Source of the DNA: Cyanobium sp. FGCU52
Lineage (GTDB): Bacteria; Cyanobacteriota; Cyanobacteriia; PCC-6307; Cyanobiaceae
Reading direction: 5' to 3'
NCBI GenBank assembly: GCA_024958715.1
Contig: JANWUS010000053.1
Coordinates: 186,001 to 250,000 of the forward strand
DNA: 64,000 nucleotides
Each line of letters starts with the position of its first letter. Positions within the stretch are counted from its first letter, which is position 1. Shown piece by piece: positions 1 to 64,000 of this stretch. Under the pieces are notes generated by a model. It was not told where the DNA came from and did no database searches. It saw nothing but the letters and a program-made list of their open reading frames with translations. The position numbers and the translations under genes were made by a program.

Positions 1-989
1 TGCAGACCAATCTGCAACGACTCCAGCACATCGCGAATCTCGATGGGATCGTCGCCAAGATTCAGAGCGCGTCTGACCCGTTCAGCTCTGCGATAACCAC
101 GTTCATAGGCGGGAAGCATGGCTTCGCCTGGGGAAGCTTGGATCGAAGCCCAGATGGGATTGCTGATTCTTTCGGAGGCAAGCCGCTTCACGTGGTTAAT
201 CAGGTGATTGAGTTCGTCGCTGGTTCCGACCAGCTCCGAGTCAATGAGAATGCCATCGATGATTTTTGTGTTCTGCCCCAACTCTTCCTCGATTCGCGGC
301 CAGCACTCAACAACGGCATCACCAAACATCTTCCGTCTTCTCTCGGATGCATCGCGCTCCTTGGTAAGAACGGCATCAAAGCGTCCCTGTAGCCAATTTG
401 CCCATGCGGCTGTTTCCTGATCTTGGCGGGCTTTCTCAAGGATGGCGGCAACGAATCTCTTGAGCTCGACGCCAAGATCAGCCTTGCTGATCCAGGCGAT
501 GGCGCGATCTGGCTCGATGGAAAAGGTGCAGGATGCTCCCAGTGAGGATGCCGGTCCTACAGCGATACCAACCTGAGTGTCCTCTGGAATGAAGAGAAGA
601 GTGGGCAAAGCAAGATCAGAGGCGGAGTGACCAAGGCAATGGCAGGCATACCATTCCCCATAGGCCGCAATGTCAATCTGTTCATTCTCACTTTTCAGAA
701 CGGAGTCATAATCGGGGACGCGCGCATCATCAGAGCGTGCTTTAGAAAAGGGGGTATGCGTTTGCCAGAAAATTTCCATCCAGTGATCAACGAGCCAATC
801 CGCCAGCCCAGACATCGGCCCGATCACATGATGGCGCTGTTCTGAATGCTTCAAGTTGCTTCTGCAGGATGTCAAGCAGCTGCCGTCGATCCAGATCTCC
901 AGCGCAGCAAAGGTAGGTCTCTCAGGCCCGCACAAACCGTGCTCTTCGCCGGCTATCAACCATTCCCATTCAAACCTGATCGAAGACAT
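1..989 (-). CDS. Defence-island protein, N-terminal part; probable ImmA/IrrE-type C-terminus lies off-window
   Basis: Reading the minus strand from the ATG at 989 gives about 329 codons with no stop before the window edge, so the gene is cut at its 3' end. I do not recognise the N-terminal 280 residues with certainty. They contain a short Trp-rich stretch (GPMSGLADWLVDHWMEIFW, about residue 50) and a later basic helical segment. From about residue 290 the protein reads ERGYRRAERVRRALNLGDDP, followed by IEIRDVLESLQIGL. This resembles the helical lead-in of ImmA/IrrE metallo-peptidase domains in long proteins found beside restriction systems. The HExxH motif, if present, would lie beyond base 1. 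The start lies 5 bases after the stop of the DUF262 remnant, so it is probably in the same operon. Base composition is more AT-rich than the core genome. The function is inferred only. Confidence 0.6.
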   Translation of the reverse strand, partial: MSSIRFEWEWLIAGEEHGLCGPERPTFAALEIWIDGSCLTSCRSNLKHSEQRHHVIGPMSGLADWLVDHWMEIFWQTHTPFSKARSDDARVPDYDSVLKSENEQIDIAAYGEWYACHCLGHSASDLALPTLLFIPEDTQVGIAVGPASSLGASCTFSIEPDRAIAWISKADLGVELKRFVAAILEKARQDQETAAWANWLQGRFDAVLTKERDASERRRKMFGDAVVECWPRIEEELGQNTKIIDGILIDSELVGTSDELNHLINHVKRLASERISNPIWASIQASPGEAMLPAYERGYRRAERVRRALNLGDDPIEIRDVLESLQIGL

Positions 990-994
990 GGCGT

Positions 995-1587
995 TCAGGA
1001 TTGATTGTTGAAGTCGTCAAGGCTGCGATCAGCGCGGCGGCTTAACTCCTCCAGGAGATGGGTTGGCCTTTCTGGGTAGCAGTTGTATTTCAACTCTGTC
1101 TCATTGGTGGAAACGCCGATGAGATACACGCCATTGATCGCATTCCAGACTTTCTTTGGTCTCGCCAGGAAGTCTTGTTCTCCTCTGGGATCGGGGATGG
1201 CTTCGTCGAGCAGACGTTGCCTGAGCTGCTCATCACCAAGCCAGCCAGGGCATTGCGATTTGCGATCGGCACTGGAGCGCAGACTGCCCGGAGCTGAGCC
1301 TGTCAGCGGGCAGTGGTAGGGCTTGCAGTGAACGAGAGCCATGATGCTAATTCTAATGGCTTCTCTCAGATTGGCGGTAAGCAGACTGCTGCCAGCGGGT
1401 CGTTCCCCCGATGGGTGGTGGTCTGGGACTCTGTAGCCCAGACCAGCAGTCCGCCGACAGGGTGGCGTTTGTAGAGGGAATCGAACAGACCCCGCACCTG
1501 GTCTCGATTCCAGACGTAGCCCCGCTGGAACTCAGGCAGGGCCATGTGGCCGCTGTCGATGTGGTCGAGGATGTTGGAGATCTTCAT
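995..1587 (-). pseudogene. Decayed DUF262 (GmrSD/ParB-like) protein
   Basis: The N-terminal piece (1587 to 1366) starts with the ATG at 1587, directly after the HNH gene. It has typical DUF262 features: MKISNILDHIDSGH, then the core motif PEFQRGYVWNRDQVRGLFDS and HPVGGLLVWATES. It stops after only 73 residues, whereas intact members usually have several hundred. A second ORF (1342 to 995) in another frame ends with DEQLRQRLLDEAIPDPRG and DFLARPKKVWNAINGVYL. This looks like the far C-terminal end of the same family. The simplest reading is a large internal deletion plus frameshift that removed the middle of the gene. The short N-terminal fragment might still be expressed because it is tightly spaced behind the HNH gene. 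The C-terminal assignment is weaker than the N-terminal one. Confidence 0.65.
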
Positions 1588-1589
1588 GG

Positions 1590-2378
1590 CTAACCTCGAA
1601 ATCCTGATGCAGCCAAGTAAGCCTCTGCTGCCTTCCCCAGCCGACAACGGTAGACAGTAAAAAACTGCCGCCTGCGCCCATTGCGCAAGCTCAGGAACCT
1701 TGGGCAGAGTGATTCAGCCTTGGCCTTTCTCATTTCTCCTGACACATTCTTTGCCGCTGCAATCCGTGCCAGACAGAGGCGAACGCAATTCAGATTCAGA
1801 TGCTCGATCGACCTGGCAATCAGTTCCTCTGTTGTGGAGTAAGCGTTCGGGCTGATCTCAACTGATGCACAGGCATCGGGATGGGGGATCAGGCGCCCAT
1901 CATGCAAAACGGCGACCAGTGGCGGAAACGCAGGCAAATCCAAAGGATTGACAATGAAACCCCTGCTGTCTTCACTGAGTGAACCGGTATTGACGCGATG
2001 GTTCTTGTGCTGGTCGCAACTCAGATTATCTGGAAGCGGTTCAAGATAGCGAGCTTTCTCTTGCTCTTCCTCTCCAGCCCATCGCGAGCCTCCTGTGCAG
2101 ACGGCCAGCAGATTGGGCCAGTGCAAGGCCCAGTTACAGGCAGGATCTTGGTAGGACTTGGCAACGATGTGTTCAACCTGCAAGGAATTCGCCTCCTTGG
2201 TGGCCTCGAGTTCGCAGTAGGCACAGAGGCCGGCCTGATCGGATTGCAGCGTCTTGCAAAGTTCGTCGTAGACCGCACGGCCCTCCGCTCTGAGTTTGTC
2301 CCAGGTTGCACTGGGGTAATCTTGCTGGAAGGCAACGAGCTTGGCTGGAGTAGCCGAAGCCTTGAGAACCCTTTTCAT
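1590..2378 (-). CDS. ptuB: Septu-like HNH nuclease (PtuB / TIGR02646-like)
   Basis: 262 residues. The fingerprint of the retron/Septu HNH family is visible: LCAYCELEA at residues 51-59 (C52, C55), then LQVEHIVAKS (E69, H70), WPNLLAVC near 88-94, and a second Cys/His cluster at C121, H124 and H127. These fit a zinc-stabilised HNH nuclease. I chose the ATG at 2378 because it overlaps the stop of the upstream ATPase as ATGA, the usual sign of translational coupling. An in-frame start 21 bases upstream is less likely. In Septu systems the ATPase and the HNH protein form a complex that degrades nucleic acid on phage infection; here that role is inferred from family and neighbourhood. No retron reverse transcriptase is seen nearby, so this is a stand-alone Septu rather than a retron accessory pair. 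Confidence 0.75.
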   Translation of the reverse strand: MKRVLKASATPAKLVAFQQDYPSATWDKLRAEGRAVYDELCKTLQSDQAGLCAYCELEATKEANSLQVEHIVAKSYQDPACNWALHWPNLLAVCTGGSRWAGEEEQEKARYLEPLPDNLSCDQHKNHRVNTGSLSEDSRGFIVNPLDLPAFPPLVAVLHDGRLIPHPDACASVEISPNAYSTTEELIARSIEHLNLNCVRLCLARIAAAKNVSGEMRKAKAESLCPRFLSLRNGRRRQFFTVYRCRLGKAAEAYLAASGFRG

Positions 2379-3715
2379 GGCGCTGCTGCCGCTTCCCATT
2401 CCTGGTTCTCGATCTGCAGATCGGCTTCCAGCAGGGCAGGCTCCTCGCCTTGATATAACTGATCCAGCTTCTGGCGAAGAGCTACAGCGCGGGGATCTGT
2501 CCAGCGACCTGTGTAGACCAGTTCAAGGTACTCGTGAAGCTCATCGACCTCATTTACTGGCGGGCGGAGGCTCTTCAGGCCAAGAACGGTCTGTAGAAGG
2601 CGTGAGCTTTCAGCGCCCAACGAACCTGCAGGTGCTCCGTAGCACTTGCCATTATCCAGAATCCGAATCTGCCGCGATTCCACTGTGCTGAGCACCTCAG
2701 GGCTGTGGGTGGTGACGATGAACTGAACCCTGGGGAAAGCCTCGCGAAGGGCCGGCAGGATGCGCTGCTGCCAGCCGGGGTGGAGATGTTGCTCAATCTC
2801 ATCAATGAGGACAATGCCGTTGGTTTCCTCTGGCGCATGTTGCCCGTAAAAACCATTCAAGCGCACACAACGAAAGGCCAAATCGGCGACCAAAGCCACC
2901 ACGCCGCGGATGCCGTCGCTGAGTTGGCTGACGGGGAGAAGGCCGAGCTCGTTGTGATACATCGCAAGCTCTTCAAAGCCCAGGTAGTAGCCAAAGCGCG
3001 ACCATCCTTCCTCTCGCAGCACGGCATCAACAGCCTCCTGGATCGCCTCCAGCCGTGCGGCCATCATGCCATCCTGGGGCACAAGCAACGGATCGTCTTG
3101 CTGCATTTTCAGCATGGTGGCCTTGGCCATCCACTGCTGCACCTGCAGATAGTTGGAGCTGGACGAAAAGCAATCCTCATACGCGATCGAACGATTCTCC
3201 GTGAGAACCTTCTTGCGACTCAAATTCTTATGAGTCTTCCAGAGTCGGTTGGTACCATAATAGGCAAGAACAGGCAAAATATGATCGACCTGGCGGTTGA
3301 TGTTCTCCTGCAGGATCTTGCCATAGTGTCTCAGGGCGGCGACTTCGCCAACAGATGTGCTCCCTTTACCGCTCGCGAGTTGTCTGGCGAGCTGGTGATC
3401 CTGGAGGTGTCTGCCTGGTTCGGTTTGAATTGCGGGTGGGAAAGCCACCGTTCCCTCTACACGGATCGGCCAGTAGATGCGCGGATTCAATGTTTCTGGA
3501 TCCAGATGCTGGCGTGCATCAGCTGCCACAAAGTCCCTGGATCGCCCCAGATCAAACGCCCCGACAAATGGCCCTAGCAGCACCGTGATCGCATCGAGAA
3601 TGCTCGATTTGCCCTGCCCATTGCGAGCCACCAGCACCGTGAGATCATCCTCGAACGAGACCTTCAGGTCTTCGAATCGACGGAAGTTCTGGATGTGAAG
3701 CTCGCGGATCAGCAT
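2375..3715 (-). CDS. ptuA: Septu-like AAA/ABC-type ATPase (PtuA)
   Basis: 446 residues of an OLD/SMC-like ABC ATPase. The N-terminus IRELHIQNFRRFEDLKV is typical of RecF/OLD-type proteins. Walker A is ARNGQGKSS at residues 30-38, the signature helix QLSDGIRGVV is at 264-273, Walker B is IVLIDEIEQHLHP at 301-313, and the H-loop is VTTHSPE near 334-340. All key ATPase residues are present. The gene is coupled to the HNH gene by an ATGA overlap, the hallmark of the PtuAB (Septu) pair. It follows hsdS with a 125-base gap and is transcribed in the same direction as the type I system. It probably senses or clamps a phage-derived signal and licenses the nuclease. Composition is AT-rich relative to the core, which suggests acquisition. 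Confidence 0.75.
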   Translation of the reverse strand: MLIRELHIQNFRRFEDLKVSFEDDLTVLVARNGQGKSSILDAITVLLGPFVGAFDLGRSRDFVAADARQHLDPETLNPRIYWPIRVEGTVAFPPAIQTEPGRHLQDHQLARQLASGKGSTSVGEVAALRHYGKILQENINRQVDHILPVLAYYGTNRLWKTHKNLSRKKVLTENRSIAYEDCFSSSSNYLQVQQWMAKATMLKMQQDDPLLVPQDGMMAARLEAIQEAVDAVLREEGWSRFGYYLGFEELAMYHNELGLLPVSQLSDGIRGVVALVADLAFRCVRLNGFYGQHAPEETNGIVLIDEIEQHLHPGWQQRILPALREAFPRVQFIVTTHSPEVLSTVESRQIRILDNGKCYGAPAGSLGAESSRLLQTVLGLKSLRPPVNEVDELHEYLELVYTGRWTDPRAVALRQKLDQLYQGEEPALLEADLQIENQEWEAAAAP

Positions 3716-3840
3716 GGGGATGGCTTCAGTTCAATCGTGTTGGCCTTGAATGCGTTGTACCTAGCTTCATGGTAGCCAACCCCCAAAAGCCACCAGCGCT
3801 GCCGGCTGAGCTGATCGGGGCGTGGGCATTCGGTGGCGTG

Positions 3841-5091
3841 TCATCGCAGGCGGATGCGGCCGGTGAGGAGTTCTTGCATCATGGCTTGTTTGAGGGCGCG
3901 GGTTTTATCGCGGCGGGTTTCGAGAGCCGCAAGTTCGGCGTCCATCTCAGAGAGCACACTAGCGATGGCTTTTTGCTCGGAAACTGGCGGCATTTGCACT
4001 TCCGCGCTTGAGATGTGTGCCCTATTAGTTGCATAAACCTTCGTTCCAGCGGCCAGGCGACGAAGATGTTCCGAGAAAGACGGGACGTACTGGAGGAAGC
4101 CTTTGAAGCCATCAGCCAGAACAGACTTCTCGAATCTTGCGGCGATCGTGTGCAGGCCGGATACAACCTCAGACTCTCTGGAGTCATAGATCTCCACCGA
4201 CTTCGAGACTCCAGTGATGTCCTCAGATGCGTCCGCAAAAATCAGGTCGCCATCTTTCAGTCTGTCTAGGCCAGCAGCCTTGGCAACTGGAAGACTTGGC
4301 AGATCATGCGGTGATGCAAATGAGCGGGAGCTGGCGTGGATGTCGCCATAGTGAAGGTATTTCACGCGCCCGTCTGCCCGAAGTTCTGCGCGAGAGTTGG
4401 TGCCATTCTTGAGATATTTGACGTGATTGCCCAGTCTTATTGTCTCCCACTCCCCCTCAAACCCCGGCAGCCGCCGCTTGCCGGTGAGCAGCTCCTGCAT
4501 GGCGGCCTGCTTCATATTCTGTCTTTTTGCAATTACTTCGCTGATCCCGTTCAGGAGGTCATCAATATCGTCCAGCGCCGCTGCAATCGAAGCCTGCTCC
4601 GCAGACGATGGAAGGCTCACTTGGATGGACCGGACGAGCGAGCTATTCAGGTTCTCCTGATTGCCCGTATTGCTTAGTCTTCTGATTTGCTCGTACTGGC
4701 TGACAAGCAGATGGAATATGTAATCCCGAGAGATGCCGTGATGCAGGATAATTGCTGCACATGCTTGATTGGACGCCGCTTCGATTCCTAGAATCCCGAC
4801 CTTCCCCCTTGTCTTGCCTTGGCCATAAAGCGCCAGCAATATGGTTCCAGGAGGGAAAAGCTTGGCCGCCGAATTGGCAAGACCTTCCTTGGTAATCCCC
4901 TCGCTGGTCTCGGAAATGGTTGTCCAGTTGACTTCGGAGGTTGTGGCCCATGGGATTTCGCCATTCCAATACTCTGGTCTGTTTCGGCTAGGCGTTCCAC
5001 CTGATGTGACATGAGCAATCTCTCCCAGAGTCTTGACTTCCCAGTCCTCCGGGATCACCCCCACTTCTGTCTGCTTGTAGCCCGGCTTCAT
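3841..5091 (-). CDS. hsdS: Type I restriction-modification specificity subunit HsdS
   Basis: 416 residues. Two target-recognition domains, each starting with a VIPEDWEVKTLGEI or EGEWETIRLGNHVK type entry, are separated by a conserved helical spacer. The central repeat (AAMQELLTGKRRLPGF, about residue 200) and the C-terminal repeat (QAMMQELLTGRIRLR) are near copies, as expected for the two halves of HsdS. The chosen ATG (MKPGYKQTEVGVIP) overlaps the hsdM stop as ATGA; an ATG 6 bases earlier is also possible. HsdS sets the DNA target of the methyltransferase and restriction complex. The recognition domains are more AT-rich than the conserved spacer, which suggests domain exchange. The recognised sequence cannot be read from the protein. 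Confidence 0.9.
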   Translation of the reverse strand: MKPGYKQTEVGVIPEDWEVKTLGEIAHVTSGGTPSRNRPEYWNGEIPWATTSEVNWTTISETSEGITKEGLANSAAKLFPPGTILLALYGQGKTRGKVGILGIEAASNQACAAIILHHGISRDYIFHLLVSQYEQIRRLSNTGNQENLNSSLVRSIQVSLPSSAEQASIAAALDDIDDLLNGISEVIAKRQNMKQAAMQELLTGKRRLPGFEGEWETIRLGNHVKYLKNGTNSRAELRADGRVKYLHYGDIHASSRSFASPHDLPSLPVAKAAGLDRLKDGDLIFADASEDITGVSKSVEIYDSRESEVVSGLHTIAARFEKSVLADGFKGFLQYVPSFSEHLRRLAAGTKVYATNRAHISSAEVQMPPVSEQKAIASVLSEMDAELAALETRRDKTRALKQAMMQELLTGRIRLR

Positions 5092-7508
5092 TTCCATGCG
5101 AACCCCATCCGCTCCAGGTGGCCAGCCACACGTGCCTCCAGCTCTTCCACACGCACGCTGATCTGCGGGAGGGCTTCGCCGTAGCGCTCGCCCAGCTGCT
5201 TGAGGCGGCTGGTGAGGGCCTGGCTCACCCGTTCCACTTCCGCGGCGACTGCCTGCTCCAGGGTGGCCAGCCATTTGCCGTTCACCACCAGCTCGCGCAC
5301 TTCCGCATCGGTGAGGCTGTCGTAGCGGCCGTAGGCCAGCTCGTCCAATTCGGCCTCGGCGGCCTTGAGGGCCTTCTTGGTGGCAGCTTCCTCATCGCTC
5401 AGCTCCAGCCACTCCCGCAGAACGGCCAACTCCTCAGCGGCTTCGGGATCCTTCTTGATCTCCTTGATGCGGGCGTTGATGTTTCCCTTGTTGAGCTTCT
5501 CCAGCTCGGCGAACGCCCCCTCGTCGCCGCCGTGTTCCTCCTCCAGCTCCGCCAGGCGACTGCTGGCCTCCTCCAGCTGGGATGTGAGCCCCTCGATCAG
5601 TTCCAGCTCGTCAGCGAACAGCTGCCGCACCAGTAGCTCCTTGGGCAGCAGGTCGCAGATCCAGCCCTTGTCCTTGCTCGTGCCCTTCTTGTCGGTTTCG
5701 ATCACGCGGACTGGCTCGGCTTTCCAGCCGTCGGCGCTGATCGCATACACGTCGTCCTGCATCGATTCGGCCCATTGGTCGAGCAGCAGCTGGTACACGG
5801 CATAGGCATCGATCAGCGGCTGGCCCTGGTAGTGGGCCAGCAGGCTCTCGCTCAGCTCGCGGATCACCTCCTTGGGATGGCAGCCCGGCTCCAGAGCCAG
5901 CAGCTGCGCTGCCGCCCCCTGCTTCCAGGCCTGAAAATGCTGCGCCATCCCCGCCAGGAAGCACGCGAACTGGGGATGGGCTGTGATCGTGGCCTTCAGC
6001 TCCGCCGGGGCCACCGCCAGCTCCAGATAGCCGGGCCGCAGCGGCCGGAACAACGCCTCGCGCAGCTCCGGGCACACCTGCCAGGTGGCCTCCAGCGCGT
6101 CGATATCGCGCTCGGGGATGCCGCCGCGCAGGTGGGCCTCGATGTCCTGCAGGTCTTCGGCTTCTGAGCTGTCGATGTAGCGGGGCAGGTTGAGGTTGTA
6201 GTCGTGCCCTGCGATCTCTTCGTTGCTCACGAAGCGGGCATAGCCCGGCACCTCCAGCTGGCGGCAGAACACATCCACGATCTTGTGGATGTCGCGCTCG
6301 CGCAGGCGGTTCTTGGGGCCGTCCTTGATGAAGCCCTTGCTGGCCTCCACCAGGAAGATCCCCTCGCGGTTCCCTGCATCGCGCTTGTCGATCACCACGA
6401 TGCAGGCGGGGATACCGGTGCCATAGAAGAGGTTGGCCGGCAGGCCGATGATGCCCTTGATCAGCCCACGCTGGATCAGGTTCTTGCGGATCTCGGCTTC
6501 GGCATTGCCGCGGAACAGCACCCCATGGGGAAGGATGCAGGTGCCGCGCCCCGTGCTCTTAAGGGTGCGCACGATGTGCAGCAGATACGCAAAATCGCCC
6601 TGCTTGTCGGGCGGGATGCCGAAGCCCTCGAAGCGGCCCCATGGATCCTTGGCCGGATTGAGACCCGTGCTCCAGCGCTTGTCGGAGAACGGGATATTGG
6701 CCACCACATAATCAAACTGCTTCAGTTGCTCGCCATCGCCATTGGTTTCGAGCAGCTTCGGATCAGCCAGGGTGTTGCCCTGACGGATGATCGCGGTGGG
6801 GTTGCCATGCAGGATCATGTTCATCCGGGCCAGGCCGCTGGTGGCCGCATCCTTCTCCTGGCCGTAGAGCGTGATCGGCGTGGGAGCTCTGGAGGCCACC
6901 TTGAGCAGCAGTGACCCCGAACCGCAGGTGGGGTCGCACACCGTGGTGGCCGCCGTGGTGGGCTCCTTGTGGATCTCCAGGATTTCCGCCTTAATGCGGC
7001 TCACTTCTGAGGGCGTGAGGAACTGGCCCTTGCTCTTGCCGCTTTCGATCGCGAAGTGGCGCATCAGGAATTCGTAGGCATCCCCGAGGATGTCGTCGTC
7101 ATCGGCGCGATTGCGCGAAAAGTTGAGCGACGGAGCCTCGAAGATCGCGATCAGATTGGTGAGCCGATCCACCAGCTCCTTGCCGCTGCCCAGCTTGGCC
7201 TGGTCGTTGAAGTCGGGGAAATCGCTCTGGCTCAGCTGATCATTGGCCTTCACCAGCGGCGCGATGATCTCCTTGTTGATGCGATCGCCGATCTCCGCCT
7301 TGCCCTTGAGGGCCACCATGGCGGCGAAGCTCGCACCCTCCGGGATCAGCAGCGGCGCATAGGGCTGGCCGGCGTACTTGTCGCTGATGTATTTGATGAA
7401 CAGCAGCACCAGCACATAGTCCTTGTACTGGCTGGCATCCATGCCGCCACGCAGCTCATCACAGCTGGCCCAGAGCTTGGAATAGAGCTCCGACTTGCGG
7501 ATGGCCAT
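5088..7508 (-). CDS. hsdM: Type I restriction-modification DNA methyltransferase HsdM
   Basis: 806 residues, longer than the usual 500 or so because of a roughly 300-residue C-terminal extension that is partly coiled coil (acidic helices about residues 640-740). The HsdM N-terminal domain starts at MAIRKSELYSKLWASCDELR, where I place the start (ATG at 7508); the ORF upstream is spurious. SAM-binding motif I is DPTCGSGSLLLKV at 192-204. Catalytic motif IV is NIPF at 271-274, a variant of the usual NPPF. It methylates adenine in the HsdS-defined target. It overlaps hsdS by ATGA. No hsdR motor/nuclease gene is visible on either side; it may lie beyond the left edge. It is divergent from the TPR gene, with 221 bases of intergenic space between them. 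Confidence 0.93.
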   Translation of the reverse strand: MAIRKSELYSKLWASCDELRGGMDASQYKDYVLVLLFIKYISDKYAGQPYAPLLIPEGASFAAMVALKGKAEIGDRINKEIIAPLVKANDQLSQSDFPDFNDQAKLGSGKELVDRLTNLIAIFEAPSLNFSRNRADDDDILGDAYEFLMRHFAIESGKSKGQFLTPSEVSRIKAEILEIHKEPTTAATTVCDPTCGSGSLLLKVASRAPTPITLYGQEKDAATSGLARMNMILHGNPTAIIRQGNTLADPKLLETNGDGEQLKQFDYVVANIPFSDKRWSTGLNPAKDPWGRFEGFGIPPDKQGDFAYLLHIVRTLKSTGRGTCILPHGVLFRGNAEAEIRKNLIQRGLIKGIIGLPANLFYGTGIPACIVVIDKRDAGNREGIFLVEASKGFIKDGPKNRLRERDIHKIVDVFCRQLEVPGYARFVSNEEIAGHDYNLNLPRYIDSSEAEDLQDIEAHLRGGIPERDIDALEATWQVCPELREALFRPLRPGYLELAVAPAELKATITAHPQFACFLAGMAQHFQAWKQGAAAQLLALEPGCHPKEVIRELSESLLAHYQGQPLIDAYAVYQLLLDQWAESMQDDVYAISADGWKAEPVRVIETDKKGTSKDKGWICDLLPKELLVRQLFADELELIEGLTSQLEEASSRLAELEEEHGGDEGAFAELEKLNKGNINARIKEIKKDPEAAEELAVLREWLELSDEEAATKKALKAAEAELDELAYGRYDSLTDAEVRELVVNGKWLATLEQAVAAEVERVSQALTSRLKQLGERYGEALPQISVRVEELEARVAGHLERMGFAWK

Positions 7509-7729
7509 GGGGACGGAGAGCTCGGAGCCGCTTGGGGATTGTGCCGCAGGCCTCGCGTCGGCAAGCAGGTGGTCAGAGTGGCGGCGCTGCGCCTGGAGGT
7601 CAGGCCGATCGCCTGATCGGCGCCACCGCCTCGCACCTGCGGGCGCCCCTGATCTCGGCACACACCAGGCTGCGGCGTTGGCAACAGCTCTCAGGTTTCA
7701 GCTTGAATGCCCCCACTCTCGCCACCTCG

Positions 7730-10312
7730 ATGGCCCGCCGTCGCCCAGCCGCACCCCCCGCCTGCGGCAAGGCACACGGCGATGAAGTTCGGCCCTCTCC
7801 TGCTGCAAACTCCGCCGCCACGCAGCGCAAGCTGAACGAGCTGGTGGCACAGCGGCACTACAGCCAGGCCCTGCGGGTGCGCGAGCAGGCCCTCCGCCGC
7901 CATCCCGACTGGACCCTCAGCCCCGGCGAAGCGCAGCTCTGCTGCCTGGAGGGCCGCCAGGCCCTGGAGCAGCAGCAACCCAAACGAGCCGAAGCCGCCT
8001 TCAACCGCGCCCTTGCCCTGGTCCCTGGCGGTGAGGCGTTGCTGGGCCTGGCGCAGTTGCAGCTGCAACTACAGCAGCCGCAGCGGGCCCTGGCCCTTCT
8101 CGACCATGCCTTCCAGGCCGGTGAGCTGGCCCCGGAGCTGGCCGGGGCCTACCTCAAGCTGCTGCTGCTGCAGGGCCAGGAGTCGACGGTGCGGCGTCTG
8201 CTGCGCGAGCAGCCTCAACGCTTTCAGAGCCAGCACCTGCACTGGGCCGCCGGTGTGCTCGCCCTGCTGGAGGGCAACCCCTCCCATGCCAGGCGCCAGT
8301 TCGAGCGGATGGCCGCCCCGGCCACTCCCGGCGACCACGCCGGCGTGTGGCGAGCCTGGGCTCTGCGGGAAGCGGGAGATCCCCAGGCGGCTGCCGCTGC
8401 GCTTCAGGGGATCGACCATCCCGCCGGCGCTGCCCTGGCGCTCGATCTGGCGGCCGCCGGCGATCACCGCTCCGCCAGCCTGTTGGAAGGCCCCCGCCGG
8501 TACCCACCGCAGCAGCAGCTTCTGCAGGCGCTTGAGCTGCTCCAGCAGCTGCGCCAGGGGCGCCTGCTGCAGGCCGCTGAACGGCTGCTCCGCCATGAAC
8601 GCACCCTGCTCACCGCGTGGCCGGAGCTGGAGACCCTGCGGCGGCCCCTGCTGCTGCTGGCCGGCCTGCAGGCCCTCGAACAGGGAGCCCCCAGCGAGGC
8701 CATCCGCTGCTGGCGACCGATCGTCGATCGCCCCACCCTGGATCACGATCTGGCCCTGCGCCTCTATCCGCTGCTGATCGAATCTGATGACGAAGACGAG
8801 CTGCAGGAGGCGGAACGGCTCGCCGCCCTGTTGCTGAGCTGGCTGCGCCGCGCTGCCCGCGCTGCGCCCGCGGACTGGCCCGAACCGCCGCTCTCCACCA
8901 CCCTGGCGCGGCTGCACTGCTGGCAGGCCGCTGCCCAGATGCGGCTGGGGATGCGCCAGCAGGCAGGCCGAAGCGTTGTGCAGGCCCGTCAGCTGGCGCC
9001 CGACCATGCCGATGTCTGCGGTTGCCGCGGCCTGCTGGCGGCCATGAACGGCGCCACGGACACTGCCATTGCCCTTCTCTGGCGCGCGATCGAAGGCGGC
9101 TGCAGCAGCCCCGCCGTGTTCCCCGTGCTGGAGGAGATCCTGGAATCCGAGGGACATCTGGAGGAGCGGCAGCGGTTGCTGCGGGAGCACGGACCGCGCT
9201 TCGGGGTGTCGGCTTCAGCGGACACGGAGCCCGATGAAGGCCCGCCGCTGTGGTTGGTGGCGCTCAGCGAGGCCGACGCTCTGGCGATGGCCAACACCCT
9301 CAGCGCCCTTCCCGGCGGCGAGGGTGGGGGCCTCGCGGCCCTGAGGATCTTCAACGACAATCTCACCGCCTCCGCTGGCAGGGGATCCGGGGGCGATGCC
9401 CCCGTCAACCACCGCAGGCTGGATCTGCAGCTTGCGCCGGCCAGCGCCGCCTGGGATGCCCTGCTCGCCTCACTGCCGCCTCAGCAGCAGGTGGAGGCGC
9501 TGATCGCCATGGTGGCGGCGATCCACCGCTACTGCCGTCGCAGCGGCAAGGCCCTCGCCGCCGAGATCAGCGGCCGCCTACTCCAGCTGGAGGCGTGGCT
9601 CGCCAGTGGTGAGCCGGCCATGGCGGAGCCGGCCCGGCGGGGTCTGCTGCTGCTGCTCGGCCTGCGCCTCAAGCGCGGCGAAGCCCCTGATGAACCAGCC
9701 CGGCGCCTGCTGCGCGACTGCGCCCAACCGGAGCGGCAGCTGCCCCTGGCCCTGCTCGATCTGCGCCTGCTCGGCTCCACCCGCCCCTGGCAGGCGATGG
9801 TGCGGGAGCTGCAGCGACACGCCCCCGACCATCCGCTGCCCAGCCTCGCCCTGGCGACGATGGAACGCAGTTTCACGCCCCCCTACAGCCGGCTCAGCGA
9901 GCTGGCCTTCGAGCAGGCCCGCACCCAGCAGGACCGCGAGGCGCTCGCCGCCTGCCGGCGCGAACAGGCCTGGATCGAGGCGGCCTTCGATCGCGAGCAG
10001 GCGCGGCGCCGCGCCCGCAGTCTCGCCGATGATCCCCTGTGGAGGAAGCGCATCGCCGAGGTGGATCTCAAGGGCCTGCTGCGGCGCTCTGTGGTGCAGC
10101 AGGGGGGAGAACCGCCGAGCGAGGCGGAGCTCGAGCGGCTGCTGCCGGAGTTCGAGCGGGAGCTGCGCCAGGCCTTCGCCCGCATGGGCCCGGAGGAGTT
10201 CGATCGGCAGGTGCGCGAGCTGGCGGAGGCGCGGCGCCGCGAGGCCGAGGCGCCCCCGGATCCACCGCCGCCGCGCCCGGCCCGCCGTCGCCGCACCTTC
10301 ATGGACCTCTAG
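7730..10312 (+). CDS. Large TPR-like helical repeat protein of an Hsp70 cluster
   Basis: 860 residues, rich in Ala, Leu, Gln and Arg, with repeated helix pairs of TPR type (for example AQRHYSQALRVREQALRRHP near residue 40 and RAEAAFNRALALVPG near 90). The middle continues as helical solenoid. The C-terminal 120 residues change character: ADDPLWRKRIAEVDLKGLLR, then a charged helical tail and a Pro/Arg end. No signal peptide is seen. I chose the ATG at 7730 because the upstream extension is not protein-like. Only 2 bases separate its stop from the J-like gene, so it is almost certainly co-transcribed with the J-like, GrpE-like and Hsp70 genes. It is likely the client or scaffold adaptor of that chaperone, or a chaperone-dependent assembly factor; this is inference. 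Confidence 0.75.
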   Translation: MARRRPAAPPACGKAHGDEVRPSPAANSAATQRKLNELVAQRHYSQALRVREQALRRHPDWTLSPGEAQLCCLEGRQALEQQQPKRAEAAFNRALALVPGGEALLGLAQLQLQLQQPQRALALLDHAFQAGELAPELAGAYLKLLLLQGQESTVRRLLREQPQRFQSQHLHWAAGVLALLEGNPSHARRQFERMAAPATPGDHAGVWRAWALREAGDPQAAAAALQGIDHPAGAALALDLAAAGDHRSASLLEGPRRYPPQQQLLQALELLQQLRQGRLLQAAERLLRHERTLLTAWPELETLRRPLLLLAGLQALEQGAPSEAIRCWRPIVDRPTLDHDLALRLYPLLIESDDEDELQEAERLAALLLSWLRRAARAAPADWPEPPLSTTLARLHCWQAAAQMRLGMRQQAGRSVVQARQLAPDHADVCGCRGLLAAMNGATDTAIALLWRAIEGGCSSPAVFPVLEEILESEGHLEERQRLLREHGPRFGVSASADTEPDEGPPLWLVALSEADALAMANTLSALPGGEGGGLAALRIFNDNLTASAGRGSGGDAPVNHRRLDLQLAPASAAWDALLASLPPQQQVEALIAMVAAIHRYCRRSGKALAAEISGRLLQLEAWLASGEPAMAEPARRGLLLLLGLRLKRGEAPDEPARRLLRDCAQPERQLPLALLDLRLLGSTRPWQAMVRELQRHAPDHPLPSLALATMERSFTPPYSRLSELAFEQARTQQDREALAACRREQAWIEAAFDREQARRRARSLADDPLWRKRIAEVDLKGLLRRSVVQQGGEPPSEAELERLLPEFERELRQAFARMGPEEFDRQVRELAEARRREAEAPPDPPPPRPARRRRTFMDL

Positions 10313-10314
10313 CC

Positions 10315-10608
10315 ATGGCTGATCCCTACACCCTGCTGGGTCTCACGCCCGAGGCTTCGGCGGCGGAGCTCAAGGCCGCCTATCACCTTCAGCTGCGCCG
10401 CTTTCCGGCCCACAGCCATCCCCGGGAGTTCCAGCGGATCCGCGCCGCCTACGAGCAACTGCGCGCCGCCGCTGCGCAGCGGGGGGATCCGCTCCAGCCC
10501 GGCCCCCTGCTTCCGCAACTGGATGCCGATTCCCTCGACGCCCTCGAGGCACGGGTGCGCGGCTCCTGTCGGATCGATCTGGCCACCCTGCTGCGCCTCA
10601 CCCTGTGA
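10315..10608 (+). CDS. J-domain-like protein lacking the HPD motif
   Basis: 97 residues. Residues 4-50 match a J-domain frame: YTLLGLTPEASAAELKAAYH, then LRRFPAHSHPREFQRIRAAY. The position that normally carries HPD (in KKYHPD) is FPAH here, so the tripeptide needed to stimulate Hsp70 ATPase is missing. The remaining 45 residues form a short Asp/Leu-rich tail. It sits 2 bases after the TPR gene and 61 bases before the GrpE-like gene. It probably docks on the neighbouring Hsp70 or TPR protein without canonical J activity, or is a regulatory J-like subunit. I am sure of the fold resemblance and of the loss of HPD, but not of its role. Confidence 0.75.
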   Translation: MADPYTLLGLTPEASAAELKAAYHLQLRRFPAHSHPREFQRIRAAYEQLRAAAAQRGDPLQPGPLLPQLDADSLDALEARVRGSCRIDLATLLRLTL

Positions 10609-10669
10609 ACCGCCGCCACATCGGACGCAGTCCCAGCCTGTCTCCCGCCCCATCCCTGCAGCGCCTGCG

Positions 10670-11182
10670 ATGACCTCCCCCCGCGAACGGGCCCAGCAGC
10701 AGCTCGCCCTGCGTCAGCAACAGCAGGCGCTGGTGCGGGATCTGCTGCCGGTGCTCGATGCCCTCGACCGGGCCGAGAGCCACTGGCGGTCCTTGTCGGA
10801 GCCCACCAGCCAGGCCCCGGCCGTGGTCCAGGGCTCCTGGCCCCGCTGGCAGCACTGGTGGCGCCGCTGGTGGCCGCGATCACAGCGCTCGTCGACGCCC
10901 GCAGCCATCGCTCCGCCGGGCTCACCGCAGGCGCTGACCCAGGGTGCCGGCGAAGGCATCGGCCTGATCCGCGCCCAGCTGCTCGAGGCCCTGGAGGCCC
11001 ATGGCCTGGAGCCGATCGAGACACTCGGACAACCCCTGGATCCGCTGTCGATGCAGGCCCTCGGCCAACGCCAGGCCCGGCCGGGCGAGACCCCGGGCCA
11101 GGTGGTGGAGGAAGCCCTGCGCGGCTACCGCTGGCAGGGGAAGCTGCTGCGCGAAGCCCAGGTTCTGGTGGCGGGCCCCTGA
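10670..11182 (+). CDS. GrpE-like nucleotide exchange protein, short
   Basis: 170 residues. The GrpE-like signature is divergent but readable: a helical N-terminus (DLLPVLDALDRAESHW near residue 24), then GIGLIRAQLLEALEAHGLEP (about 98-117), PLDPLSMQALGQ, and the beta-domain end GQVVEEALRGYRWQGKLLRE. An insertion of Trp/Arg- and Ser/Pro-rich sequence (about residues 48-80) interrupts the region between helix and head. The long dimeric coiled coil of true GrpE is shortened. It lies between the J-like gene and the short Hsp70, and probably acts as the nucleotide exchange factor for that Hsp70 rather than as the housekeeping GrpE. The ATG at 10670 was chosen over in-frame upstream codons because GrpE-like sequence begins just after it. 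Confidence 0.8.
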   Translation: MTSPRERAQQQLALRQQQQALVRDLLPVLDALDRAESHWRSLSEPTSQAPAVVQGSWPRWQHWWRRWWPRSQRSSTPAAIAPPGSPQALTQGAGEGIGLIRAQLLEALEAHGLEPIETLGQPLDPLSMQALGQRQARPGETPGQVVEEALRGYRWQGKLLREAQVLVAGP

Positions 11183-11239
11183 CGCCGGCGCCCGCTCCCC
11201 GCTCTCCCTGTTCTCCCCTCGTTCCCTGCACCACACCCC

Positions 11240-12820
11240 ATGGCCACCGTCGTCGGCATCGATCTGGGCACCACCCATTCGCTCGTGGCGGCCCTGGAGG
11301 ACGGCCAGCCCTGGGTGATCCCGGATGAGGAGGGCGAGCTGCTGCTGCCCTCGGTGGTGGGGATCGGCCCCGGCGGAGACCTGCTGGTGGGGGCGGCGGC
11401 CCGGCGCCAGGCGGCGGCGGCCCCGGAGCGCACCGTGCGTTCGATCAAGCGCCAGATGGGCAGTGGGGGCACGGTGGGGATGGCCGGGAAGCCCTACCGC
11501 CCTCAGGAGATCTCCGCCCTGATCCTGCGCACCCTGAAGCAGCGGGCGGAGGAGGCGCTCGGGGAGCCGGTGGAGCAGGCGGTGATCACGGTGCCGGCCT
11601 ACTTCACCGACGCCCAGCGGCAGGCCACCAAGGAGGCGGGGGAGATCGCCGGCCTGGAGGTGCTGCAGATCCTCAATGAGCCCACCGCGGCGGCGCTCGT
11701 GTTCGACCGTCGCGACGACAACGGCCAGCGGCTGCTGGTCTACGACCTGGGCGGCGGCACCTTCGACGTCTCGATCGTGGAGATCACGGGTCCGGTGACG
11801 GAGGTGCTGGCCAGCCATGGCAACAACCGTCTCGGCGGCGATGACTTCGACCGGCGTCTGCAGCGCCTGCTGGTGGAGCGCTTCGAGCAGGCCCATGGTC
11901 TTTCCCTGCCGGCCGAGGCTGTGCTGGAGGCGCGGCTGCTGCAGGCGGCCGAACGGGCGAAGATCCAGCTGAGCGAGCGCACCCGGGTGACGCTGCGCGA
12001 GGCCTTTCTGCACAGCCAGGGCGATGCGCCGCTACATCTCGAGACCGAACTGGTCCGGGAGGAGTTCGAGGCCCTGATTCAGCCGCTGCTGGCCGAGACC
12101 CTCACGGCCATCGACCGTGCCCTGGCCGATGCCGGTCTGCGGGCGGCGGATCTCGATCGGGCGATCCTGGTGGGCGGCTCCACCCGCATCCCCCTGGTGC
12201 AGGAGCTGGTGGAGGCCCATCTGCCGGGCGTGGCGGTGAACAGCTTCGAGCCGGATCGCTGCGTGGCGCTCGGCGCGGCGCTGCAGGCGGCGGTGCTGGA
12301 TGGACAGGAGGTGGAGACCTTCCTGGTGGATGTGACCCCCCATTCCCTGGGTGTGGCCACGGCGATGGAAACCGACCAGGGCCTGATCCCCAACATCTTC
12401 AGCACGATCCTTCCGCGCAACACGGTGATCCCCGCCAGCCGCTCCAGGCTCTACTACACAATGCACGACAACCAGAAGCTGGTGCGCATCGAGGTTTCGC
12501 AGGGGGAGAATCTCAATGCCGAAGACAACATTCCTCTCGGCAGCTTTGAGGTGGCAGGTCTGCCAGCGAAACCGGCGGGAGATGTGGCGATCGAAGTGCA
12601 GTTCAGCTTTGATCTCAATGGCATTCTCACCGTCACCGCCTGCGACACCAGCAGCGGCAGACAGGAGCAGCTGGTGGTGAACGATGCCGGCACCCAGCGG
12701 CTCGCCAGCCATCAGCTGGAGCGCAGTCGCGATCTGGTCGAGAGCCTGTTCGCCGCCCTCGACCGCGAGGCGGGCGAGGGTGAGGCGATGGTGGACCCTG
12801 AAGCCGAACCGGAAGCCTGA
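11240..12820 (+). CDS. dnaK: Hsp70 family chaperone without C-terminal lid
   Basis: 526 residues, compared with about 610-640 for housekeeping DnaK. The nucleotide-binding domain is complete: IDLGTTHS at 7-14, ITVPAYFTDAQRQATKEAG from about 116, LVYDLGGGTFDVS at 166-178, and LVGGSTRIPL at 310-319. The beta-sandwich substrate domain follows (DVTPHSLGVATAMETDQG near 364, ending around 485 after TACDTSSGRQEQLVVND). The alpha-helical lid is reduced to one helix and an acidic tail. A lidless Hsp70 should bind and release clients fast, or depend on partners. Its partners are presumably the GrpE-like, J-like and TPR proteins encoded just upstream (58-base gap). It is a DnaK paralogue; the general-purpose copy should be elsewhere. 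Confidence 0.92.
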   Translation: MATVVGIDLGTTHSLVAALEDGQPWVIPDEEGELLLPSVVGIGPGGDLLVGAAARRQAAAAPERTVRSIKRQMGSGGTVGMAGKPYRPQEISALILRTLKQRAEEALGEPVEQAVITVPAYFTDAQRQATKEAGEIAGLEVLQILNEPTAAALVFDRRDDNGQRLLVYDLGGGTFDVSIVEITGPVTEVLASHGNNRLGGDDFDRRLQRLLVERFEQAHGLSLPAEAVLEARLLQAAERAKIQLSERTRVTLREAFLHSQGDAPLHLETELVREEFEALIQPLLAETLTAIDRALADAGLRAADLDRAILVGGSTRIPLVQELVEAHLPGVAVNSFEPDRCVALGAALQAAVLDGQEVETFLVDVTPHSLGVATAMETDQGLIPNIFSTILPRNTVIPASRSRLYYTMHDNQKLVRIEVSQGENLNAEDNIPLGSFEVAGLPAKPAGDVAIEVQFSFDLNGILTVTACDTSSGRQEQLVVNDAGTQRLASHQLERSRDLVESLFAALDREAGEGEAMVDPEAEPEA

Positions 12821-12932
12821 CCCAGAAGCCAGAACCGTGTGCTGATCAACGCGCCTCCGGCAGCCAGCGGCTGCACCCGGGCCGGGGCGGCTGGTGGGAC
12901 TGACACACTGACGCCAGTGCCGCTGTGCCGCT

Positions 12933-13688
12933 GTGCAGATCTCCTACTTCCACACCTCCGAGGCCGTCTCCCCCGTGCTGCCCGTCGCCGAAGGGGGTCC
13001 GGATGCCGCCGTGGTGATCGACGTGCTTCGGGCCACCACCACCATCGCCTGGTCGCTGGAGAACGGGGCGGAGGCGATCCAGGCCTTCGCCGACCTGGAC
13101 TCCCTGGAGGCGGCGGCCGCCGCCTGGCCCGCCGAGCAGCGCCTGCGGGCCGGGGAGCGGGGCGGCCAGCGGGTGGAGGGCTACGACCTCGGCAATTCCC
13201 CCCTGGCGGTGACCCACGAGCGGGTGGGGGGCAAGCGCATCTTCATGAGCACCACCAACGGCACCCGTTCGCTGGCGGCCGTGCGTGAGGTGCCGCTGCT
13301 GCTCACGGCCTGCCTGCCGAACCGCACCGCCGTGGCTCGCCGGCTGATCGAGCGCGATGCGCGCGAGGTATGGATCGTAGGCAGCGGCTGGGAGGGCGAC
13401 TACTCGCTCGAGGACAGCCTGGCGGCAGGGGCGGTGGCCTCCGCCGCCATGGAGCTGGCGGTGGCGCCCCACCGGGGCGTGAGCTGCGGCAACGACGAGA
13501 TGCTGGCCGCCCTGGCGCTCTGGCAGCAGTGGCGCCATGACACCGAGACCTGCCTGCGGGCCGCCAGCCACGGCCAGCGCCTGATCCGCCTCGGCGATCA
13601 CGACGCCGATTTCGCCTGCTGCGCCGCCGTCGACAGCCTCACGATCGTGCCGGTGCAGGCCGAACCCGGCGTGCTGCGGGCCAGCTGA
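12933..13688 (+). CDS. comB: 2-phosphosulfolactate phosphatase ComB family
   Basis: 251 residues, starting at a GTG. It matches the ComB family: early strand [20 protein letters not shown] (about residues 26-45), [19 protein letters not shown] near 85, and the glycine/threonine loop STTNGTRSL near 105. The family removes phosphate from 2-phosphosulfolactate with Mg2+ and is named for coenzyme M synthesis in methanogens. Cyanobacteria do not make coenzyme M, so the physiological substrate here is probably another phosphosulfonate or a related acid. It stands 112 bases after the Hsp70 gene and 82 bases before the nitrilase. Confidence 0.9.
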
Positions 13689-13770
13689 GGCCGGCGCCGC
13701 CGATCCTGTCGCCCCCCCTGGCGCGGCCCGCGGCAGCCCTTACAGTTCGCCGGTCCTGGCCGAGGAGTCG

Positions 13771-14589
13771 GTGAGCAGTTTCCTGGCAGCCGCCGTTCAA
13801 CTCACCAGCACCCCGGATCCGGACGCCAACTTCGCGGCCGCCGAGGAGCAGATCGAGCTGGCCGCCCGCCGGGGTGCCGAACTGGTGGGTCTGCCGGAGA
13901 ACTTCGCCTTCATGGGCGACGACGAGCTGCGTCTCAGCCTCGCCCCCTCGCTGGCGGAGCGCTGCAGCCGCTTCCTGGTCACGATGGCGCGCCGCTATCA
14001 GGTGACCCTGCTGGGGGGCGGCTTCCCGGCACCGGCAGGCGAGGGCCGCACCTTCAACCGCGCCGAGCTGGTGAGCACCGAGGGCCAGCTGCTGGCCCGT
14101 TACGACAAGATCCACCTCTTCGACGTCGACATTCCCGACGGCATCACCTACCGGGAGTCGGCCACGGTGACCCCGGGGCAGGATCTGCCCCCGGTGGTGG
14201 ACGTGCCGGGGCTGTGCCGCATCGGCCTGTCGATCTGCTACGACGTGCGCTTCCCCGAGCTCTACCGCCATCTCGCCGGCGCCGGCGCCGAACTGCTGAT
14301 GGTGCCCGCCGCCTTCACCGCCTACACCGGCAAGGACCACTGGCAGGTGCTGCTGCAGGCCCGGGCGATCGAGAACACCGCCTACGTGGTGGCGCCCGCT
14401 CAGACCGGTCTGCACTACGGCCGCCGCCAGACCCATGGCCACGCCCTGGTGATCGATCCCTGGGGCACGGTGGTGGCGGACGCGGGTCTCAGCCCCGGCC
14501 TGGCGATGGCCCCGGTGGACACGGCCCACGGTCGGCGTGTCCGGGCCCAGATGCCGAGCCTGCAGCACCGCCGTCCTGCCCTCTTCTGA
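13771..14589 (+). CDS. Carbon-nitrogen hydrolase (Nit1/omega-amidase-like)
   Basis: 272 residues, GTG start. The Glu-Lys-Cys triad of the nitrilase superfamily is visible: E in VGLPENFAFMGD (about residue 40), K in LLARYDKIHLFDVDIPDG (about 113), and C in GLSICYDVRFPELYR (about 155). The sequence is closest in style to the Nit1/Nit2 branch, whose members hydrolyse deaminated glutathione or omega-amides such as alpha-ketoglutaramate. This would be a metabolite-repair role in the cytosol. The gene lies 6 bases before the amidase gene, so they are probably co-transcribed, although the two enzymes share no pathway. Confidence 0.9.
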   Translation: MSSFLAAAVQLTSTPDPDANFAAAEEQIELAARRGAELVGLPENFAFMGDDELRLSLAPSLAERCSRFLVTMARRYQVTLLGGGFPAPAGEGRTFNRAELVSTEGQLLARYDKIHLFDVDIPDGITYRESATVTPGQDLPPVVDVPGLCRIGLSICYDVRFPELYRHLAGAGAELLMVPAAFTAYTGKDHWQVLLQARAIENTAYVVAPAQTGLHYGRRQTHGHALVIDPWGTVVADAGLSPGLAMAPVDTAHGRRVRAQMPSLQHRRPALF

Positions 14590-14595
14590 AGGGCG

Positions 14596-15717
14596 ATGGG
14601 ACTCCGTTCCACCGCGCTGCGCGCTCTCCTGGCCGTCGCCGTGGTGCTGAGTGCGGCCGCCGCCCGGGCGGGTGCCCTCTCCGCCTGGGCGATCAGCCGC
14701 GACGGCGCCCTGGAGCTGCGCACCTCCCCAGGGGTGCGGCTGCAGGCCTACTTCGAGGAGGGCTCCGCAGGCCGGGGACCGCGGGTGTGGGTGGACATCC
14801 CCGGGGCGCCGTTGCGCACCCGCAGCCTGCGGGCCACCGGCGCCCTGCAGGAGGTGCGGATCGGCAAGCCCGATCCCTACACCACCCGCATCGTGCTTGA
14901 GTTCCAGCCCGGCACCCGCCTCGATCCCCGCCAGCTGCGGCTGGTGGGCACCGCCCGCGACCGCTGGCGCATGGAACTGCGGGGGGTGCCCGCCCGGCGC
15001 ATCGCCCAGCTCGGTGAGGGCGACATGGACGCCAGGCCCAGCGCCTGGTCGGGCCGCAACGCCCTGGTGCCCGCCGGCGGCAGCTATGGCGGCGGCTCCG
15101 ACGACTGGTCGAGCCGCGGCCGCAGCACCGCCCGCACCCCCCTGAGCACCCAGGGCCTGCCGGTGGTGCCCCGCGGCCGCTACCGGGTGGTGATCGATCC
15201 CGGCCACGGCGGCCCCGACCCCGGGGCCGTGGGCATCGGCGGCCTGCGTGAAACCGACGTGGTGCTCGATGTGGGCCTCCAGGTGGCCCGCCTGCTCCAG
15301 GCCCGCGGCGTGCAGGTGCTGATGACGCGCACCTCGGAGGTGGACGTGGACCTGCCGCCGCGGGTGTCCCTGGCAAACAGCAGTGGCGCCCACGTGTTCA
15401 TCAGTCTCCATGCCAATGCCCTGAGCATGGATCGGCCGGATGTCAACGGTGTCGAAACCTTCTACTTCTCCGGCGGCCGCTCCTACGAGCTCGCCCGCAG
15501 CATCCAGGAGCAGATCATGGCGGTCTCCCCCGGCACCCCCGACCGCGGTGCCCGCCCGGGCCGCTTCTACGTGATCCGCCGCACGGTGATGCCCTCGGTG
15601 CTCACCGAGATGGGCTTCGTCACCGGGGAGATCGATGCGCCCCGGCTGGCCGATCCCGAGTTCCGGCGACGCCTGGCCCAGGCTGTGGCCAATGGCATCC
15701 TGTCCTATCTCCAGTAA
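14596..15717 (+). CDS. amiC: N-acetylmuramoyl-L-alanine amidase with AMIN domain
   Basis: 373 residues. A Sec-type signal (TALRALLAVAVVLSAAAARA) is followed by an AMIN domain (about 28-125), which targets septal peptidoglycan. A Gly/Ser linker leads to the Amidase_3 domain (about 195-373). The zinc site is clear: VVIDPGHGGPDPGAVG with the first His, GGLRETDVVL with the Glu, and ISLHANALS with the second His; the distal Glu is in SVLTEMGFVT. It cleaves the amide bond between MurNAc and the stem peptide in the periplasm and serves cell separation. It is followed by murI with a 26-base overlap, so the two cell-wall genes are coupled. Confidence 0.93.
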   Translation: MGLRSTALRALLAVAVVLSAAAARAGALSAWAISRDGALELRTSPGVRLQAYFEEGSAGRGPRVWVDIPGAPLRTRSLRATGALQEVRIGKPDPYTTRIVLEFQPGTRLDPRQLRLVGTARDRWRMELRGVPARRIAQLGEGDMDARPSAWSGRNALVPAGGSYGGGSDDWSSRGRSTARTPLSTQGLPVVPRGRYRVVIDPGHGGPDPGAVGIGGLRETDVVLDVGLQVARLLQARGVQVLMTRTSEVDVDLPPRVSLANSSGAHVFISLHANALSMDRPDVNGVETFYFSGGRSYELARSIQEQIMAVSPGTPDRGARPGRFYVIRRTVMPSVLTEMGFVTGEIDAPRLADPEFRRRLAQAVANGILSYLQ

Positions 15718-16549
15718 GCCCCCCTTGCCCCTTCTGGTTGGTCTCTTCGACAGCGGCCTCGGCGGCCTGACGGTCCTGCGCCAGGTCCACGCCCTCTATC
15801 CCCACTCCAACTGCCTTTACCTGGGGGATACGGCCCGTGTGCCCTACGGCCAGCGCACCACCGAGGACATCCGCTCGATCGCTTCGGAAGTGGTGCAATG
15901 GCTGCGGCGCCAGGGGGTGGGGGTGCTGGTGATGGCCTGCAACACCTCCAATGCCCTGGCCCTGGATGTGGCCGTGGCGGAGGCTGGCGTGCCGGTGGTG
16001 GGCCTGATCGACAGCGTGGCCGCCGAACTGGTGGTGGATCGCATCGGCGTGCTGGCCACCCCGGCCACCGCCGCCAGCGGCGCCTACCGCCGGGCCATCC
16101 ATGCCTGCCGCCCCTCGGCCACCGTGCACGAGGTGGGCTGCCCGCGCTTCGTGCCCCTGATCGAGGCCGGCGATCTGGAGGCGCCCGCCCTGCGGCAGGC
16201 CGCGCAGGAGTACCTGGCTCCCCTGCTGGAGGCCCGGGTGGAGGCCATCGTGCTCGGCTGCACCCACTACCCCCTGCTGCGGCCGCTGCTGGCGGAGCTG
16301 GTGCCGCCCGATGTGCAACTGGTGGATCCGGCGGTGGCCACGGCCCAGCGGCTCGGCCCCCTGCTGGCCAGCCTCGGCGACCTGCCGGAGGCGGAGCTGC
16401 CGGCCGAGCCCGACAGCCCGCCGCTGGAGCGCTCCCACATCTGCGTCACCGGCCCGGCCGACGCCTTCGCCGAAGCCGCCACAGCCTGGCTCGGGACCCG
16501 GCCCAGCGTGCGGACTGTCAGCCTGCAGTCGCCTGCACGCGCCTTCTAG
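15692..16549 (+). CDS. murI: Glutamate racemase
   Basis: 285 residues. It makes D-glutamate for peptidoglycan stems. Both catalytic cysteines are present: VMACNTSNALALDV (about residue 80) and VLGCTHYPLLRP (about 190). The N-terminal GLFDSGLGGLTVLR and GDTARVPYGQRT are diagnostic. I place the start at the ATG at 15692, 26 bases inside the end of amiC; the ORF further upstream has no family similarity. A GTG-started prenyl synthase follows after 23 bases. The C-terminal tail is slightly longer than usual and Pro/Glu-rich. Confidence 0.93.
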   Translation: MASCPISSKPPLPLLVGLFDSGLGGLTVLRQVHALYPHSNCLYLGDTARVPYGQRTTEDIRSIASEVVQWLRRQGVGVLVMACNTSNALALDVAVAEAGVPVVGLIDSVAAELVVDRIGVLATPATAASGAYRRAIHACRPSATVHEVGCPRFVPLIEAGDLEAPALRQAAQEYLAPLLEARVEAIVLGCTHYPLLRPLLAELVPPDVQLVDPAVATAQRLGPLLASLGDLPEAELPAEPDSPPLERSHICVTGPADAFAEAATAWLGTRPSVRTVSLQSPARAF

Positions 16550-16572
16550 GATCAGCCCACAGCGGAGGTGTC

Positions 16573-17544
16573 GTGGCCACGGTTGCAGAGTTGCTCCAGC
16601 CGGTCGAGGCCGACCTCGATGCCCTCCTGGCCGATCTGCGCAGCCTGATCGGCGCAGGCCATCCGATCCTTCAGGCTGCCGCCGAGCACCTGTTCGCCGC
16701 CGGTGGCAAGCGCCTGCGCCCGGGCATCGTTCTGCTGCTCTCCCGGGCCATCGCCCCCGACGGCGGTCTCAGCCCGCGCCACCGTCGCCTGGCCGAGATC
16801 ACCGAGATGATCCACACGGCCTCGCTCGTGCACGACGACGTCGTCGACGAGGCCGCCACCCGCCGGGGCGTGGCCACGGTGCACAGTCGCTTCAACCATC
16901 GCGTGGCGGTGCTGGCGGGCGATTTTCTGTTCGCCCAGGCCAGCTGGCATCTGGCCAACCTCGACGACCTCGAGGTGGTGAAGCTGCTGAGCCGGGTGAT
17001 CATGGACCTGGCCGATGGCGAGGTGAAGCAGGGCCTGTTCCGCTACGACACGGGCCAGAGCTTCGAGACCTACCTCGAGAAGAGCTACTGCAAAACCGCC
17101 TCCCTGATCGCCAACAGCGCCCGCGCCGCCGGCGTGCTCTCCGGCCTTCCCGAGGAGCAACTCAACGATCTCTACCGCTTCGGCCGCCAGCTGGGTCTGG
17201 CATTCCAGGTCGTCGACGACATCCTCGACTTCACCGGCAGCGACCAGCAGCTGGGCAAGCCCGCCGCCAGCGATCTCGCCTCCGGCTATCTCACGGCTCC
17301 CGCCCTCTATGCCCTCGAGGAGCGTCCGGCCCTGGCCGGCCTGATCGAGCGGGAGTTCTGCGAACCCGGCGACCTGGAGCAGGCCCTCTCCATGGTGCGC
17401 GGCTGTGAGGCGATCCCCCGATCACGGGCTCTGGCCGAGGGCTTCGCCCGTGAAGCTCACGAGGCGATTGCCTGGCTCACCCCCTCCGATCCGCGCAGTG
17501 CTCTGCGGGCCCTGCCGGAGTACGTGCTCGGGCGGCTCTACTGA
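16573..17544 (+). CDS. sds: Polyprenyl (probably solanesyl) diphosphate synthase
   Basis: 323 residues from a GTG at 16573, with no long extension. It is a trans-isoprenyl diphosphate synthase. The first aspartate-rich motif is DDVVD at 88-92 (in LVHDDVVDEAATRRG) and the second is VVDDILDF near 215. GGKRLRPGIV near 45-54 binds diphosphate. The small side chains before the first motif and the family context suggest a long chain (C45), used for the plastoquinone side chain in cyanobacteria. Chain length cannot be proved from sequence alone. In picocyanobacteria this gene commonly follows murI, as it does here. Confidence 0.92.
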   Translation: MATVAELLQPVEADLDALLADLRSLIGAGHPILQAAAEHLFAAGGKRLRPGIVLLLSRAIAPDGGLSPRHRRLAEITEMIHTASLVHDDVVDEAATRRGVATVHSRFNHRVAVLAGDFLFAQASWHLANLDDLEVVKLLSRVIMDLADGEVKQGLFRYDTGQSFETYLEKSYCKTASLIANSARAAGVLSGLPEEQLNDLYRFGRQLGLAFQVVDDILDFTGSDQQLGKPAASDLASGYLTAPALYALEERPALAGLIEREFCEPGDLEQALSMVRGCEAIPRSRALAEGFAREAHEAIAWLTPSDPRSALRALPEYVLGRLY

Positions 17545-17569
17545 GCCGGCTGCAGGCGGATCGTCCCCT

Positions 17570-18220
17570 TCAGAGCTCCACCTCCTGCAGCGACTGCAGG
17601 CATTCCACCCCCTGCGGATACAGCGAGCGCGCCACTCCTTCCGGCAGCAGCACGTGCACCCGGCAGCCCGCGTCCACAGCCGCCCTGGCGCCGGCGGGCG
17701 AATCCTCGAACGCCCAGCACTCACCGGGCGGCACCCCCAGCCGGGCCGCCGCCAGCAGGAACACATCCGGGGCCGGCTTGCCGGCGGCCAGCTCCGGATC
17801 GTCCCCGTGCACCCGGGTGGCGATCAGCTCCAGCCAGGGATGGGGCCTGGCCTTGAGGTCCACGGCCTCGCGCGAACTGCTGGTGGCCAGGGCCATCGGG
17901 ATGCCCCGCTGATGGCAGCGCCGCACCAGGTCCGGGGCGCCGTCCATGGCCGGGGCGGAGGCCAGCAGGCGCTCGGCGATCGGCTGGCGCACCCCCAGCA
18001 GGGTCGTGGCGTCGATCGCCGGTCCGCCGGCGTCCACCAGCCAGCCCAGCACTGCGGCGGCGCAGTCGTGGCGGCGGCGGCCCCGCAGCTGGCGCAGCTG
18101 ATGGTCGGCCAGCTCGAGGCCGAAGTGGCGGGCGGCCTCCTTCCAGGCATGGGCGTGGAAGGGCTCGGTGTCGAGCAGCAGACCATCGAGGTCGAACAGG
18201 CAGGCGGCGGGACGGACCAT
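17570..18220 (-). CDS. HAD-IA family phosphatase / phosphomutase-like
   Basis: 216 residues, starting at the ATG at 18220. HAD motif I is LFDLDGLLLDTEP (nucleophile and acid/base Asp at about residues 10 and 12). Motif II is ALATSSSRE, the Lys is in AAGKPAPDVFLLAA, and motif IV is AFEDSPAGARAA. The alpha-helical cap begins at HAHAWKEAARHFGLEL, the C1 type of the beta-phosphoglucomutase/GPH subgroup. The substrate is unknown; sugar phosphates are typical. It is convergent with the prenyl synthase gene, with a 25-base gap, and 62 bases downstream of the small conserved gene that precedes it on the same strand. Confidence 0.9.
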   Translation of the reverse strand: MVRPAACLFDLDGLLLDTEPFHAHAWKEAARHFGLELADHQLRQLRGRRRHDCAAAVLGWLVDAGGPAIDATTLLGVRQPIAERLLASAPAMDGAPDLVRRCHQRGIPMALATSSSREAVDLKARPHPWLELIATRVHGDDPELAAGKPAPDVFLLAAARLGVPPGECWAFEDSPAGARAAVDAGCRVHVLLPEGVARSLYPQGVECLQSLQEVEL

Positions 18221-18282
18221 CTCCCCAGCCTGCCGGAGAGGGCGGCCGACTCCGGTGGACTGGCGACCCGGCCCGGTGTGGT

Positions 18283-18603
18283 TCAGGGATCGCCAGGGCT
18301 CTCTGGGTAGCGATCCTCGAGGGCCGTTTCCAGGGTGGTGAGCAGCAGCACCAGGGCCGCCCGGGGTTCGAGATCGCCGCCGCTCACGGTGCGCAGCCAC
18401 TGGTCGCAGAGATCCTCGATCCTGTGGAACAGGGCGCTGCCCGCCCGCAGGGTCGCCATCACCCGCTCCACGCTCTCCTCGTCGACGTCGGGGGGAAGCC
18501 CCACCACGTAGCGGCGGCCGTCGTCGCCGATGTAGGTGAGTTCGCCGTCGGCGTTGATGATCGGCCCGGTGTGGGGAGTGATCGGCTGCTGGTCCCTCTC
18601 CAC
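18283..18603 (-). CDS. Small conserved cyanobacterial protein, function unknown
   Basis: 106 residues, from a GTG at 18603 (no ATG fits). I do not recognise a named domain. The protein is compact and acidic: GELTYIGDDGRRYVVGLPPD, then helices VERVMATLRAGSALFHRIED and LVLLLTTLETALEDRYP. Its protein-like composition separates it from the very long ORF running through this frame, which is only the antisense of acs. It is divergent from acs (162-base spacer) and precedes the HAD gene. It looks soluble and cytoplasmic. Confidence 0.65.
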   Translation of the reverse strand: MERDQQPITPHTGPIINADGELTYIGDDGRRYVVGLPPDVDEESVERVMATLRAGSALFHRIEDLCDQWLRTVSGGDLEPRAALVLLLTTLETALEDRYPESPGDP

Positions 18604-18765
18604 GGGGATGCCCTGCGGACTGTGCTCACGCTGGCAATGCCGGTGGGCGATGGGGAGCCGGCGGCGGGATTGATCAGCAGCCCTCATCAGTGATGCCCTG
18701 CGGGCAGGGCCGGCCCGGCTGCGGTTGAATGACCAGCGGTCGTCTCCCCGCCTCCCGCGCCCGCC

Positions 18766-20739
18766 ATGACCCAGGCCAGTTCGCCCACGATCGAATCGGT
18801 GCTCAACGAAGGGCGCTGCTTCGAGCCGCCGGCGGAGCTGGCAGCCACGGCCCGGTTCGGCTCGATGGCCGCCTACCAGGAGCTGGTGGACCGGGTGGAG
18901 GCCGATCCCGACACCTTCTGGGGCGAACAGGCCCGCGAGCACCTGCACTGGTTCGAGCCGTTCCATACGGTGCTCGACTGGAGCCATCCCCCCTTCGCCC
19001 GCTGGTTCGAGGGCGGCACCACCAACCTCTCCTTCAACTGTCTCGACCGCCATCTGGAGGGTCCCCGGGCGGAGAAGACCGCGCTGATCTGGGAGGGGGA
19101 GCCGGGTGATGTGCGCACCTTCACCTACCGCGAGCTTCACGCGGAGGTATGCCGCGCCGCCAATGCCCTCAAGGCGCTGGGGATCGGCAAGGGCGACCTG
19201 GTGGCCCTCTACATGCCGATGGTGCCCGAGGCCGCCATCGCCATGCTGGCCTGCGCCCGCATCGGCGCCCCCCATTCGGTGGTGTTCGGCGGCTTCTCGT
19301 CCGAGGCCCTGCGGGACCGGCTGATCGACGGCGAGGCCAAGCTGGTGATCACCGCCGACGGCGGCTTCCGCAAGGACAAGGCGGTGGCCCTGAAGCCCGC
19401 GGTGGACGAGGCCCTGGCGGAGGGTTGTCCCAGCGTGCGGAAGGTGCTGGTGGTGAAGCGCACCGCTGAACCCACCGCCATGGAGGAGGGTCGTGATGTG
19501 TGGTGGCACGACCTGGTGCCCGCCCAGGCCGCCGACTGCCCGGCCGAACCGATGGCCAGCGAGGACCGCCTGTTCGTGCTCTACACCTCCGGCTCCACCG
19601 GCAAGCCCAAGGGCGTGGTGCACACCACCGCCGGCTACAACCTCTGGGCCCACCTCACCTTCCAGTGGATCTTCGACATCCGCGACGACGACATCCACTG
19701 GTGCACCGCCGACGTGGGCTGGATCACCGGCCACAGCTACATCGTTTACGGCCCGCTCTCCAACGGTGCCACCACCGTGATGTACGAGGGAGCGCCCCGG
19801 CCCTCCAAGCCCGGTGCCTTCTGGGAGGTGATCCAGAAGCACCGCTGCACGATCTTCTACACGGCGCCCACGGCGATCCGGGCCTTCATGAAGAGCGGCC
19901 GCGAGGTGCCCGATCAGTACGACATGAGCAGCCTGCGGATCCTGGGCACCGTGGGTGAGCCGATCAATCCCGAGGCCTGGATGTGGTATCGCGACGTGAT
20001 CGGCGGCGACCGCTGCCCGGTGGTGGACACCTGGTGGCAGACCGAGACCGGCGGCGTGATGATCAGCCCCCTGCCCGGCGCCACCCCCACCAAGCCCGGC
20101 TCCTGCACCCTGCCCCTGCCCGGCATCGCCGCCGACGTGGTGGATCTGGAGGGCAACAGCGTGCCGGCCGACCAGGGCGGCTACCTGGCGGTGCGGCGCC
20201 CCTGGCCCGGGATGATGCGCACCGTGCACGGCGATCCCGATCGCTTCCGCCAGAGCTACTGGGAGCACATCCGCCCCGCCGACGGCAGCCACCTCTATTT
20301 CGCCGGTGACGGCGCCCGCCGCGACGGCGACGGCTACTTCTGGGTGATGGGCCGCGTCGACGACGTGATCAACGTGTCGGGCCACCGGCTGGGCACGATG
20401 GAGATCGAATCGGCCCTGGTGAGCCATCCGGCCGTCGCCGAGGCGGCGGTGGTGGGCCGCCCGGATGATCTCAAGGGCGAGGGCATCGTGGCCTTCGTGA
20501 CCCTGGAGTCCGGCCGCGAGGGCGATGAGGCCCTGATGGCGGAACTGAAGAAGCACGTGGGGCACGAGATCGGTCCGATCGCCCGGCCCGATGTGATCAA
20601 GTTCACCGACGCCCTGCCCAAGACCCGCAGCGGCAAGATCATGCGGCGCATCCTGCGCTCCCTGGCCGCCGGCCAGGAGGTGAGCGGTGACACCAGCACC
20701 CTCGAGGATCGTTCCGTGCTGGATGCCCTGCGGGTGTGA
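18766..20739 (+). CDS. acs: Acetyl-CoA synthetase
   Basis: 657 residues, full length for Acs. It activates acetate to acetyl-CoA via acetyl-AMP. The phosphate loop is [17 protein letters not shown] (about 267-283). The acetate/adenine pocket includes [10 protein letters not shown] near 424. The C-terminal domain ends with [13 protein letters not shown], whose Lys (about 623) is the catalytic and acetylation-controlled residue. The N-terminal region ([17 protein letters not shown]) is standard. The gene is monocistronic: 162 bases upstream separate it from a divergent small gene, and it is convergent with the GGDEF/EAL gene, with a 16-base gap. Confidence 0.96.
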
Positions 20740-20755
20740 GCCCGCACGCTCTCGC

Positions 20756-22456
20756 TCAGGCCTGGAGAAGCTGGCGTTCGATCACCTCGATCGGCTGCGC
20801 CCTGCCGAAGAGATGGCCCTGGCCGTAGGCACAGCCGAGATCGGCCAGCCAGTTCCGCTGGGTGTCAGTCTCCACCCCTTCGGCCACCACCTCCACGCCC
20901 AGGGCCCGGGCCAGGGAGAGGATGGCCCGGCTGATCGCCTCGTCCTCGGGATCACGGCCCAGGTTGGCCACGAACGAGCGGTCGATCTTCAGCAGACCCA
21001 CCGGGAAGCGCTTGAGATACAGCAGCGACGAGTAGCCGGTGCCGAAGTCGTCGATCGCCAGCCGCACGCCCAGCTGCCGCAGGTCCGCGATGGTGGAGGC
21101 GGTGGAGAGGATGTCATCCACCAGCGACGTTTCGGTGATCTCGAGAAACAGCTGCGCCCGCAGGATGCCGCTGGCCTCCAGGATCGGCTGGATCCGCTCC
21201 ACCAGATCGGCCGCCCCCAGGGTGCGCGCCGACACGTTGGCGGAGATCCGCAGATGGCCCAGCCCAGGCAGCCGTTGCCAGCGGCCCATCGCCCCGCAGG
21301 CCGCCTCCAGCACCGCCAGGTCGATGCTCTCGATCAGTCCGCTGTCTTCGGCCGCCCCGATGAAGGTGTCGGGCATCAGCAAGCCCTGCTTGGGATGGCG
21401 CCAGCGGGCCAGGGCTTCGAAGCCCACCAGTTCGCCGTTCGCTAGGGCATGGATGGGCTGGAGGTGGGGCTCGATCTCCCCGCAGGCCACCGCGTGGCGC
21501 AGCGCTTCCTCCAGCGCCAGCCGCTGCTGGGCCTGCTCGCGCATGCTGGCGGCGAACAGTGCGAATCCGCCCCTGCCCAGCGCCTTGGCCTGATACATCG
21601 CCATGTCGGCGTTCTCGATCAGCGAGGAGGGGGTGTCATGGGGCTCGGCGAAGCTGATGCCCACCGAGGCCGTGTGACTCAGTTCGATGCCGCCGACCTC
21701 GATGGGCTGTCGGATCGCCTCGATGATCCGTCGCGCGAGGGCGGCCAACGCGCTCACGCTCGCCGCCTGAGTGATCACGATGAACTCATCGCCGGAGAGC
21801 CGCCCCACCATGTCGTCGTGGCCCACCGAGCGCCGCAGGATCCGGCTCACATGCACCAGCAGCTCGTCGCCGGCGGCGTGGCCATGGGCGTCGTTCACCC
21901 ATTTGAAGCGATCGATGTCGATGAACAGCACGGCCGTGGTGCCCTCGCCGTTGCCCGCGCAGCGGATCCTTCGCGAGAGATGCTCCAGCACCAGGGTGCG
22001 GTTGGGCAGATCGGTGAGGGGATCGTGGCTGGCCTGATAGGACGCATCCAGCCGGGCCTGGCGTTCGTCGGAAATGGCCTGCAGCAGCCGCAGGCTCAGC
22101 TGGATGCTGCGGGCCATCGCCCGCAGCAGCGAGCGCTCCTCCAGGTCGAACGGCTCCCCCAGCCTCCCCACCACCAGGCGGTCGTTCTCTCCCAGTGGCG
22201 GCCAGGTGGTGTGCAGCAGGCCCGAGCCGATCCGCACCTCCCGGGGTTCGGCGGCGAACTGCAGCAGCAGCTGCTGCTGCTCCTGCTCGGCCAGGCCGAT
22301 GCAGCAGTCGAGCCGGCCGCCGCAGACGACGGCCGCCACTTCGGCATCCACCGATTCGGCCACCCGGTGCAGCACGTTTCGCAGGTCGTCGGGGGCTTCG
22401 GTGGAGAAGGCCGAGAGGATTTCCGACAGCAGATGCAACGACCAGGAGGGTTCCAT
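20756..22456 (-). CDS. GGDEF-EAL cyclic-di-GMP protein
   Basis: 566 residues. The N-terminal 140 residues look GAF-like (heavily helical, LLSEILSAFSTEAPDDLRNV at the start). The GGDEF domain (about 145-305) contains HDPLTDLPNR and the active-site loop RLSGDEF, in which the first Gly is Ser. The EAL domain (about 325-566) keeps EALARWRHP, NVSARTL, LEITETSLV and the DFGTGYSSL loop, so phosphodiesterase activity is likely. The ATG at 22456 overlaps the stop of the FIST gene as TGATG, so the two are translated together. The FIST protein is probably the sensor partner. It is cytosolic; no membrane segment is seen. Confidence 0.92.
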   Translation of the reverse strand: MEPSWSLHLLSEILSAFSTEAPDDLRNVLHRVAESVDAEVAAVVCGGRLDCCIGLAEQEQQQLLLQFAAEPREVRIGSGLLHTTWPPLGENDRLVVGRLGEPFDLEERSLLRAMARSIQLSLRLLQAISDERQARLDASYQASHDPLTDLPNRTLVLEHLSRRIRCAGNGEGTTAVLFIDIDRFKWVNDAHGHAAGDELLVHVSRILRRSVGHDDMVGRLSGDEFIVITQAASVSALAALARRIIEAIRQPIEVGGIELSHTASVGISFAEPHDTPSSLIENADMAMYQAKALGRGGFALFAASMREQAQQRLALEEALRHAVACGEIEPHLQPIHALANGELVGFEALARWRHPKQGLLMPDTFIGAAEDSGLIESIDLAVLEAACGAMGRWQRLPGLGHLRISANVSARTLGAADLVERIQPILEASGILRAQLFLEITETSLVDDILSTASTIADLRQLGVRLAIDDFGTGYSSLLYLKRFPVGLLKIDRSFVANLGRDPEDEAISRAILSLARALGVEVVAEGVETDTQRNWLADLGCAYGQGHLFGRAQPIEVIERQLLQA

Positions 22457-23625
22457 CACCCGATCGCCAGGGTGACCAGCGTTTGATTGTGGAAGCCGCC
22501 GGCTCCCTTGGTGCGGCCGATCTCGCCGTAGGTGTAGAAGCCGCCCATCGGCACCCCGCCGCTGGAGCGACGGATCAGCTCGGTCTCCTCCTGCATCCGC
22601 TCCTGTTCGAACAGCGACCGACGTGCCACGCAGTCGAACAGCAGCAGGCCCGCCGCGGGGGCGCCACCCAGGGCCTCGATCGCCGACCGGCACGACTGGG
22701 AGGCGGCCCCGAGCACGGAGTCGATGTTGCCTTCGGTGAGGAAGGCCAGGGCCCCCTGGGGCACCTCGGCCACGGTGATCAGCTCCCCACGCTCGGCATC
22801 GAAGCCGGTGATGTGGCGCATCTCGATCTTGTCGCGCCGGCGGATGCCGATCGGGTGGGTGGCGGCGAAATCGGCGAAGGCCACCGGGTCGCTGTGCACC
22901 TCGGGCGGTGGCTGGAAGAAATCGAGATACACCTGCAGGGCCGGCCGATCATCGAGGGAGCTGAGCCGGGTCGCCTTGCTGCCGGTCACCAGCATCGGCT
23001 CGCTCATCGGGGTCCAGCCATGGCTGACCCCCACCCCCAGGGGGCGATCGGAGCTGATCGCCGCCGCCACCACGGCCCCACTCATCAGCCGCGAGCCGTG
23101 GAGCTGGTGGGTGCGGTGCATGGCCAGGTAGTCGCCGGCGCAGCCGCCCACCAGGGGCACATCCACGTGGGCGACGTCGTAGGCCCCGCGAACAACCTCC
23201 ATCTGGTCGCCGCCGAGGCCGTCGGAGAGCAGCATCAGCACCGTGTGGGCCCGGCGCTCGAGCCGCTCGAGGCACCGGGCCGCCTCGAACGCAGCCTGGC
23301 GCAGCCCGTGCTCGCCCGTACTTGCCCCCCAGCCCGTGCTGACACGGATCCCCGTGCCACCGAGCACCCACAGCACCAGGGCCTGGGTCAGGGCGCCGGA
23401 GGGGGCGATCTCGCCGGAGCTCGAGCAGCCGATCCGGGGGCAGTCGGGCAGGGCCCGCTGCAGGCCGTCGCTGACGACCTGCAGGTCGTAGCGCGGCGCC
23501 GCCATCACCACCAGCAGCCTGGCCTGGCCAGGCAACTCCAGCTGGGCCAGGGCTTCCTCCAGGGCCGCGGTGGAGTCGACCCCGGTGGAGGATCCCACCC
23601 TGACCCAGCTCTGTGGTTCTGCCAT
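22456..23625 (-). CDS. FIST-domain sensor protein
   Basis: 389 residues with FIST_N (about 30-220) and FIST_C (about 225-375). Typical segments are IGCSSSGEIAPSGA near residue 65, VGGCAGDYLAMHRTHQL near 158, and the C-terminal GGVPMGGFYTYGEIG and NQTLVTLAIG. FIST domains are ligand sensors thought to bind small molecules such as amino acids, and they often pair with c-di-GMP or kinase outputs. Here it is coupled by a 1-base overlap to a GGDEF-EAL protein, which makes a two-protein input/output pair. The ligand cannot be deduced. No signal peptide is seen. Confidence 0.9.
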   Translation of the reverse strand: MAEPQSWVRVGSSTGVDSTAALEEALAQLELPGQARLLVVMAAPRYDLQVVSDGLQRALPDCPRIGCSSSGEIAPSGALTQALVLWVLGGTGIRVSTGWGASTGEHGLRQAAFEAARCLERLERRAHTVLMLLSDGLGGDQMEVVRGAYDVAHVDVPLVGGCAGDYLAMHRTHQLHGSRLMSGAVVAAAISSDRPLGVGVSHGWTPMSEPMLVTGSKATRLSSLDDRPALQVYLDFFQPPPEVHSDPVAFADFAATHPIGIRRRDKIEMRHITGFDAERGELITVAEVPQGALAFLTEGNIDSVLGAASQSCRSAIEALGGAPAAGLLLFDCVARRSLFEQERMQEETELIRRSSGGVPMGGFYTYGEIGRTKGAGGFHNQTLVTLAIG

Positions 23626-23679
23626 CGAGGGGCGGCGGGCTCATCGGAGGAGAGCCGGTGCCGCCTTTCCATGCTGGCA

Positions 23680-23714
23680 GCAGGTCAGGGGCTCGTCAGC
23701 GGCGCCTGACCTGC
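23680..23714. repeat. 10-bp perfect inverted repeat between DUF805 and FIST genes
   Basis: GCAGGTCAGG at 23680-23689 is matched by CCTGACCTGC at 23705-23714, with a 15-base loop. There is no T-tract on either side. It sits 17 bases past the DUF805 stop and 55 bases upstream of the FIST start. It could be a GC-type terminator or an operator. Confidence 0.6.
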
Positions 23715-23730
23715 CGGTCAGCTGAAGAGG

Positions 23731-24057
23731 TCAGCCGACCGAGGGCTGCACCAGCAGGACGATCAGCCAGAGGGCGCCGATCAGGGGAACGAGGGTGATG
23801 AAGATCCAGGCCCAGTGCTTGCCCGCATCCCGCAGGCGGCGGATCGCCAGCGGCAGGCAGGGAACGATCAGCACCACGGTGTAGATGCTGTAGAGCCAGC
23901 CGAAGAAATCGGCGAGGTTGCTGAGCACCAGCAGCACCAGGCTGATGATCACGTTCGCGAGGGCGAACCACCAGTAGTCGCCGCGGTTGGAGCGACCGGT
24001 GTAATCGAAGCAACGATTCCAGGCGCTCTGGAAGGCGGCGATCATCTTTTCGCCCAT
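23731..24057 (-). CDS. DUF805 membrane protein
   Basis: 108 residues from the ATG at 24057 (an upstream ATG at 24075 is possible). The DUF805 pattern is clear: an amphipathic start AFQSAWNRCFDYTGRSNRGD with the conserved Tyr-x-Gly-Arg-x-x-Arg and Tyr-Trp-Trp-Phe, then three to four hydrophobic helices. IRRLRDAGKHWAW forms the conserved arginine/aspartate loop before the last helix pair. It is an inner- or thylakoid-membrane protein of unknown function. It is 91 bases from the DUF1350 gene on the same strand. Confidence 0.85.
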   Translation of the reverse strand: MGEKMIAAFQSAWNRCFDYTGRSNRGDYWWFALANVIISLVLLVLSNLADFFGWLYSIYTVVLIVPCLPLAIRRLRDAGKHWAWIFITLVPLIGALWLIVLLVQPSVG

Positions 24058-24148
24058 CGTTGGCGACCACAGCAAAGGAACGGCCCCAACCTGCGGGCCG
24101 GCCGGGGTGTTGTCAACCTTCTGTGTTCGTGACTACGAAGCAATCGGA

Positions 24149-24871
24149 TCACCAGGCGGTGATCGTCTCCGCCAGGCGATCGATCTGCCGCTGGCGCGCC
24201 GGATCGTCGGCCCAGTCGCCCAGCAGGTTGCGGCGCAGGCCGGCGCTGGCGGGGGTGAGGTGGTCGCCGGGGAGTTCCAGCAGCTCGCTGGCGTCGCCCT
24301 CGCGCCGGTTCAGCACCCCCAGCAGCCGGCGGCTCTGGTCGAGGTCGTCGCGGCGAAAGCGCACCAGCAGGTTGCGGGGCTGGCGGTAGTCGCTGGCGAT
24401 CTGGGCGAGGGTCTGCTCGGGGGAGGGGCTGAACTCGCTGCGGAAGCCGAACTGCTGCCCCATCTCCGCCAGCAGGGGCACGGAGCGCTCGGCGGAGAAG
24501 TTGTTGAAGCTCAGGGCCACCAGGCCCCGCCCCCCGCGGCCGGCGTCCGGGGCCAGCAGATGCAGCTTGCAGCCGAGGCTGTGGCCGAGGCGGATCGGCC
24601 TTGATCCCTCCACGCCCTCGTCCTGGGAGCGGGCGGCGCGGAAGCAGCGCCAGGCCTCGTTGGCCTGGGCCTGGTGGTCGAAGCCGGGCACGTAGCTCCA
24701 GGCCCGCACGCGCCAGCCCCGGCGGGCGAGGCTCTCCAGCAGGCGGCGGTAGCTGATCTGGGGGGTGGCGGCCAGATAGCTGCCGCCGATGAACTCCACG
24801 CTGCCGGCCGGCGGACCCGGCCGCTCGGGCGCCAGGGTCCACAGGGGGCCGTCCTGCCGCCAGGCGGCCAT
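24149..24871 (-). CDS. DUF1350 alpha/beta-hydrolase-like protein
   Basis: 240 residues. It resembles the DUF1350 family found in cyanobacteria and plastids: EFIGGSYLAATPQISYRRLLE near residue 26 and the nucleophile-elbow-like RLGHSLGCKLHLL near 93-105. Then come VALSFNNFSAERSVPL and a C-terminal HLTPASAGLR that could supply the histidine. The fold is probably an alpha/beta hydrolase with a Ser in the GHSLG elbow; the substrate is unknown. It starts one base after the prxQ stop, so the two genes are co-transcribed. Confidence 0.85.
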   Translation of the reverse strand: MAAWRQDGPLWTLAPERPGPPAGSVEFIGGSYLAATPQISYRRLLESLARRGWRVRAWSYVPGFDHQAQANEAWRCFRAARSQDEGVEGSRPIRLGHSLGCKLHLLAPDAGRGGRGLVALSFNNFSAERSVPLLAEMGQQFGFRSEFSPSPEQTLAQIASDYRQPRNLLVRFRRDDLDQSRRLLGVLNRREGDASELLELPGDHLTPASAGLRRNLLGDWADDPARQRQIDRLAETITAW

Positions 24872-24872
24872 C

Positions 24873-25337
24873 TCAGCCTCCGGTTGTCACCAGGGCCTGC
24901 AGGGCGGTCTTGGCCTCCCTGAGGTGGGCCGGGCCGTTGAGCAGATCGTCGAAGCGGTGGCGGATCACCCCCTGACCATCGATCACGTAGGTGACGCGGC
25001 CGGGCAGCAGCAGCAGGGCGTTGGGAACCCCGAAGGCCTTGCGCAGCCGGTTGCCCTCATCCACCAGCAGGGGATAGGGGAGGGCATGGCGATCGCGGAA
25101 GCGGCGATGGCTGGCGGCATCGTCGCCGCTCACCCCCCACACCTCGGCGCCGAGGGCCTGCAGCTCGCCGTAGGCGTCGCGGAAGGCGCAGGCTTCGGCG
25201 GTGCAGCCCGGCGTCTCGTCCTTGGGATAGAAGAACAGCACCAACGGCCTGCCGGCCAGATCGTCGCTGCGGCGCTCCACGCCGTCGGCATCGCGCAGGG
25301 CGAAGGACGGGATGCGATCACCGGTGCTGAGGCCCAT
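24873..25337 (-). CDS. prxQ: Peroxiredoxin Q (BCP family)
   Basis: 154 residues. It reduces peroxides with thioredoxin as donor. The peroxidatic Cys is C45 and the resolving Cys is C50 in ETPGCTAEACAFRDAY, the atypical two-Cys arrangement of PrxQ. The catalytic context LFFYPKDETPGCT and the conserved Arg in the strand before GQGVIRHRF are present. The chosen start is the ATG at 25337, which gives the standard length; the longer reading frame upstream is antisense to the exonuclease gene. It precedes DUF1350 with a 1-base gap. Confidence 0.94.
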   Translation of the reverse strand: MGLSTGDRIPSFALRDADGVERRSDDLAGRPLVLFFYPKDETPGCTAEACAFRDAYGELQALGAEVWGVSGDDAASHRRFRDRHALPYPLLVDEGNRLRKAFGVPNALLLLPGRVTYVIDGQGVIRHRFDDLLNGPAHLREAKTALQALVTTGG

Positions 25338-25466
25338 GGGTGGCTGGTGGTGGCTGGAGGCAACCCTAGGCAGGAGTGCCGGGGCGCCCGCGGGCGGTTG
25401 CGGTGGCGCTATCCCCCTTGCCGCTGCCCCGCGGGCTGAGAGCATGGGCCGAGGAGGTGGTGCCCG

Positions 25467-26333
25467 ATGCGCGAGCCGGCCCGTCAGTGGGAGCAGCCTG
25501 ATCTGCTGCCCGATCTGCTGCCTGGACTGCAGCCCGACCCGCTCCCCGACCCGCTGCCGGAACGGCTCCCCGAAGCGGTCGGGGACCTTGCCCCGCACCG
25601 CACCCCGGAACTGCCGGTGTTCCAGGCGGAGGCAGCCCCTCGCCCCACCGTGCCCTCGCGTCTGCTGATCCTCGACACCGAGACCACGGCCCTCTCCCCC
25701 GCCGACGGCAGCTGCATCGAGGTGGGGGCCGTGCTGTTCGCCGTCCCCCAGCGGGCGGTGCTGATGCAGGTGTCGTTCCTGCTGCCCTGCCGCAGCAATC
25801 CGGCGGTGGCGATCAACGGCATCGAGGCGGCCACCACCCGGCTGCCCCAGCCCTGGCAGGCGGGGCTGGCCTGCTTCCGGGCGATGGCCGACGACAGCGA
25901 GGCGGTGCTGGCCCACAACGCCGCCTTCGACCGCCAGTGGTTCGGCCATGGCGAGCTGCCGGCCCTGGAGAGGCCCTGGATCTGCTCGATGGACGACATC
26001 CGCTGGCCGGCCGACCGCCAACTGCGGGCCACACCCTCGGTGCGCGATCTCGCCCTCGCCTACGGGGTTCCCGTGTGGGCGGCCCACCGGGCCCTCACCG
26101 ACTGCATCTACCTGGCCCAGGTGTTCGAACGCTGCGCCGACCTCGAGGAGCTGCTGGCGGCCGCCCTCGAGCCCCGGCGCCTCTACCGGGCCTGCCTCTC
26201 CTACGACGAGCGCCACCGGGCCCGCGAGGCCGGCTTCCGCTGGAACGATCCGGTGCCAAAGGCCTGGACCCGCCGCCTCAGCGTGCGGGAGGTGGAGGCC
26301 CTGCCCTTTCCGGTGGAGGCGGTGGCGGCCTGA
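25467..26333 (+). CDS. DnaQ-like 3'-5' exonuclease (DEDDh) with proline-rich N-terminus
   Basis: 288 residues. The exonuclease fold starts near residue 64: LLILDTETTALSPADG supplies D70 and E72, LAHNAAFDRQWF the third acidic residue, and AAHRALTDCIYLA the His and last Asp. The first 60 residues are a low-complexity Pro/Leu/Asp stretch with PDLL/PDPL/PERL steps, probably disordered. Residues 230-280 add a basic tail. Single-gene DEDDh enzymes act in proofreading, RNA trimming or repair; no polymerase link is seen here. The gene is divergent from prxQ, with 129 bases between them, and precedes a small hypothetical gene. Confidence 0.9.
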   Translation: MREPARQWEQPDLLPDLLPGLQPDPLPDPLPERLPEAVGDLAPHRTPELPVFQAEAAPRPTVPSRLLILDTETTALSPADGSCIEVGAVLFAVPQRAVLMQVSFLLPCRSNPAVAINGIEAATTRLPQPWQAGLACFRAMADDSEAVLAHNAAFDRQWFGHGELPALERPWICSMDDIRWPADRQLRATPSVRDLALAYGVPVWAAHRALTDCIYLAQVFERCADLEELLAAALEPRRLYRACLSYDERHRAREAGFRWNDPVPKAWTRRLSVREVEALPFPVEAVAA

Positions 26334-26388
26334 GGGCGCCGGCCCAATTCCGAACCCTTCCGGCATTCCCGCACCCCGGCCGATCGTG

Positions 26389-26688
26389 ATGGCCACGCTG
26401 GAGGCACTCCGCCGTGCTCGCGTGCCGCAACGGCCGTCCCCCCGTTCCGAGGCCCGGTCCTGCGCCACGCCGGAGGACCTGCCGTCGCGGCTGCGGCGCT
26501 GGCAGTCGGTGCGCTCCTGGGCCCGGCTGATCCGCGAGGCGGAGGCCCTGTGGCACGTGGACGTGCGCGCCCTGCACCGGCTCGCGGCCCAGGAGCTGGT
26601 GCAGCTGGTTCAGGAGGTGCCGCCGGGTCTGCGGCGACGGGTGAACCTCTGGCTGGAGCGCTTCCGGGTGAGCACCCGGCTGCATTGA
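26389..26688 (+). CDS. Small basic hypothetical protein
   Basis: 99 residues, ATG at 26389 (a GTG lies one codon earlier). No known domain. The N-terminal 35 residues are Arg/Pro/Ser-rich. The rest is helical (RRWQSVRSWARLIREAEALW, LHRLAAQELVQLVQE, RRRVNLWLERF) and strongly basic, which would suit nucleic-acid binding. It lies 55 bases downstream of the exonuclease gene on the same strand and converges on sodA with a 7-base gap. Composition and codon use match the core genome. Confidence 0.6.
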   Translation: MATLEALRRARVPQRPSPRSEARSCATPEDLPSRLRRWQSVRSWARLIREAEALWHVDVRALHRLAAQELVQLVQEVPPGLRRRVNLWLERFRVSTRLH

Positions 26689-26695
26689 GCGCAGC

Positions 26696-27409
<714 letters not shown>

Positions 27410-27513
27410 GGATCGGCAGCGCTTGGTCAGGCCAGCCTGCCGGACGCCGGCCTGGCCCGGGGCCCTGGCTGGGCTTCCGGTGGCGATCGTCCGATGGAGG
27501 GGCCGCTTAGGCA

Positions 27514-27544
27514 CAAAAAAACCGCCTCCCGAAAGAAGCGGTTA
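27514..27544 (-). terminator. Rho-independent terminator after tRNA-Pro
   Basis: Read on the minus strand, AACCGC pairs with GCGGTT around a short loop, followed by a run of seven T. It lies 31 bases downstream of the tRNA-Pro 3' end, as expected for a tRNA transcript. Confidence 0.85.
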
Positions 27545-27574
27545 AGAGATGGGGATTTCGGGATTGATGTGGAA

Positions 27575-27648
27575 TCGGAGCGGCGGGATTTGAACCCACG
27601 ACCCCCACTACCCCAAAGTGGTGCGCTACCAAGCTGCGCTACGCCCCG
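27575..27648 (-). tRNA. tRNA-Pro (GGG)
   Basis: The minus-strand sequence folds into a cloverleaf of 74 bases. The acceptor stem CGGGGCG pairs with CGCTCCG (one G-U) and the discriminator base is A. The anticodon stem CCACT/AGTGG closes a seven-base loop TTGGGGT, which gives anticodon GGG. The T arm holds GGGTTCAAATCCC. CCA is not encoded. It reads the Pro codons CCC and CCU. Confidence 0.93.
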
Positions 27649-27663
27649 GCGAGACAGAAGCTA

Positions 27664-28017
27664 TCACAGCGACTTCCCTCTGGCGGCGGCCCGTTTCAGC
27701 CGCTTCAGCAGCCGGGCCGAGAGCCGATCGCGGTTCAGGCCCGCGTAGCCGCGAAGGCGCTGGGAACGGGCCAGCCGGCGCAGGTCGGCCATGCCCATCG
27801 TGGCCAACCGCAGCTCGGGCAGCCGCTGCCAGGCGCCGGAGGGCGGTGGCAGTTCCTCTCCCTCCCGGCCGTCGCGGAATCCCGCCAGGGCGCCGCCGGC
27901 CATCCACTCCGGGATCAGCACGAACAGCACCGCCAGCAGTCCGTAGAGCTCGACCAGACCCCGCGGCAGGGGGTGGAGGTGGCGAGGCTGGCGCTCCTCC
28001 GCTTCGGGTTCGACCAT
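27664..28017 (-). CDS. Hypothetical protein with one membrane segment and basic tail
   Basis: 117 residues, ATG at 28017. No recognised domain. Residues 20-45 form a hydrophobic helix (LVELYGLLAVLFVLIPEWMA), so it is likely a single-pass membrane protein. The C-terminal 50 residues are a basic helical region (MADLRRLARSQRLRGYAGLN, then KRLKRAAARGK) that could bind DNA, RNA or lipid on the cytosolic side, resembling a SAP/Rho-N-like short motif. The ATG overlaps the stop of the preceding mini-gene as TGATG. It is the third gene of a tightly coupled minus-strand trio. Confidence 0.7.
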   Translation of the reverse strand: MVEPEAEERQPRHLHPLPRGLVELYGLLAVLFVLIPEWMAGGALAGFRDGREGEELPPPSGAWQRLPELRLATMGMADLRRLARSQRLRGYAGLNRDRLSARLLKRLKRAAARGKSL

Positions 28018-28190
28018 CAGATCACCGCGCCCCCGCGGCTCGGCGTGGCGGGCAGGGCTTCGGGGCTGCGCCACTGCAGCGGCGGGTCGGGGGCGGGCGC
28101 CAGGCGGGCCGTCCAGGCGGCGAGGGCGAAGCAGATGCCCACGGCCAGCACCAGGCCGAGGATCACGATCCGATCCGGCAGGGGCGTCAT
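28017..28190 (-). CDS. 57-residue membrane mini-protein
   Basis: This gene is below usual length cut-offs. Start ATG at 28190, stop at 28017. The protein begins MTPLPDRIVILGLVLAVGIC and then FALAAWTARL, a single transmembrane helix, with a Pro/Arg-rich tail. Its ATG overlaps the stop of the MliC-like gene (ATGA) and its stop overlaps the ATG of the next gene (TGATG). Coupling on both sides is strong evidence that it is translated. The function is unknown; it is probably part of the same envelope operon. Confidence 0.7.
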   Translation of the reverse strand: MTPLPDRIVILGLVLAVGICFALAAWTARLAPAPDPPLQWRSPEALPATPSRGGAVI

Positions 28191-28492
28191 ACCTGGTCGG
28201 TGCGGGTGCAGGTGAGGCGCATCGGCAGCCGCTCCACGGTGAGTTCATCGCCGCGAACGATCAGCCGCAGCTCCTCGTTGCGGTAGCGCAGGCCCGGGGC
28301 GTCGGACGCCTCCCGGAACAGGGTGGAGCGGTAGCCGCCGGAGATCAGCGACGCCTGGGAATCGTTGCGCTCGACCACCACTGTGGCCTTGTCGCTGCAG
28401 CGGTAGCTGTCGCGCTGGTCGTAGTTCTCCCACCAGGGGGAGCCCATGGCCAGGAGGGGAAGCAGCCCCAGGCTCGCGAGCAGGGGGGTCAT
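28187..28492 (-). CDS. MliC-like (lysozyme-inhibitor fold) exported protein
   Basis: 101 residues from the ATG at 28492. The N-terminal 16 residues (MTPLLASLGLLPLLAMG) look like a signal sequence. The mature part resembles the MliC/PliC beta-barrel: SYRCSDKATVVVERND, a middle strand with LISGGYRSTLF, and LRYRNEELRLIVRGDEL near the end, with a pair of cysteines (in YRCSD and RLTCTRTD) that could form the disulfide. MliC proteins inhibit lysozyme in the periplasm. The match is by pattern only and could be a generic DUF. It is first in the trio coupled by ATGA/TGATG overlaps; msrA ends 34 bases upstream. Confidence 0.6.
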   Translation of the reverse strand: MTPLLASLGLLPLLAMGSPWWENYDQRDSYRCSDKATVVVERNDSQASLISGGYRSTLFREASDAPGLRYRNEELRLIVRGDELTVERLPMRLTCTRTDQV

Positions 28493-28526
28493 CGGCGCTG
28501 AGAGGTGATGGAGGGGTGCGAGGGAA

Positions 28527-29255
28527 TCAGGACAGGGCGATCGGGGCGTTGTCACCCCGCAGCACGCAGTGGGCGATCGACCAGTCGTAGGCCTCCCAGA
28601 TGCGGGCCGGCAGGAGGTAGGAGGACCCGGAAAAGTCCCCCAGCGGCACCCCGGAGGGCTGGGCGGAACAGTAGGGCCGGCTGCCCGGCTTGGCGAGGTA
28701 CTGCTGGTGATAAGGCTCGGCGAAGTGGAAGGGCACCTCGCTGCGGATCTCGGTGGTGATCGGCCCGAAGCCCGCCTGCGTGAGGGCGGCCTGATAGGTG
28801 GAGCGGCTGGCCTCGGCCTGGGCCAGCAGGGCCGGATCGTTCACGTAGATCGCCGAGCGGTACTGGCTGCCCCGGTCGTTGCCCTGGCGGTTGCCCTGGG
28901 TGGGGTCGTGGCATTCCCAGAACAGCTTGAGCAGGTCGGCGAAGCCGATCAGGCTCTGATCCCACACCACCCGCACCACTTCGGCATGGCCGGTGCGGCC
29001 GCTGCACACCTGGTCGTAGCTGGGATCGGGCTGGGCGCCGCCGGCGTAGCCCACGGCGGTGGTGATCACCCCCGGCAGGCGCCAGAAGCCCTTCTCCGCT
29101 CCCCAGAAGCAACCGCAGCCGAACAGGGCCTCCGCCTGCCCCGGCCCCGGTTCCGCATCGATGGGGGTGCCGAGAACGGCGTGGGGGAGGTTGTGCACCA
29201 TCGCGCGGATGGTGCCGCCGGCGCCGGCGGTGGAGGATCCGAACAGCCCGAACAC
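28527..29255 (-). CDS. msrA: Peptide methionine sulfoxide reductase MsrA
   Basis: 242 residues. It repairs methionine-S-sulfoxide in proteins. The active-site FGCGCFWGAEKGF puts the catalytic Cys at about residue 49. VGYAGGAQPDPSYDQVCSG, FWECHDPTQGNRQGND and GSQYRSAIYV are diagnostic. A recycling Cys is present near the C-terminus (RPYCSAQPSG). The N-terminal 40 residues are a non-conserved extension. It lies upstream of the MliC-like trio on the same strand. Together with prxQ and sodA nearby it forms an oxidative-stress neighbourhood, which suits a phototroph. Confidence 0.94.
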   Translation of the reverse strand: MFGLFGSSTAGAGGTIRAMVHNLPHAVLGTPIDAEPGPGQAEALFGCGCFWGAEKGFWRLPGVITTAVGYAGGAQPDPSYDQVCSGRTGHAEVVRVVWDQSLIGFADLLKLFWECHDPTQGNRQGNDRGSQYRSAIYVNDPALLAQAEASRSTYQAALTQAGFGPITTEIRSEVPFHFAEPYHQQYLAKPGSRPYCSAQPSGVPLGDFSGSSYLLPARIWEAYDWSIAHCVLRGDNAPIALS

Positions 29256-29290
29256 GCCCGATCAGCAGGAAAACCGAGCCTAGGGGGACC

Positions 29291-29542
29291 TCAACCCTCG
29301 GCGTCGGGCACCAGAGCGATGTGGTTCAGCAGGGTGGTGGTGAAGGCGAACAGCAGGAAGGGCAGGGAGAGCACCAGGATCAGACCCACCCCCACCAGGG
29401 CGAACAGGGGCTTGCTGGTGCCCATCAGGGCCAGGCCGGCCGCCAGGCTCGCGAAGATCACCCCCATCCACAGCAGGATCTGGCCGTAGATGTCGCCGAA
29501 GGTGAGGGTGCAGCGCAGGTTCAGGGTGCGGTTCGTGTCCAT
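29291..29542 (-). CDS. Small two-helix membrane protein
   Basis: 83 residues from the ATG at 29542. Two hydrophobic helices are evident: GQILLWMGVIFASLAAGLAL and VGVGLILVLSLPFLLFAFTT. No family name is recognised. The N-terminus (MDTNRTLNLRCTLTFGDIYG) is short and polar. It sits 35 bases upstream of msrA on the same strand and 122 bases downstream of the ABC exporter gene. The in-frame TTG at 29632 upstream is less likely because the added residues are non-conserved in character. Confidence 0.7.
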   Translation of the reverse strand: MDTNRTLNLRCTLTFGDIYGQILLWMGVIFASLAAGLALMGTSKPLFALVGVGLILVLSLPFLLFAFTTTLLNHIALVPDAEG

Positions 29543-29664
29543 GGATCCTTCGGGCGGGTGAACCGGCGCTCGGGTGAGCCGGGAATGGGCCGGTGCCCCT
29601 TCCAGCCAAGCCGCACCAGCCCCGCTCGACAAGGGATCGTGACCTTTGTTCAGGCACCCTGGGG

Positions 29665-31413
29665 TCAGGCAGCCTGCAGCTGTTCAGAGGCGCGTTCCCG
29701 CTCCCACAGGCGGCGGTAGACGCCGGGCTGGTCCACCAGGTCGCGGTGATGGCCCTCCTGCACCAGCCGACCCTCCTCCAGCACGAGGATGCGGTCGCAG
29801 GCGGCGGCCGCCGAGAGCTGGTGGCTGATCATCAGCACGGTGCGACCCTGCTGCTGGCGCACCGAGCGCAGGATGCCGGCGGCGGTGGTGTTGTCGACGC
29901 TGGCCAGGGCGTCGTCGAGCACCAGCAGCGGGGCCTCCACCAGCAGGGCCCGGCCGAGGGCGGTGCGCTGGCGCTGGCCGCCGCTGAGGGTGATGCCCCG
30001 CTCGCCCACCAGGGTGGCGTAGCCGTCGGGGAAGCCCTTGATGTCGCCTTCCAGCCGAGCCTGGCGCGCCGCCTCCTCCACCCGCTCCATCGGCGCGGAG
30101 GGTTCGCCGTAGCGCAGGTTGTCGGCGAGGGTGGCGGTGAACAGGTAGCCCTCCTGGGGCACCAGGGCCACCTGGCGGCGCAGCTCCGGCAGGGCCATCG
30201 CCGTGATGTCGACGCCATCGAGGAACAGCTGGCCGGGCGGCACCTCCACCATCCGGCCGAGGGCGCGGGCGAGGGTGGTCTTGCCGCAGCCCACCGGCCC
30301 CACCACCGCCACCAGTTCGCCGGGGTGCAGCTGGAAGCTGAGGCCATCGAGGGCCGGCCTCGGCGCCCCGGCGTAGTGCACCACCAGGTCCCTGGCCTCC
30401 ACCGCTCCCCGGGCCGGAACGGCGGCGGGCTGCGGCCGGGGCGGCGAGACGATCAGCGGCCGGCGCTCGAGCAGCGCCTCCACCCGTTCCAGGCTCACCT
30501 GGCCGGTCTGGAAGGTGTTGAGGGTGAAGCCCAGCAGGGCGGTGGGGAACACCAGCCGCTCCACGTAGAGGATCAGGGCCACCAGGGCGCCGATGCTCAG
30601 GCGCCCGGATTCGATCTGGCCGCTGCCGATCGCCAGCAGCAGCAGCAGGCTGAGGGAGGAGATCCCCTCCAGCAGCGGGAACAGGGTGCTGCGGGTGCGC
30701 GCCAGACCCAGGGCCGCATCGCGGTACACACGGTTGCGGACGGCGAAGGCCTCGCGCTCGGTGCGCTCCTGCCCGTAGATCTTGATCGCGCCGATGCCGG
30801 AGAGGTCTTCCTGGATCAGATCGCTCAGGGAGGCGAGGGCCTCCTGCTGGCGCCGCTGCTGGCGCATCATCCGGCCGCCGAACAGGCGCACGGTGATGAG
30901 CATCAGCGGATAGAGGGCGATCGCCGCCAGGGTGAGCAGGGGATCGATCGCCAGCATCGCCGGCAGGGTGAGCGCGTAGGCGAGAACCGTGTTGGTGAGA
31001 CTGAGGATGGCGAAGCCCAGCAGCCGGCGCACGTTCTCGACGTCGCTGGTGGCCCGGCTGATCACCTCGCCGCTGCCGATGCCCTGCAGCCAGGCCGGTT
31101 CCTGGGTGAGCACGTGGTCGAAGATCCGCTGCTTGAGATCCGCCTCCACCTGGCGGCCCACGCCGAACACCAGCATCCGGGAGAGCAGCCGCACCGCGCC
31201 CATCACCGTGGCCAGCAGCACGATCCGGCCGGCCTGGGCCAGCACCGTGCTGTAGGAGAAGCCGTCGTGGAGCTCATCGACGACGTTGCGCACCTGCAGC
31301 GGGATCGCCACGCTCAGCACGTTCACCACCACCAGCGCCACGGCGCCGAGCAGCACGGTGCGCCGGTGGGGTCGCAGGTAGCGGCCGATCAGATCGAGCC
31401 GCAGGGCGGCCAT
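29665..31413 (-). CDS. ABC exporter, fused membrane and ATPase domains
   Basis: 582 residues. An ABC transmembrane domain (about 15-300, six helices) is fused to a nucleotide-binding domain (about 340-575). Walker A is VGPVGCGKTTLARALG, the Q-loop is ALVPQEGYLF, the signature is TLSGGQRQRTALGRAL, and Walker B is PLLVLDDALASVD followed by the switch His in ISHQLS. It is an MsbA/MdlB-like half-transporter that works as a homodimer or with a partner. The substrate (lipid, drug or peptide) cannot be read from sequence. It is the most upstream gene of this minus-strand group and is divergent from the DUF3288 gene. Confidence 0.93.
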   Translation of the reverse strand: MAALRLDLIGRYLRPHRRTVLLGAVALVVVNVLSVAIPLQVRNVVDELHDGFSYSTVLAQAGRIVLLATVMGAVRLLSRMLVFGVGRQVEADLKQRIFDHVLTQEPAWLQGIGSGEVISRATSDVENVRRLLGFAILSLTNTVLAYALTLPAMLAIDPLLTLAAIALYPLMLITVRLFGGRMMRQQRRQQEALASLSDLIQEDLSGIGAIKIYGQERTEREAFAVRNRVYRDAALGLARTRSTLFPLLEGISSLSLLLLLAIGSGQIESGRLSIGALVALILYVERLVFPTALLGFTLNTFQTGQVSLERVEALLERRPLIVSPPRPQPAAVPARGAVEARDLVVHYAGAPRPALDGLSFQLHPGELVAVVGPVGCGKTTLARALGRMVEVPPGQLFLDGVDITAMALPELRRQVALVPQEGYLFTATLADNLRYGEPSAPMERVEEAARQARLEGDIKGFPDGYATLVGERGITLSGGQRQRTALGRALLVEAPLLVLDDALASVDNTTAAGILRSVRQQQGRTVLMISHQLSAAAACDRILVLEEGRLVQEGHHRDLVDQPGVYRRLWERERASEQLQAA

Positions 31414-31476
31414 GGGCAGGAATCCGGACGGTGGGCCTAACCTACGCAGCCCCTCCGGGCCCCTCCCAGGATCAGC

Positions 31477-31821
31477 ATGCCCAGCGCGGATCAGACCGTC
31501 CAGGACCAGACCAGCGGGGACCAGAGCCATCCGCTCCACGCCGGCGACCGGGAGGTGGTGGACCGGTTGCTGGCCGCCCACGACCCGGCCGACGCCGACC
31601 TGGTGGATGCCGCCCGGCTGCTGATGCGCTATGCCACGTTTCCCGGCGCCGCCGACCTGCGGGACGACCTGGCGCGGGCCCTGCGCCTGTGGGGGCTCGA
31701 TCGCGAGGGTCTTCACGCGCGCACGCGAGAGATCTGGGCACGGGGCTTCCGCCCTGGCCCCGCGGCCCCGGCCGAGGCGGTGGGATCGGGGTTCGACACC
31801 GCCGATGGCGACGGCTCCTGA
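31477..31821 (+). CDS. DUF3288 family protein
   Basis: 114 residues. The DUF3288 pattern is evident: a start with DQSHPLHAGDREVVDRLLAA, then LVDAARLLMRYATFPGAADL and DLARALRLWGLDREGL, followed by THAR-like KTREIW equivalents (ARTREIWARGF). This small soluble family occurs in cyanobacteria and has no known function. The N-terminal 14 residues and the C-terminal 25 residues are non-conserved. A terminator with alternative hairpins lies about 90 bases downstream, before trpD. Confidence 0.8.
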   Translation: MPSADQTVQDQTSGDQSHPLHAGDREVVDRLLAAHDPADADLVDAARLLMRYATFPGAADLRDDLARALRLWGLDREGLHARTREIWARGFRPGPAAPAEAVGSGFDTADGDGS

Positions 31822-31870
31822 CGCCATCGCTACCGCGCCGATGGCGGACTTGACGATCCATTCGCCAGAT

Positions 31871-31910
31871 TCACCCTCTTCGGGTGATAGTGGGGAGGTC
31901 CCCATCACCC
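31871..31910 (+). repeat. Overlapping alternative hairpins upstream of the trpD terminator
   Basis: TCACCC (31871-31876) can pair with GGGTGA (31882-31887). The same GGGTGAT (31882-31888) can pair instead with ATCACCC (31904-31910), with an inner GGGG/CCCC stem (31892-31903). The two foldings exclude each other and sit directly before a T-tract terminator, an attenuator-like arrangement. Confidence 0.6.
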
Positions 31911-31911
31911 G

Positions 31912-31941
31912 GCCCGGCGTGCCCTGCACCCGGGCTTTTTT
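31912..31941 (+). terminator. Intrinsic terminator before trpD
   Basis: GCCCGG (31912-31917) pairs with CCGGGC (31930-31935), followed at once by six T (31936-31941). It ends DUF3288 transcription or attenuates trpD, whose start is 73 bases downstream. Confidence 0.8.
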
Positions 31942-32013
31942 CTTGGCTTCCCCCCCGGCGACCTGTGCGGCGGCCCCCCTTACCGTGGCCGGCGTTCCCG
32001 CCGCCTCCGGTTG

Positions 32014-33081
32014 ATGACGCCCCCGCCGCCGCCCACGCCCTCCTGGCCGATGCTGCTGGAGCAGCTGCTCGGCGGCGGCGATCTGCGCGGCGAGGACGCC
32101 GGCGCCCTGATGCGGGGCTGGCTGGAGGAGAAGATCGATCCGGTGCTCACCGGCGCCCTGCTCACCGCCCTGCGCGCCCGGGGTGTCACCGGCGAGGAAC
32201 TGGCGGCGATGGCGGTGGTGCTGCGCCAGGCCTGTCCCCTGCCGGCCCCGCGCCCTTCCCTGCCGCTGGTGGATACCTGCGGCACCGGCGGCGATGGCGC
32301 CGGCAGCTTCAACATCTCCACCGCCACCGCCTTCGTGGCGGCGGCCTGCGGCGCCCATGTGGCCAAGCACGGCAACCGCAGCGCCAGCGGCAGCGTGGGC
32401 TCCGCCGACGTGCTGGAAAGCCTGGGCGTCCGGCTGCAGGCTCCCCTGGCCCAGGTGGTGGAGGCCCTGCCCCATGCCGGGGTGACCTTCCTGTTCGCCC
32501 CGGGCTGGCATCCGGCGCTGGTGGGGCTCGCCCCCCTCCGCCGCAGCCTCGGCATCCGCACCGTGTTCAACCTGCTGGGCCCGCTGGTGAACCCGCTGGC
32601 TCCCGAGTACCAGGTGCTGGGGGTGGCGCGCGCCGAGCTGCTGGATCCGATGGCCGACGCCCTGCGCCGTCTCGGCCTCGTGCGGGCGGTGGTGGTGCAC
32701 GGGCATGGGGGTCTCGACGAGGCCTCCCTCTCCGGGCCGAACGAGCTGCGGCTGGTGGAGAACGGCGAGGTGCGCACCGAGTTCGTGGACCCCTGGGAGC
32801 TGGGCCTCACCCGTGCCGGCGCCGACGACCTGCGGGGCGGCGACGTGGCCACCAATGCCCGCATCCTCGAGCAGGTGCTGCGGGGGCAGGGCAGCGATGC
32901 CCAGCGCGATGTGGTGGTGCTCAACACCGCCCTGGTGCTGTGGGCGGCCGGCCGGGCCGACAACGTGGCGGAGGGGCTGGGGCGGGCGGCGGAGGCCCTC
33001 GACTCCGGCGCCCCCTGGCGGCGGCTCGACATCCTGCGGGCAGCCCTGGCCGCTCTGGCCTCCGGCGACGCGGGAGGATGA
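32014..33081 (+). CDS. trpD: Anthranilate phosphoribosyltransferase
   Basis: 355 residues. It transfers phosphoribose from PRPP to anthranilate, the second step of tryptophan synthesis. The PRPP/Mg-binding motif [18 protein letters not shown] is near residue 87, [20 protein letters not shown] near 116, and the DEAS motif ([12 protein letters not shown]) near 234. The N-terminal 20 residues are Pro-rich and not conserved. The ATG at 32014 follows a TTG codon that is also in frame; the ATG is preferred. No other trp genes lie nearby. It precedes carA with a 22-base gap. Confidence 0.95.
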
Positions 33082-33103
33082 TCACCCCAGCCGAGGCCCC
33101 CCT

Positions 33104-34252
<1,149 letters not shown>

Positions 34253-34298
34253 ACGGTGGCGGCGGCTGCAGCGGATCCGCGGCCGTCACCACGATTCG

Positions 34299-34733
34299 TT
34301 GCGGTCCTGCCAGTCCCCCCCGCCCTCTCTACACTCCACGCGACTGCCGACGAGGGTTCGAGCCATCACCGACCTGCAGCGACTGACCGTCTCCCTGCGT
34401 GGGGGCTGCGAACGTCAGGAGCAGTGCCTGCTGTTCAGCTTCACCGGCCAGCTGGACGCCTACTCCGACAAGCAGTTCACCACCTTCATCACCGAGCACG
34501 AGAACGGCACCAAGCTCCCGCTGGTGATCGATCTGAGCAAGATCGATTTCATCGATTCCTCGGGGCTCGGGGCCCTGGTGCAGCTGGCCAAGCACTGCAA
34601 CGACCGCGGCGCCCGCTTCGTGGTGGTGGGCAATGCCCGGGTGATTCAGACGGTGAAGCTGGTGCGGCTCGAGGAGTTCCTGCATCTGCAACCCGACCTG
34701 GCCACGGCCCTTGGCCACATCGCCGCCGCCTGA
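34299..34733 (+). CDS. STAS-domain anti-sigma-factor-antagonist-like protein
   Basis: The STAS domain spans roughly residues 25-140 of this 144-codon frame: VSLRGGCERQEQCLLFSFTG, LDAYSDKQFTTFI, then VIDLSKIDFIDSSGLGALVQ with the phosphorylatable Ser (in IDSSG) and VVVGNARVIQTVKLVRLEEF. Such proteins relay partner-switching signals or organise carbon and nitrogen regulators. The start is uncertain. The TTG at 34299 gives an unlikely Pro-rich lead, while the conserved sequence begins at the codon ACC at 34368, just after an ATC at 34365; an ATC start is possible. The gene overlaps the Mini-III gene by 23 bases. Confidence 0.85.
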   Translation: MRSCQSPPPSLHSTRLPTRVRAITDLQRLTVSLRGGCERQEQCLLFSFTGQLDAYSDKQFTTFITEHENGTKLPLVIDLSKIDFIDSSGLGALVQLAKHCNDRGARFVVVGNARVIQTVKLVRLEEFLHLQPDLATALGHIAAA

Positions 34734-35196
34734 TCCCGGCGATCGTCCGTCCTCCTGGTTGGGGACCAGCCCCCTGCCGGATGTGGCAGGGGGCCCTGAG
34801 CCTGGGCCGCTCCAGCTCGCCTGGCTCGGCGATGCGGTGTGGGAGCTGCACCAGCGCCTGCGCCACTGCCGCCAGGCCGGCCGCTCCCGGGATCTGCACC
34901 GGGCGGTGGTGGCGGAGGTGAAGGCCGCCGCCCAGGCCGCCGCCCTGGCCCGCCTGGAGCCGCTGCTCACCGTGGGTGAGCGGGATCTGGTGCGGCGCGG
35001 CCGCAACCGGGCCGGCCGTGGACCGCGGCGTGGGGAAGCGGCGATCTATGGGCAGGCCACGGGATTTGAGACGATGCTGGGATGGCTCTTCCTTCGGGAT
35101 CCCGCGCGTCTGGCCGAACTGCTGGACCTGCTCGAGTCGAGCCGACCGTTCTCACCGCCTCCCGACCATGAGCCCCCGTCCCGATCGCCGTCCTGA
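34711..35196 (+). CDS. mrnC: Mini-ribonuclease III (MrnC)
   Basis: 161 residues, a RNase III catalytic domain without the double-stranded-RNA-binding domain. The family motif LAWLGDAVWELHQRLRH carries the catalytic Asp (D41) near the N-terminus, and IYGQATGFETMLGWLFL carries the conserved C-terminal Glu. It trims 23S rRNA precursor ends. The neighbouring SpoU methyltransferase gene, overlapping by 29 bases, strengthens the rRNA-maturation context. The C-terminal tail is Pro/Ser-rich and short. Confidence 0.9.
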   Translation: MATSPPPDPGDRPSSWLGTSPLPDVAGGPEPGPLQLAWLGDAVWELHQRLRHCRQAGRSRDLHRAVVAEVKAAAQAAALARLEPLLTVGERDLVRRGRNRAGRGPRRGEAAIYGQATGFETMLGWLFLRDPARLAELLDLLESSRPFSPPPDHEPPSRSPS

Positions 35197-36940
35197 TTCG
35201 AGGCCGGACCGTGGTTCCCGCCGTCCGGGTGGTCCCTCCGGCAGCCGCCCTGGCCCCAGGGCCGGAGGCCGTCCCTCGGGCCGCTTCGGACCCCCGCGCC
35301 GGCGCGAGGGCGAGGAGGGCGGCGGCTGGCGCGACCGGGAACCCGGCGCTGAGGGCCGTCCCTATGAACGGGGCTCCGGTGATCGGGGTTCGTCGGAGCG
35401 GGGTCCCTCGGAGCGGGGCAGCTATGGGCGCCGGCCCTTCGAGAAATCCGCCTTCGGCGGCCGCTCCTTCGATCGTCAGGGTGATGATCGCCGTGGCGCC
35501 GGCCGCGCCCGCTTCGGGCCTCCCCGCAACGGCCCCAGCCGCCCGGGCTCGGGCCGCTTCGGCGCCGGTGCGGCCGAGGGGGATCGCTTCGGCTCCGGCC
35601 GCTTTCCCGCCTCCCGCGGCGGCGAGGGCCGCCGTGATGAGCGGCCGGGCGGCCGCTTCCGCAGTGGGGATCGTCCCGGACCCCGGCCCTTCGCCCCCCG
35701 CGGCGGCGGCCGGCCTTCGTTCGCTGCACCGCCTGCTGCCGCGCCGGGCTCCGGCGAACGGGGCGGCAGCCAGCCTGCCGAAGGGGACTCCTTCGCCGGC
35801 GCCGCCCCCACGGATCTGATCTGGGGCCGCCATTCGGCCCAGGCGGTGCTGGAGAGCGGCCGGCCCGTGCACCGCATCTGGTGCACGCCCGAGATGCGCT
35901 TCAGCCCCCGCTTCCTGCAGCTGCTGCGGGAGGCCAAGTCCTCCGGCGTGCTGGTGGAGGAGGTGACCTGGGCACGGCTGGGCCAGATCAGTGGCGGTGC
36001 CGTGCACCAGGGGATCGTGCTGCAGCCCGCCGCCGCCGAGACCCTGGATCTGCCCAGCCTGATCGAGGGCTGCCGGGGGGTGGGCGAGGCGCCGCTGCTG
36101 ATCGCCGTGGACGGCCTCACCGATCCCCAGAACCTGGGGGCGATCGTGCGCAGCGCCGAGGCCCTCGGCGCCCACGGCATGGTGCTGCCCCAGCGCCGCA
36201 ACGCCGGGCTCACCGGCTCGGTGGCGAAGGTGGCGGCCGGCGCGCTCGAGCACCTGCCGGTGGCCCGGGTGGTGAACCTCAACCGCTCGCTCGAGGCCCT
36301 CAAGGAGGAGGGCTACCGGGTGGTGGGCCTGGCGGCCGAGGGCACCGTGAGCCTGGAGGAGGCGGATCTCTCCGGCCCGCTGGTTGTGGTGACCGGCTCG
36401 GAGGGCGACGGCCTCTCGATGCTCACCCGCCGCAGCTGCGACCAGCTGGTGCGCATCCCCCTGCGGGGCTCCACCCCCAGCCTCAACGCCTCGGTGGCCA
36501 CGGCCCTGCTGCTCTACGAGATCGCCCGCCGCGGCTGGATGCACGGCCTCACGGGCACGGCGCCCGCCCCGCGCCTGGTGCGGCCCTCGCTGCCCACGCC
36601 GGAGCCCCTGGAACTGCCGGAGGAGCCCGCCGCGCCGGAGCCCGCCTGGGAGCCTGCGGAGTCTCAGGTGGAGCCCGAGCCCGAGGCCGAGCCTGAACCC
36701 GAGCCCGTCGCCGACATCGGGGACGACGTCGAGGCTCCCGTTGCCGCCGCAGTTCCTGAGCTGCCGGAACCGTCGGCGGAGCCGACCGCCTCTGTGACCA
36801 CCGAGCCGGAGCCGACCGAGGCGGTGACCCCGGCGAACTCCGCTGCCGATGTGGCCTCCGCCGAACAGGCGGTGGACCTGTCTCCCTGGGCCGCTGCCGT
36901 GGCCGGTGCCGACGCCTTCGAGAGCGACATCCGCCTCTGA
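35168..36940 (+). CDS. rlmB: SpoU (TrmH/RlmB) RNA 2'-O-methyltransferase with long disordered extensions
   Basis: 590 residues. The catalytic domain is normal, about residues 216-465: LIWGRHSAQAVLESGRPVHR (substrate domain), AVDGLTDPQNLGAIVRSAEA (motif 1), VVVTGSEGDGLSMLTRRSCD (motif 2) and RIPLRGSTPSLNASVATALL (motif 3, deep trefoil knot). It probably methylates G2251-type 23S rRNA. The first roughly 210 residues are Arg/Gly/Ser/Pro-rich with RGG- and ERG-like repeats. The last roughly 120 are Glu/Pro/Ala-rich and acidic. Both are predicted disordered from composition. The ATG at 35168 lies inside the end of mrnC. Confidence 0.9.
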   Translation: MSPRPDRRPDSRPDRGSRRPGGPSGSRPGPRAGGRPSGRFGPPRRREGEEGGGWRDREPGAEGRPYERGSGDRGSSERGPSERGSYGRRPFEKSAFGGRSFDRQGDDRRGAGRARFGPPRNGPSRPGSGRFGAGAAEGDRFGSGRFPASRGGEGRRDERPGGRFRSGDRPGPRPFAPRGGGRPSFAAPPAAAPGSGERGGSQPAEGDSFAGAAPTDLIWGRHSAQAVLESGRPVHRIWCTPEMRFSPRFLQLLREAKSSGVLVEEVTWARLGQISGGAVHQGIVLQPAAAETLDLPSLIEGCRGVGEAPLLIAVDGLTDPQNLGAIVRSAEALGAHGMVLPQRRNAGLTGSVAKVAAGALEHLPVARVVNLNRSLEALKEEGYRVVGLAAEGTVSLEEADLSGPLVVVTGSEGDGLSMLTRRSCDQLVRIPLRGSTPSLNASVATALLLYEIARRGWMHGLTGTAPAPRLVRPSLPTPEPLELPEEPAAPEPAWEPAESQVEPEPEAEPEPEPVADIGDDVEAPVAAAVPELPEPSAEPTASVTTEPEPTEAVTPANSAADVASAEQAVDLSPWAAAVAGADAFESDIRL

Positions 36941-37028
36941 GACCGCGTGCTCCGGCGCTCGGATCCACACCCAGGCCGGCAGCGGTCCGCCCGCCGTTCA
37001 GAATGCCCAGCAACGACATCCCGCGCCC

Positions 37029-37286
37029 ATGAACCCCCTGCTCTGGCCCGCCCGCAGCGTTGCCAACGGGCTCGGACTGGCGTGGTGGGCGCGGGTGGAG
37101 ACACGGTCGCCGGATGCCGTGTACTGGTTCGGGCCCTTCGTGCGCCGCCACACCCTCGACGCCGCCCTGCCGGCCTTCCTCGACGATCTGCGGGCCGAGG
37201 GACCGGCCTCGCTGGAGGTGCACTCCCTGCGCACCCGCCGCGGCGAGCCCCTCACCGAGGCCCCCGACCTGGGCGAGGTCGGCTGA
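37029..37286 (+). CDS. DUF1816 domain protein
   Basis: 85 residues. Typical DUF1816 order: GLAWWARVETRSPDAVYWFG (about 17-36), PFVRRHTLDAALPAFLDDLR, and a short C-terminal tail with LEVHSLRTRRGEPLTEAPDL. It is a small soluble family confined mainly to cyanobacteria, of unknown role. It is 88 bases after the methyltransferase gene and 30 bases before gatA, and is likely co-transcribed with them. Several in-frame upstream starts exist; the ATG at 37029 is preferred because the conserved region begins right after it. Confidence 0.8.
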   Translation: MNPLLWPARSVANGLGLAWWARVETRSPDAVYWFGPFVRRHTLDAALPAFLDDLRAEGPASLEVHSLRTRRGEPLTEAPDLGEVG

Positions 37287-37316
37287 TAGCGTCGCCCCCA
37301 ACCGGCAGACGGGTGG

Positions 37317-38792
37317 ATGGGGATCGCCGAGTGGCGTGAGCGACTGCAGCGGGGCGAAGTGTCCGCCCGCGAACTCACCGATCAGCAGCTGGCGCGCATC
37401 GAGGCGGTGGAGCCCGAGGTGCACGCCTTCCTCGAGGTGACGGCCGAGCGCGCCCGTGCCGACGCCGACCGGATCGACGCCGCCCGGGCCGCCGGCGAGC
37501 CCCTGCCGCCCCTGGCCGGCATCCCGCTGGCGATCAAGGACAACCTCTGCACCCGCGGGATCCGCACCACCTGCTCCAGCCGCATGCTGGAGAACTTCGT
37601 TCCCCCCTACGAATCCACTGTCACCGATCGCCTCTGGCAGGCGGGCGCGGTGCTTCTGGGCAAGACCAACCTCGACGAGTTCGCCATGGGCAGCTCGACG
37701 GAAACCTCGGCGTTCGGCCCCAGCCGCAATCCCTGGGACCCGGAGCGGGTGCCGGGCGGCAGCTCCGGCGGCAGCGCCGCCGCCGTGGCCGCCGGCGAGT
37801 GCCTGGCCTCCCTCGGTTCCGATACCGGCGGCTCGATCCGCCAGCCGGCCGCCTTCTGCGGCGTGGTGGGGCTCAAGCCCACCTACGGGCGGGTGAGCCG
37901 CTGGGGCCTGGTGGCCTTCGCCAGCTCCCTCGATCAGGTGGGCCCCTTCACCACCTCCGTGGCCGATGCGGCTGAGCTGCTGCAGGTGATCGCCGGCGCC
38001 GATCCCCGCGACGCCACCTGCCTCACCGCGCCGGTGCCCGACTACCGCGCCGCCCTGGAGCAGCCGCTCAAGGGCCTGCGGGTGGGCCTGATCCGCGAGT
38101 GCTTCGAGGCCAAGGGGCTCGATCCCCAGGTGAAGGCGTCGGTGCGGGCCGCCGCCGACCAGCTGGCCTCCCTGGGCTGCGAGCTGGTGGAGGTGAGCTG
38201 CCCCCGCTTCGACGACGGCATCGCCACCTACTACGTGATCGCGCCGTCGGAGGCCTCGGCCAACCTGGCCCGCTACGATGGCGTGAAATACGGCTACCGC
38301 AGCGAGGGCAGCGAGGGCAGTCAGGGGCTGGGGCTGGCGGCGATGACCGCCCGCAGCCGGGCCGAGGGCTTCGGCGCCGAGGTGCAGCGCCGCATCCTGA
38401 TCGGCACCTACGCCCTCTCCGCCGGCTACGTGGATGCCTATTACAAGAAGGCCCAGCAGGTCCGCACCTTGATCCGGCGCGACTTCGATCGCGCCTTCGA
38501 GGCGGTGGACGTGCTGCTCACCCCCACCTCGCCCACCACCGCCTTCCGCTTCGGGGCCCACAGCGAGGATCCGCTGGCGATGTACCTGGCCGACCTGCTC
38601 ACGATCCCGGCCAACCTGGCGGGCCTGCCGGCGATCAACGTGCCCTGCGGCTTCGACGACCAGGGCCTGCCGATCGGCCTGCAGCTGATCGCCGGTGTGC
38701 TGCAGGAGGAGCGGCTGCTGCAGGTGGCCCACCAGTACGAGCAGGCGGCCCGGGTGATGGAGTCCCGGCCCGCGGCGGCCCTGGTGCCCTGA
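37317..38792 (+). CDS. gatA: Asp/Glu-tRNA(Asn/Gln) amidotransferase subunit A
   Basis: 491 residues, full length. It liberates ammonia from glutamine or asparagine for GatB, which converts Glu-tRNA(Gln) and Asp-tRNA(Asn). The amidase triad is intact: K74 in [13 protein letters not shown]149 in [14 protein letters not shown], and S173 in [15 protein letters not shown]. The C-terminal region ([28 protein letters not shown]) is standard. It is preceded closely by DUF1816 and followed by dnaE after a 133-base gap. gatB and gatC are elsewhere. Confidence 0.97.
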
Positions 38793-38816
38793 GGCTGGGG
38801 CCCGCCGCACCGCCCA

Positions 38817-38830
38817 CACCACCGGTGGTG
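38817..38830. repeat. 14-bp perfect palindrome upstream of dnaE
   Basis: CACCACCGGTGGTG is its own reverse complement and lies 95 bases before the dnaE start in an intergenic region. There is no T-tract, so it is not an obvious terminator. A 12-base core recurs upstream of dnaG. Confidence 0.5.
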
Positions 38831-38925
38831 GTGCACCGGGCCCCCGGGGCCGCTTGGACGCTGAATCTTGCGTCGCCGCCCTAACCTGAGCCGATCCGGC
38901 CCCCGGGCCTCCGCCGCCGCGCGCC

Positions 38926-41900
38926 TTGGCCTTCGTTCCCCTCCACAACCACAGCGACTACAGCCTGCTGGATGGTGCCAGCCAGCTGCCGGCGATGGTG
39001 GAGCGGGCGGTGGAGCTGGGCATGCAGGCCCTGGCCCTCACCGACCACGGGGTGATGTACGGGGCGATCGAGCTGCTGAAGCTGTGCACCAAGGCAGGCA
39101 TCAAGCCGATCATCGGCAACGAGATGTATGTGATCAACGGCTCGATCGACGATCCGCAGCCGAAGAAGGAGCGCCGTTACCACCTGGTGGTGCTGGCCAA
39201 GAACGCCACCGGCTACCGCAACCTGGTGAAGCTCACCAGCATCAGCCACCTGCGCGGCATGCGCGGGCGTGGCATCTTCGCGAGGGCCTGCATCGACAAG
39301 GCCCTGCTGCGCCAGTACAGCGAGGGCCTGATCGTGGCCACCGCCTGCCTCGGCGGTGAGATCCCCCAGGCGATCCTGCGGGGCCGCCCGGAGGTGGCCC
39401 GCGAAGTGGCGGCCTGGTATCAGGAGGTGTTCGCAGGCGACTTCTATCTGGAGATCCAGGACCACGGCGGCCTGGAAGATCGGATCGTGAACGTGGAGAT
39501 CGCCCGCATCGGCGCCGAGCTGGGCATCCCCCTGATCGCCACCAACGACGCCCACTACCTCACGCGCAACGACGTGGAGGCCCACGACGCGCTGCTGTGC
39601 GTGCTCACCGGCAAGCTGATCAGCGACGAAAAGCGCCTGCGCTACACCGGCACCGAGTACATCAAGAGCGAGCAGGAGATGCTCGGCCTGTTCGCCGACC
39701 ACCTGCCCGAGGAGGTGATCGCCGAGGCGGTGGCCAACACGGCACGGGTGGCCGAGAAGGTGGAGGACTACGACATCCTCGGCCGTTACCAGATGCCCCG
39801 CTTCCCGATACCGGAAGGGCATACGCCGGTGAGCTACCTGCGCGAGGTGACCGAGCAGGGGCTGAGGGCGCGGCTGGAGCTGCCGGAGGGGGCGCCGATC
39901 GAGGGCGAGTACGGCGAGCGCATGGCCTTCGAGCTGGAGGTGATGGAGCAGATGGGTTTCCCCACCTACTTCCTGGTGGTGTGGGACTACATCCGCTTCG
40001 CCCGCGACAACGGCATCCCGGTGGGGCCGGGGCGGGGTTCGGCGGCGGGGTCGGTGGTGGCCTATGCGCTGGGCATCACCAATATCGATCCGGTGCGCCA
40101 CGGCCTGCTGTTCGAGCGCTTCCTCAATCCGGAACGCAAATCGATGCCGGACATCGACACCGACTTCTGCATCGAGCGCCGGGGCGAGGTGATCGAGTAC
40201 GTGACCGAGCGCTACGGCGAGGACAAGGTGGCCCAGATCATCACCTTCAACCGCATGACCTCCAAGGCGGTGCTGAAGGATGTGGCCCGGGTGCTCGACA
40301 TCCCCTACGGCGAGGCCGACCGGCTGGCGAAGCTGATCCCGGTGGTGCGCGGCAAGCCGGCGAAGCTGAAGGAGATGATCGGCGAGGAATCACCCACGCC
40401 GGAGTTCCGCGAGAAATACCAACACGATCCCAAGGTGAAGCACTGGGTGGATCTGGCGATGCGGATCGAGGGCACCAACAAAACCTTCGGCGTGCACGCC
40501 GCCGGTGTGGTGATCGCGGCCGAACCGCTGGATGAGCTGGTGCCGCTGCAGCGCAACAACGACGGCCAGGTGATCACCCAGTACTTCATGGAGGACGTGG
40601 AGTCGATGGGGCTGCTGAAGATGGATTTCCTCGGCCTCAAGAACCTCACGATGATCGAGAAAACCATCGAGCTGGTGGCCCGCGCCGAGGGAGAGCGCCT
40701 CGATCCCGACCGCCTGCCGATGGATGATCCGGCCACCTACGGCCTGCTGGCCCGCGGCGATCTGGAGGGCATCTTCCAGCTGGAATCGAGCGGCATGCGC
40801 CAGATCGTGCGCGATCTCAAGCCCTCATCGCTGGAGGACATCTCCTCGATCCTGGCCCTCTACCGGCCGGGGCCGCTGGATGCGGGCCTGATCCCGAAAT
40901 TCATCAACCGCAAGCACGGCCGCGAGGCGATCGATTTCGCCCACGCCAAGCTCGAGCCGATCCTGCGGGAAACCTACGGAATCATGGTGTATCAGGAGCA
41001 GATCATGAAGATCGCCCAGGATCTGGCCGGCTATTCCCTGGGCGAGGCCGATCTGCTGCGGCGGGCGATGGGCAAGAAGAAGAAGAGCGAGATGGAGAAG
41101 CACCAGAGCGTGTTCGTGAAGGGGGCCAGCGAGCGCGGCGTGGATCCGAAGATCGCCGAGGCCCTGTTCGAGCAGATGGTGCTGTTCGCCGAATATTGCT
41201 TCAACAAGAGCCATTCCACCGCCTACGGCGCGGTGACGTATCAGACGGCCTATCTCAAGGCCCACTATCCGGTGGCCTACATGGCGGCCCTGCTCACGGT
41301 GAATGCGGGCCAGAGCGACCGCGTCCAGCGCTACATCGCCAACTGCAACGCCATGGGGATTGAAGTGATGCCCCCGGATGTGAATGCCTCCGGCATCGAC
41401 TTCACCCCCACCGAGGGCCGGATCCTGTTCGGCCTCTCGGCCGTGCGCAACCTGGGGGAGGGGGCGATCCGCCAGCTGATCGAGGCCCGCAGCAACGACG
41501 GCCCGTTCCGCTCCCTGGCGGATCTGTGCGATCGCATCCCCTCCCAGGCGCTCAACCGCCGGGCGCTGGAATCGCTGATCCACTGCGGCGCCCTCGATGC
41601 CCTGGAGAGCGGCGGCAACCGGGCCCAGCTGATGGCCGACCTCGACCTGGTGCTCGACTGGGCCGGCTCAAGGGCCAAGGACCGGGCCAGCGGCCAGGGC
41701 AACCTGTTCGATCTGCTGGCCACGCCGGCCGAGGACGCGGCGGGTGGTGCCGCCGACCTCTCCACCGCTCCGCGGGCGGCGGCGGTGGCCGACTACCCGC
41801 CCCAGGAGAAGCTGAAGCTGGAGAAGGAGCTGCTGGGTTTTTACCTCTCCGACCACCCCCTGCGCCAGCTGGCGGGCTCGCTGCGGCTGCTCTCGCCGAT

Positions 41901-42450
41901 CGCCCTGGCGACGCTGGAGGAGCAGGCCGACAAGGCGAAGGTGAGCGCGGTGGTGATGGTGCCGGAGCTGCGCCAGGTCACCACCCGCAAGGGCGACCGC
42001 ATGGCGGTGCTGCAGCTGGAGGATCTCACCGGCTCCTGCGAGGCGGTGGTGTTCCCCAAGGCCTACGCCCGCCTTGCCGATCACCTGATGGTGGATGCGC
42101 GGCTGATGCTGTGGGCCTCGGTGGATCGCCGCGACGATCGGGTGCAGCTGATCGTCGACGACTGCCGCAGCCTCGACGACCTGCAGCTGGTGCTGGTGGA
42201 TCTGGCGGCGGAGCAGGCCGGCGACATCGCCGTGCAGCACCGCCTGAGGGAATGTCTCACCCGTCACCGCCCCGCCCAGGATGAAGTGGGGGTGCGGGTG
42301 CCGGTGGTGGCGCGGGTGCAGGGCCCAGCGGGGGGGTGCTTCGTGCGGCTGGGTCACCAGTTCTGCGTGGCCGATGCGCCGGCGGCGGTGGCCACCCTGG
42401 CCTCGGCCGACTTCGCCGCCAGCCTGCGCTCGCCCTTGGCCGCTGCCTGA
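38926..42450 (+). CDS. dnaE: DNA polymerase III alpha subunit
   Basis: 1174 residues as one continuous ORF, the main replicative polymerase. The PHP domain opens with [18 protein letters not shown] and [14 protein letters not shown]. The palm carries the catalytic acids in [18 protein letters not shown] (about residue 405-420) and a [14 protein letters not shown] loop (about 366). The HhH and OB regions follow near the end ([20 protein letters not shown] at about 1028). No intein sequence is present, unlike the split dnaE of many other cyanobacteria. The start is a TTG at 38926; no ATG fits the conserved N-terminus. A cheB-cheR gene follows after 32 bases. Confidence 0.97.
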
Positions 42451-42482
42451 GGGGCGCCGCAGCCGGAGCCTGAAGGCGACAG

Positions 42483-45464
42483 GTGCACGGGAGCAAGGTG
42501 CCTAGCCTGGACATGGTTCCGGTCGATCCGGCCATGGCGCCACCCCCAGTACCGAGCAGCAACGCCGCCGACCCCCCAGGCCTTCGCACGGTGGTGGCGA
42601 TCGGAGCCTCCGCCGGGGGGCTGGAGGCGCTGCAGGCCTTCGTGGGCGGCCTCGAGCCCGGTGGCCGCACGGCCTATGTGGTGGCCCAGCACCTCTCACC
42701 GGAGCACCGCAGCCTGATCGTTGATCTGCTGGCCCCCTCCACCCGCCTGCCGGTGGTGGCCCCCGTGGACGGGGAGCAGCTGCAGCCCGATCGGATTCAT
42801 GTGGCTCCGCCCCGCCACGACCTCACCCTGGAGCAGGACCGGCTGCGGCTGCGGGAGGCGGAGCCACGCTTCGGTCCCAGCCCGAGCATCGACCTGCTGT
42901 TCGAGTCGCTGGCGGATGCCTGGGGGGAGCACGGCGTGGCGGTGGTGCTCTCCGGCACCGGCTCCGACGGCGCCCGCGGCCTGCGGGCGGTGCGCGCCGC
43001 CGGCGGCCTCACCGTGGCGCAGGCGCCGGCCAGCGCCCGCTTCGAGGCCATGCCCTCCGCCGCGATCACGATCGGCGGGGCCGATCTGATCCTTGAGCCT
43101 GCCCAGATCGGGCCCCGCATCACCGCCCTCTTGACAGGGGCGGCCGCAGGGGGCCTCCAGCCCGCCGGCCCGCAGCGGCCGGTGAGCCTCAGCGCCCTCA
43201 CCGCCCAGCTGAAGCGCGACACCGGCATCGACTTCTCCGATTACAAGGAGTCGACGCTGCAGCGGCAGGTGCACCGGCGGATGGCGATCCGCCAGGTGAC
43301 CACCCTCGAGGAGTACCTTCCCCTGCTGGCGGCGGAGGCGGAGGAATCCCGGGCTCTGCTCCAGAATCTGCTGGTCACGGTGACCTCCTTCTTCCGCGAC
43401 CCTCCCGCGTTCGAGCGGCTGCGGGCCTGCCTGGTGGCCTACCTCAAGCAGCGGGAGGAGTCGGGTCCGATCCGGGCGTGGGTGCCGGGTTGCGCCACCG
43501 GCGAGGAGGTGTACTCGCTGGCGATGCTGTTCAGCGAGCTGCTCGGCCACCCCGCCAATCTGGCCGACCGGTTGAAGATCTTCGGCACCGATCTCGATGA
43601 GAACAGCCTCACGCTGGCGCGCCAGGCGGTGTACCCGCCCGCCGAAACCGCCGCCATCCCCGCCGGCCTGCGCGAGCGCTTCCTGGCGGAGCAGGGCGGC
43701 GATCGGGTGATCCAGGAGCGGCTGCGCGCCTGTTGCGTGTTCGCCAGCCACAACGTGGGCCAGGACCCGCCGTTTCCGCGGCTCGACCTGATCTCCTGCC
43801 GCAACACGCTGATCTACTTCACGGCGCCGATGCAGGAGCGGGTGCTGCGCTTCTTCCGCTTCAGCCTGCTGCCCGGCGCCCTGCTGTTCCTCGGCAGTTC
43901 CGAATCGCTGGCGGGCCGCTCCCCCGGCTTCGAAACGCTCGATGGCGAGCACCACATCTTCCGGCGTTCCGCCGAGGGCAGCGAACGCCGGCGCCCCGCC
44001 GTGCCGGTGCGCAGCCACCGACCCCTGTGGCCGCTGCTGCCCCCTGTTCGGCCGATGGTGGCGCGGGAAACGGTTCCCGAGCAGCACATCAGCCTGCTCG
44101 CCGCCCTGGTGCGCAGTTTCTGCCCGCCGAGCCTGATCCTCGATGACGACCTTCACGTGGTGGAGGTGATCGGCGATGTCTCGCCGTACTGCCGCCTGCC
44201 GGAGGGGCGGCTGAGCACCTCGGTGCATGCCTTCCTCAGCGGCGAGCTGCAGAGCGAGGCGCGGGCGCTGTTCCTGCGGGCCCGCGCTGATGGCGCGGCG
44301 GTGCGCGGGTCTTCGCTGCGGCCCCAGGGGGTGGACATCCTGTTGCACCTGGAGGTGCGCCCGTTGGAGATGGGCGCGAACCGGATGAGCGTGCTCTCGT
44401 TCGTGCCGGAGCCTGCCGACGCCCCGGCATCGGCGGACGTGGCTCCCCTGCCCGCCCGCGATCCCGCCTTCGCCAGCGAGATCGAGAGGCTGGAGAAGGA
44501 ACTGCTCGCCAGCGAGTCGACCCTGCGGCGCTCGATGGCCGAGCTGGAGGCGGCCTACGAGGAGCTCGAGGCCTCCGCCGAGGAACTGCAGGCCTCCTCG
44601 GAGGAACTGCAGTCCTCGAATGAGGAGCTGGAATCCTCCAACGAGGAGCTGCTGGCCGCCAACTAGGAGCTCGCCACTCTCAACCAGCAGCTGCGCTCCC
44701 GCAGCGACGAACTGCAGATCCTCAGCAACGATCTGGAAAGCATCCAGTCCTCGCTGAACCAGGGGATGGTGATCGTGGACCGGCAGCTGTGCGTCACCCG
44801 CTTCACCCCTCTGGCGGTGCGGGTGTTCGCGCTGCTGGAGGCCGACATCGGCCATCCGCTGCTGGGGGTTCCCACCACCGTGCCGATTCCCGGTCTGCAG
44901 GAGGCCCTGGCCGCGGTGGTGGCCGGCGAACCGCGCCGCAGCCTGGAGGCGGCCAACGGGGAGGTGTCGTATCTGGTGCAGATCATGCCCTACCTGGAGC
45001 GCGACGGCAGCCGGCGCGGCGCGATCCTGACCCTCACCGAAGTGTCGGAGTTGGTGGCCCCGCGGCGTGCCGCGCAGGCCTCACTGGAGGCGTTCAAGCG
45101 CCTCACCGACGCCCTGCCGGAGGCGGTGTGGAAGCGCGACGCGACGATGGTGAAGCTGCTCTATGCCAGCGGCCGCTTCCAGGCCCTCACCGGTTGGACA
45201 CCGGCCGAACTCTGCGAGACCTGCGCTCGCCTCGATGACGCCATTGATCCGGCCGATCGGGAGCGGGTGCGGGCCGGCCGCGATGTGCAGCAGCCGGGCT
45301 GGTGCCTGCGCTATGGGCTCACCACCCGTGACGGCCGCAGCATCCGGGTGGAGGAGCAGGCAACGGTGCTGCGCGAAGAGAGCGGCTGCGTCGTGGTGGG
45401 CACGCTGAGGGCCATCGGGGAACCCAAAGACCAGCCGGAGCGTGAGAGGGGTGGGGGCACCTAG
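42483..45464 (+). pseudogene. CheB-CheR-PAS fusion interrupted by an in-frame amber codon
   Basis: The frame opens at GTG 42483 (an ATG at 42513 is possible). The CheB methylesterase domain spans about 36-210, with catalytic S43 (GASAGGLEAL), H70 (VAQHLSPEH) and D162 (SGTGSDGARG). The CheR domain spans about 240-490, with TVTSFFRDPPAFERL and SAM motif WVPGCATGEEVYSLAM. A PAS-like segment and a coiled coil ending SNEELESSNEELLAAN follow. There TAG (44664-44666) stops translation. The same frame continues without a break as ELATLNQQLRSRSDELQ and a second PAS module to 45464, where an ATG at 44766 could restart. One base change (GAG or CAG to TAG) explains it. The 5' part may still work as CheBR; alternatives are sequencing error or readthrough. 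Confidence 0.85.
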
Positions 45465-45471
45465 GTGCCAC

Positions 45472-45870
45472 TCAGGTGCCGCCGCTGCGCATCGCGCGCA
45501 CCGACTCGCGCAGGCGGCCGATGTTGAGCACGATCTGCTCGCTGCCGATCAGGCTGCCGGGGGCGTCCTCCCAGCTGGCGGAGAGCACGCCATAGCTCAG
45601 GCCCAGCAGGCCGAGCAGGAAGCAGGCGCCGGAGGCCACCAGGGTGACCACCGGTGGGATGTCGAGCACGCCCCTGCTCACCAGCAGGTAGCTGCCCACG
45701 AACACCCCCATGCCCAGCACGCTGGGGATGCCGGTGGCGATGGCGATGCGGCGGGCCATGCGCCCGGCGACAACATCCGGGATGACGCGGGCCCGCGGTT
45801 TGGTGCTGGCGGGCCGGGCCGGCGGTGCCGGGGGCGACCCGAACGCCTTCGGTTTGCGCGCGCGTGCCAT
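45472..45870 (-). CDS. PAM68-like photosystem II assembly protein
   Basis: 132 residues. Family pattern: a basic N-terminus (ARARKPKAFG), then VIPDVVAGRMARRIAIATGI leading into helix 1, a second helix (VVTLVASGACFLLGLLGLSY), and the conserved GLSYGVLSASWEDAPGSLIG after it. PAM68 is a thylakoid-membrane factor for early PSII (CP43/CP47) assembly. It is 10 bases downstream of rpsO on the same strand. This order (dnaE, PAM68, rpsO, ruvA) is the one I recall in picocyanobacteria. Its product marks the organism as phototrophic. Confidence 0.88.
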   Translation of the reverse strand: MARARKPKAFGSPPAPPARPASTKPRARVIPDVVAGRMARRIAIATGIPSVLGMGVFVGSYLLVSRGVLDIPPVVTLVASGACFLLGLLGLSYGVLSASWEDAPGSLIGSEQIVLNIGRLRESVRAMRSGGT

Positions 45871-45880
45871 GGGCCCGGCC

Positions 45881-46150
45881 TCAGCCCCGGATGCCGAGCT
45901 TCTCGATCAAGGCGGCGTAGCGCTCCTGGCTCTGGGCGCGCAGGTAGCCGAGCAGACGCTTGCGGCGGCCGATCATCTTCAGCAGCCCCTGGCGGGAGGA
46001 GAAGTCGTGGATGTTCTTCTGCAGGTGGCCGCTCAGCTGGTTGATGCGCTCGCTCAGCATCGCCACCTGAACCTCCACCGAACCGGTGTCGGTGCCGTGG
46101 GTCTGGTGGGAGTTGATCAGTTCCTGCTTCTTGGTGGTGGTGAGCGGCAT
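45881..46150 (-). CDS. rpsO: 30S ribosomal protein S15
   Basis: 89 residues, the standard S15 length. [20 protein letters not shown] starts the protein, and the core [20 protein letters not shown], then [20 protein letters not shown], is diagnostic. It binds 16S rRNA in the central domain. I chose the ATG at 46150, which is the universal S15 start context; upstream in-frame codons add non-conserved residues. ruvA lies 59 bases upstream on the same strand and PAM68 10 bases downstream. Confidence 0.97.
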
Positions 46151-46209
46151 GGACGGCCCCTTGGCCCTAGCGGTCAAACGAAGAGCCTAACGCGCGGGGT
46201 TCCCGCCCC

Positions 46210-46872
46210 TCAGGCGGCGGTGCGTGAGAGCCAGCGCAGGCCGTCGCGGATCCAGTCGTCGACGGGGGCATCGGCCGCCAGGCCGGCGGCGGCCACGGCC
46301 CGCAGGGCGCGGTGAACTTCGAGCGTTTCGTAGCCCAGGGCCTCCAGGGTGGCCTGCACCTCGGCCCGGCTGGCATCGGCCGGCCCCTCGCCGCCGCCGG
46401 CACCGCTCTCGAGCGCGATCACCTCGGCGCTCACGGCTGCCGAGGCCGCCGGGTAGCGCTGCTGCAGCCGGGCGCGCAGATCCACCGACAGCCGCTCGGC
46501 GGTGCGCTTGCCCACCCCCGGCGCCTGGGCCAGCCGCCGCAGGTCGGCCTGCACGATCGCCCGCACCAGCTCGGCCGTTTCCATCTCGCCCAGCAGCCCG
46601 AGGGCCATCTGCGGCCCCACGCCGCTGACGCCCACCAGCTCCCGGAACAGCTCGCGCTCCTCGCGCCGGGGGAAGCCGAACAGGGTCCAGGCGTCCTCGC
46701 GCACGCTGTGGTGGATGTGCAGGCCCAGCTCGCTTCCGGCCGGCGGCAGGGCCTGCCACTGGCGCCGGCCCAGCTGCACCTCGTAGCCCACACCGCCGCA
46801 GATCAGCAGCACACCGCAGCGGGGATGCGCCTGCCAGGGGTCGGCGACCCTACCCTGCAGCCAGCCGATCAT
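46210..46872 (-). CDS. ruvA: Holliday junction DNA helicase subunit RuvA
   Basis: 220 residues. It binds four-way junctions and loads RuvB. The N-terminal OB domain begins MIGWLQGRVADPW; the helix-hairpin-helix pair (ELVGVSGVGPQMALGLLGEM and LAQAPGVGKRTAERLSVDL) and the C-terminal three-helix domain (ASRAEVQATLEALGYETLEV) follow. The ATG at 46872 was chosen because the OB domain starts there. The plus-strand lipoprotein gene is divergent and begins close to it, so regulation may be shared. Confidence 0.95.
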   Translation of the reverse strand: MIGWLQGRVADPWQAHPRCGVLLICGGVGYEVQLGRRQWQALPPAGSELGLHIHHSVREDAWTLFGFPRREERELFRELVGVSGVGPQMALGLLGEMETAELVRAIVQADLRRLAQAPGVGKRTAERLSVDLRARLQQRYPAASAAVSAEVIALESGAGGGEGPADASRAEVQATLEALGYETLEVHRALRAVAAAGLAADAPVDDWIRDGLRWLSRTAA

Positions 46873-46894
46873 GGGAACACGCGCGCCGATCCCC

Positions 46895-47353
46895 ATGCTG
46901 CCTGCCCTGCCAACCCCCACCCCGCTGCGGCGGGCGCTCGCCGCCCTGGCCCTGGTGCTGGTGCTGGCGCTGCCCGTGGGCCTGAGCGGTTGCGGCCTGC
47001 TGCGGGGTCAGCCGCCCCAGCGGGTGCTGCTCGATGCCCTGGCGCTGCAGATCCAGCTCACCCAGGGGGCGATCGCCCGGGCGCTGGAGCTGGAGGCGGC
47101 AGGGCTGCCCCAGGTGAGCCGGGTGCGGGTGGAGGAGCAGGAGCCGGTGCGGATCGGCGCGGCCAAGGGCCTGCACCTGCGCGGCCGCTTCGACTGGCGG
47201 CTGGCGGGGGACCCGATCCGGGTGGACAGCCCCTTCGAGCTGTGGCTGGAGCAGGGGCAGCGGGGCGAGAGCTGGCGGCTGGCCCTGCCCAGCGGCCCAT
47301 CGCCCGGGGCGGAGCAGACCTGGACCACCCATCCGCTGCCGCTGCCGGGTTAG
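46895..47353 (+). CDS. Exported lipoprotein, function unknown
   Basis: 152 residues from the ATG at 46895; an ATG at 46871 is in frame but overlaps ruvA. The N-terminus has an Arg, a hydrophobic stretch (LAALALVLVLALPVGLSGC) and a lipobox with the Cys in LSGC, so it is probably lipid-anchored. The mature part is a beta-rich domain (LLDALALQIQLTQGAIARAL, VRIGAAKGLHLRGRFDWRL, DSPFELWLEQGQRGESWRLA) that I cannot name with certainty. It is divergent from ruvA with a 22-base spacer. Confidence 0.7.
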   Translation: MLPALPTPTPLRRALAALALVLVLALPVGLSGCGLLRGQPPQRVLLDALALQIQLTQGAIARALELEAAGLPQVSRVRVEEQEPVRIGAAKGLHLRGRFDWRLAGDPIRVDSPFELWLEQGQRGESWRLALPSGPSPGAEQTWTTHPLPLPG

Positions 47354-47421
47354 GGGCGGCTCAGTGGCTACTCATGCAAAAATCCTTACATCACCTTCGA
47401 GTTCGACCGTCTCCTTAGTCC

Positions 47422-48069
47422 ATGGCTCCAGTGCCCCTGCGCTGCCTGTTTGTTGAAGATCACGGCATGTTCGCCGAGCTGGTGGGCGGGCTGCTGCGCA
47501 GTTCCTGCGACCTCGAAATCGTTGAGCTCGCTCGCACGGCGGCCGAGGGTATGGCGGCCATCGATCGCCATCGCCCCGGGCTGCTGATCCTTGATCTCGA
47601 TCTGCCCGACGGTTCCGGCGTGGCCGTGGCCGAGCATCTGCAGGCCACGGTTCCCCACGGCCGCGTGCTGGTGCTTTCGGCCCAGGCCGCCCAGTTCGTC
47701 TGCCCCGAGGGGCTGCAACCGATCGTGATCGCCGTGGTGGACAAGACCCAGGCCATGGATGTGCTGTTGATCCAGGTGGCCGCCTATGTGGAGAACGTCG
47801 TTGGCACGCCCCCCCCTACGGTGTTCACCTTCGAGAAGCTGAGTGGCCTCACCGGCCGGGAGCGTGAGGTGCTGGGCCGGCTCGGGCTGGGTGAGGCCAC
47901 CAAAGCGATCGCCCACCATCTCGACCTCAGCGTGAGCACCGTGGAGAGCCACCGGCGCAACATCGCCGCCAAGCTCGGGGTCAGTGGCGCCGAGCTGATC
48001 CGTCTGGCGGTGCTTCACAACCTCTCCACCCCGCCTACAGCCGGCGGAGCCGGGCTGCCGCCCGCCTGA
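47422..48069 (+). CDS. NarL/FixJ-type response regulator
   Basis: 215 residues. The receiver domain (about 5-125) has FVEDHGMFAE (acidic pair), phospho-acceptor D58 in LLILDLDLPDGSGVAVAEH, and Lys in VVDKTQ. The LuxR-type HTH (about 140-205) reads SGLTGREREVLGRLGLGEAT and DLSVSTVESHRRNIAAKLGV. An AT-rich stretch (GCAAAAATCCTTACATC, 47374-47390) upstream is a possible promoter. The 3' end overlaps, on the opposite strand, the last 55 bases of the PAS histidine kinase gene. Convergent, overlapping and neighbouring, the two are probable partners. Confidence 0.9.
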   Translation: MAPVPLRCLFVEDHGMFAELVGGLLRSSCDLEIVELARTAAEGMAAIDRHRPGLLILDLDLPDGSGVAVAEHLQATVPHGRVLVLSAQAAQFVCPEGLQPIVIAVVDKTQAMDVLLIQVAAYVENVVGTPPPTVFTFEKLSGLTGREREVLGRLGLGEATKAIAHHLDLSVSTVESHRRNIAAKLGVSGAELIRLAVLHNLSTPPTAGGAGLPPA

Positions 48070-50372
48070 TCGCGTTCGTCCAGCGGCGGGGCGAGCGGCA
48101 GGCGCAGCCGCACCGACGCCCCGCCGAGGCTGGAGCGGCCCAGCTCCAGGTTGCCTCCCAGGTTGGCGAGGATCTGCTCCACCACGAACAGCCCCATCCC
48201 GGTGCCGGTGGGCTTGCTCGTTCTCAATAGAAGTTGCTCGCTACTTGGCGAGGGCAGGCCCGGACCGTTGTCGTCCACTGAGAGCTGCACCTGCTGATCC
48301 ACCCGTTCGAGGCTCAGCCGCAGCCGGGCCTGCCCGGCGGGCACCTCGGCCATGGCCTCGATGGCGTTGTCGATCAGGTTGTTGAGGGCGATCTGTAGTT
48401 GGGTGCCATCGCCCTGCACCAGCCATTCAGCCTCAAGAGCCGCCGTTTCCAGGCGGATGCCCCGGCGCTCCAGCCGCGGTCGCTGGTAGAGCAGGGTGCT
48501 GCGCACCACGCTGCCCAGATCGAGGCGAACGGGTTCGGTGGGCACGCTGCGCAGCAGCGCGTTCATGCGCTCGATCGTCTCCACCACGGTGCGGGCGTTC
48601 TGCTCGATGGCGGGGATCAGCGTGGCCAGGGCCGCAGGGGGTGCCGTGGCGTCCGCCAGTTGCCGCTGGACCAGCCGGCTGTGCAGCAGCAGCAGGCTCA
48701 GGGGCTTCTTGATCTCGTGGGCGATCGCCGCCGCCGCCAGGCTGGTGCGCAGCTTGCGGCGCAGCTCCTCGCTCTTGCGCTCCAGCGCCTCCTGCGCCGC
48801 CCGCCGCTCGTCGATCAGGCGGCAGGCGAGTACCAGGCCCTCCACGGCTCCGCTCCGGCCGATGTGGGGCGTGACGTAGCTCTCCAGCCAGCGGAGGGAG
48901 CCGTCCGCCGTGCGGATCCGTTCTTCGCACACCACCCTCTCGCCGGCCAGGAGGCGCGGCCTGGCCTGCTGGTAGCCGGGACAGGCGCCGCCGTGCTCGA
49001 GGAAGTCGGTGCCGCGCCGCCCCAGCCACTGCTGCGGCTGCCAGCCCAGCAGCGCGGGCAGCGAAGGCGACACCCAGCGAATGATGCCGTCGAGATCGAG
49101 GCGCACCACCAGTTCGCCGCTGCTGCGGGTGAGCAGCTCGATCGTTTCGCTCATCTCGGCCCGTTCGCTGATGTCACGCCAGGTGACGACCAGGCCATCG
49201 CCGAGCTTCACCACCCGCAGATCGAAGTGGCGCAGGGGCTGACCCACGGCCTCCGCAATCACCAGGTTGTCGATCGCCAGCGGCTCGCCGCTCTCCAGGG
49301 TGTGCAGGTAGCGGCCGAACAGCTCGGGGTCGCGCAGGGCCGGCACCACCGGCAGCACCCTTGCCCCCAGCAGCCGCTCCATGGGCTGCCCCATCGCCTG
49401 GCACGCCATCGGATTGACGGCCAGGTAGCGGAAATCCACCACCTTGCCCTCGCTGTCGCGTACCGCCTCGATCACCACGTGGGGATCGAGCAGCGAATCC
49501 AGCGTGGCCCGCAGCCGCTGCCGCTCCGCCGCCTCCCGCTCGCGGGTGCGCACCAGCTCATCCACATCGCGCAGGCCGCTCACGTAGCCGCTGATCGTGC
49601 CGTCGGATTCGCGCAGCGGCGCCACCATCACCGCCATCCAGCGGTAGCCCCCGGAGGCGGTGCGCATGCGCAGCAGGCAATCCCTGGGCCACTGGCCGCT
49701 GGCCAGCAGGGCGGCGCTGAGCTCCGCCAGCCTGGGACGGTCGTCGGGATGGACCCGCTGATCGAGGCTCACCCCCAGCTCGGCGTCGGCCGGCCAGCCG
49801 AGGGCGGTACGGCCTTCGCTGTCAGCGCTGATCCACACCGCCCGCAGGCTGGTGTCGAGCATCACCATCAGATCGCTGCCGAGTTCGGCCAGCTGGCGGA
49901 AGCGCTCATGCCCGCTCTCCAGCTGCCTCCGTGTCTGCACGATCTCGGTGGCATCCACCAGCTGGAAGATGGTGCCCCAGAGCCGGCCTTCGGGATCCTT
50001 CACCGCCGACACCGTCAGGTCGCCCCAGATCACGCTGCCGTCGGCGTGGAGGTAGCGCTTGGTGAGGCGGTAGTGATCGCATTCCCCCGCCAGCAGCCTG
50101 CGGTGCGTCTGCAGCGAGAGGGTGAGGTCGTCGGGATGGGTGAGGCTCTGCCAGTCCCGGGCCAGCAGATCCTCACGGGTGCGGCCCGTGAAGCGCTCCA
50201 GCGCCCCGTTCAACTCACGCAACCGCCCTCCGGGCGTCGCCAGGCCCATGGCGATCGGGGAGTGCTCGGCCGCCAGCTGGAACAGCAGGGTGTCGTGGTG
50301 GAGGGCCCTGTTCATCGCACCCTCGCTGGGCCCCCTGCTTGCCTCTCCGTGCATGGGCTGATGGGCCTTCAC
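48015..50372 (-). CDS. PAS-repeat sensor histidine kinase
   Basis: 785 residues, soluble, no membrane helix. Four PAS/PAC modules occur in the first 500 residues (LFQLAAEHSPIAMGLATPGG; FRQLAELGSDLMVMLDTSLR; a third with AVRDSEGKVVDFRYLAVNPM; IELLTRSSGELVVRLDLDGI). The kinase core has its His in AAAIAHEIKKPLSLLLLHSR (about residue 551), the N box in LQIALNNLIDNAIEAMAEVP, and G boxes VDDNGPGLPS and PTGTGMGLFVVEQILANLGG. The first listed start is at 50372; ATG codons at 50354 and 50315 are alternatives. Its C-terminus is encoded opposite the end of the response regulator gene. Signals are probably cytosolic redox or small ligands. Confidence 0.92.
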   Translation of the reverse strand: MKAHQPMHGEASRGPSEGAMNRALHHDTLLFQLAAEHSPIAMGLATPGGRLRELNGALERFTGRTREDLLARDWQSLTHPDDLTLSLQTHRRLLAGECDHYRLTKRYLHADGSVIWGDLTVSAVKDPEGRLWGTIFQLVDATEIVQTRRQLESGHERFRQLAELGSDLMVMLDTSLRAVWISADSEGRTALGWPADAELGVSLDQRVHPDDRPRLAELSAALLASGQWPRDCLLRMRTASGGYRWMAVMVAPLRESDGTISGYVSGLRDVDELVRTREREAAERQRLRATLDSLLDPHVVIEAVRDSEGKVVDFRYLAVNPMACQAMGQPMERLLGARVLPVVPALRDPELFGRYLHTLESGEPLAIDNLVIAEAVGQPLRHFDLRVVKLGDGLVVTWRDISERAEMSETIELLTRSSGELVVRLDLDGIIRWVSPSLPALLGWQPQQWLGRRGTDFLEHGGACPGYQQARPRLLAGERVVCEERIRTADGSLRWLESYVTPHIGRSGAVEGLVLACRLIDERRAAQEALERKSEELRRKLRTSLAAAAIAHEIKKPLSLLLLHSRLVQRQLADATAPPAALATLIPAIEQNARTVVETIERMNALLRSVPTEPVRLDLGSVVRSTLLYQRPRLERRGIRLETAALEAEWLVQGDGTQLQIALNNLIDNAIEAMAEVPAGQARLRLSLERVDQQVQLSVDDNGPGLPSPSSEQLLLRTSKPTGTGMGLFVVEQILANLGGNLELGRSSLGGASVRLRLPLAPPLDERDQAGGSPAPPAVGGVERL

Positions 50373-50446
50373 CGACCCACCCTGAAGCCTTTCATCCTGA
50401 CGTGCGGGACCGGCCGATCCGGCCGGCAGCAGCGGCTCGGAGGCGA

Positions 50447-50644
50447 TCAGGCCCCGATCCGCTGCGAGACCTGGGTGGAGCCCGTTGAGCCAGGTTCCTG
50501 GAGCAGGGCCGTTTCGAGCAGATAGGCGGCGAGATTGCTGAGTGAGCGCCCCTGCTCGTTGCTGCGCTGCAGCAGGTCCTGGTACGTGCGGAAGGGAATC
50601 GTGATGCTGACGCGGCGGGGGGAGCGGAAGGCGTGAGCCGTCAT
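50447..50644 (-). CDS. Ribbon-helix-helix (CopG-like) protein
   Basis: 65 residues from the ATG at 50644 (50656 is possible). The RHH pattern is FRSPRRVSITIPFRTYQDLL followed by the helix turn QGRSLSNLAAYLLETALLQ, which matches a DNA-binding dimer. No toxin gene accompanies it, and the C-terminal 18 residues are Ser/Thr-rich. It may be a stand-alone regulator. It lies between the kinase gene (same strand, 74-base gap) and the antiporter gene (133 bases upstream). Confidence 0.75.
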   Translation of the reverse strand: MTAHAFRSPRRVSITIPFRTYQDLLQRSNEQGRSLSNLAAYLLETALLQEPGSTGSTQVSQRIGA

Positions 50645-50777
50645 GGGGGAGTCCATTGCGTTGTGCTGCCGCCTGGGGCCTGAATGCGGCATCCCGCCAT
50701 CGTGTTGCAACTGCTGCGCGGCGGAAATCCCCAGTTCTGGGGTGTTACCGGTGGCAGCGACCTCGTTCAGCGTTGGC

Positions 50778-52115
50778 TCACCGCCTCGCTGCCGCCGGCG
50801 GGAGAGAGTCGGGCGGCAGCCCGAGCCAGCGGCTCAGGTGGGGCAGGGTGAGGCCCTGCAGCAGCAGGTTGAGCATCACCACGGTGAACACGATGCCGGC
50901 GGCGTTGGTCTGCAGGGAGCTCACCGCGGCCTGGTCGATGCCAGGCAGGGTGGGGATCGCGTCCACCGCCGCGAGGCTCAGGGCCAGCGGCACCGCCCCG
51001 CGCAGGCCGCACCAGGAGATCAATGCCGTCTCCCTCAGGTTGAACGGCGACCAGGGCTGCACCGCCAGCACGCTGAGCGGCCTGGCGATCAGCATCAGGC
51101 CCGCGGCTGCGACCCCCCCTTCGCTGAGCGAGGGAAGGAGACGGGCCGGATTCATGGCGATCCCGAACAGCAGGAACACGGTGATCGTGGTCATCGTGTT
51201 GAACGGAAGCAGCGTCTCCTGAAGGCTTGCTGCTGTGATCCGGCTGTTGCTGAAGTGAAAATTACAGAGAAACAGGCCCGTGATGTACACGCTGATCAGA
51301 CCGGAACCGCCCAGCATCTCCGAGATGCCATACGACAGCATTCCCAGTGAAATTCCGAGAATCAGAAGCTCCTCCTTGCGACGCACCAGCCGGTTGAGGC
51401 AGAAGCTGGCCAGCACGCCCAGCAGAAGGCCCAGGACCAGGCCGGAGCCAAGCTTCTGCACGAACAGCTGCACCTGTTCCAGCAGCAGCGTGGGCACATC
51501 CTTACCGCGGCTGAGGCTGCCGCCGCTGAGGGTGAGCACGATGCCGAGGAACAGGATGGCGGCGGGATCATTCATCGACGACTCGAACTCCACCAGCGCC
51601 CGCAGCCGATGGGGGATGCTGCTGCCCACGCTCTCCAGCACCGAGATCGTGGCGCCGGCATCGGTGGAGCCGAGGCAGGCGGCGATCAGCAGCGCCACGG
51701 TGAGCGGCAGCTGGTGGAATCCCAGGGCGATGCCGCCGGCATTGGGCGATGCCGTGGCCCAGATGATCAGGCCGAGCAGCAGCGTGGAGATCAGCACACC
51801 GCCGAAGGCCAGAATCAGGCCATAGCGAAGAAAGCCACGGATCGAGGCCAGCTCGGTGCACAGGCCCGCATAGAACAGCAGCATCGCCAGTGTGAGTGTA
51901 TGAATCCACTCAATCGACGTATGACTGACTGAGATGAAGCGTGGATTGATGGCCAGCCCGAACAGCAGCACGCCCAGCACCGCCGGGATCCCGAAACGCA
52001 GCGAGAAGCGACTGATCGCCAGTGTGCCGAGAAAGATGGCGCCGATCACCACCATCACCAGCGGCAGCGACACCTGGTGGTTGAGCAGGGCCGTGGTCAG
52101 GGTGGGTGCTTGCAA
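50778..52115 (-). CDS. CPA1-type Na+(K+)/H+ antiporter
   Basis: 445 residues, ten or more hydrophobic segments. Signature segments are FGIPAVLGVLLFGLAINPRF, LGSTDAGATISVLESVGSSI (Asp/Thr of the ion site), FESSMNDPAAILFLGIVLTL with the conserved Asn-Asp pair, and WCGLRGAVPLALSLA near the C-terminus. It exchanges Na+ or K+ for protons across the cytoplasmic membrane, helping pH and salt homeostasis. It starts 4 bases after the DMT exporter stop, so the two form a transporter operon with the DMT gene first. Confidence 0.92.
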   Translation of the reverse strand: MQAPTLTTALLNHQVSLPLVMVVIGAIFLGTLAISRFSLRFGIPAVLGVLLFGLAINPRFISVSHTSIEWIHTLTLAMLLFYAGLCTELASIRGFLRYGLILAFGGVLISTLLLGLIIWATASPNAGGIALGFHQLPLTVALLIAACLGSTDAGATISVLESVGSSIPHRLRALVEFESSMNDPAAILFLGIVLTLSGGSLSRGKDVPTLLLEQVQLFVQKLGSGLVLGLLLGVLASFCLNRLVRRKEELLILGISLGMLSYGISEMLGGSGLISVYITGLFLCNFHFSNSRITAASLQETLLPFNTMTTITVFLLFGIAMNPARLLPSLSEGGVAAAGLMLIARPLSVLAVQPWSPFNLRETALISWCGLRGAVPLALSLAAVDAIPTLPGIDQAAVSSLQTNAAGIVFTVVMLNLLLQGLTLPHLSRWLGLPPDSLPPAAARR

Positions 52116-52119
52116 GGCT

Positions 52120-52989
52120 TCAGGACGCTCGGCCTGACTGTAGTTTCGAAGCCGGAAGACTCAGCAGCGTCGCGCTCAGAATCAGCGCCGCTCCCAAGGC
52201 GGTGGCCGGCGCCAGCGCTTCGTCGAACCACAGCCAGCCCCACAGCGCCGCGAATGGAACCTGGGCATAGCCGAGGGCGGTCGCCGGCGCCAGTGGCAGC
52301 CGCACCAGCCCCCAGGTGAGCCCCATCTGGCCCAGCTGGGTGAACAGCCCCACCCCGATCAGCCACAGCCACTCCGTGCCCTGGGGCAGCACCGGATCGA
52401 GCGCCACCAACGGCAGGCTCAGGGGCAGGGAGGTGAGCGGGAAGTAGAGCATGATCACCAGCGCCGGCTCGGTGCGCCCGAGCTCTCGCACACTCACGTA
52501 GGCCAGGGCGGTGAGCCCCGCGCCCGCCAGGGCCAGCAGCACCCCCAGCGGCGACGGGGCGGCCCCCGGCGGAGCGCACACCAGCAGCACCCCCAGCCAG
52601 CCGAGCGGGATCGCCAGCAGCAGCCTCCGGCCCACGCCTTCCCCCAGCCAGTGCCAGCCGGCCACCGCCGAGAGCGTGGGGTAGAGGTATTGCAGCACCG
52701 TGGCGGTCGCCAGCGGCAGCAGCGTCAGCGCGGCGAACACACAGGCCAGGGCGATCGAGCCGAGCAGGCCGCGCAGCACCAGCAATCGCCGGCGCTGCCC
52801 CCAGGGCGACAGGCCCGCCGCCCGCAGCAGGACAGCGCACAGCGCCAGGCTCACCAGCGAGCGCGCCAGCACCACCTCGGCCACCGGGATGCGGCGCCCC
52901 ACGGTCTTGACGCACACGGCCATCAGGCTGAAGCTCAGCGCCGCCGCCAGCAGGGCCAGGGCCGCCCGGCGCGGCTGCGGGTCCGTCAT
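52120..52989 (-). CDS. EamA/DMT family transporter
   Basis: 289 residues with ten transmembrane helices in two EamA repeats (about 10-135 and 145-285). Recognisable stretches are VVLARSLVSLALCAVLLRAA and ATATVLQYLYPTLSAVAG in repeat 1, and MGLTWGLVRLPLAPATALGY, then FAALWGWLWFDEAL, in repeat 2. DMT proteins export metabolites or drugs; the substrate is unknown. It is divergent from dnaG, with 83 bases shared between them, and is followed after 4 bases by the antiporter gene. Confidence 0.9.
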   Translation of the reverse strand: MTDPQPRRAALALLAAALSFSLMAVCVKTVGRRIPVAEVVLARSLVSLALCAVLLRAAGLSPWGQRRRLLVLRGLLGSIALACVFAALTLLPLATATVLQYLYPTLSAVAGWHWLGEGVGRRLLLAIPLGWLGVLLVCAPPGAAPSPLGVLLALAGAGLTALAYVSVRELGRTEPALVIMLYFPLTSLPLSLPLVALDPVLPQGTEWLWLIGVGLFTQLGQMGLTWGLVRLPLAPATALGYAQVPFAALWGWLWFDEALAPATALGAALILSATLLSLPASKLQSGRAS

Positions 52990-53072
52990 CGGGCCGATCG
53001 GGCCACAGGGGTGGTGGCAGGGGGCAGAATGGAGCCGTTCCTGCCACCACCGGTGGGGCCTGCGTTCGCTCC

Positions 53073-55148
53073 ATGGCCCTGACCCTTCCCCGCATCCATC
53101 CGCGCACGATCGAGGCCGTCAAGGAGCGCGCCGACATCGTCGATGTGGTGGGCGATCACGTGGTGCTCAAGAAGAAGGGGCGCGAGTTCGTCGGGATCTG
53201 CCCTTTCCACGACGACAGCAAGCCGTCGATGACGGTGTCTCCGGCCAAGCAGTTCTACTACTGCTTCTCCTGCGGAGCCGGCGGCAACGCGATCAAGTTC
53301 CTGATGGAGCTGCAGCGCTCCAGCTTCAGCGATGTGGTGCTGGAGCTGGCGCGCCGCTATCAGCTGCCGGTCGAGACCGTCGACGGTCCCCAGCAGGAGC
53401 GCCTGCGGCAGCAGCTGTCGCGCCGCGAGTCCCTGCATCGGGTGCTCGCCCTGGCGGCCGGCTGGTTCCAGAGCCAGCTGCGCAGCCCCCAGGGGGCCGC
53501 CGCGCTTGCCTATCTGCGCGAGAGCCGTGGTCTGAGCGAGACCACGATCGACGCCTTTGCGCTCGGCTACGCCCCCGAGCGCTGGGATGGTCTGCTGCGC
53601 CATCTCCAGCAGGTGGAGGGCCTGGCGCCGGAGCTGCTGGAGGCGGCCGGGCTGGTGGTGCCGCGCCGTGGCGGCGACGGCTTCTACGACCGCTTCCGCC
53701 ACCGCGTGATGGTGCCGATCCGCGACCGTCAGGGCCGGGTGATCGGCTTCGGCGGCCGCAGCCTCGACGGCGCCGAGCCCAAATACCTCAACTCGCCGGA
53801 AACGGAGGTGTTCGAGAAGGGCAAGCACCTCTTCGGCCTCGATCGCGCCGCCGACGCCATCCGCCGCGAGGACCGGGCGGTGGTGGTGGAGGGTTACTTC
53901 GATGTGATCGCCCTGCATGCGGCCGGCATCACCAACGCCGTGGCGGCGCTGGGCACGGCCCTCAGCAGCCAGCAGATCACCCAGCTGTGCCGCTGCTGCG
54001 ACGGCAAGCGGCTGATCCTCAACTTCGACAGCGACAACGCCGGTGTGCGCGCCGCGGAGCGGGCGATCGGCGCGGTGGAGCAGCTGGCGCTGCAGGGCCA
54101 GCTGGAGCTGCGGGTGCTGCAGCTGCCCGCCGGCAAGGATCCCGATGAGTTCCTCAAGGCGCACGGCTGCGGCGACTACCGAGCCCTGCTCGATGGCGCC
54201 CCCCTCTGGCTCGACTGGCAGATCGAGCAGGTGCTCGCAGGCCGCGATCTCGCCCGCGCCGACCAGTTCCAGCAGGCCGTCACCGGCCTGGTGGCCCTGC
54301 TGGGCAAGCTGCCCCAGAGCGCCGTGCGCAGCCACTACCTGCAGCGGGTGGCCGAGCGCCTCTCCGGCGGCCAGGCCCGGCTGGCCCTGCAGCTCGAGGA
54401 CGACCTGCGCCAGCAGGTGAAGGGCCAGCGCTGGCACGGGCGCTCCACGAAGTGGGAGCAGCCCGGCGATGCCGGCCTCAGGGAGCGGGCCGAGGCCGAC
54501 CTGCTGCGCCTCTACCTCCACTGCCCCGAGCACCGGGGTGCCGTGCGCCAGGAGCTGCGCACCCGCGAGCTGGAGGACTTTGCCCTCCAGCACCACCGGC
54601 TGCTGTGGGCGATCGTCAGCGAACTCGAGGAAGACAACCTCGGCGCCGGCCGGCTGGAGGCGATCGCCCGCGGCACCGATCCGGGCCACGATCTGGCCGG
54701 CCTCGATCTGCCCCGCCTGCTCGGCGATCGCCTGCTGCTGGAGCGCAGCGATCTGCACCAGCGGCTCACGCCCCTGCTCCACCCCAGCGAGGTGCAACAG
54801 CTGGCCCTGCAGCAGCCCCTGCTGCAGCTGCGGGGAGCCGCCGCCGTGCTCGAGCGCCAGCGCACCCTGCGCCGCTGCCGCCACCTGCTCGACGCCTGGA
54901 GCGCCCAGCGGCTGGGCACCCTCGAAACCTGTATCGCCCGCCTGCTGGGCGAGGAGGCCGATCCCGGCGGCGCCCTCGCCACCGCGGGCCTGGCGATGGA
55001 GGCCCGCATCGACGCCCTTTTCGCCGAACTCAACAGCGACGCCCTGCGCTTCCAGGAGGCCTACTACAGCGAGCGCCGCTACCTGGGCGAACTGGATCGG
55101 CTGCGCTGCGCTTCCGTCGAGGAGCTGGTGCTTCCCCCGGCCGCCTGA
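53073..55148 (+). CDS. dnaG: DNA primase
   Basis: 691 residues. The zinc-binding domain has C43, H46, C64 and C67 in GICPFHDDSKPSMTV and QFYYCFSCGAGGNAIKF. The RNA polymerase domain follows, with the TOPRIM Glu in VVVEGYFDVIAL (about 272) and Asp-x-Asp in LILNFDSDNAGVRAAERAI (about 315). The C-terminal helicase-binding region (about 450-690) is helical and Gln/Leu-rich. It makes RNA primers for DnaE. The 3' end overlaps the converging DUF4143 gene by 70 bases. A palindrome core shared with the dnaE upstream region lies 17 bases before the start. Confidence 0.96.
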   Translation: MALTLPRIHPRTIEAVKERADIVDVVGDHVVLKKKGREFVGICPFHDDSKPSMTVSPAKQFYYCFSCGAGGNAIKFLMELQRSSFSDVVLELARRYQLPVETVDGPQQERLRQQLSRRESLHRVLALAAGWFQSQLRSPQGAAALAYLRESRGLSETTIDAFALGYAPERWDGLLRHLQQVEGLAPELLEAAGLVVPRRGGDGFYDRFRHRVMVPIRDRQGRVIGFGGRSLDGAEPKYLNSPETEVFEKGKHLFGLDRAADAIRREDRAVVVEGYFDVIALHAAGITNAVAALGTALSSQQITQLCRCCDGKRLILNFDSDNAGVRAAERAIGAVEQLALQGQLELRVLQLPAGKDPDEFLKAHGCGDYRALLDGAPLWLDWQIEQVLAGRDLARADQFQQAVTGLVALLGKLPQSAVRSHYLQRVAERLSGGQARLALQLEDDLRQQVKGQRWHGRSTKWEQPGDAGLRERAEADLLRLYLHCPEHRGAVRQELRTRELEDFALQHHRLLWAIVSELEEDNLGAGRLEAIARGTDPGHDLAGLDLPRLLGDRLLLERSDLHQRLTPLLHPSEVQQLALQQPLLQLRGAAAVLERQRTLRRCRHLLDAWSAQRLGTLETCIARLLGEEADPGGALATAGLAMEARIDALFAELNSDALRFQEAYYSERRYLGELDRLRCASVEELVLPPAA

Positions 55149-56326
55149 TCCACAAGTCCCCAGACGCTGGCCAGCTCCTCCAGGGGCAGGGCATCGACGC
55201 CGTCGCCGAGGGGAAAGCGGTGGGGGGGCCGGCAGAGCAGGGCCAGGGCTGACACGCTGCCTGCCGGCAGCAGCGCGGCCACCTGGCGCAGGCGTGCCGC
55301 ATCGGCGGGCCGAGGCAGTTCGCTCCCTTTCGCATCGCCCAGCCAGAACTGGCCCCCACGCTCCAGCAGCACATCCACCTCCCTGCTGCGATCACGCCAG
55401 AAGTGCAGACGGCCTGGCTGGCGGCTCGCGGTCAGCAGACGGCGCACTTCGGCGAGCACGAGGGTTTCCCAAAGGGCACCCAGCAAAGGTGAACGCAGCA
55501 GATCCGTCTCCGAGCCCAGGCCCAGCAGCCAGGCCATCAGGCCCGTGTCGGTGAGGTAGAGCTTGGGGCTCTTGGTGAGCCGGCGCGTGCCGTTGACGAA
55601 CCACGGCTCGACCAGGTTCACCAGGCCGCCGCGCTCCAGCAGCGACAGCCAGATGCCGGCGGTGGATCCGCTGATGCCCACGTCACGCGCGAGCTCGGCC
55701 CGGTTGAGCAGCTGGGCGGAGCGGAGCGCCACCGCCCGCACGAAGCGCTCGAAATCGAGCAGGTGACTCACCTGCAGCTGGCTGCGCAGGTCGCGTTCCA
55801 GGTAGGTGGCCACATAGGAGGCGTAATAGTCGGCAGGGTCGATCGCCCGGTTGGCGTAGAGCTCCGGAAATCCGCCGCGCCACAACAGCTCTGAGGTTTC
55901 CAGATCCGGCAGCACGGCCCTGATTTCCGCCAGGGCCAGCCCTTCGAGCTGCAGCACCGCCGCTCGGCCGGCCAGGCTCTCACTCACCCCCTGCATCAGG
56001 GTGAACGGTTGGGAGCCGGTGAGGATGTAGTGGCCGTTGCGTTGCCGCCGCTGATCCACCTGCAGCTTCAGATGGCGGAACAGCCCCGGCGCGTACTGCA
56101 CCTCATCGATGATCAGCGGCGCCGGATGGCGGGCCAGAAAGGCCTGCGGGTCGCCTTCGGCCTGGGCTGCTTCGCTGGGCAGATCCAGCGTGACCAGGTG
56201 GTGATCGGGAAACAACCGCCGGGTCAGGGCCGACTTGCCGGTCTGACGTGCGCCCGTGAGCACCACCACCGGACGGGTGGCCGCCAGCTGCCGCAGCCGC
56301 GGCTCCACCAGGCGCGAGATCCACAT
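55079..56326 (-). CDS. ATPase with DUF4143 domain
   Basis: 415 residues. The N-terminal AAA module has Walker A VVLTGARQTGKSALTRRLF (about 21-39), Walker B APLIIDEVQYAP (about 68-79) and a sensor YILTGSQPFTLM. The C-terminal DUF4143 (about 180-375) has a winged helix (NRAELARDVGISGSTAGIWL) and a nuclease-like end LHFWRDRSREVDVLLE and LGDAKGSE, resembling PD-(D/E)XK folds. The family is widespread, often mobile and linked to toxin-antitoxin loci, but has no fixed role. Its last 70 bases lie opposite the end of dnaG. A 10-bp inverted repeat lies 46 bases upstream of its start. Confidence 0.92.
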   Translation of the reverse strand: MWISRLVEPRLRQLAATRPVVVLTGARQTGKSALTRRLFPDHHLVTLDLPSEAAQAEGDPQAFLARHPAPLIIDEVQYAPGLFRHLKLQVDQRRQRNGHYILTGSQPFTLMQGVSESLAGRAAVLQLEGLALAEIRAVLPDLETSELLWRGGFPELYANRAIDPADYYASYVATYLERDLRSQLQVSHLLDFERFVRAVALRSAQLLNRAELARDVGISGSTAGIWLSLLERGGLVNLVEPWFVNGTRRLTKSPKLYLTDTGLMAWLLGLGSETDLLRSPLLGALWETLVLAEVRRLLTASRQPGRLHFWRDRSREVDVLLERGGQFWLGDAKGSELPRPADAARLRQVAALLPAGSVSALALLCRPPHRFPLGDGVDALPLEELASVWGLVDQAAGGSTSSSTEAQRSRSSSPR

Positions 56327-56371
56327 GGCGCGATCCTAGGAGCCGATCCTGCCAATGGTTTGATGCTGCCG

Positions 56372-56404
56372 TGCCAATGCTGCGATGGAACCGAAGCATT
56401 GGCA
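56372..56404. repeat. 10-bp perfect inverted repeat, possible operator of the DUF4143 gene
   Basis: TGCCAATGCT (56372-56381) is matched by AGCATTGGCA (56395-56404) with a 13-base loop. A further TGCCAATG copy lies at 56350-56357. It lies between the divergent DUF4143 and GAF-GGDEF genes. Confidence 0.65.
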
Positions 56405-56504
56405 GAGGGCCCGCCATCGTCGTGTTGGTACCTGCGTCCGCCCCCTGCGGTCCCCTTTCGCAGCTCCGGCCTGCCTAGGGTCAGAGCAGACCCAGGGGGA
56501 TGCC

Positions 56505-57533
56505 TTGGCCCAGGATCCCGAATCGCCCGCCCCGGCCCCGGGGCCGGCGGCCTATCCCATCCCCGCCGACGAGGAGCTGCGCCTGCGCGAGCTCGAGCGC
56601 CTGGGGGTGGCGGGGATGGAGGGCGACGAGCACTTCGAGCGCATCCTCGATCTGGCCAGCTCGATCTTCGGCACCCCGATCGTGCTGATCTCCCTGGTGG
56701 AGCGCGATCGCCAGTGGTTCCTGGGCCGCCGGGGCCTGGAGGTGCGCGAGACCCCGCGGGATGTGGCCTTCTGCGCCCACGCCATCGCCGGTGAGGGGGT
56801 GATGGTGGTGCCCGATGCGCTCGACGACCAGCGCTTCCGCGACAACCCCCTGGTGCAGGGCGACCCCCACATCCGCTTCTATGCCGGCGCTCCGCTGGTG
56901 AGCCCCGCCGGCCACAACCTCGGCACCCTGTGCGTGATCGACCGCGATCCGCGCCGGCTTGAGCCCGCCCAGCAGCGCCAGCTGCAGTGGCTGGCGGACC
57001 TGGTGATGCGCGAGCTCGAGCTGCGGCGCCTGTCGCACCTCGATCCGATCACCGGCCTCTCCAGCCGGCGCACCTTCCTTTCGATCGGCGATCGGGAGTT
57101 CACCACCGCCCGCCGCGATGGCCGCCCGCTGGCCCTGTTCTGCTTCGATCTCGACCAGTTCCGCCGCATCAACGACCGCTGGGGTCACCACGTGGGCGAT
57201 GAGTTGCTGGTGCATCTGCGCCAGCTGCTCGATCGCCTCCGCCGCGAGCAGGATTTCGCCGGCCGGCTCGGTGATGGCGAATTCGCCCTGCTGCTGCCGG
57301 GCATCGACGACGAGCGGGCCCTGGCGCTGGCGGAGCGGCTGCGGCGGGAGGTGGGGGTGCTGCCCGGTCCCCATCGCCACTCCGATGTGAAGCTGCACAT
57401 CAGCGGCGGTCTCACCAGCCTGGGACCGTCGGATCGCAGCTTCTCCGATCTGCTGCGCCGCGCCGACCGGGCCCTGCAGGTGGCCAAGGCCAACGGCCGC
57501 GATCAGATTGCCTGCCTGTTCGACGGCCGCTGA
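56505..57533 (+). CDS. GAF-GGDEF protein with degenerate active site
   Basis: 342 residues from a TTG at 56505, which has a strong purine-rich AGGGGGA ribosome site at 56494-56500; longer in-frame extensions upstream look non-coding. The GAF domain (about 15-175) shows IVLISLVERDRQWFLGRRGL, then FCAHAIAGEGVMVVPDALDD and GAPLVSPAGHNLGTLCVID. The GGDEF domain (about 180-342) has HLDPITGLSSRRTF. The active loop is RLGDGEF (about 253-259) instead of GGDEF/GGEEF, so cyclase activity is doubtful; it may act as a c-di-GMP or GTP binder. It is divergent from the DUF4143 gene across a spacer with an inverted repeat. Confidence 0.88.
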   Translation: MAQDPESPAPAPGPAAYPIPADEELRLRELERLGVAGMEGDEHFERILDLASSIFGTPIVLISLVERDRQWFLGRRGLEVRETPRDVAFCAHAIAGEGVMVVPDALDDQRFRDNPLVQGDPHIRFYAGAPLVSPAGHNLGTLCVIDRDPRRLEPAQQRQLQWLADLVMRELELRRLSHLDPITGLSSRRTFLSIGDREFTTARRDGRPLALFCFDLDQFRRINDRWGHHVGDELLVHLRQLLDRLRREQDFAGRLGDGEFALLLPGIDDERALALAERLRREVGVLPGPHRHSDVKLHISGGLTSLGPSDRSFSDLLRRADRALQVAKANGRDQIACLFDGR

Positions 57534-57578
57534 GCCGCACCGCCTGCCGTCGCCGCGGCCCTTTCCCCCGTTTCTTCC

Positions 57579-57827
57579 ATGACCTTCTACGAAGCCCTCT
57601 GGCACGGTGAGAGCATCGGCGACGGCGGCGACGCCGATGAGGCCCTCACCGCCTACCGGGCCGTGCGCCCGGAGGACGGCGACTGGCCGGCCGCCTGCGA
57701 CGCCCCGGGCGCCGACCCCCACCTGCTGCGCTACGCCTCCTTCGACGCCTACCTCGACAACGCCGATGCGCTGGAGACGATCCCGGTGTCGGCGGCGATG
57801 ATCATCGCCGCCCTCGCCGCCGCCTAG
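57579..57827 (+). CDS. Small acidic hypothetical protein
   Basis: 82 residues, ATG at 57579. No domain recognised. It is acidic (MTFYEALWHGESIGDGGDAD, then VRPEDGDWPAACDAPGADP) and ends in an Ala-rich helix (TIPVSAAMIIAALAAA) that might be a short membrane tail. It lies 45 bases after the GAF-GGDEF gene and converges on umuC with a 15-base gap. Coding support is composition and spacing only. Confidence 0.55.
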   Translation: MTFYEALWHGESIGDGGDADEALTAYRAVRPEDGDWPAACDAPGADPHLLRYASFDAYLDNADALETIPVSAAMIIAALAAA

Positions 57828-57842
57828 TCGGGCAGGCCTGGA

Positions 57843-59120
57843 TCAGGCGAGCACGATCGGGATGTCCTCGATCCGGGTGGTGGCCGCCCGCGAGAGGCGG
57901 GAGCGGCGCATCGTCCAGCCTGGCCGCAGGCCGCAGGCCGCCCACTGCACCGTGTCGCGACCGAAGCGATGGTTGAGGGCGTCGACGGCGGCCATCAGCC
58001 GCTCGCGCCGCCGCTGCTGCGCCTCCGGCAGCGGCACCAGCAGATGGTGCTGCAGCATCCCCTCCGGCTGCAGGTCCTGCAGCAGCACCCCGGCCTTCTG
58101 CAGCGGCTTGTGGGGGCGGAACAGCCGCTCGACCAGGGGCAGGGCGGCGCCCAGCAGCACGGCGGTGTCGCTGCTGGCCACGGGCAGGGCCACCGTGGCG
58201 GCATTGGCGTAGAAGCGGGTGCCGTTGAACGGGCTGCTGCGCACGAACACCGTGATCGCGCCGGCCCGCTGCCGCTGCCGCCGCAGCTTCTCGGCGGCGC
58301 GGCTGAGGTAGGTGGCCACCGCCTCGCGCAGGGCCTCCCGGCTGGTGACGGGCTCGCCGAAGCTGCGGCTCACGCAGGTTTCGCGCTTCGCCGGCGGCTG
58401 CTGCACCAGCGGCAGCACGGCATGGCCGCGCAGTTCCTGCTGCAGCCGCAGCCCCACCACGCCGCAGCGCACCCGCAGTTCCCCCGCCGGCCGGTCGCGC
58501 AGCTGGCGGGCGTTGCCGATGCCCCGCAGGCGGCACCAGCGCGACAGCCGCCGGCCGATGCCCCAGACGTCCTCCACGGCGATGCCCTCCAGCCAGGGGT
58601 CGGGATCGGCCACGGCGCCGAGGTCGAACACGCCGCCGTGGCCCGGATCGCGCTTGGCGATGCGATTGGCGATCTTGGCCAGCACCTTGCTGGGGGCGAT
58701 GCCCACCGCCACCGGCAGTCCCAGCTGCCGGCGCACCTCCTCCCGCAGCCGCGTGCCCCAGCTGCGCAGGCAGCCGCTGCGGGGGCGGGAGAGGCGGCCG
58801 AAGGCCTCGTCGATCGAGTACACCTCCAGCTCCTCCACCCAGGGTTCGATCACGGCCATCAGCCGCTGGCTCATGTCGGCGTAGAGGCCGTAGTTGGAAC
58901 TGCGCACGATCACCCCGTGGCGCTCCAGCTGATGGCGCACCTGGAAGAAGGGGCTGCCCATCGGCAGGCCCAGGGCCCGGGCCTCGGCGCTGCGGGAGAC
59001 GATGCAGCCGTCGTTGTTGGAGAGCACCACCAGCGGCCGGCCGCGCACGGCCGGATCGACCACGGCCTCGCAGGAGGCGTAGAAGTTGTTGCCGTCGATC
59101 AGCACCAGCGCCGTGCTCAT
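57843..59120 (-). CDS. umuC: DNA polymerase V subunit UmuC
   Basis: 425 residues, Y-family polymerase for error-prone translesion synthesis. LVLIDGNNFYASCEAVVDP starts the palm (Asp in LIDGNNF), SNNDGCIVSRSAEARALG and YSIDEAFGRLS (catalytic Asp-Glu) follow, then the HhH region VAVGIAPSKVLAKIANRIAK and the little-finger domain. A beta-clamp peptide is plausible at the C-terminus. It overlaps umuD by ATGA (59117-59120), so the two are translated together. Its SOS box lies upstream of umuD. Confidence 0.94.
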   Translation of the reverse strand: MSTALVLIDGNNFYASCEAVVDPAVRGRPLVVLSNNDGCIVSRSAEARALGLPMGSPFFQVRHQLERHGVIVRSSNYGLYADMSQRLMAVIEPWVEELEVYSIDEAFGRLSRPRSGCLRSWGTRLREEVRRQLGLPVAVGIAPSKVLAKIANRIAKRDPGHGGVFDLGAVADPDPWLEGIAVEDVWGIGRRLSRWCRLRGIGNARQLRDRPAGELRVRCGVVGLRLQQELRGHAVLPLVQQPPAKRETCVSRSFGEPVTSREALREAVATYLSRAAEKLRRQRQRAGAITVFVRSSPFNGTRFYANAATVALPVASSDTAVLLGAALPLVERLFRPHKPLQKAGVLLQDLQPEGMLQHHLLVPLPEAQQRRRERLMAAVDALNHRFGRDTVQWAACGLRPGWTMRRSRLSRAATTRIEDIPIVLA

Positions 59121-59473
59121 CGCCGGCCCGGCAGGTTCCTGCCCGGCAGGGTCCCGCCCGGCAGGGTGCGGATGGCGTGCAGGGCCACGCCCCACGCCAG
59201 GCCGTCGCCGAGGGGCAGGGGCGGCCAGGCCGGATGGGCCGCCTCCAGCATCCAGCCCTGGGGCCGGTGCATCAGCCGCTTGAGGGTGAAGCCGCCCTCG
59301 AGGCGGGCCACCACGATCCGGCCGTGGCGGGGCTCGAGGGAGCGATCGACCACGAGCAGATCGCCGTGGCGGATGCCGGCCCCCACCATCGAGTCGCCCC
59401 AGACCGGCAGCAGCACGGTGTGGGCGGGCCGTTGCACGAGGGCGGCATGGAGGTTCAGTCCGGAGGGTTCCAC
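59117..59473 (-). CDS. umuD: UmuD-like LexA-family peptidase, short form
   Basis: 118 residues if translation starts at the GTG at 59473. The catalytic Ser is S28 (VLLPVWGDSMVGAGIRHGD) and the Lys is K65 (ARLEGGFTLKRL), spaced 37 apart as in UmuD. An earlier TTG at 59506 would extend the protein to a Cys-Gly pair like the UmuD self-cleavage site, but that codon sits inside the LexA-like box and promoter, so I prefer the later start. Translation would then give a UmuD'-like product without a removable arm. The C-terminus carries a three-unit 15-bp tandem repeat (LPG-type). It is coupled to umuC by ATGA. Confidence 0.85.
   Translation of the reverse strand: MEPSGLNLHAALVQRPAHTVLLPVWGDSMVGAGIRHGDLLVVDRSLEPRHGRIVVARLEGGFTLKRLMHRPQGWMLEAAHPAWPPLPLGDGLAWGVALHAIRTLPGGTLPGRNLPGRR
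59126..59170. repeat. Three 15-bp tandem repeats at the 3' end of umuD
   Basis: Units at 59126-59140, 59141-59155 and 59156-59170 share the core GCCCGGCAGG. They encode the LPG-repeat tail of UmuD and may vary in number between strains. Confidence 0.8.
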
Positions 59474-59498
59474 GGCGCCACAACGATTCCCGTCAGGA

Positions 59499-59514
59499 TA
59501 GTACAAATGTATTT
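59499..59514 (-). promoter_or_regulatory. LexA-like SOS box upstream of umuDC
   Basis: The sequence TAGTACAAATGTATTT contains the imperfect palindrome AGTACA-AA-TGTATT. It fits the cyanobacterial LexA pattern RGTACNNNDGTWCB with one mismatch. On the umu strand it overlaps a TACTAT sequence that could be the -10 element, so LexA binding would block transcription. Confidence 0.7.
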
Positions 59515-59565
59515 CTTGCGAGGATCGGGCGGGATTCCGCTCGTTGTGGTGATGCGGGGGCCGGC

Positions 59566-60251
59566 GTGCGGCTGCTGTTGGTGGAGGACGATGCCCCGCT
59601 GTGCCAGGCCCTCGGCCGGCTGCTGCGCCAGTGGGGCTATGCCGTCGAGCTCGCTGGCGACGGCCCCACGGCCCTCGCCCTGAGCGAGCAGGAGGCCTTC
59701 GACCTGGTGATCCTCGATCTGGGCCTGCCGGGCTGCGATGGCCTGGAGGTGTGCCGACGGCTGCGCCAGGGCCGCGGTCCCCAGCCGCTGATCCTGATGC
59801 TCACCGCCTGGGACTCCAGCGCCGACAAGGTGACCGGCCTGGAGGAGGGGGCCGACGACTACGTGGTGAAGCCCTTCGACCCCGACGTGCTCCGGGCCCG
59901 GGTGCGGGCGCTGCTGCGCCGCTCCAACCGGCCCCTGACCACGGAGCTCAGCTGGGGGTCCGTGCGGCTGACCCCCGGGGACACGCGCCTCGGCCTGGGC
60001 GATCGGGTGCTCGAGCTCACCCGCAAGGAGGCGCTGCTGCTGGAAACCATGCTGCGGGCCGCCGGCCGGAGCTGCAGCAAGGCTGAGCTGCTCGAGGCCA
60101 GCGCCGCCATATGCGTGACGTGGGAGAGGAGACGATCAAGGCCCACATGCGCAACCTGCGCGCCAAGCTCGCCGCCGCCGGCGCGCCCCCCGACCTGATC
60201 GAGACCGTGTACGGCATTGGCTATCGGCTCAACCCCGCCTACAGCACCTGA
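59566..60251 (+). pseudogene. OmpR-family response regulator, frameshifted near the C-terminus
   Basis: The receiver domain is intact: LLLVEDDAPL, D51 in LVILDLGLPGCDG, T80 in LMLTAWDSS and K102 in YVVKPFDPDV. The winged-helix DNA-binding domain starts normally (VRLTPGDTRLGL, RVLELTRKEALLLETML, GRSCSKAELLEAS). At about base 60100 the frame shifts: the ORF reads CVTWERRRSRPTCATC and stops at 60198. The conserved recognition-helix sequence (GEETIKAHMRNLRAKLAAAG, IETVYGIGYRL) continues in another frame to the TGA ending at 60251. One inserted or lost base near 60070-60130 explains this. DNA binding would be lost unless the indel is an assembly error. Confidence 0.85.
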
Positions 60252-61545
60252 CCCCCTGCGCCTCCGGGCCGGGCTGCTGGTCCGGGGCGGCGGCTTCGCC
60301 CTGCTGCTGCTGCTGGCCTTCGCAGGAGCGGTCTACTGGGGCATGGCCGCCGATCGGGAGGAGGACCTGCGCCATCGGGTGGAGCAGCTGGCGGCCGCGG
60401 CCAGCGCCCAGCTGCCGCTGGTGGTGCACGAGTTCCACGAGCAGAGCAACGCCAACAAGTTCCGCGACGACGGCGTGGTGCTGGAGGCGGTGGGTGCCCC
60501 TTCCCAGCGGGTGCGCTGGTTCGACGCGCAGGGCCGGCTGGTGCGCGAGCAGGGCGCCCTGGTGCTGCCGCCGCCGCCACCGCCGGCCCTGCGCCAGAAG
60601 GTGCAGTGGCGGCGCTGGTCCGGGGGGCTGCGGTTGTGGCAGCCCGTGCGCACGCGCTCCAGCGCCGCCGGCGCCGCGGTGCGCCGCAGCGGCTACGTGG
60701 AGGTGGGCCTCTCCGATCACGAACTGCGCACGGAGCTGGCCCGTCTGCGGCGGGGGTTGCTGCTGGGCACGCTCTGCGCCGCCCTGGCGGCGCTGGCGCT
60801 GGGGCGGCGCATCCTGCGCAGCGCCCTGGCGCCCCTGCAGGGCCAGGTGGTGGCGCTGCAGCGGTTCACGGCCGATGCCTCCCATGAACTGCGCCATCCG
60901 CTCACGATGGTGCGCACCCTGGTGGCCACCACCCTGCCGGAGTCGGCGAGTGGGGAGGCGCTGGCCCGCATCGATGCGGTGGCGGCCCGCATGGGGCGCC
61001 TGCTCGACGACCTGCTGCTGCTGGCCCGCCACGAGCAGGGCGTGGGCGAAGGGCGGGCCCTGCGCCGCCGCTGGCGCCGCTTCGACCTGCTCGATCTGCT
61101 CGAGGATCTGCGCAACCTCTATGCCGCCGCCGCCGGGGAGAGGCAGCTGCGGCTCGAGCTGGAGGCGCCGGGGCTGACGGCGGTGCCGGTGGAGGGCCAG
61201 CCGGAGCAGCTGGAGCGGCTGTTCACCAACCTGCTGGTCAACGCCCTGCGCTACAGCCCGCTCGGGGGGGTGGTGCTGCTGGAGGTGGCTCTGCAGGGCA
61301 CCGCGGTGAAGGTGGAGGTGGTGGATCAGGGGCCCGGGATTCCCGCCGGTCTGCAGGAGAAGGTGTTCGAGCGTTTCTGGCGGGGGGAGGGGGCGTCGCG
61401 GGAGGGCGGCTCCGGCCTGGGACTGGCGATCGCCCAGGCCATCGCCCGCGCCCATGGCGGCGAGGTGCGGGTGGCGGACGGGCGGCCGGGGCACTGCAGC
61501 CTGGAGGTGAAGCTGCCGCTGGCGGAGGCTCCGCCGGGCGGCTGA
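60217..61545 (+). CDS. Two-component sensor histidine kinase
   Basis: 442 residues, partner of the frameshifted OmpR regulator. The start is uncertain; a TTG at 60217 overlaps the regulator end and no ATG fits. Helix 1 (GGGFALLLLLAFAGAVYW) and helix 2 (LLLGTLCAALAALALG, about 185) bracket a roughly 140-residue periplasmic sensor. The His is in ADASHELRHPLTMVRTL (about residue 224). The N box is LFTNLLVNALRYSP, and the G boxes are VVDQGPGIPAG and GGSGLGLAIAQAIARAHGG. It is intact while its regulator is broken. Confidence 0.9.
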   Translation: MAIGSTPPTAPDPLRLRAGLLVRGGGFALLLLLAFAGAVYWGMAADREEDLRHRVEQLAAAASAQLPLVVHEFHEQSNANKFRDDGVVLEAVGAPSQRVRWFDAQGRLVREQGALVLPPPPPPALRQKVQWRRWSGGLRLWQPVRTRSSAAGAAVRRSGYVEVGLSDHELRTELARLRRGLLLGTLCAALAALALGRRILRSALAPLQGQVVALQRFTADASHELRHPLTMVRTLVATTLPESASGEALARIDAVAARMGRLLDDLLLLARHEQGVGEGRALRRRWRRFDLLDLLEDLRNLYAAAAGERQLRLELEAPGLTAVPVEGQPEQLERLFTNLLVNALRYSPLGGVVLLEVALQGTAVKVEVVDQGPGIPAGLQEKVFERFWRGEGASREGGSGLGLAIAQAIARAHGGEVRVADGRPGHCSLEVKLPLAEAPPGG

Positions 61546-61596
61546 CCTAGCGTGTGGGCCGGCCCCTTCGATCGCTCCGGGGCTGCGGCAGCGTCG

Positions 61597-62568
61597 ATGC
61601 CTTCGCAACCTGCTTCGCAACCTGCTTCGCAACCTGCCTCGCACCCCTCTCCCCCACCCCTCCATCCGGCGGAGGAGATCCAGCGGCGCCCCCATCCCCG
61701 CCAGCACGAACATCGGGGCGGCTCGCCCGGAGCCTTCCGCTGGAGCGTGATTCTCAACAGCGCCCTCTCCGGCCTGCAGCTGGCGATCGGCCTCGGCTTC
61801 GGCTCCCTTGCCCTGATCAGCGATGCCGTCCACAACCTCGGGGATGTGGGCGGTCTGCTGGCGGGCTGGGGGGCGGAGCGCCTGAGCCGGCGGCCGGCCA
61901 CGGCCCGCTTCACCTACGGCTTCGGCCGCAGCACCGAATTGGCGGCCCTGCTCAATGGCCTGCTGGTGCTGACCGCCGCGGTGGTGGTGATCGTGGAGGG
62001 GGTGCATCGCCTGCGCGATCCGGTGCCGATGGTCAGCGCGCCGGTGGCCTGGGCGGCGGCGGCCGGCATCGCGGTGAACCTGGGGTCGGCGCGGCTGTTC
62101 GGACGGGAGGCGGGCCACGACCTCAACCGCCGGGCGGCGATGGTGCATCTGATCACCGATGGCGCCGTCTCGGCCGCGGTGCTGGTGAGTGCCCTGCTGG
62201 TGAAGCTCACCGGCTGGCTGGCGCTCGATGCCCTCACCGCGATCGGCGTGGGCCTGGCGGTGGCCTGGAGCGGCTGGCGCCTGCTGCAGCAGGCCCTGGT
62301 GGTGGCCCTCGACGCCGTGCCGCCCGGGATCGACACCACCGAGGTGGAGGGGGTGCTGCGCAGCCTGCCCGGTGTGCTCGACGTGCACCACGTGCATGTC
62401 TGGGCGATGAGCACCTCGCAGAATGCCCTCACCGCCCATCTGGTGCGCCAACCCGGCGGCCACGACGACCTGGCGCTGCTGCACGAGGCCAAGCGCCGCC
62501 TCGCCCATCTGGGCATCGCCCACAGCACCCTCCAGCTGGAACCACCCTCCACCTCCCCACCCGCCTGA
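61597..62568 (+). CDS. Cation diffusion facilitator (Zn/Co/Cd efflux type)
   Basis: 323 residues from the ATG at 61597; a GTG at 61552 is in frame. Six membrane helices. The metal-site motif is in LALISDAVHNLGDVGG (Asp and His pairs), with a partner site in AMVHLITDGAVSAAVLVSAL. The C-terminal cytosolic domain reads VEGVLRSLPGVLDVHHVHVW and LVRQPGGHDDLALLHEAK. It exports divalent metal by H+ exchange. The N-terminus contains an SQPA tandem repeat and a short His/Arg-rich metal-binding segment (RRPHPRQHEHRGG). It follows the kinase gene by about 50 bases. Confidence 0.92.
   Translation: MPSQPASQPASQPASHPSPPPLHPAEEIQRRPHPRQHEHRGGSPGAFRWSVILNSALSGLQLAIGLGFGSLALISDAVHNLGDVGGLLAGWGAERLSRRPATARFTYGFGRSTELAALLNGLLVLTAAVVVIVEGVHRLRDPVPMVSAPVAWAAAAGIAVNLGSARLFGREAGHDLNRRAAMVHLITDGAVSAAVLVSALLVKLTGWLALDALTAIGVGLAVAWSGWRLLQQALVVALDAVPPGIDTTEVEGVLRSLPGVLDVHHVHVWAMSTSQNALTAHLVRQPGGHDDLALLHEAKRRLAHLGIAHSTLQLEPPSTSPPA
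61600..61647. repeat. Four 12-bp tandem repeats at the start of the efflux gene
   Basis: Units of the type GCTTCGCAACCT at 61600-61611, 61612-61623, 61624-61635 and a degenerate fourth at 61636-61647. They encode SQPA repeats at the N-terminus and are candidates for slipped-strand length variation. Confidence 0.85.
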
Positions 62569-62575
62569 GCATTCG

Positions 62576-63103
62576 ATGGCCCGTCCGTACCAGCCCTCGC
62601 TGCTGCGCCTGCTCCATGGCCTGGTGGCCCTGGTGGCGGCGGGTTGCTGGATCAGCGGCCTGGTGGTCTACAGCCGCTTCGACGGCCGCTGGGTGCGGCT
62701 GCCCTTCACCCCACCGGGCGACTGGGTCGACGTGCACGGCAGCATCGGCGTTCTGCTGGTGCTGGCGGCGGTGCCGTTCGTGGCCTATGCCTTCGGCCCC
62801 GGCCGGGCCCGGCTGGCCCGGGCGGCCAATGCGGCGGTGCTGGCGGGGCTGATCCTGGCGGTGGCCAGCGGCCTGCGGATGGATGAGCACGCGGTGCGGG
62901 CGGGAGCCCTGCAGGAGCCTGCCTATGGGATGCACGTGGGCATCGCCCTGCTGCTCAGCCTGGCGGTGCTGGGCCATCTCGGCGGGGTGCTGGCCCGGGG
63001 CGGCTGGCCCCTGGCCCGCTCGATGTTCAGCCCCGGCATCAGGAGCGGCGACCGGCCCAGCGACTGGCCGGCCCAGCTGAGGCGCTTCGCCGGCCGGGGC
63101 TGA
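62576..63103 (+). CDS. Cytochrome b561-like membrane protein
   Basis: 175 residues, ATG at 62576, four hydrophobic helices. LRLLHGLVALVAAGCWISGL, WVDVHGSIGVLLVLAAVPF and AYGMHVGIALLLSLAVLGHL each place a histidine within a helix, as in di-haem cytochrome b561/DUF4405-type proteins. It could be a quinone- or haem-linked electron carrier in the cytoplasmic or thylakoid membrane; the exact family is not certain. It lies 7 bases after the efflux gene on the same strand. Confidence 0.75.
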   Translation: MARPYQPSLLRLLHGLVALVAAGCWISGLVVYSRFDGRWVRLPFTPPGDWVDVHGSIGVLLVLAAVPFVAYAFGPGRARLARAANAAVLAGLILAVASGLRMDEHAVRAGALQEPAYGMHVGIALLLSLAVLGHLGGVLARGGWPLARSMFSPGIRSGDRPSDWPAQLRRFAGRG

Positions 63104-63108
63104 ATCCC

Positions 63109-63504
63109 TCAGCTCTCCTCGTCTTCGAGCAGCAGCTGGGTGAAGGCGGTGTAGAGCTCGTCGCGCAGCCGGGCGTCGGGATCGGTCGTCCTGCCGCCGC
63201 GGCCGCTGCGCTGGCCCTTGACGGGGCCGGTGCCGGGGATGGGCGTGGTGGCGCGGGCCGGGCGCGCCTCCTGCTCCAGCCCCTTGAGGCGATCCATCAG
63301 ATGCGACGGCACGGTGCCGTCACGGCTGGCGTCCATCAGTTCGTGGAACAGCCGCCCGGGGTCCTGCTCGGTTTCCACCCGGTGCCGCCGGTCGACCGCC
63401 CGGGGGGGCGGTGCGGCTTCGGCGGGGGTGGGCAGGGGCAGCTTGGCCGGCAGCGTGCGGCCGAGGGCCTCCAGGCGTTCGCGGCTGCGGGCGTCGAAGC
63501 TCAT
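63109..63504 (-). CDS. Conserved hypothetical cyanobacterial protein
   Basis: 131 residues, ATG at 63504. No named domain. It opens MSFDARSRERLEALGRTLPA, followed by a Pro/Ala-rich linker and a helix (DPGRLFHELMDASRDGTVPS, then HLMDRLKGLEQEARPA). The end is Asp/Arg/Leu-rich (DARLRDELYTAFTQLLLEDE). It looks soluble and partly disordered. It is convergent with the cytochrome gene (5-base gap). The pentapeptide-repeat gene is 43 bases upstream on the same strand. Confidence 0.7.
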   Translation of the reverse strand: MSFDARSRERLEALGRTLPAKLPLPTPAEAAPPPRAVDRRHRVETEQDPGRLFHELMDASRDGTVPSHLMDRLKGLEQEARPARATTPIPGTGPVKGQRSGRGGRTTDPDARLRDELYTAFTQLLLEDEES

Positions 63505-63547
63505 GGTCGGCTCGGGTGGACTCGAGGGAGCGGGGGAGTGAAGGGGG

Positions 63548-64000
63548 TCAGCCGCAGGCGAGGCTCTCACGGGTGCTGCGGCCCGTGGCGGCATTGGTGC
63601 CGCTGGCCAGGGCGCAGAGACGCTTGTGGGCGTCGCCCCGCAGGGGCACGTTGCTGAAGTCGGCTCCCTCGATGCGCAGGTCGCCCTCGAAGCGGGTGTT
63701 GAAGGCGAAGGCATCCTCCAGCCGGGCGTCGCGCAGGTCGGTGCCATCGAAGACAGCGCCGTCGAGGGTGGCCTCCCGCAGGTCGGCGCCGTGCAGGTCG
63801 GCGTCCTGCAGCTTGGCGCCGAACAGGCTGGCGCCGCGGAGGTCGGCCCCGGAGAGATCGGCGTCGCGCAGGTTGGTGAGGTTGAAGGTCACGCCCCGCA
63901 GGTCGGCGCCATGGAAGTCGGCGCCGATCAGCACCTGCTTGGCGTAGTCCATCGCCGCCGCGGCCGGCCCGGGCGCCGCCAGGGGCAGAGCGAGCACGGC
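63548..64000 (-). CDS. Pentapeptide-repeat protein, exported; 5' end outside the window
   Basis: At least 150 residues are visible, open to the right edge. The visible N-terminus is the end of a signal peptide (LALPLAAPGPAAAA), so the mature protein is probably in the thylakoid lumen or periplasm. From the segment VLIGADFHGADLRGVTF onward, A(D/N)LxG-type five-residue repeats run for about 18 units (DLSGADLRGASLFGAKLQDA) and form a right-handed beta-helix. The end is RLCALASGTNAATGRST with a Cys pair. The role is unknown; small lumenal pentapeptide proteins are common in cyanobacteria. Confidence 0.85.
   Translation of the reverse strand, partial: AVLALPLAAPGPAAAAMDYAKQVLIGADFHGADLRGVTFNLTNLRDADLSGADLRGASLFGAKLQDADLHGADLREATLDGAVFDGTDLRDARLEDAFAFNTRFEGDLRIEGADFSNVPLRGDAHKRLCALASGTNAATGRSTRESLACG

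Follow-up and report, generated by a model that had tools for sequence, protein, structure and literature searches.

What a single amber codon means in an otherwise open CheB-CheR-PAS frame is the question raised by this locus of Cyanobium sp. FGCU52. The window, which is the whole stretch of 64,000 nucleotides that was analysed (contig JANWUS010000053.1, positions 186,001 to 250,000), carries the frame on the plus strand at 42483-45464. A first-pass annotation had proposed three readings: the gene might have become a pseudogene recently, the stop might be read through under regulation, or it might be an error of sequencing. Our comparison with other genomes of the genus suggests that the window copy is probably a recently disabled orphan cheB-cheR-PAS gene, which is being lost by ordinary decay.

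Translation of 42483-45464 confirmed the single in-frame TAG at 44664-44666, which had been noticed between LLAAN and ELATLNQQL; over this site the frame reads SSNEELLAAN, the stop and ELATLNQQL, and the next in-frame stop is the TAG at 45462-45464. The whole frame of 993 codons thus holds one stop and zero frameshifts. It does stay open behind the amber codon, as had been stated, but the count is 265 codons plus the stop rather than 266. The CheB methylesterase, CheR_N and CheR domains occur together in the frame over the Pfam cut-offs, which is a feature of the CheB-CheR-PAS family; another family feature, PAS domains joined through the coil in one unbroken frame, is absent. The amber codon lies in the coil between the CheB-CheR part and two PAS domains, and the Pfam PAS family is also matched after it, beside PAS_10 and PAS_3. 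The parts of the locus are listed below.

38926-42450, plus strand: dnaE (DNA polymerase III alpha), the upstream neighbour (ORF list, domain check)
42483-44666, plus strand: CheB-CheR part, whose 727 residues run up to the amber codon (ORF list, translation, Pfam); the putative start, GTG 42483, is taken from the ORF list, and ATG 42513 is an alternative
42594-43121, plus strand: CheB methylesterase domain, aa 38-213 (Pfam PF01339, E 1.2e-51)
43191-43328, plus strand: CheR N-terminal domain (CheR_N), aa 237-282 (Pfam PF03705, E 1.2e-12)
43380-43949, plus strand: CheR methyltransferase domain, aa 300-489 (Pfam PF01739, E 3e-44)
44475-44760, plus strand: repetitive EEL coil, broken by the amber codon (translation, alignment; limits set by eye)
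44664-44666, plus strand: in-frame TAG, a sense codon in 36/36 relatives (sequence, alignment)
44667-45464, plus strand: open frame after the amber codon; it holds 265 codons, two PAS domains and the closing TAG (translation, Pfam)
44736-45044, plus strand: PAS_10 domain (Pfam PF13596, E 1.7e-13)
44766-44768, plus strand: ATG, the earliest in-frame start past the amber codon, 99 bases downstream (ORF list)
45159-45395, plus strand: PAS_3 domain (Pfam PF08447, E 1e-09)
45462-45471, plus strand: early end, formed by the second TAG and a 7-base gap to the convergent gene (sequence, orthologs)
45472-45870, minus strand: PAM68-type protein, the convergent downstream neighbour, which adjoins dnaE in relatives (Pfam PF11947)

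Because Pfam domains lie on either side of the amber codon and 30 full-length copies from the genus can be aligned across it, all with a coil free of stops, both sides belong to one gene. Among 42 genomes of the genus searched, 36 gave a match, and a genuine CheB-CheR-PAS gene was found in Cyanobium sp. FGCU52 (G000) and in 33 other genomes; three of these copies are fragmented or run off the contig. The genomes G027 and G029 have only weakly similar separate CheB or CheR genes, some of these weak matches containing stops, and were not counted. The contig search returned eight loci, of which six at 31-34% identity were left out, and the search of plasmids for the gene gave no match. The intact genes of the genus (33 genomes) show the same order of CheB, CheR, coil, PAS and PAS with 55-62% full-length identity; those of Cyanobium sp. 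CZS48M (L032) and Synechococcus sp. CS-1329 (L033) are 59% identical to the window copy. In FGCU52 itself, whose assembly of 87 contigs totals 3.48 Mb, the gene is present once, and a search for a second copy returned a single match.

At the column of the amber codon, the 36 aligned relatives (32 full-length orthologs, the three partial copies L112, L113 and L114, and the paralog L115, the last four being left out of the full-length counts) carry Glu in 30 cases, Asp in three, Gln in two and Leu in one. The codons are GAG in 22, GAA in eight, GAT and CAG in two each, and GAC and CTT in one each. The expectation of Glu or Gln at this place was thus right, and in 24 of the 36 relatives a single base change would turn the codon (GAG or CAG) into TAG. 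None of the 36 keeps an amber codon here, and no other CheB-CheR-PAS copy in the 42-genome search has a stop in the coil, FGCU52 being alone; the stop listed for G037, a TGA, precedes the CheB domain, as it is found at residue 4 of the match. The paralog (L115:2152-5988, genome G040) combines CheB, CheR, PAS, GGDEF and EAL in one frame, and its GGDEF and EAL domains point to a possible link of that paralog with cyclic-di-GMP signalling.

The amber codon is one of several lesions. One substitution does explain the stop itself, as was first proposed, but it does not account for the others, namely a shortened 3' end, an unusual place and the absence of the usual neighbour, which had been missed when the stop was seen. 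The intact genes differ from the window copy in their open coil, in a further C-terminal PAS region and in an accompanying AraC-type gene. All 32 full-length orthologs run 106-134 residues beyond the end of the window gene, and in both orthologs scanned this extra stretch matches PAS (residues 986-1034 of L089 and 980-1019 of L082); this further PAS region, typical of the genus form, is absent from the window copy, and the 3' end of the convergent PAM68-type gene sits seven bases past the second TAG. A relic of the last PAS region gave no convincing match just downstream or in the other stretches of FGCU52 that were examined; a separate search of FGCU52 and the sister genome G030 was run without a positive control, so its empty result shows little. 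A perfect 14-base palindrome, GGCACCTAGGTGCC, spans the second TAG at 45456-45469 and is single in the window; it may have arisen by chance or mark the 3' break.

Of the 27 orthologs whose loci extend 1.2 kb or more upstream, 26 have a divergent AraC-type gene there, the exception being L104; the paralog L115, which shows none, was uncounted, and eight rows had too little room. The window copy has no such partner, dnaE standing there instead, and the AraC proteins of FGCU52 nearest to the partner of the orthologs are 36% and 30% identical to it and encoded on other contigs. The AraC-type regulator accompanies CheB-CheR-PAS in 26 loci across different neighbourhoods (for example L089:6418-7521), as if the two genes had moved or been kept together. 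In 16 relatives the pair stands between ilvD and a gene row with g145, cia30, gnd and glgC (ilvD, CIA30 and glgC were checked by Pfam, and the other neighbour labels were given by eye), and in both FGCU52 and G030 ilvD and g145 adjoin without it. Between dnaE and the PAM68-type gene, where the window copy stands, no copy is present in any of the 27 relatives whose loci show both genes, two more loci ending short of dnaE.

FGCU52 and G030 are sisters with 91% identity and a support of 100 in a tree built from fragments of five housekeeping proteins. G030, listed as 99% complete, has no CheB-CheR-PAS copy, and one search gave only a match at E 4.6e-4. About 40 bases of its dnaE-pam68 spacer of 145 bases align with the 5' end of the window gene in the same order and strand, with a score of 29 that 1 of 2000 shuffles reached; in the controls, unrelated slices of the window matched this score at two places on the minus strand, and the spacers of other relatives scored 26 or less. 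This alignment is suggestive only; what it may show is a remnant of the gene's 5' end in the spacer. The gene may have entered FGCU52 after its split from G030, or G030 may have lost it. Elsewhere in the window, a response regulator and a PAS histidine kinase (47422-50372) form an intact pair, which matches G030 at L157:11097-13300 in several frames, the regulator in frames 2 and 3 and the kinase in frames -3, -1 and -2; this pair looks frameshifted in G030.

The window copy is also divergent in its protein sequence. At columns that are nearly invariant among the orthologs, it departs at 13 of 223 before the amber codon (rank 2 of 33, after L109; median 0.014) and at 8 of 81 after it (rank 1 of 33; median 0.013), with no significant difference between the two parts (p 0.21). 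Two of the departures, Q724L and T726A, fall within four codons of the stop. The high number of departures would fit relaxed selection but is no proof of it, and no close relative carries the gene. Ranked from the lowest mean identity to the orthologs among 33, the window copy is sixth for CheB (0.649) and seventh for CheR (0.607), first for aa 500-660, second for the coil, fourth for the first PAS domain and third for the second. Other orthologs on long branches (L109, L107 and L100) are nearly as deviant, yet their frames are open. In the cheBR tree, which like the housekeeping tree is a quick tree without a mixture model, the window copy sits on a long branch (0.6) beside a clade of 16 rows with a support of 92 and no starred set. 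The long branch has no starred support, and therefore the deviance may reflect an unsampled source rather than relaxed selection.

With one stop, no frameshift and good Pfam scores, the gene is not far decayed. About 2.4% of the single substitutions in the frame create a stop, and at 5% neutral change the chance of finding at most one stop in 993 codons is 0.13, rising to 0.59 if the change is 2%; the loss would therefore be recent or in progress. The sequence of events that we propose is as follows. The copy would have come to stand away from its usual neighbours, with neither a divergent AraC-type partner nor the final PAS domain, and would then have been cut a second time by a nonsense substitution within the coiled coil. 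Ribosomes would terminate at the TAG through RF1, presumably with efficiency, so that the product would be at most a CheB-CheR protein of 727 residues with a stump of the coil, and the two remaining PAS domains would be unmade or made in trace only from ATG 44766. From these features of the gene we infer both this order of the lesions and a protein that no longer works.

A shorter protein that still works would be an alternative to decay. It would be a CheB-CheR enzyme of 727 residues, freed of its PAS outputs, made and active, with a stop that is tolerated or even useful. Such a product agrees with the CheB and CheR domains, which Pfam finds complete and whose identities lie inside the ortholog range. 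However, the part before the stop is itself among the most deviant at near-invariant columns, none of the 33 copies has a lower mean identity over the PAS-like stretch (about aa 500-660), no relative has the short form, and no chemoreceptor substrate was found in the genome. We therefore regard a functional truncation as unlikely.

A sequencing or assembly error, with a sense codon at 44664 in the real genome, is an improbable explanation of about the same weight. It would need one base to give GAG or CAG, and the rest of the frame is clean. On the other hand, the intact frames of G030 matched over the window show no clear second interrupted gene, and an error would leave the missing PAS region, AraC gene and usual locus unexplained. 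Of the stops met in these matches, some mark the upstream border of a stop-to-stop frame, others belong to a frame antisense to an hsp70-like gene (labelled by eye), and the rest fall in three short matches. A tally of stops in the window gave 36 TGA and two TAG of 38, from uncurated matches that may include antisense frames, and it was given no weight. The truncation and the error are close together in weight, and readthrough stands behind both.

Programmed or suppressor-driven readthrough, giving a small amount of full protein, is very unlikely. The frame after the amber codon is open and homologous, and PMC7918605, as far as its available text goes, argues that many in-frame stops in bacterial genes are tolerated; against this stand the lack of the amber codon in any relative and a downstream part that is the most deviant of 33. 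RF1 is present in FGCU52 over the family cut-off, and none of its 40 tRNA genes has a CTA anticodon, in a set that is incomplete because Ile-GAT and Ala-TGC are missing from it; readthrough is thus without support, and a change of the genetic code or a suppressor tRNA was rejected on these grounds. An RNA signal at the stop was likewise rejected, since the folding around it is ordinary: z is -1.33, and 18 of 200 shuffled sequences fold with equal or greater stability. The genes described in the consulted part of PMC7918605 share with the window gene a frame that is open but for one in-frame stop; here, however, the stop occurs in one genome only, and both a domain and a neighbouring gene are gone as well. 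It would be equally surprising if the stop and the lost last PAS had freed the CheB-CheR enzyme while the PAS-PAS piece restarted at ATG 44766, a one-step split into two proteins in a lineage without detectable chemoreceptors. Among the three readings offered at first, then, the recent pseudogene fits a codon that is sense in 36/36 relatives and the absence of the last PAS, the AraC gene, the usual locus and a copy in the sister genome, and regulated readthrough fails on RF1, the missing CTA tRNA and a stop shared by no relative.

CheB and CheR are adaptation enzymes of chemotaxis, and the CheW-type domain is borne by CheA too. We sought MCP and CheW domains in eight genomes of the genus, with control genomes that were positive in 7 of 14, and found both in G011 only. 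Six of those tested are carriers of the CheB-CheR-PAS gene; besides G011, these are G008, G016, G028 and G035, which carry the gene, and FGCU52, which carries its remains, and these five have no detectable MCP or CheW domain. The absence of receptors in most of the tested genomes argues for a CheB-CheR-PAS protein that acts on another substrate.

In freshwater picocyanobacteria, the available part of PMC11316352 describes cheBR as a gene found selectively in one ecotype (SC5.2 HN) and suggests pili-mediated chemotaxis for it. Likened by this description only, it is probably the same kind of gene as that of the window; in contrast to the proposed link with chemotaxis, five of the six carrier genomes tested here lack MCP and CheW domains. 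RC1_3878 of Rhodospirillum centenum, as described in the accessible text of PMC2890560, is a CheB-CheR hybrid with both enzymes in one protein, as in the window, and this likeness too is one of description; unlike the genomes here, R. centenum has full chemotaxis clusters. Our literature search found no study on the function of the CheB-CheR-PAS gene in the genus.

The nonsense allele itself is ordinary, and its value is comparative. If the window copy is a gene undergoing loss, as we propose, it suggests that the CheB-CheR-PAS protein is dispensable in the lineage of Cyanobium sp. FGCU52, although PMC11316352, in the part available, reads cheBR as an indication of pili-mediated chemotaxis. 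Members of the family are present in genomes without a detectable chemoreceptor or CheW domain.
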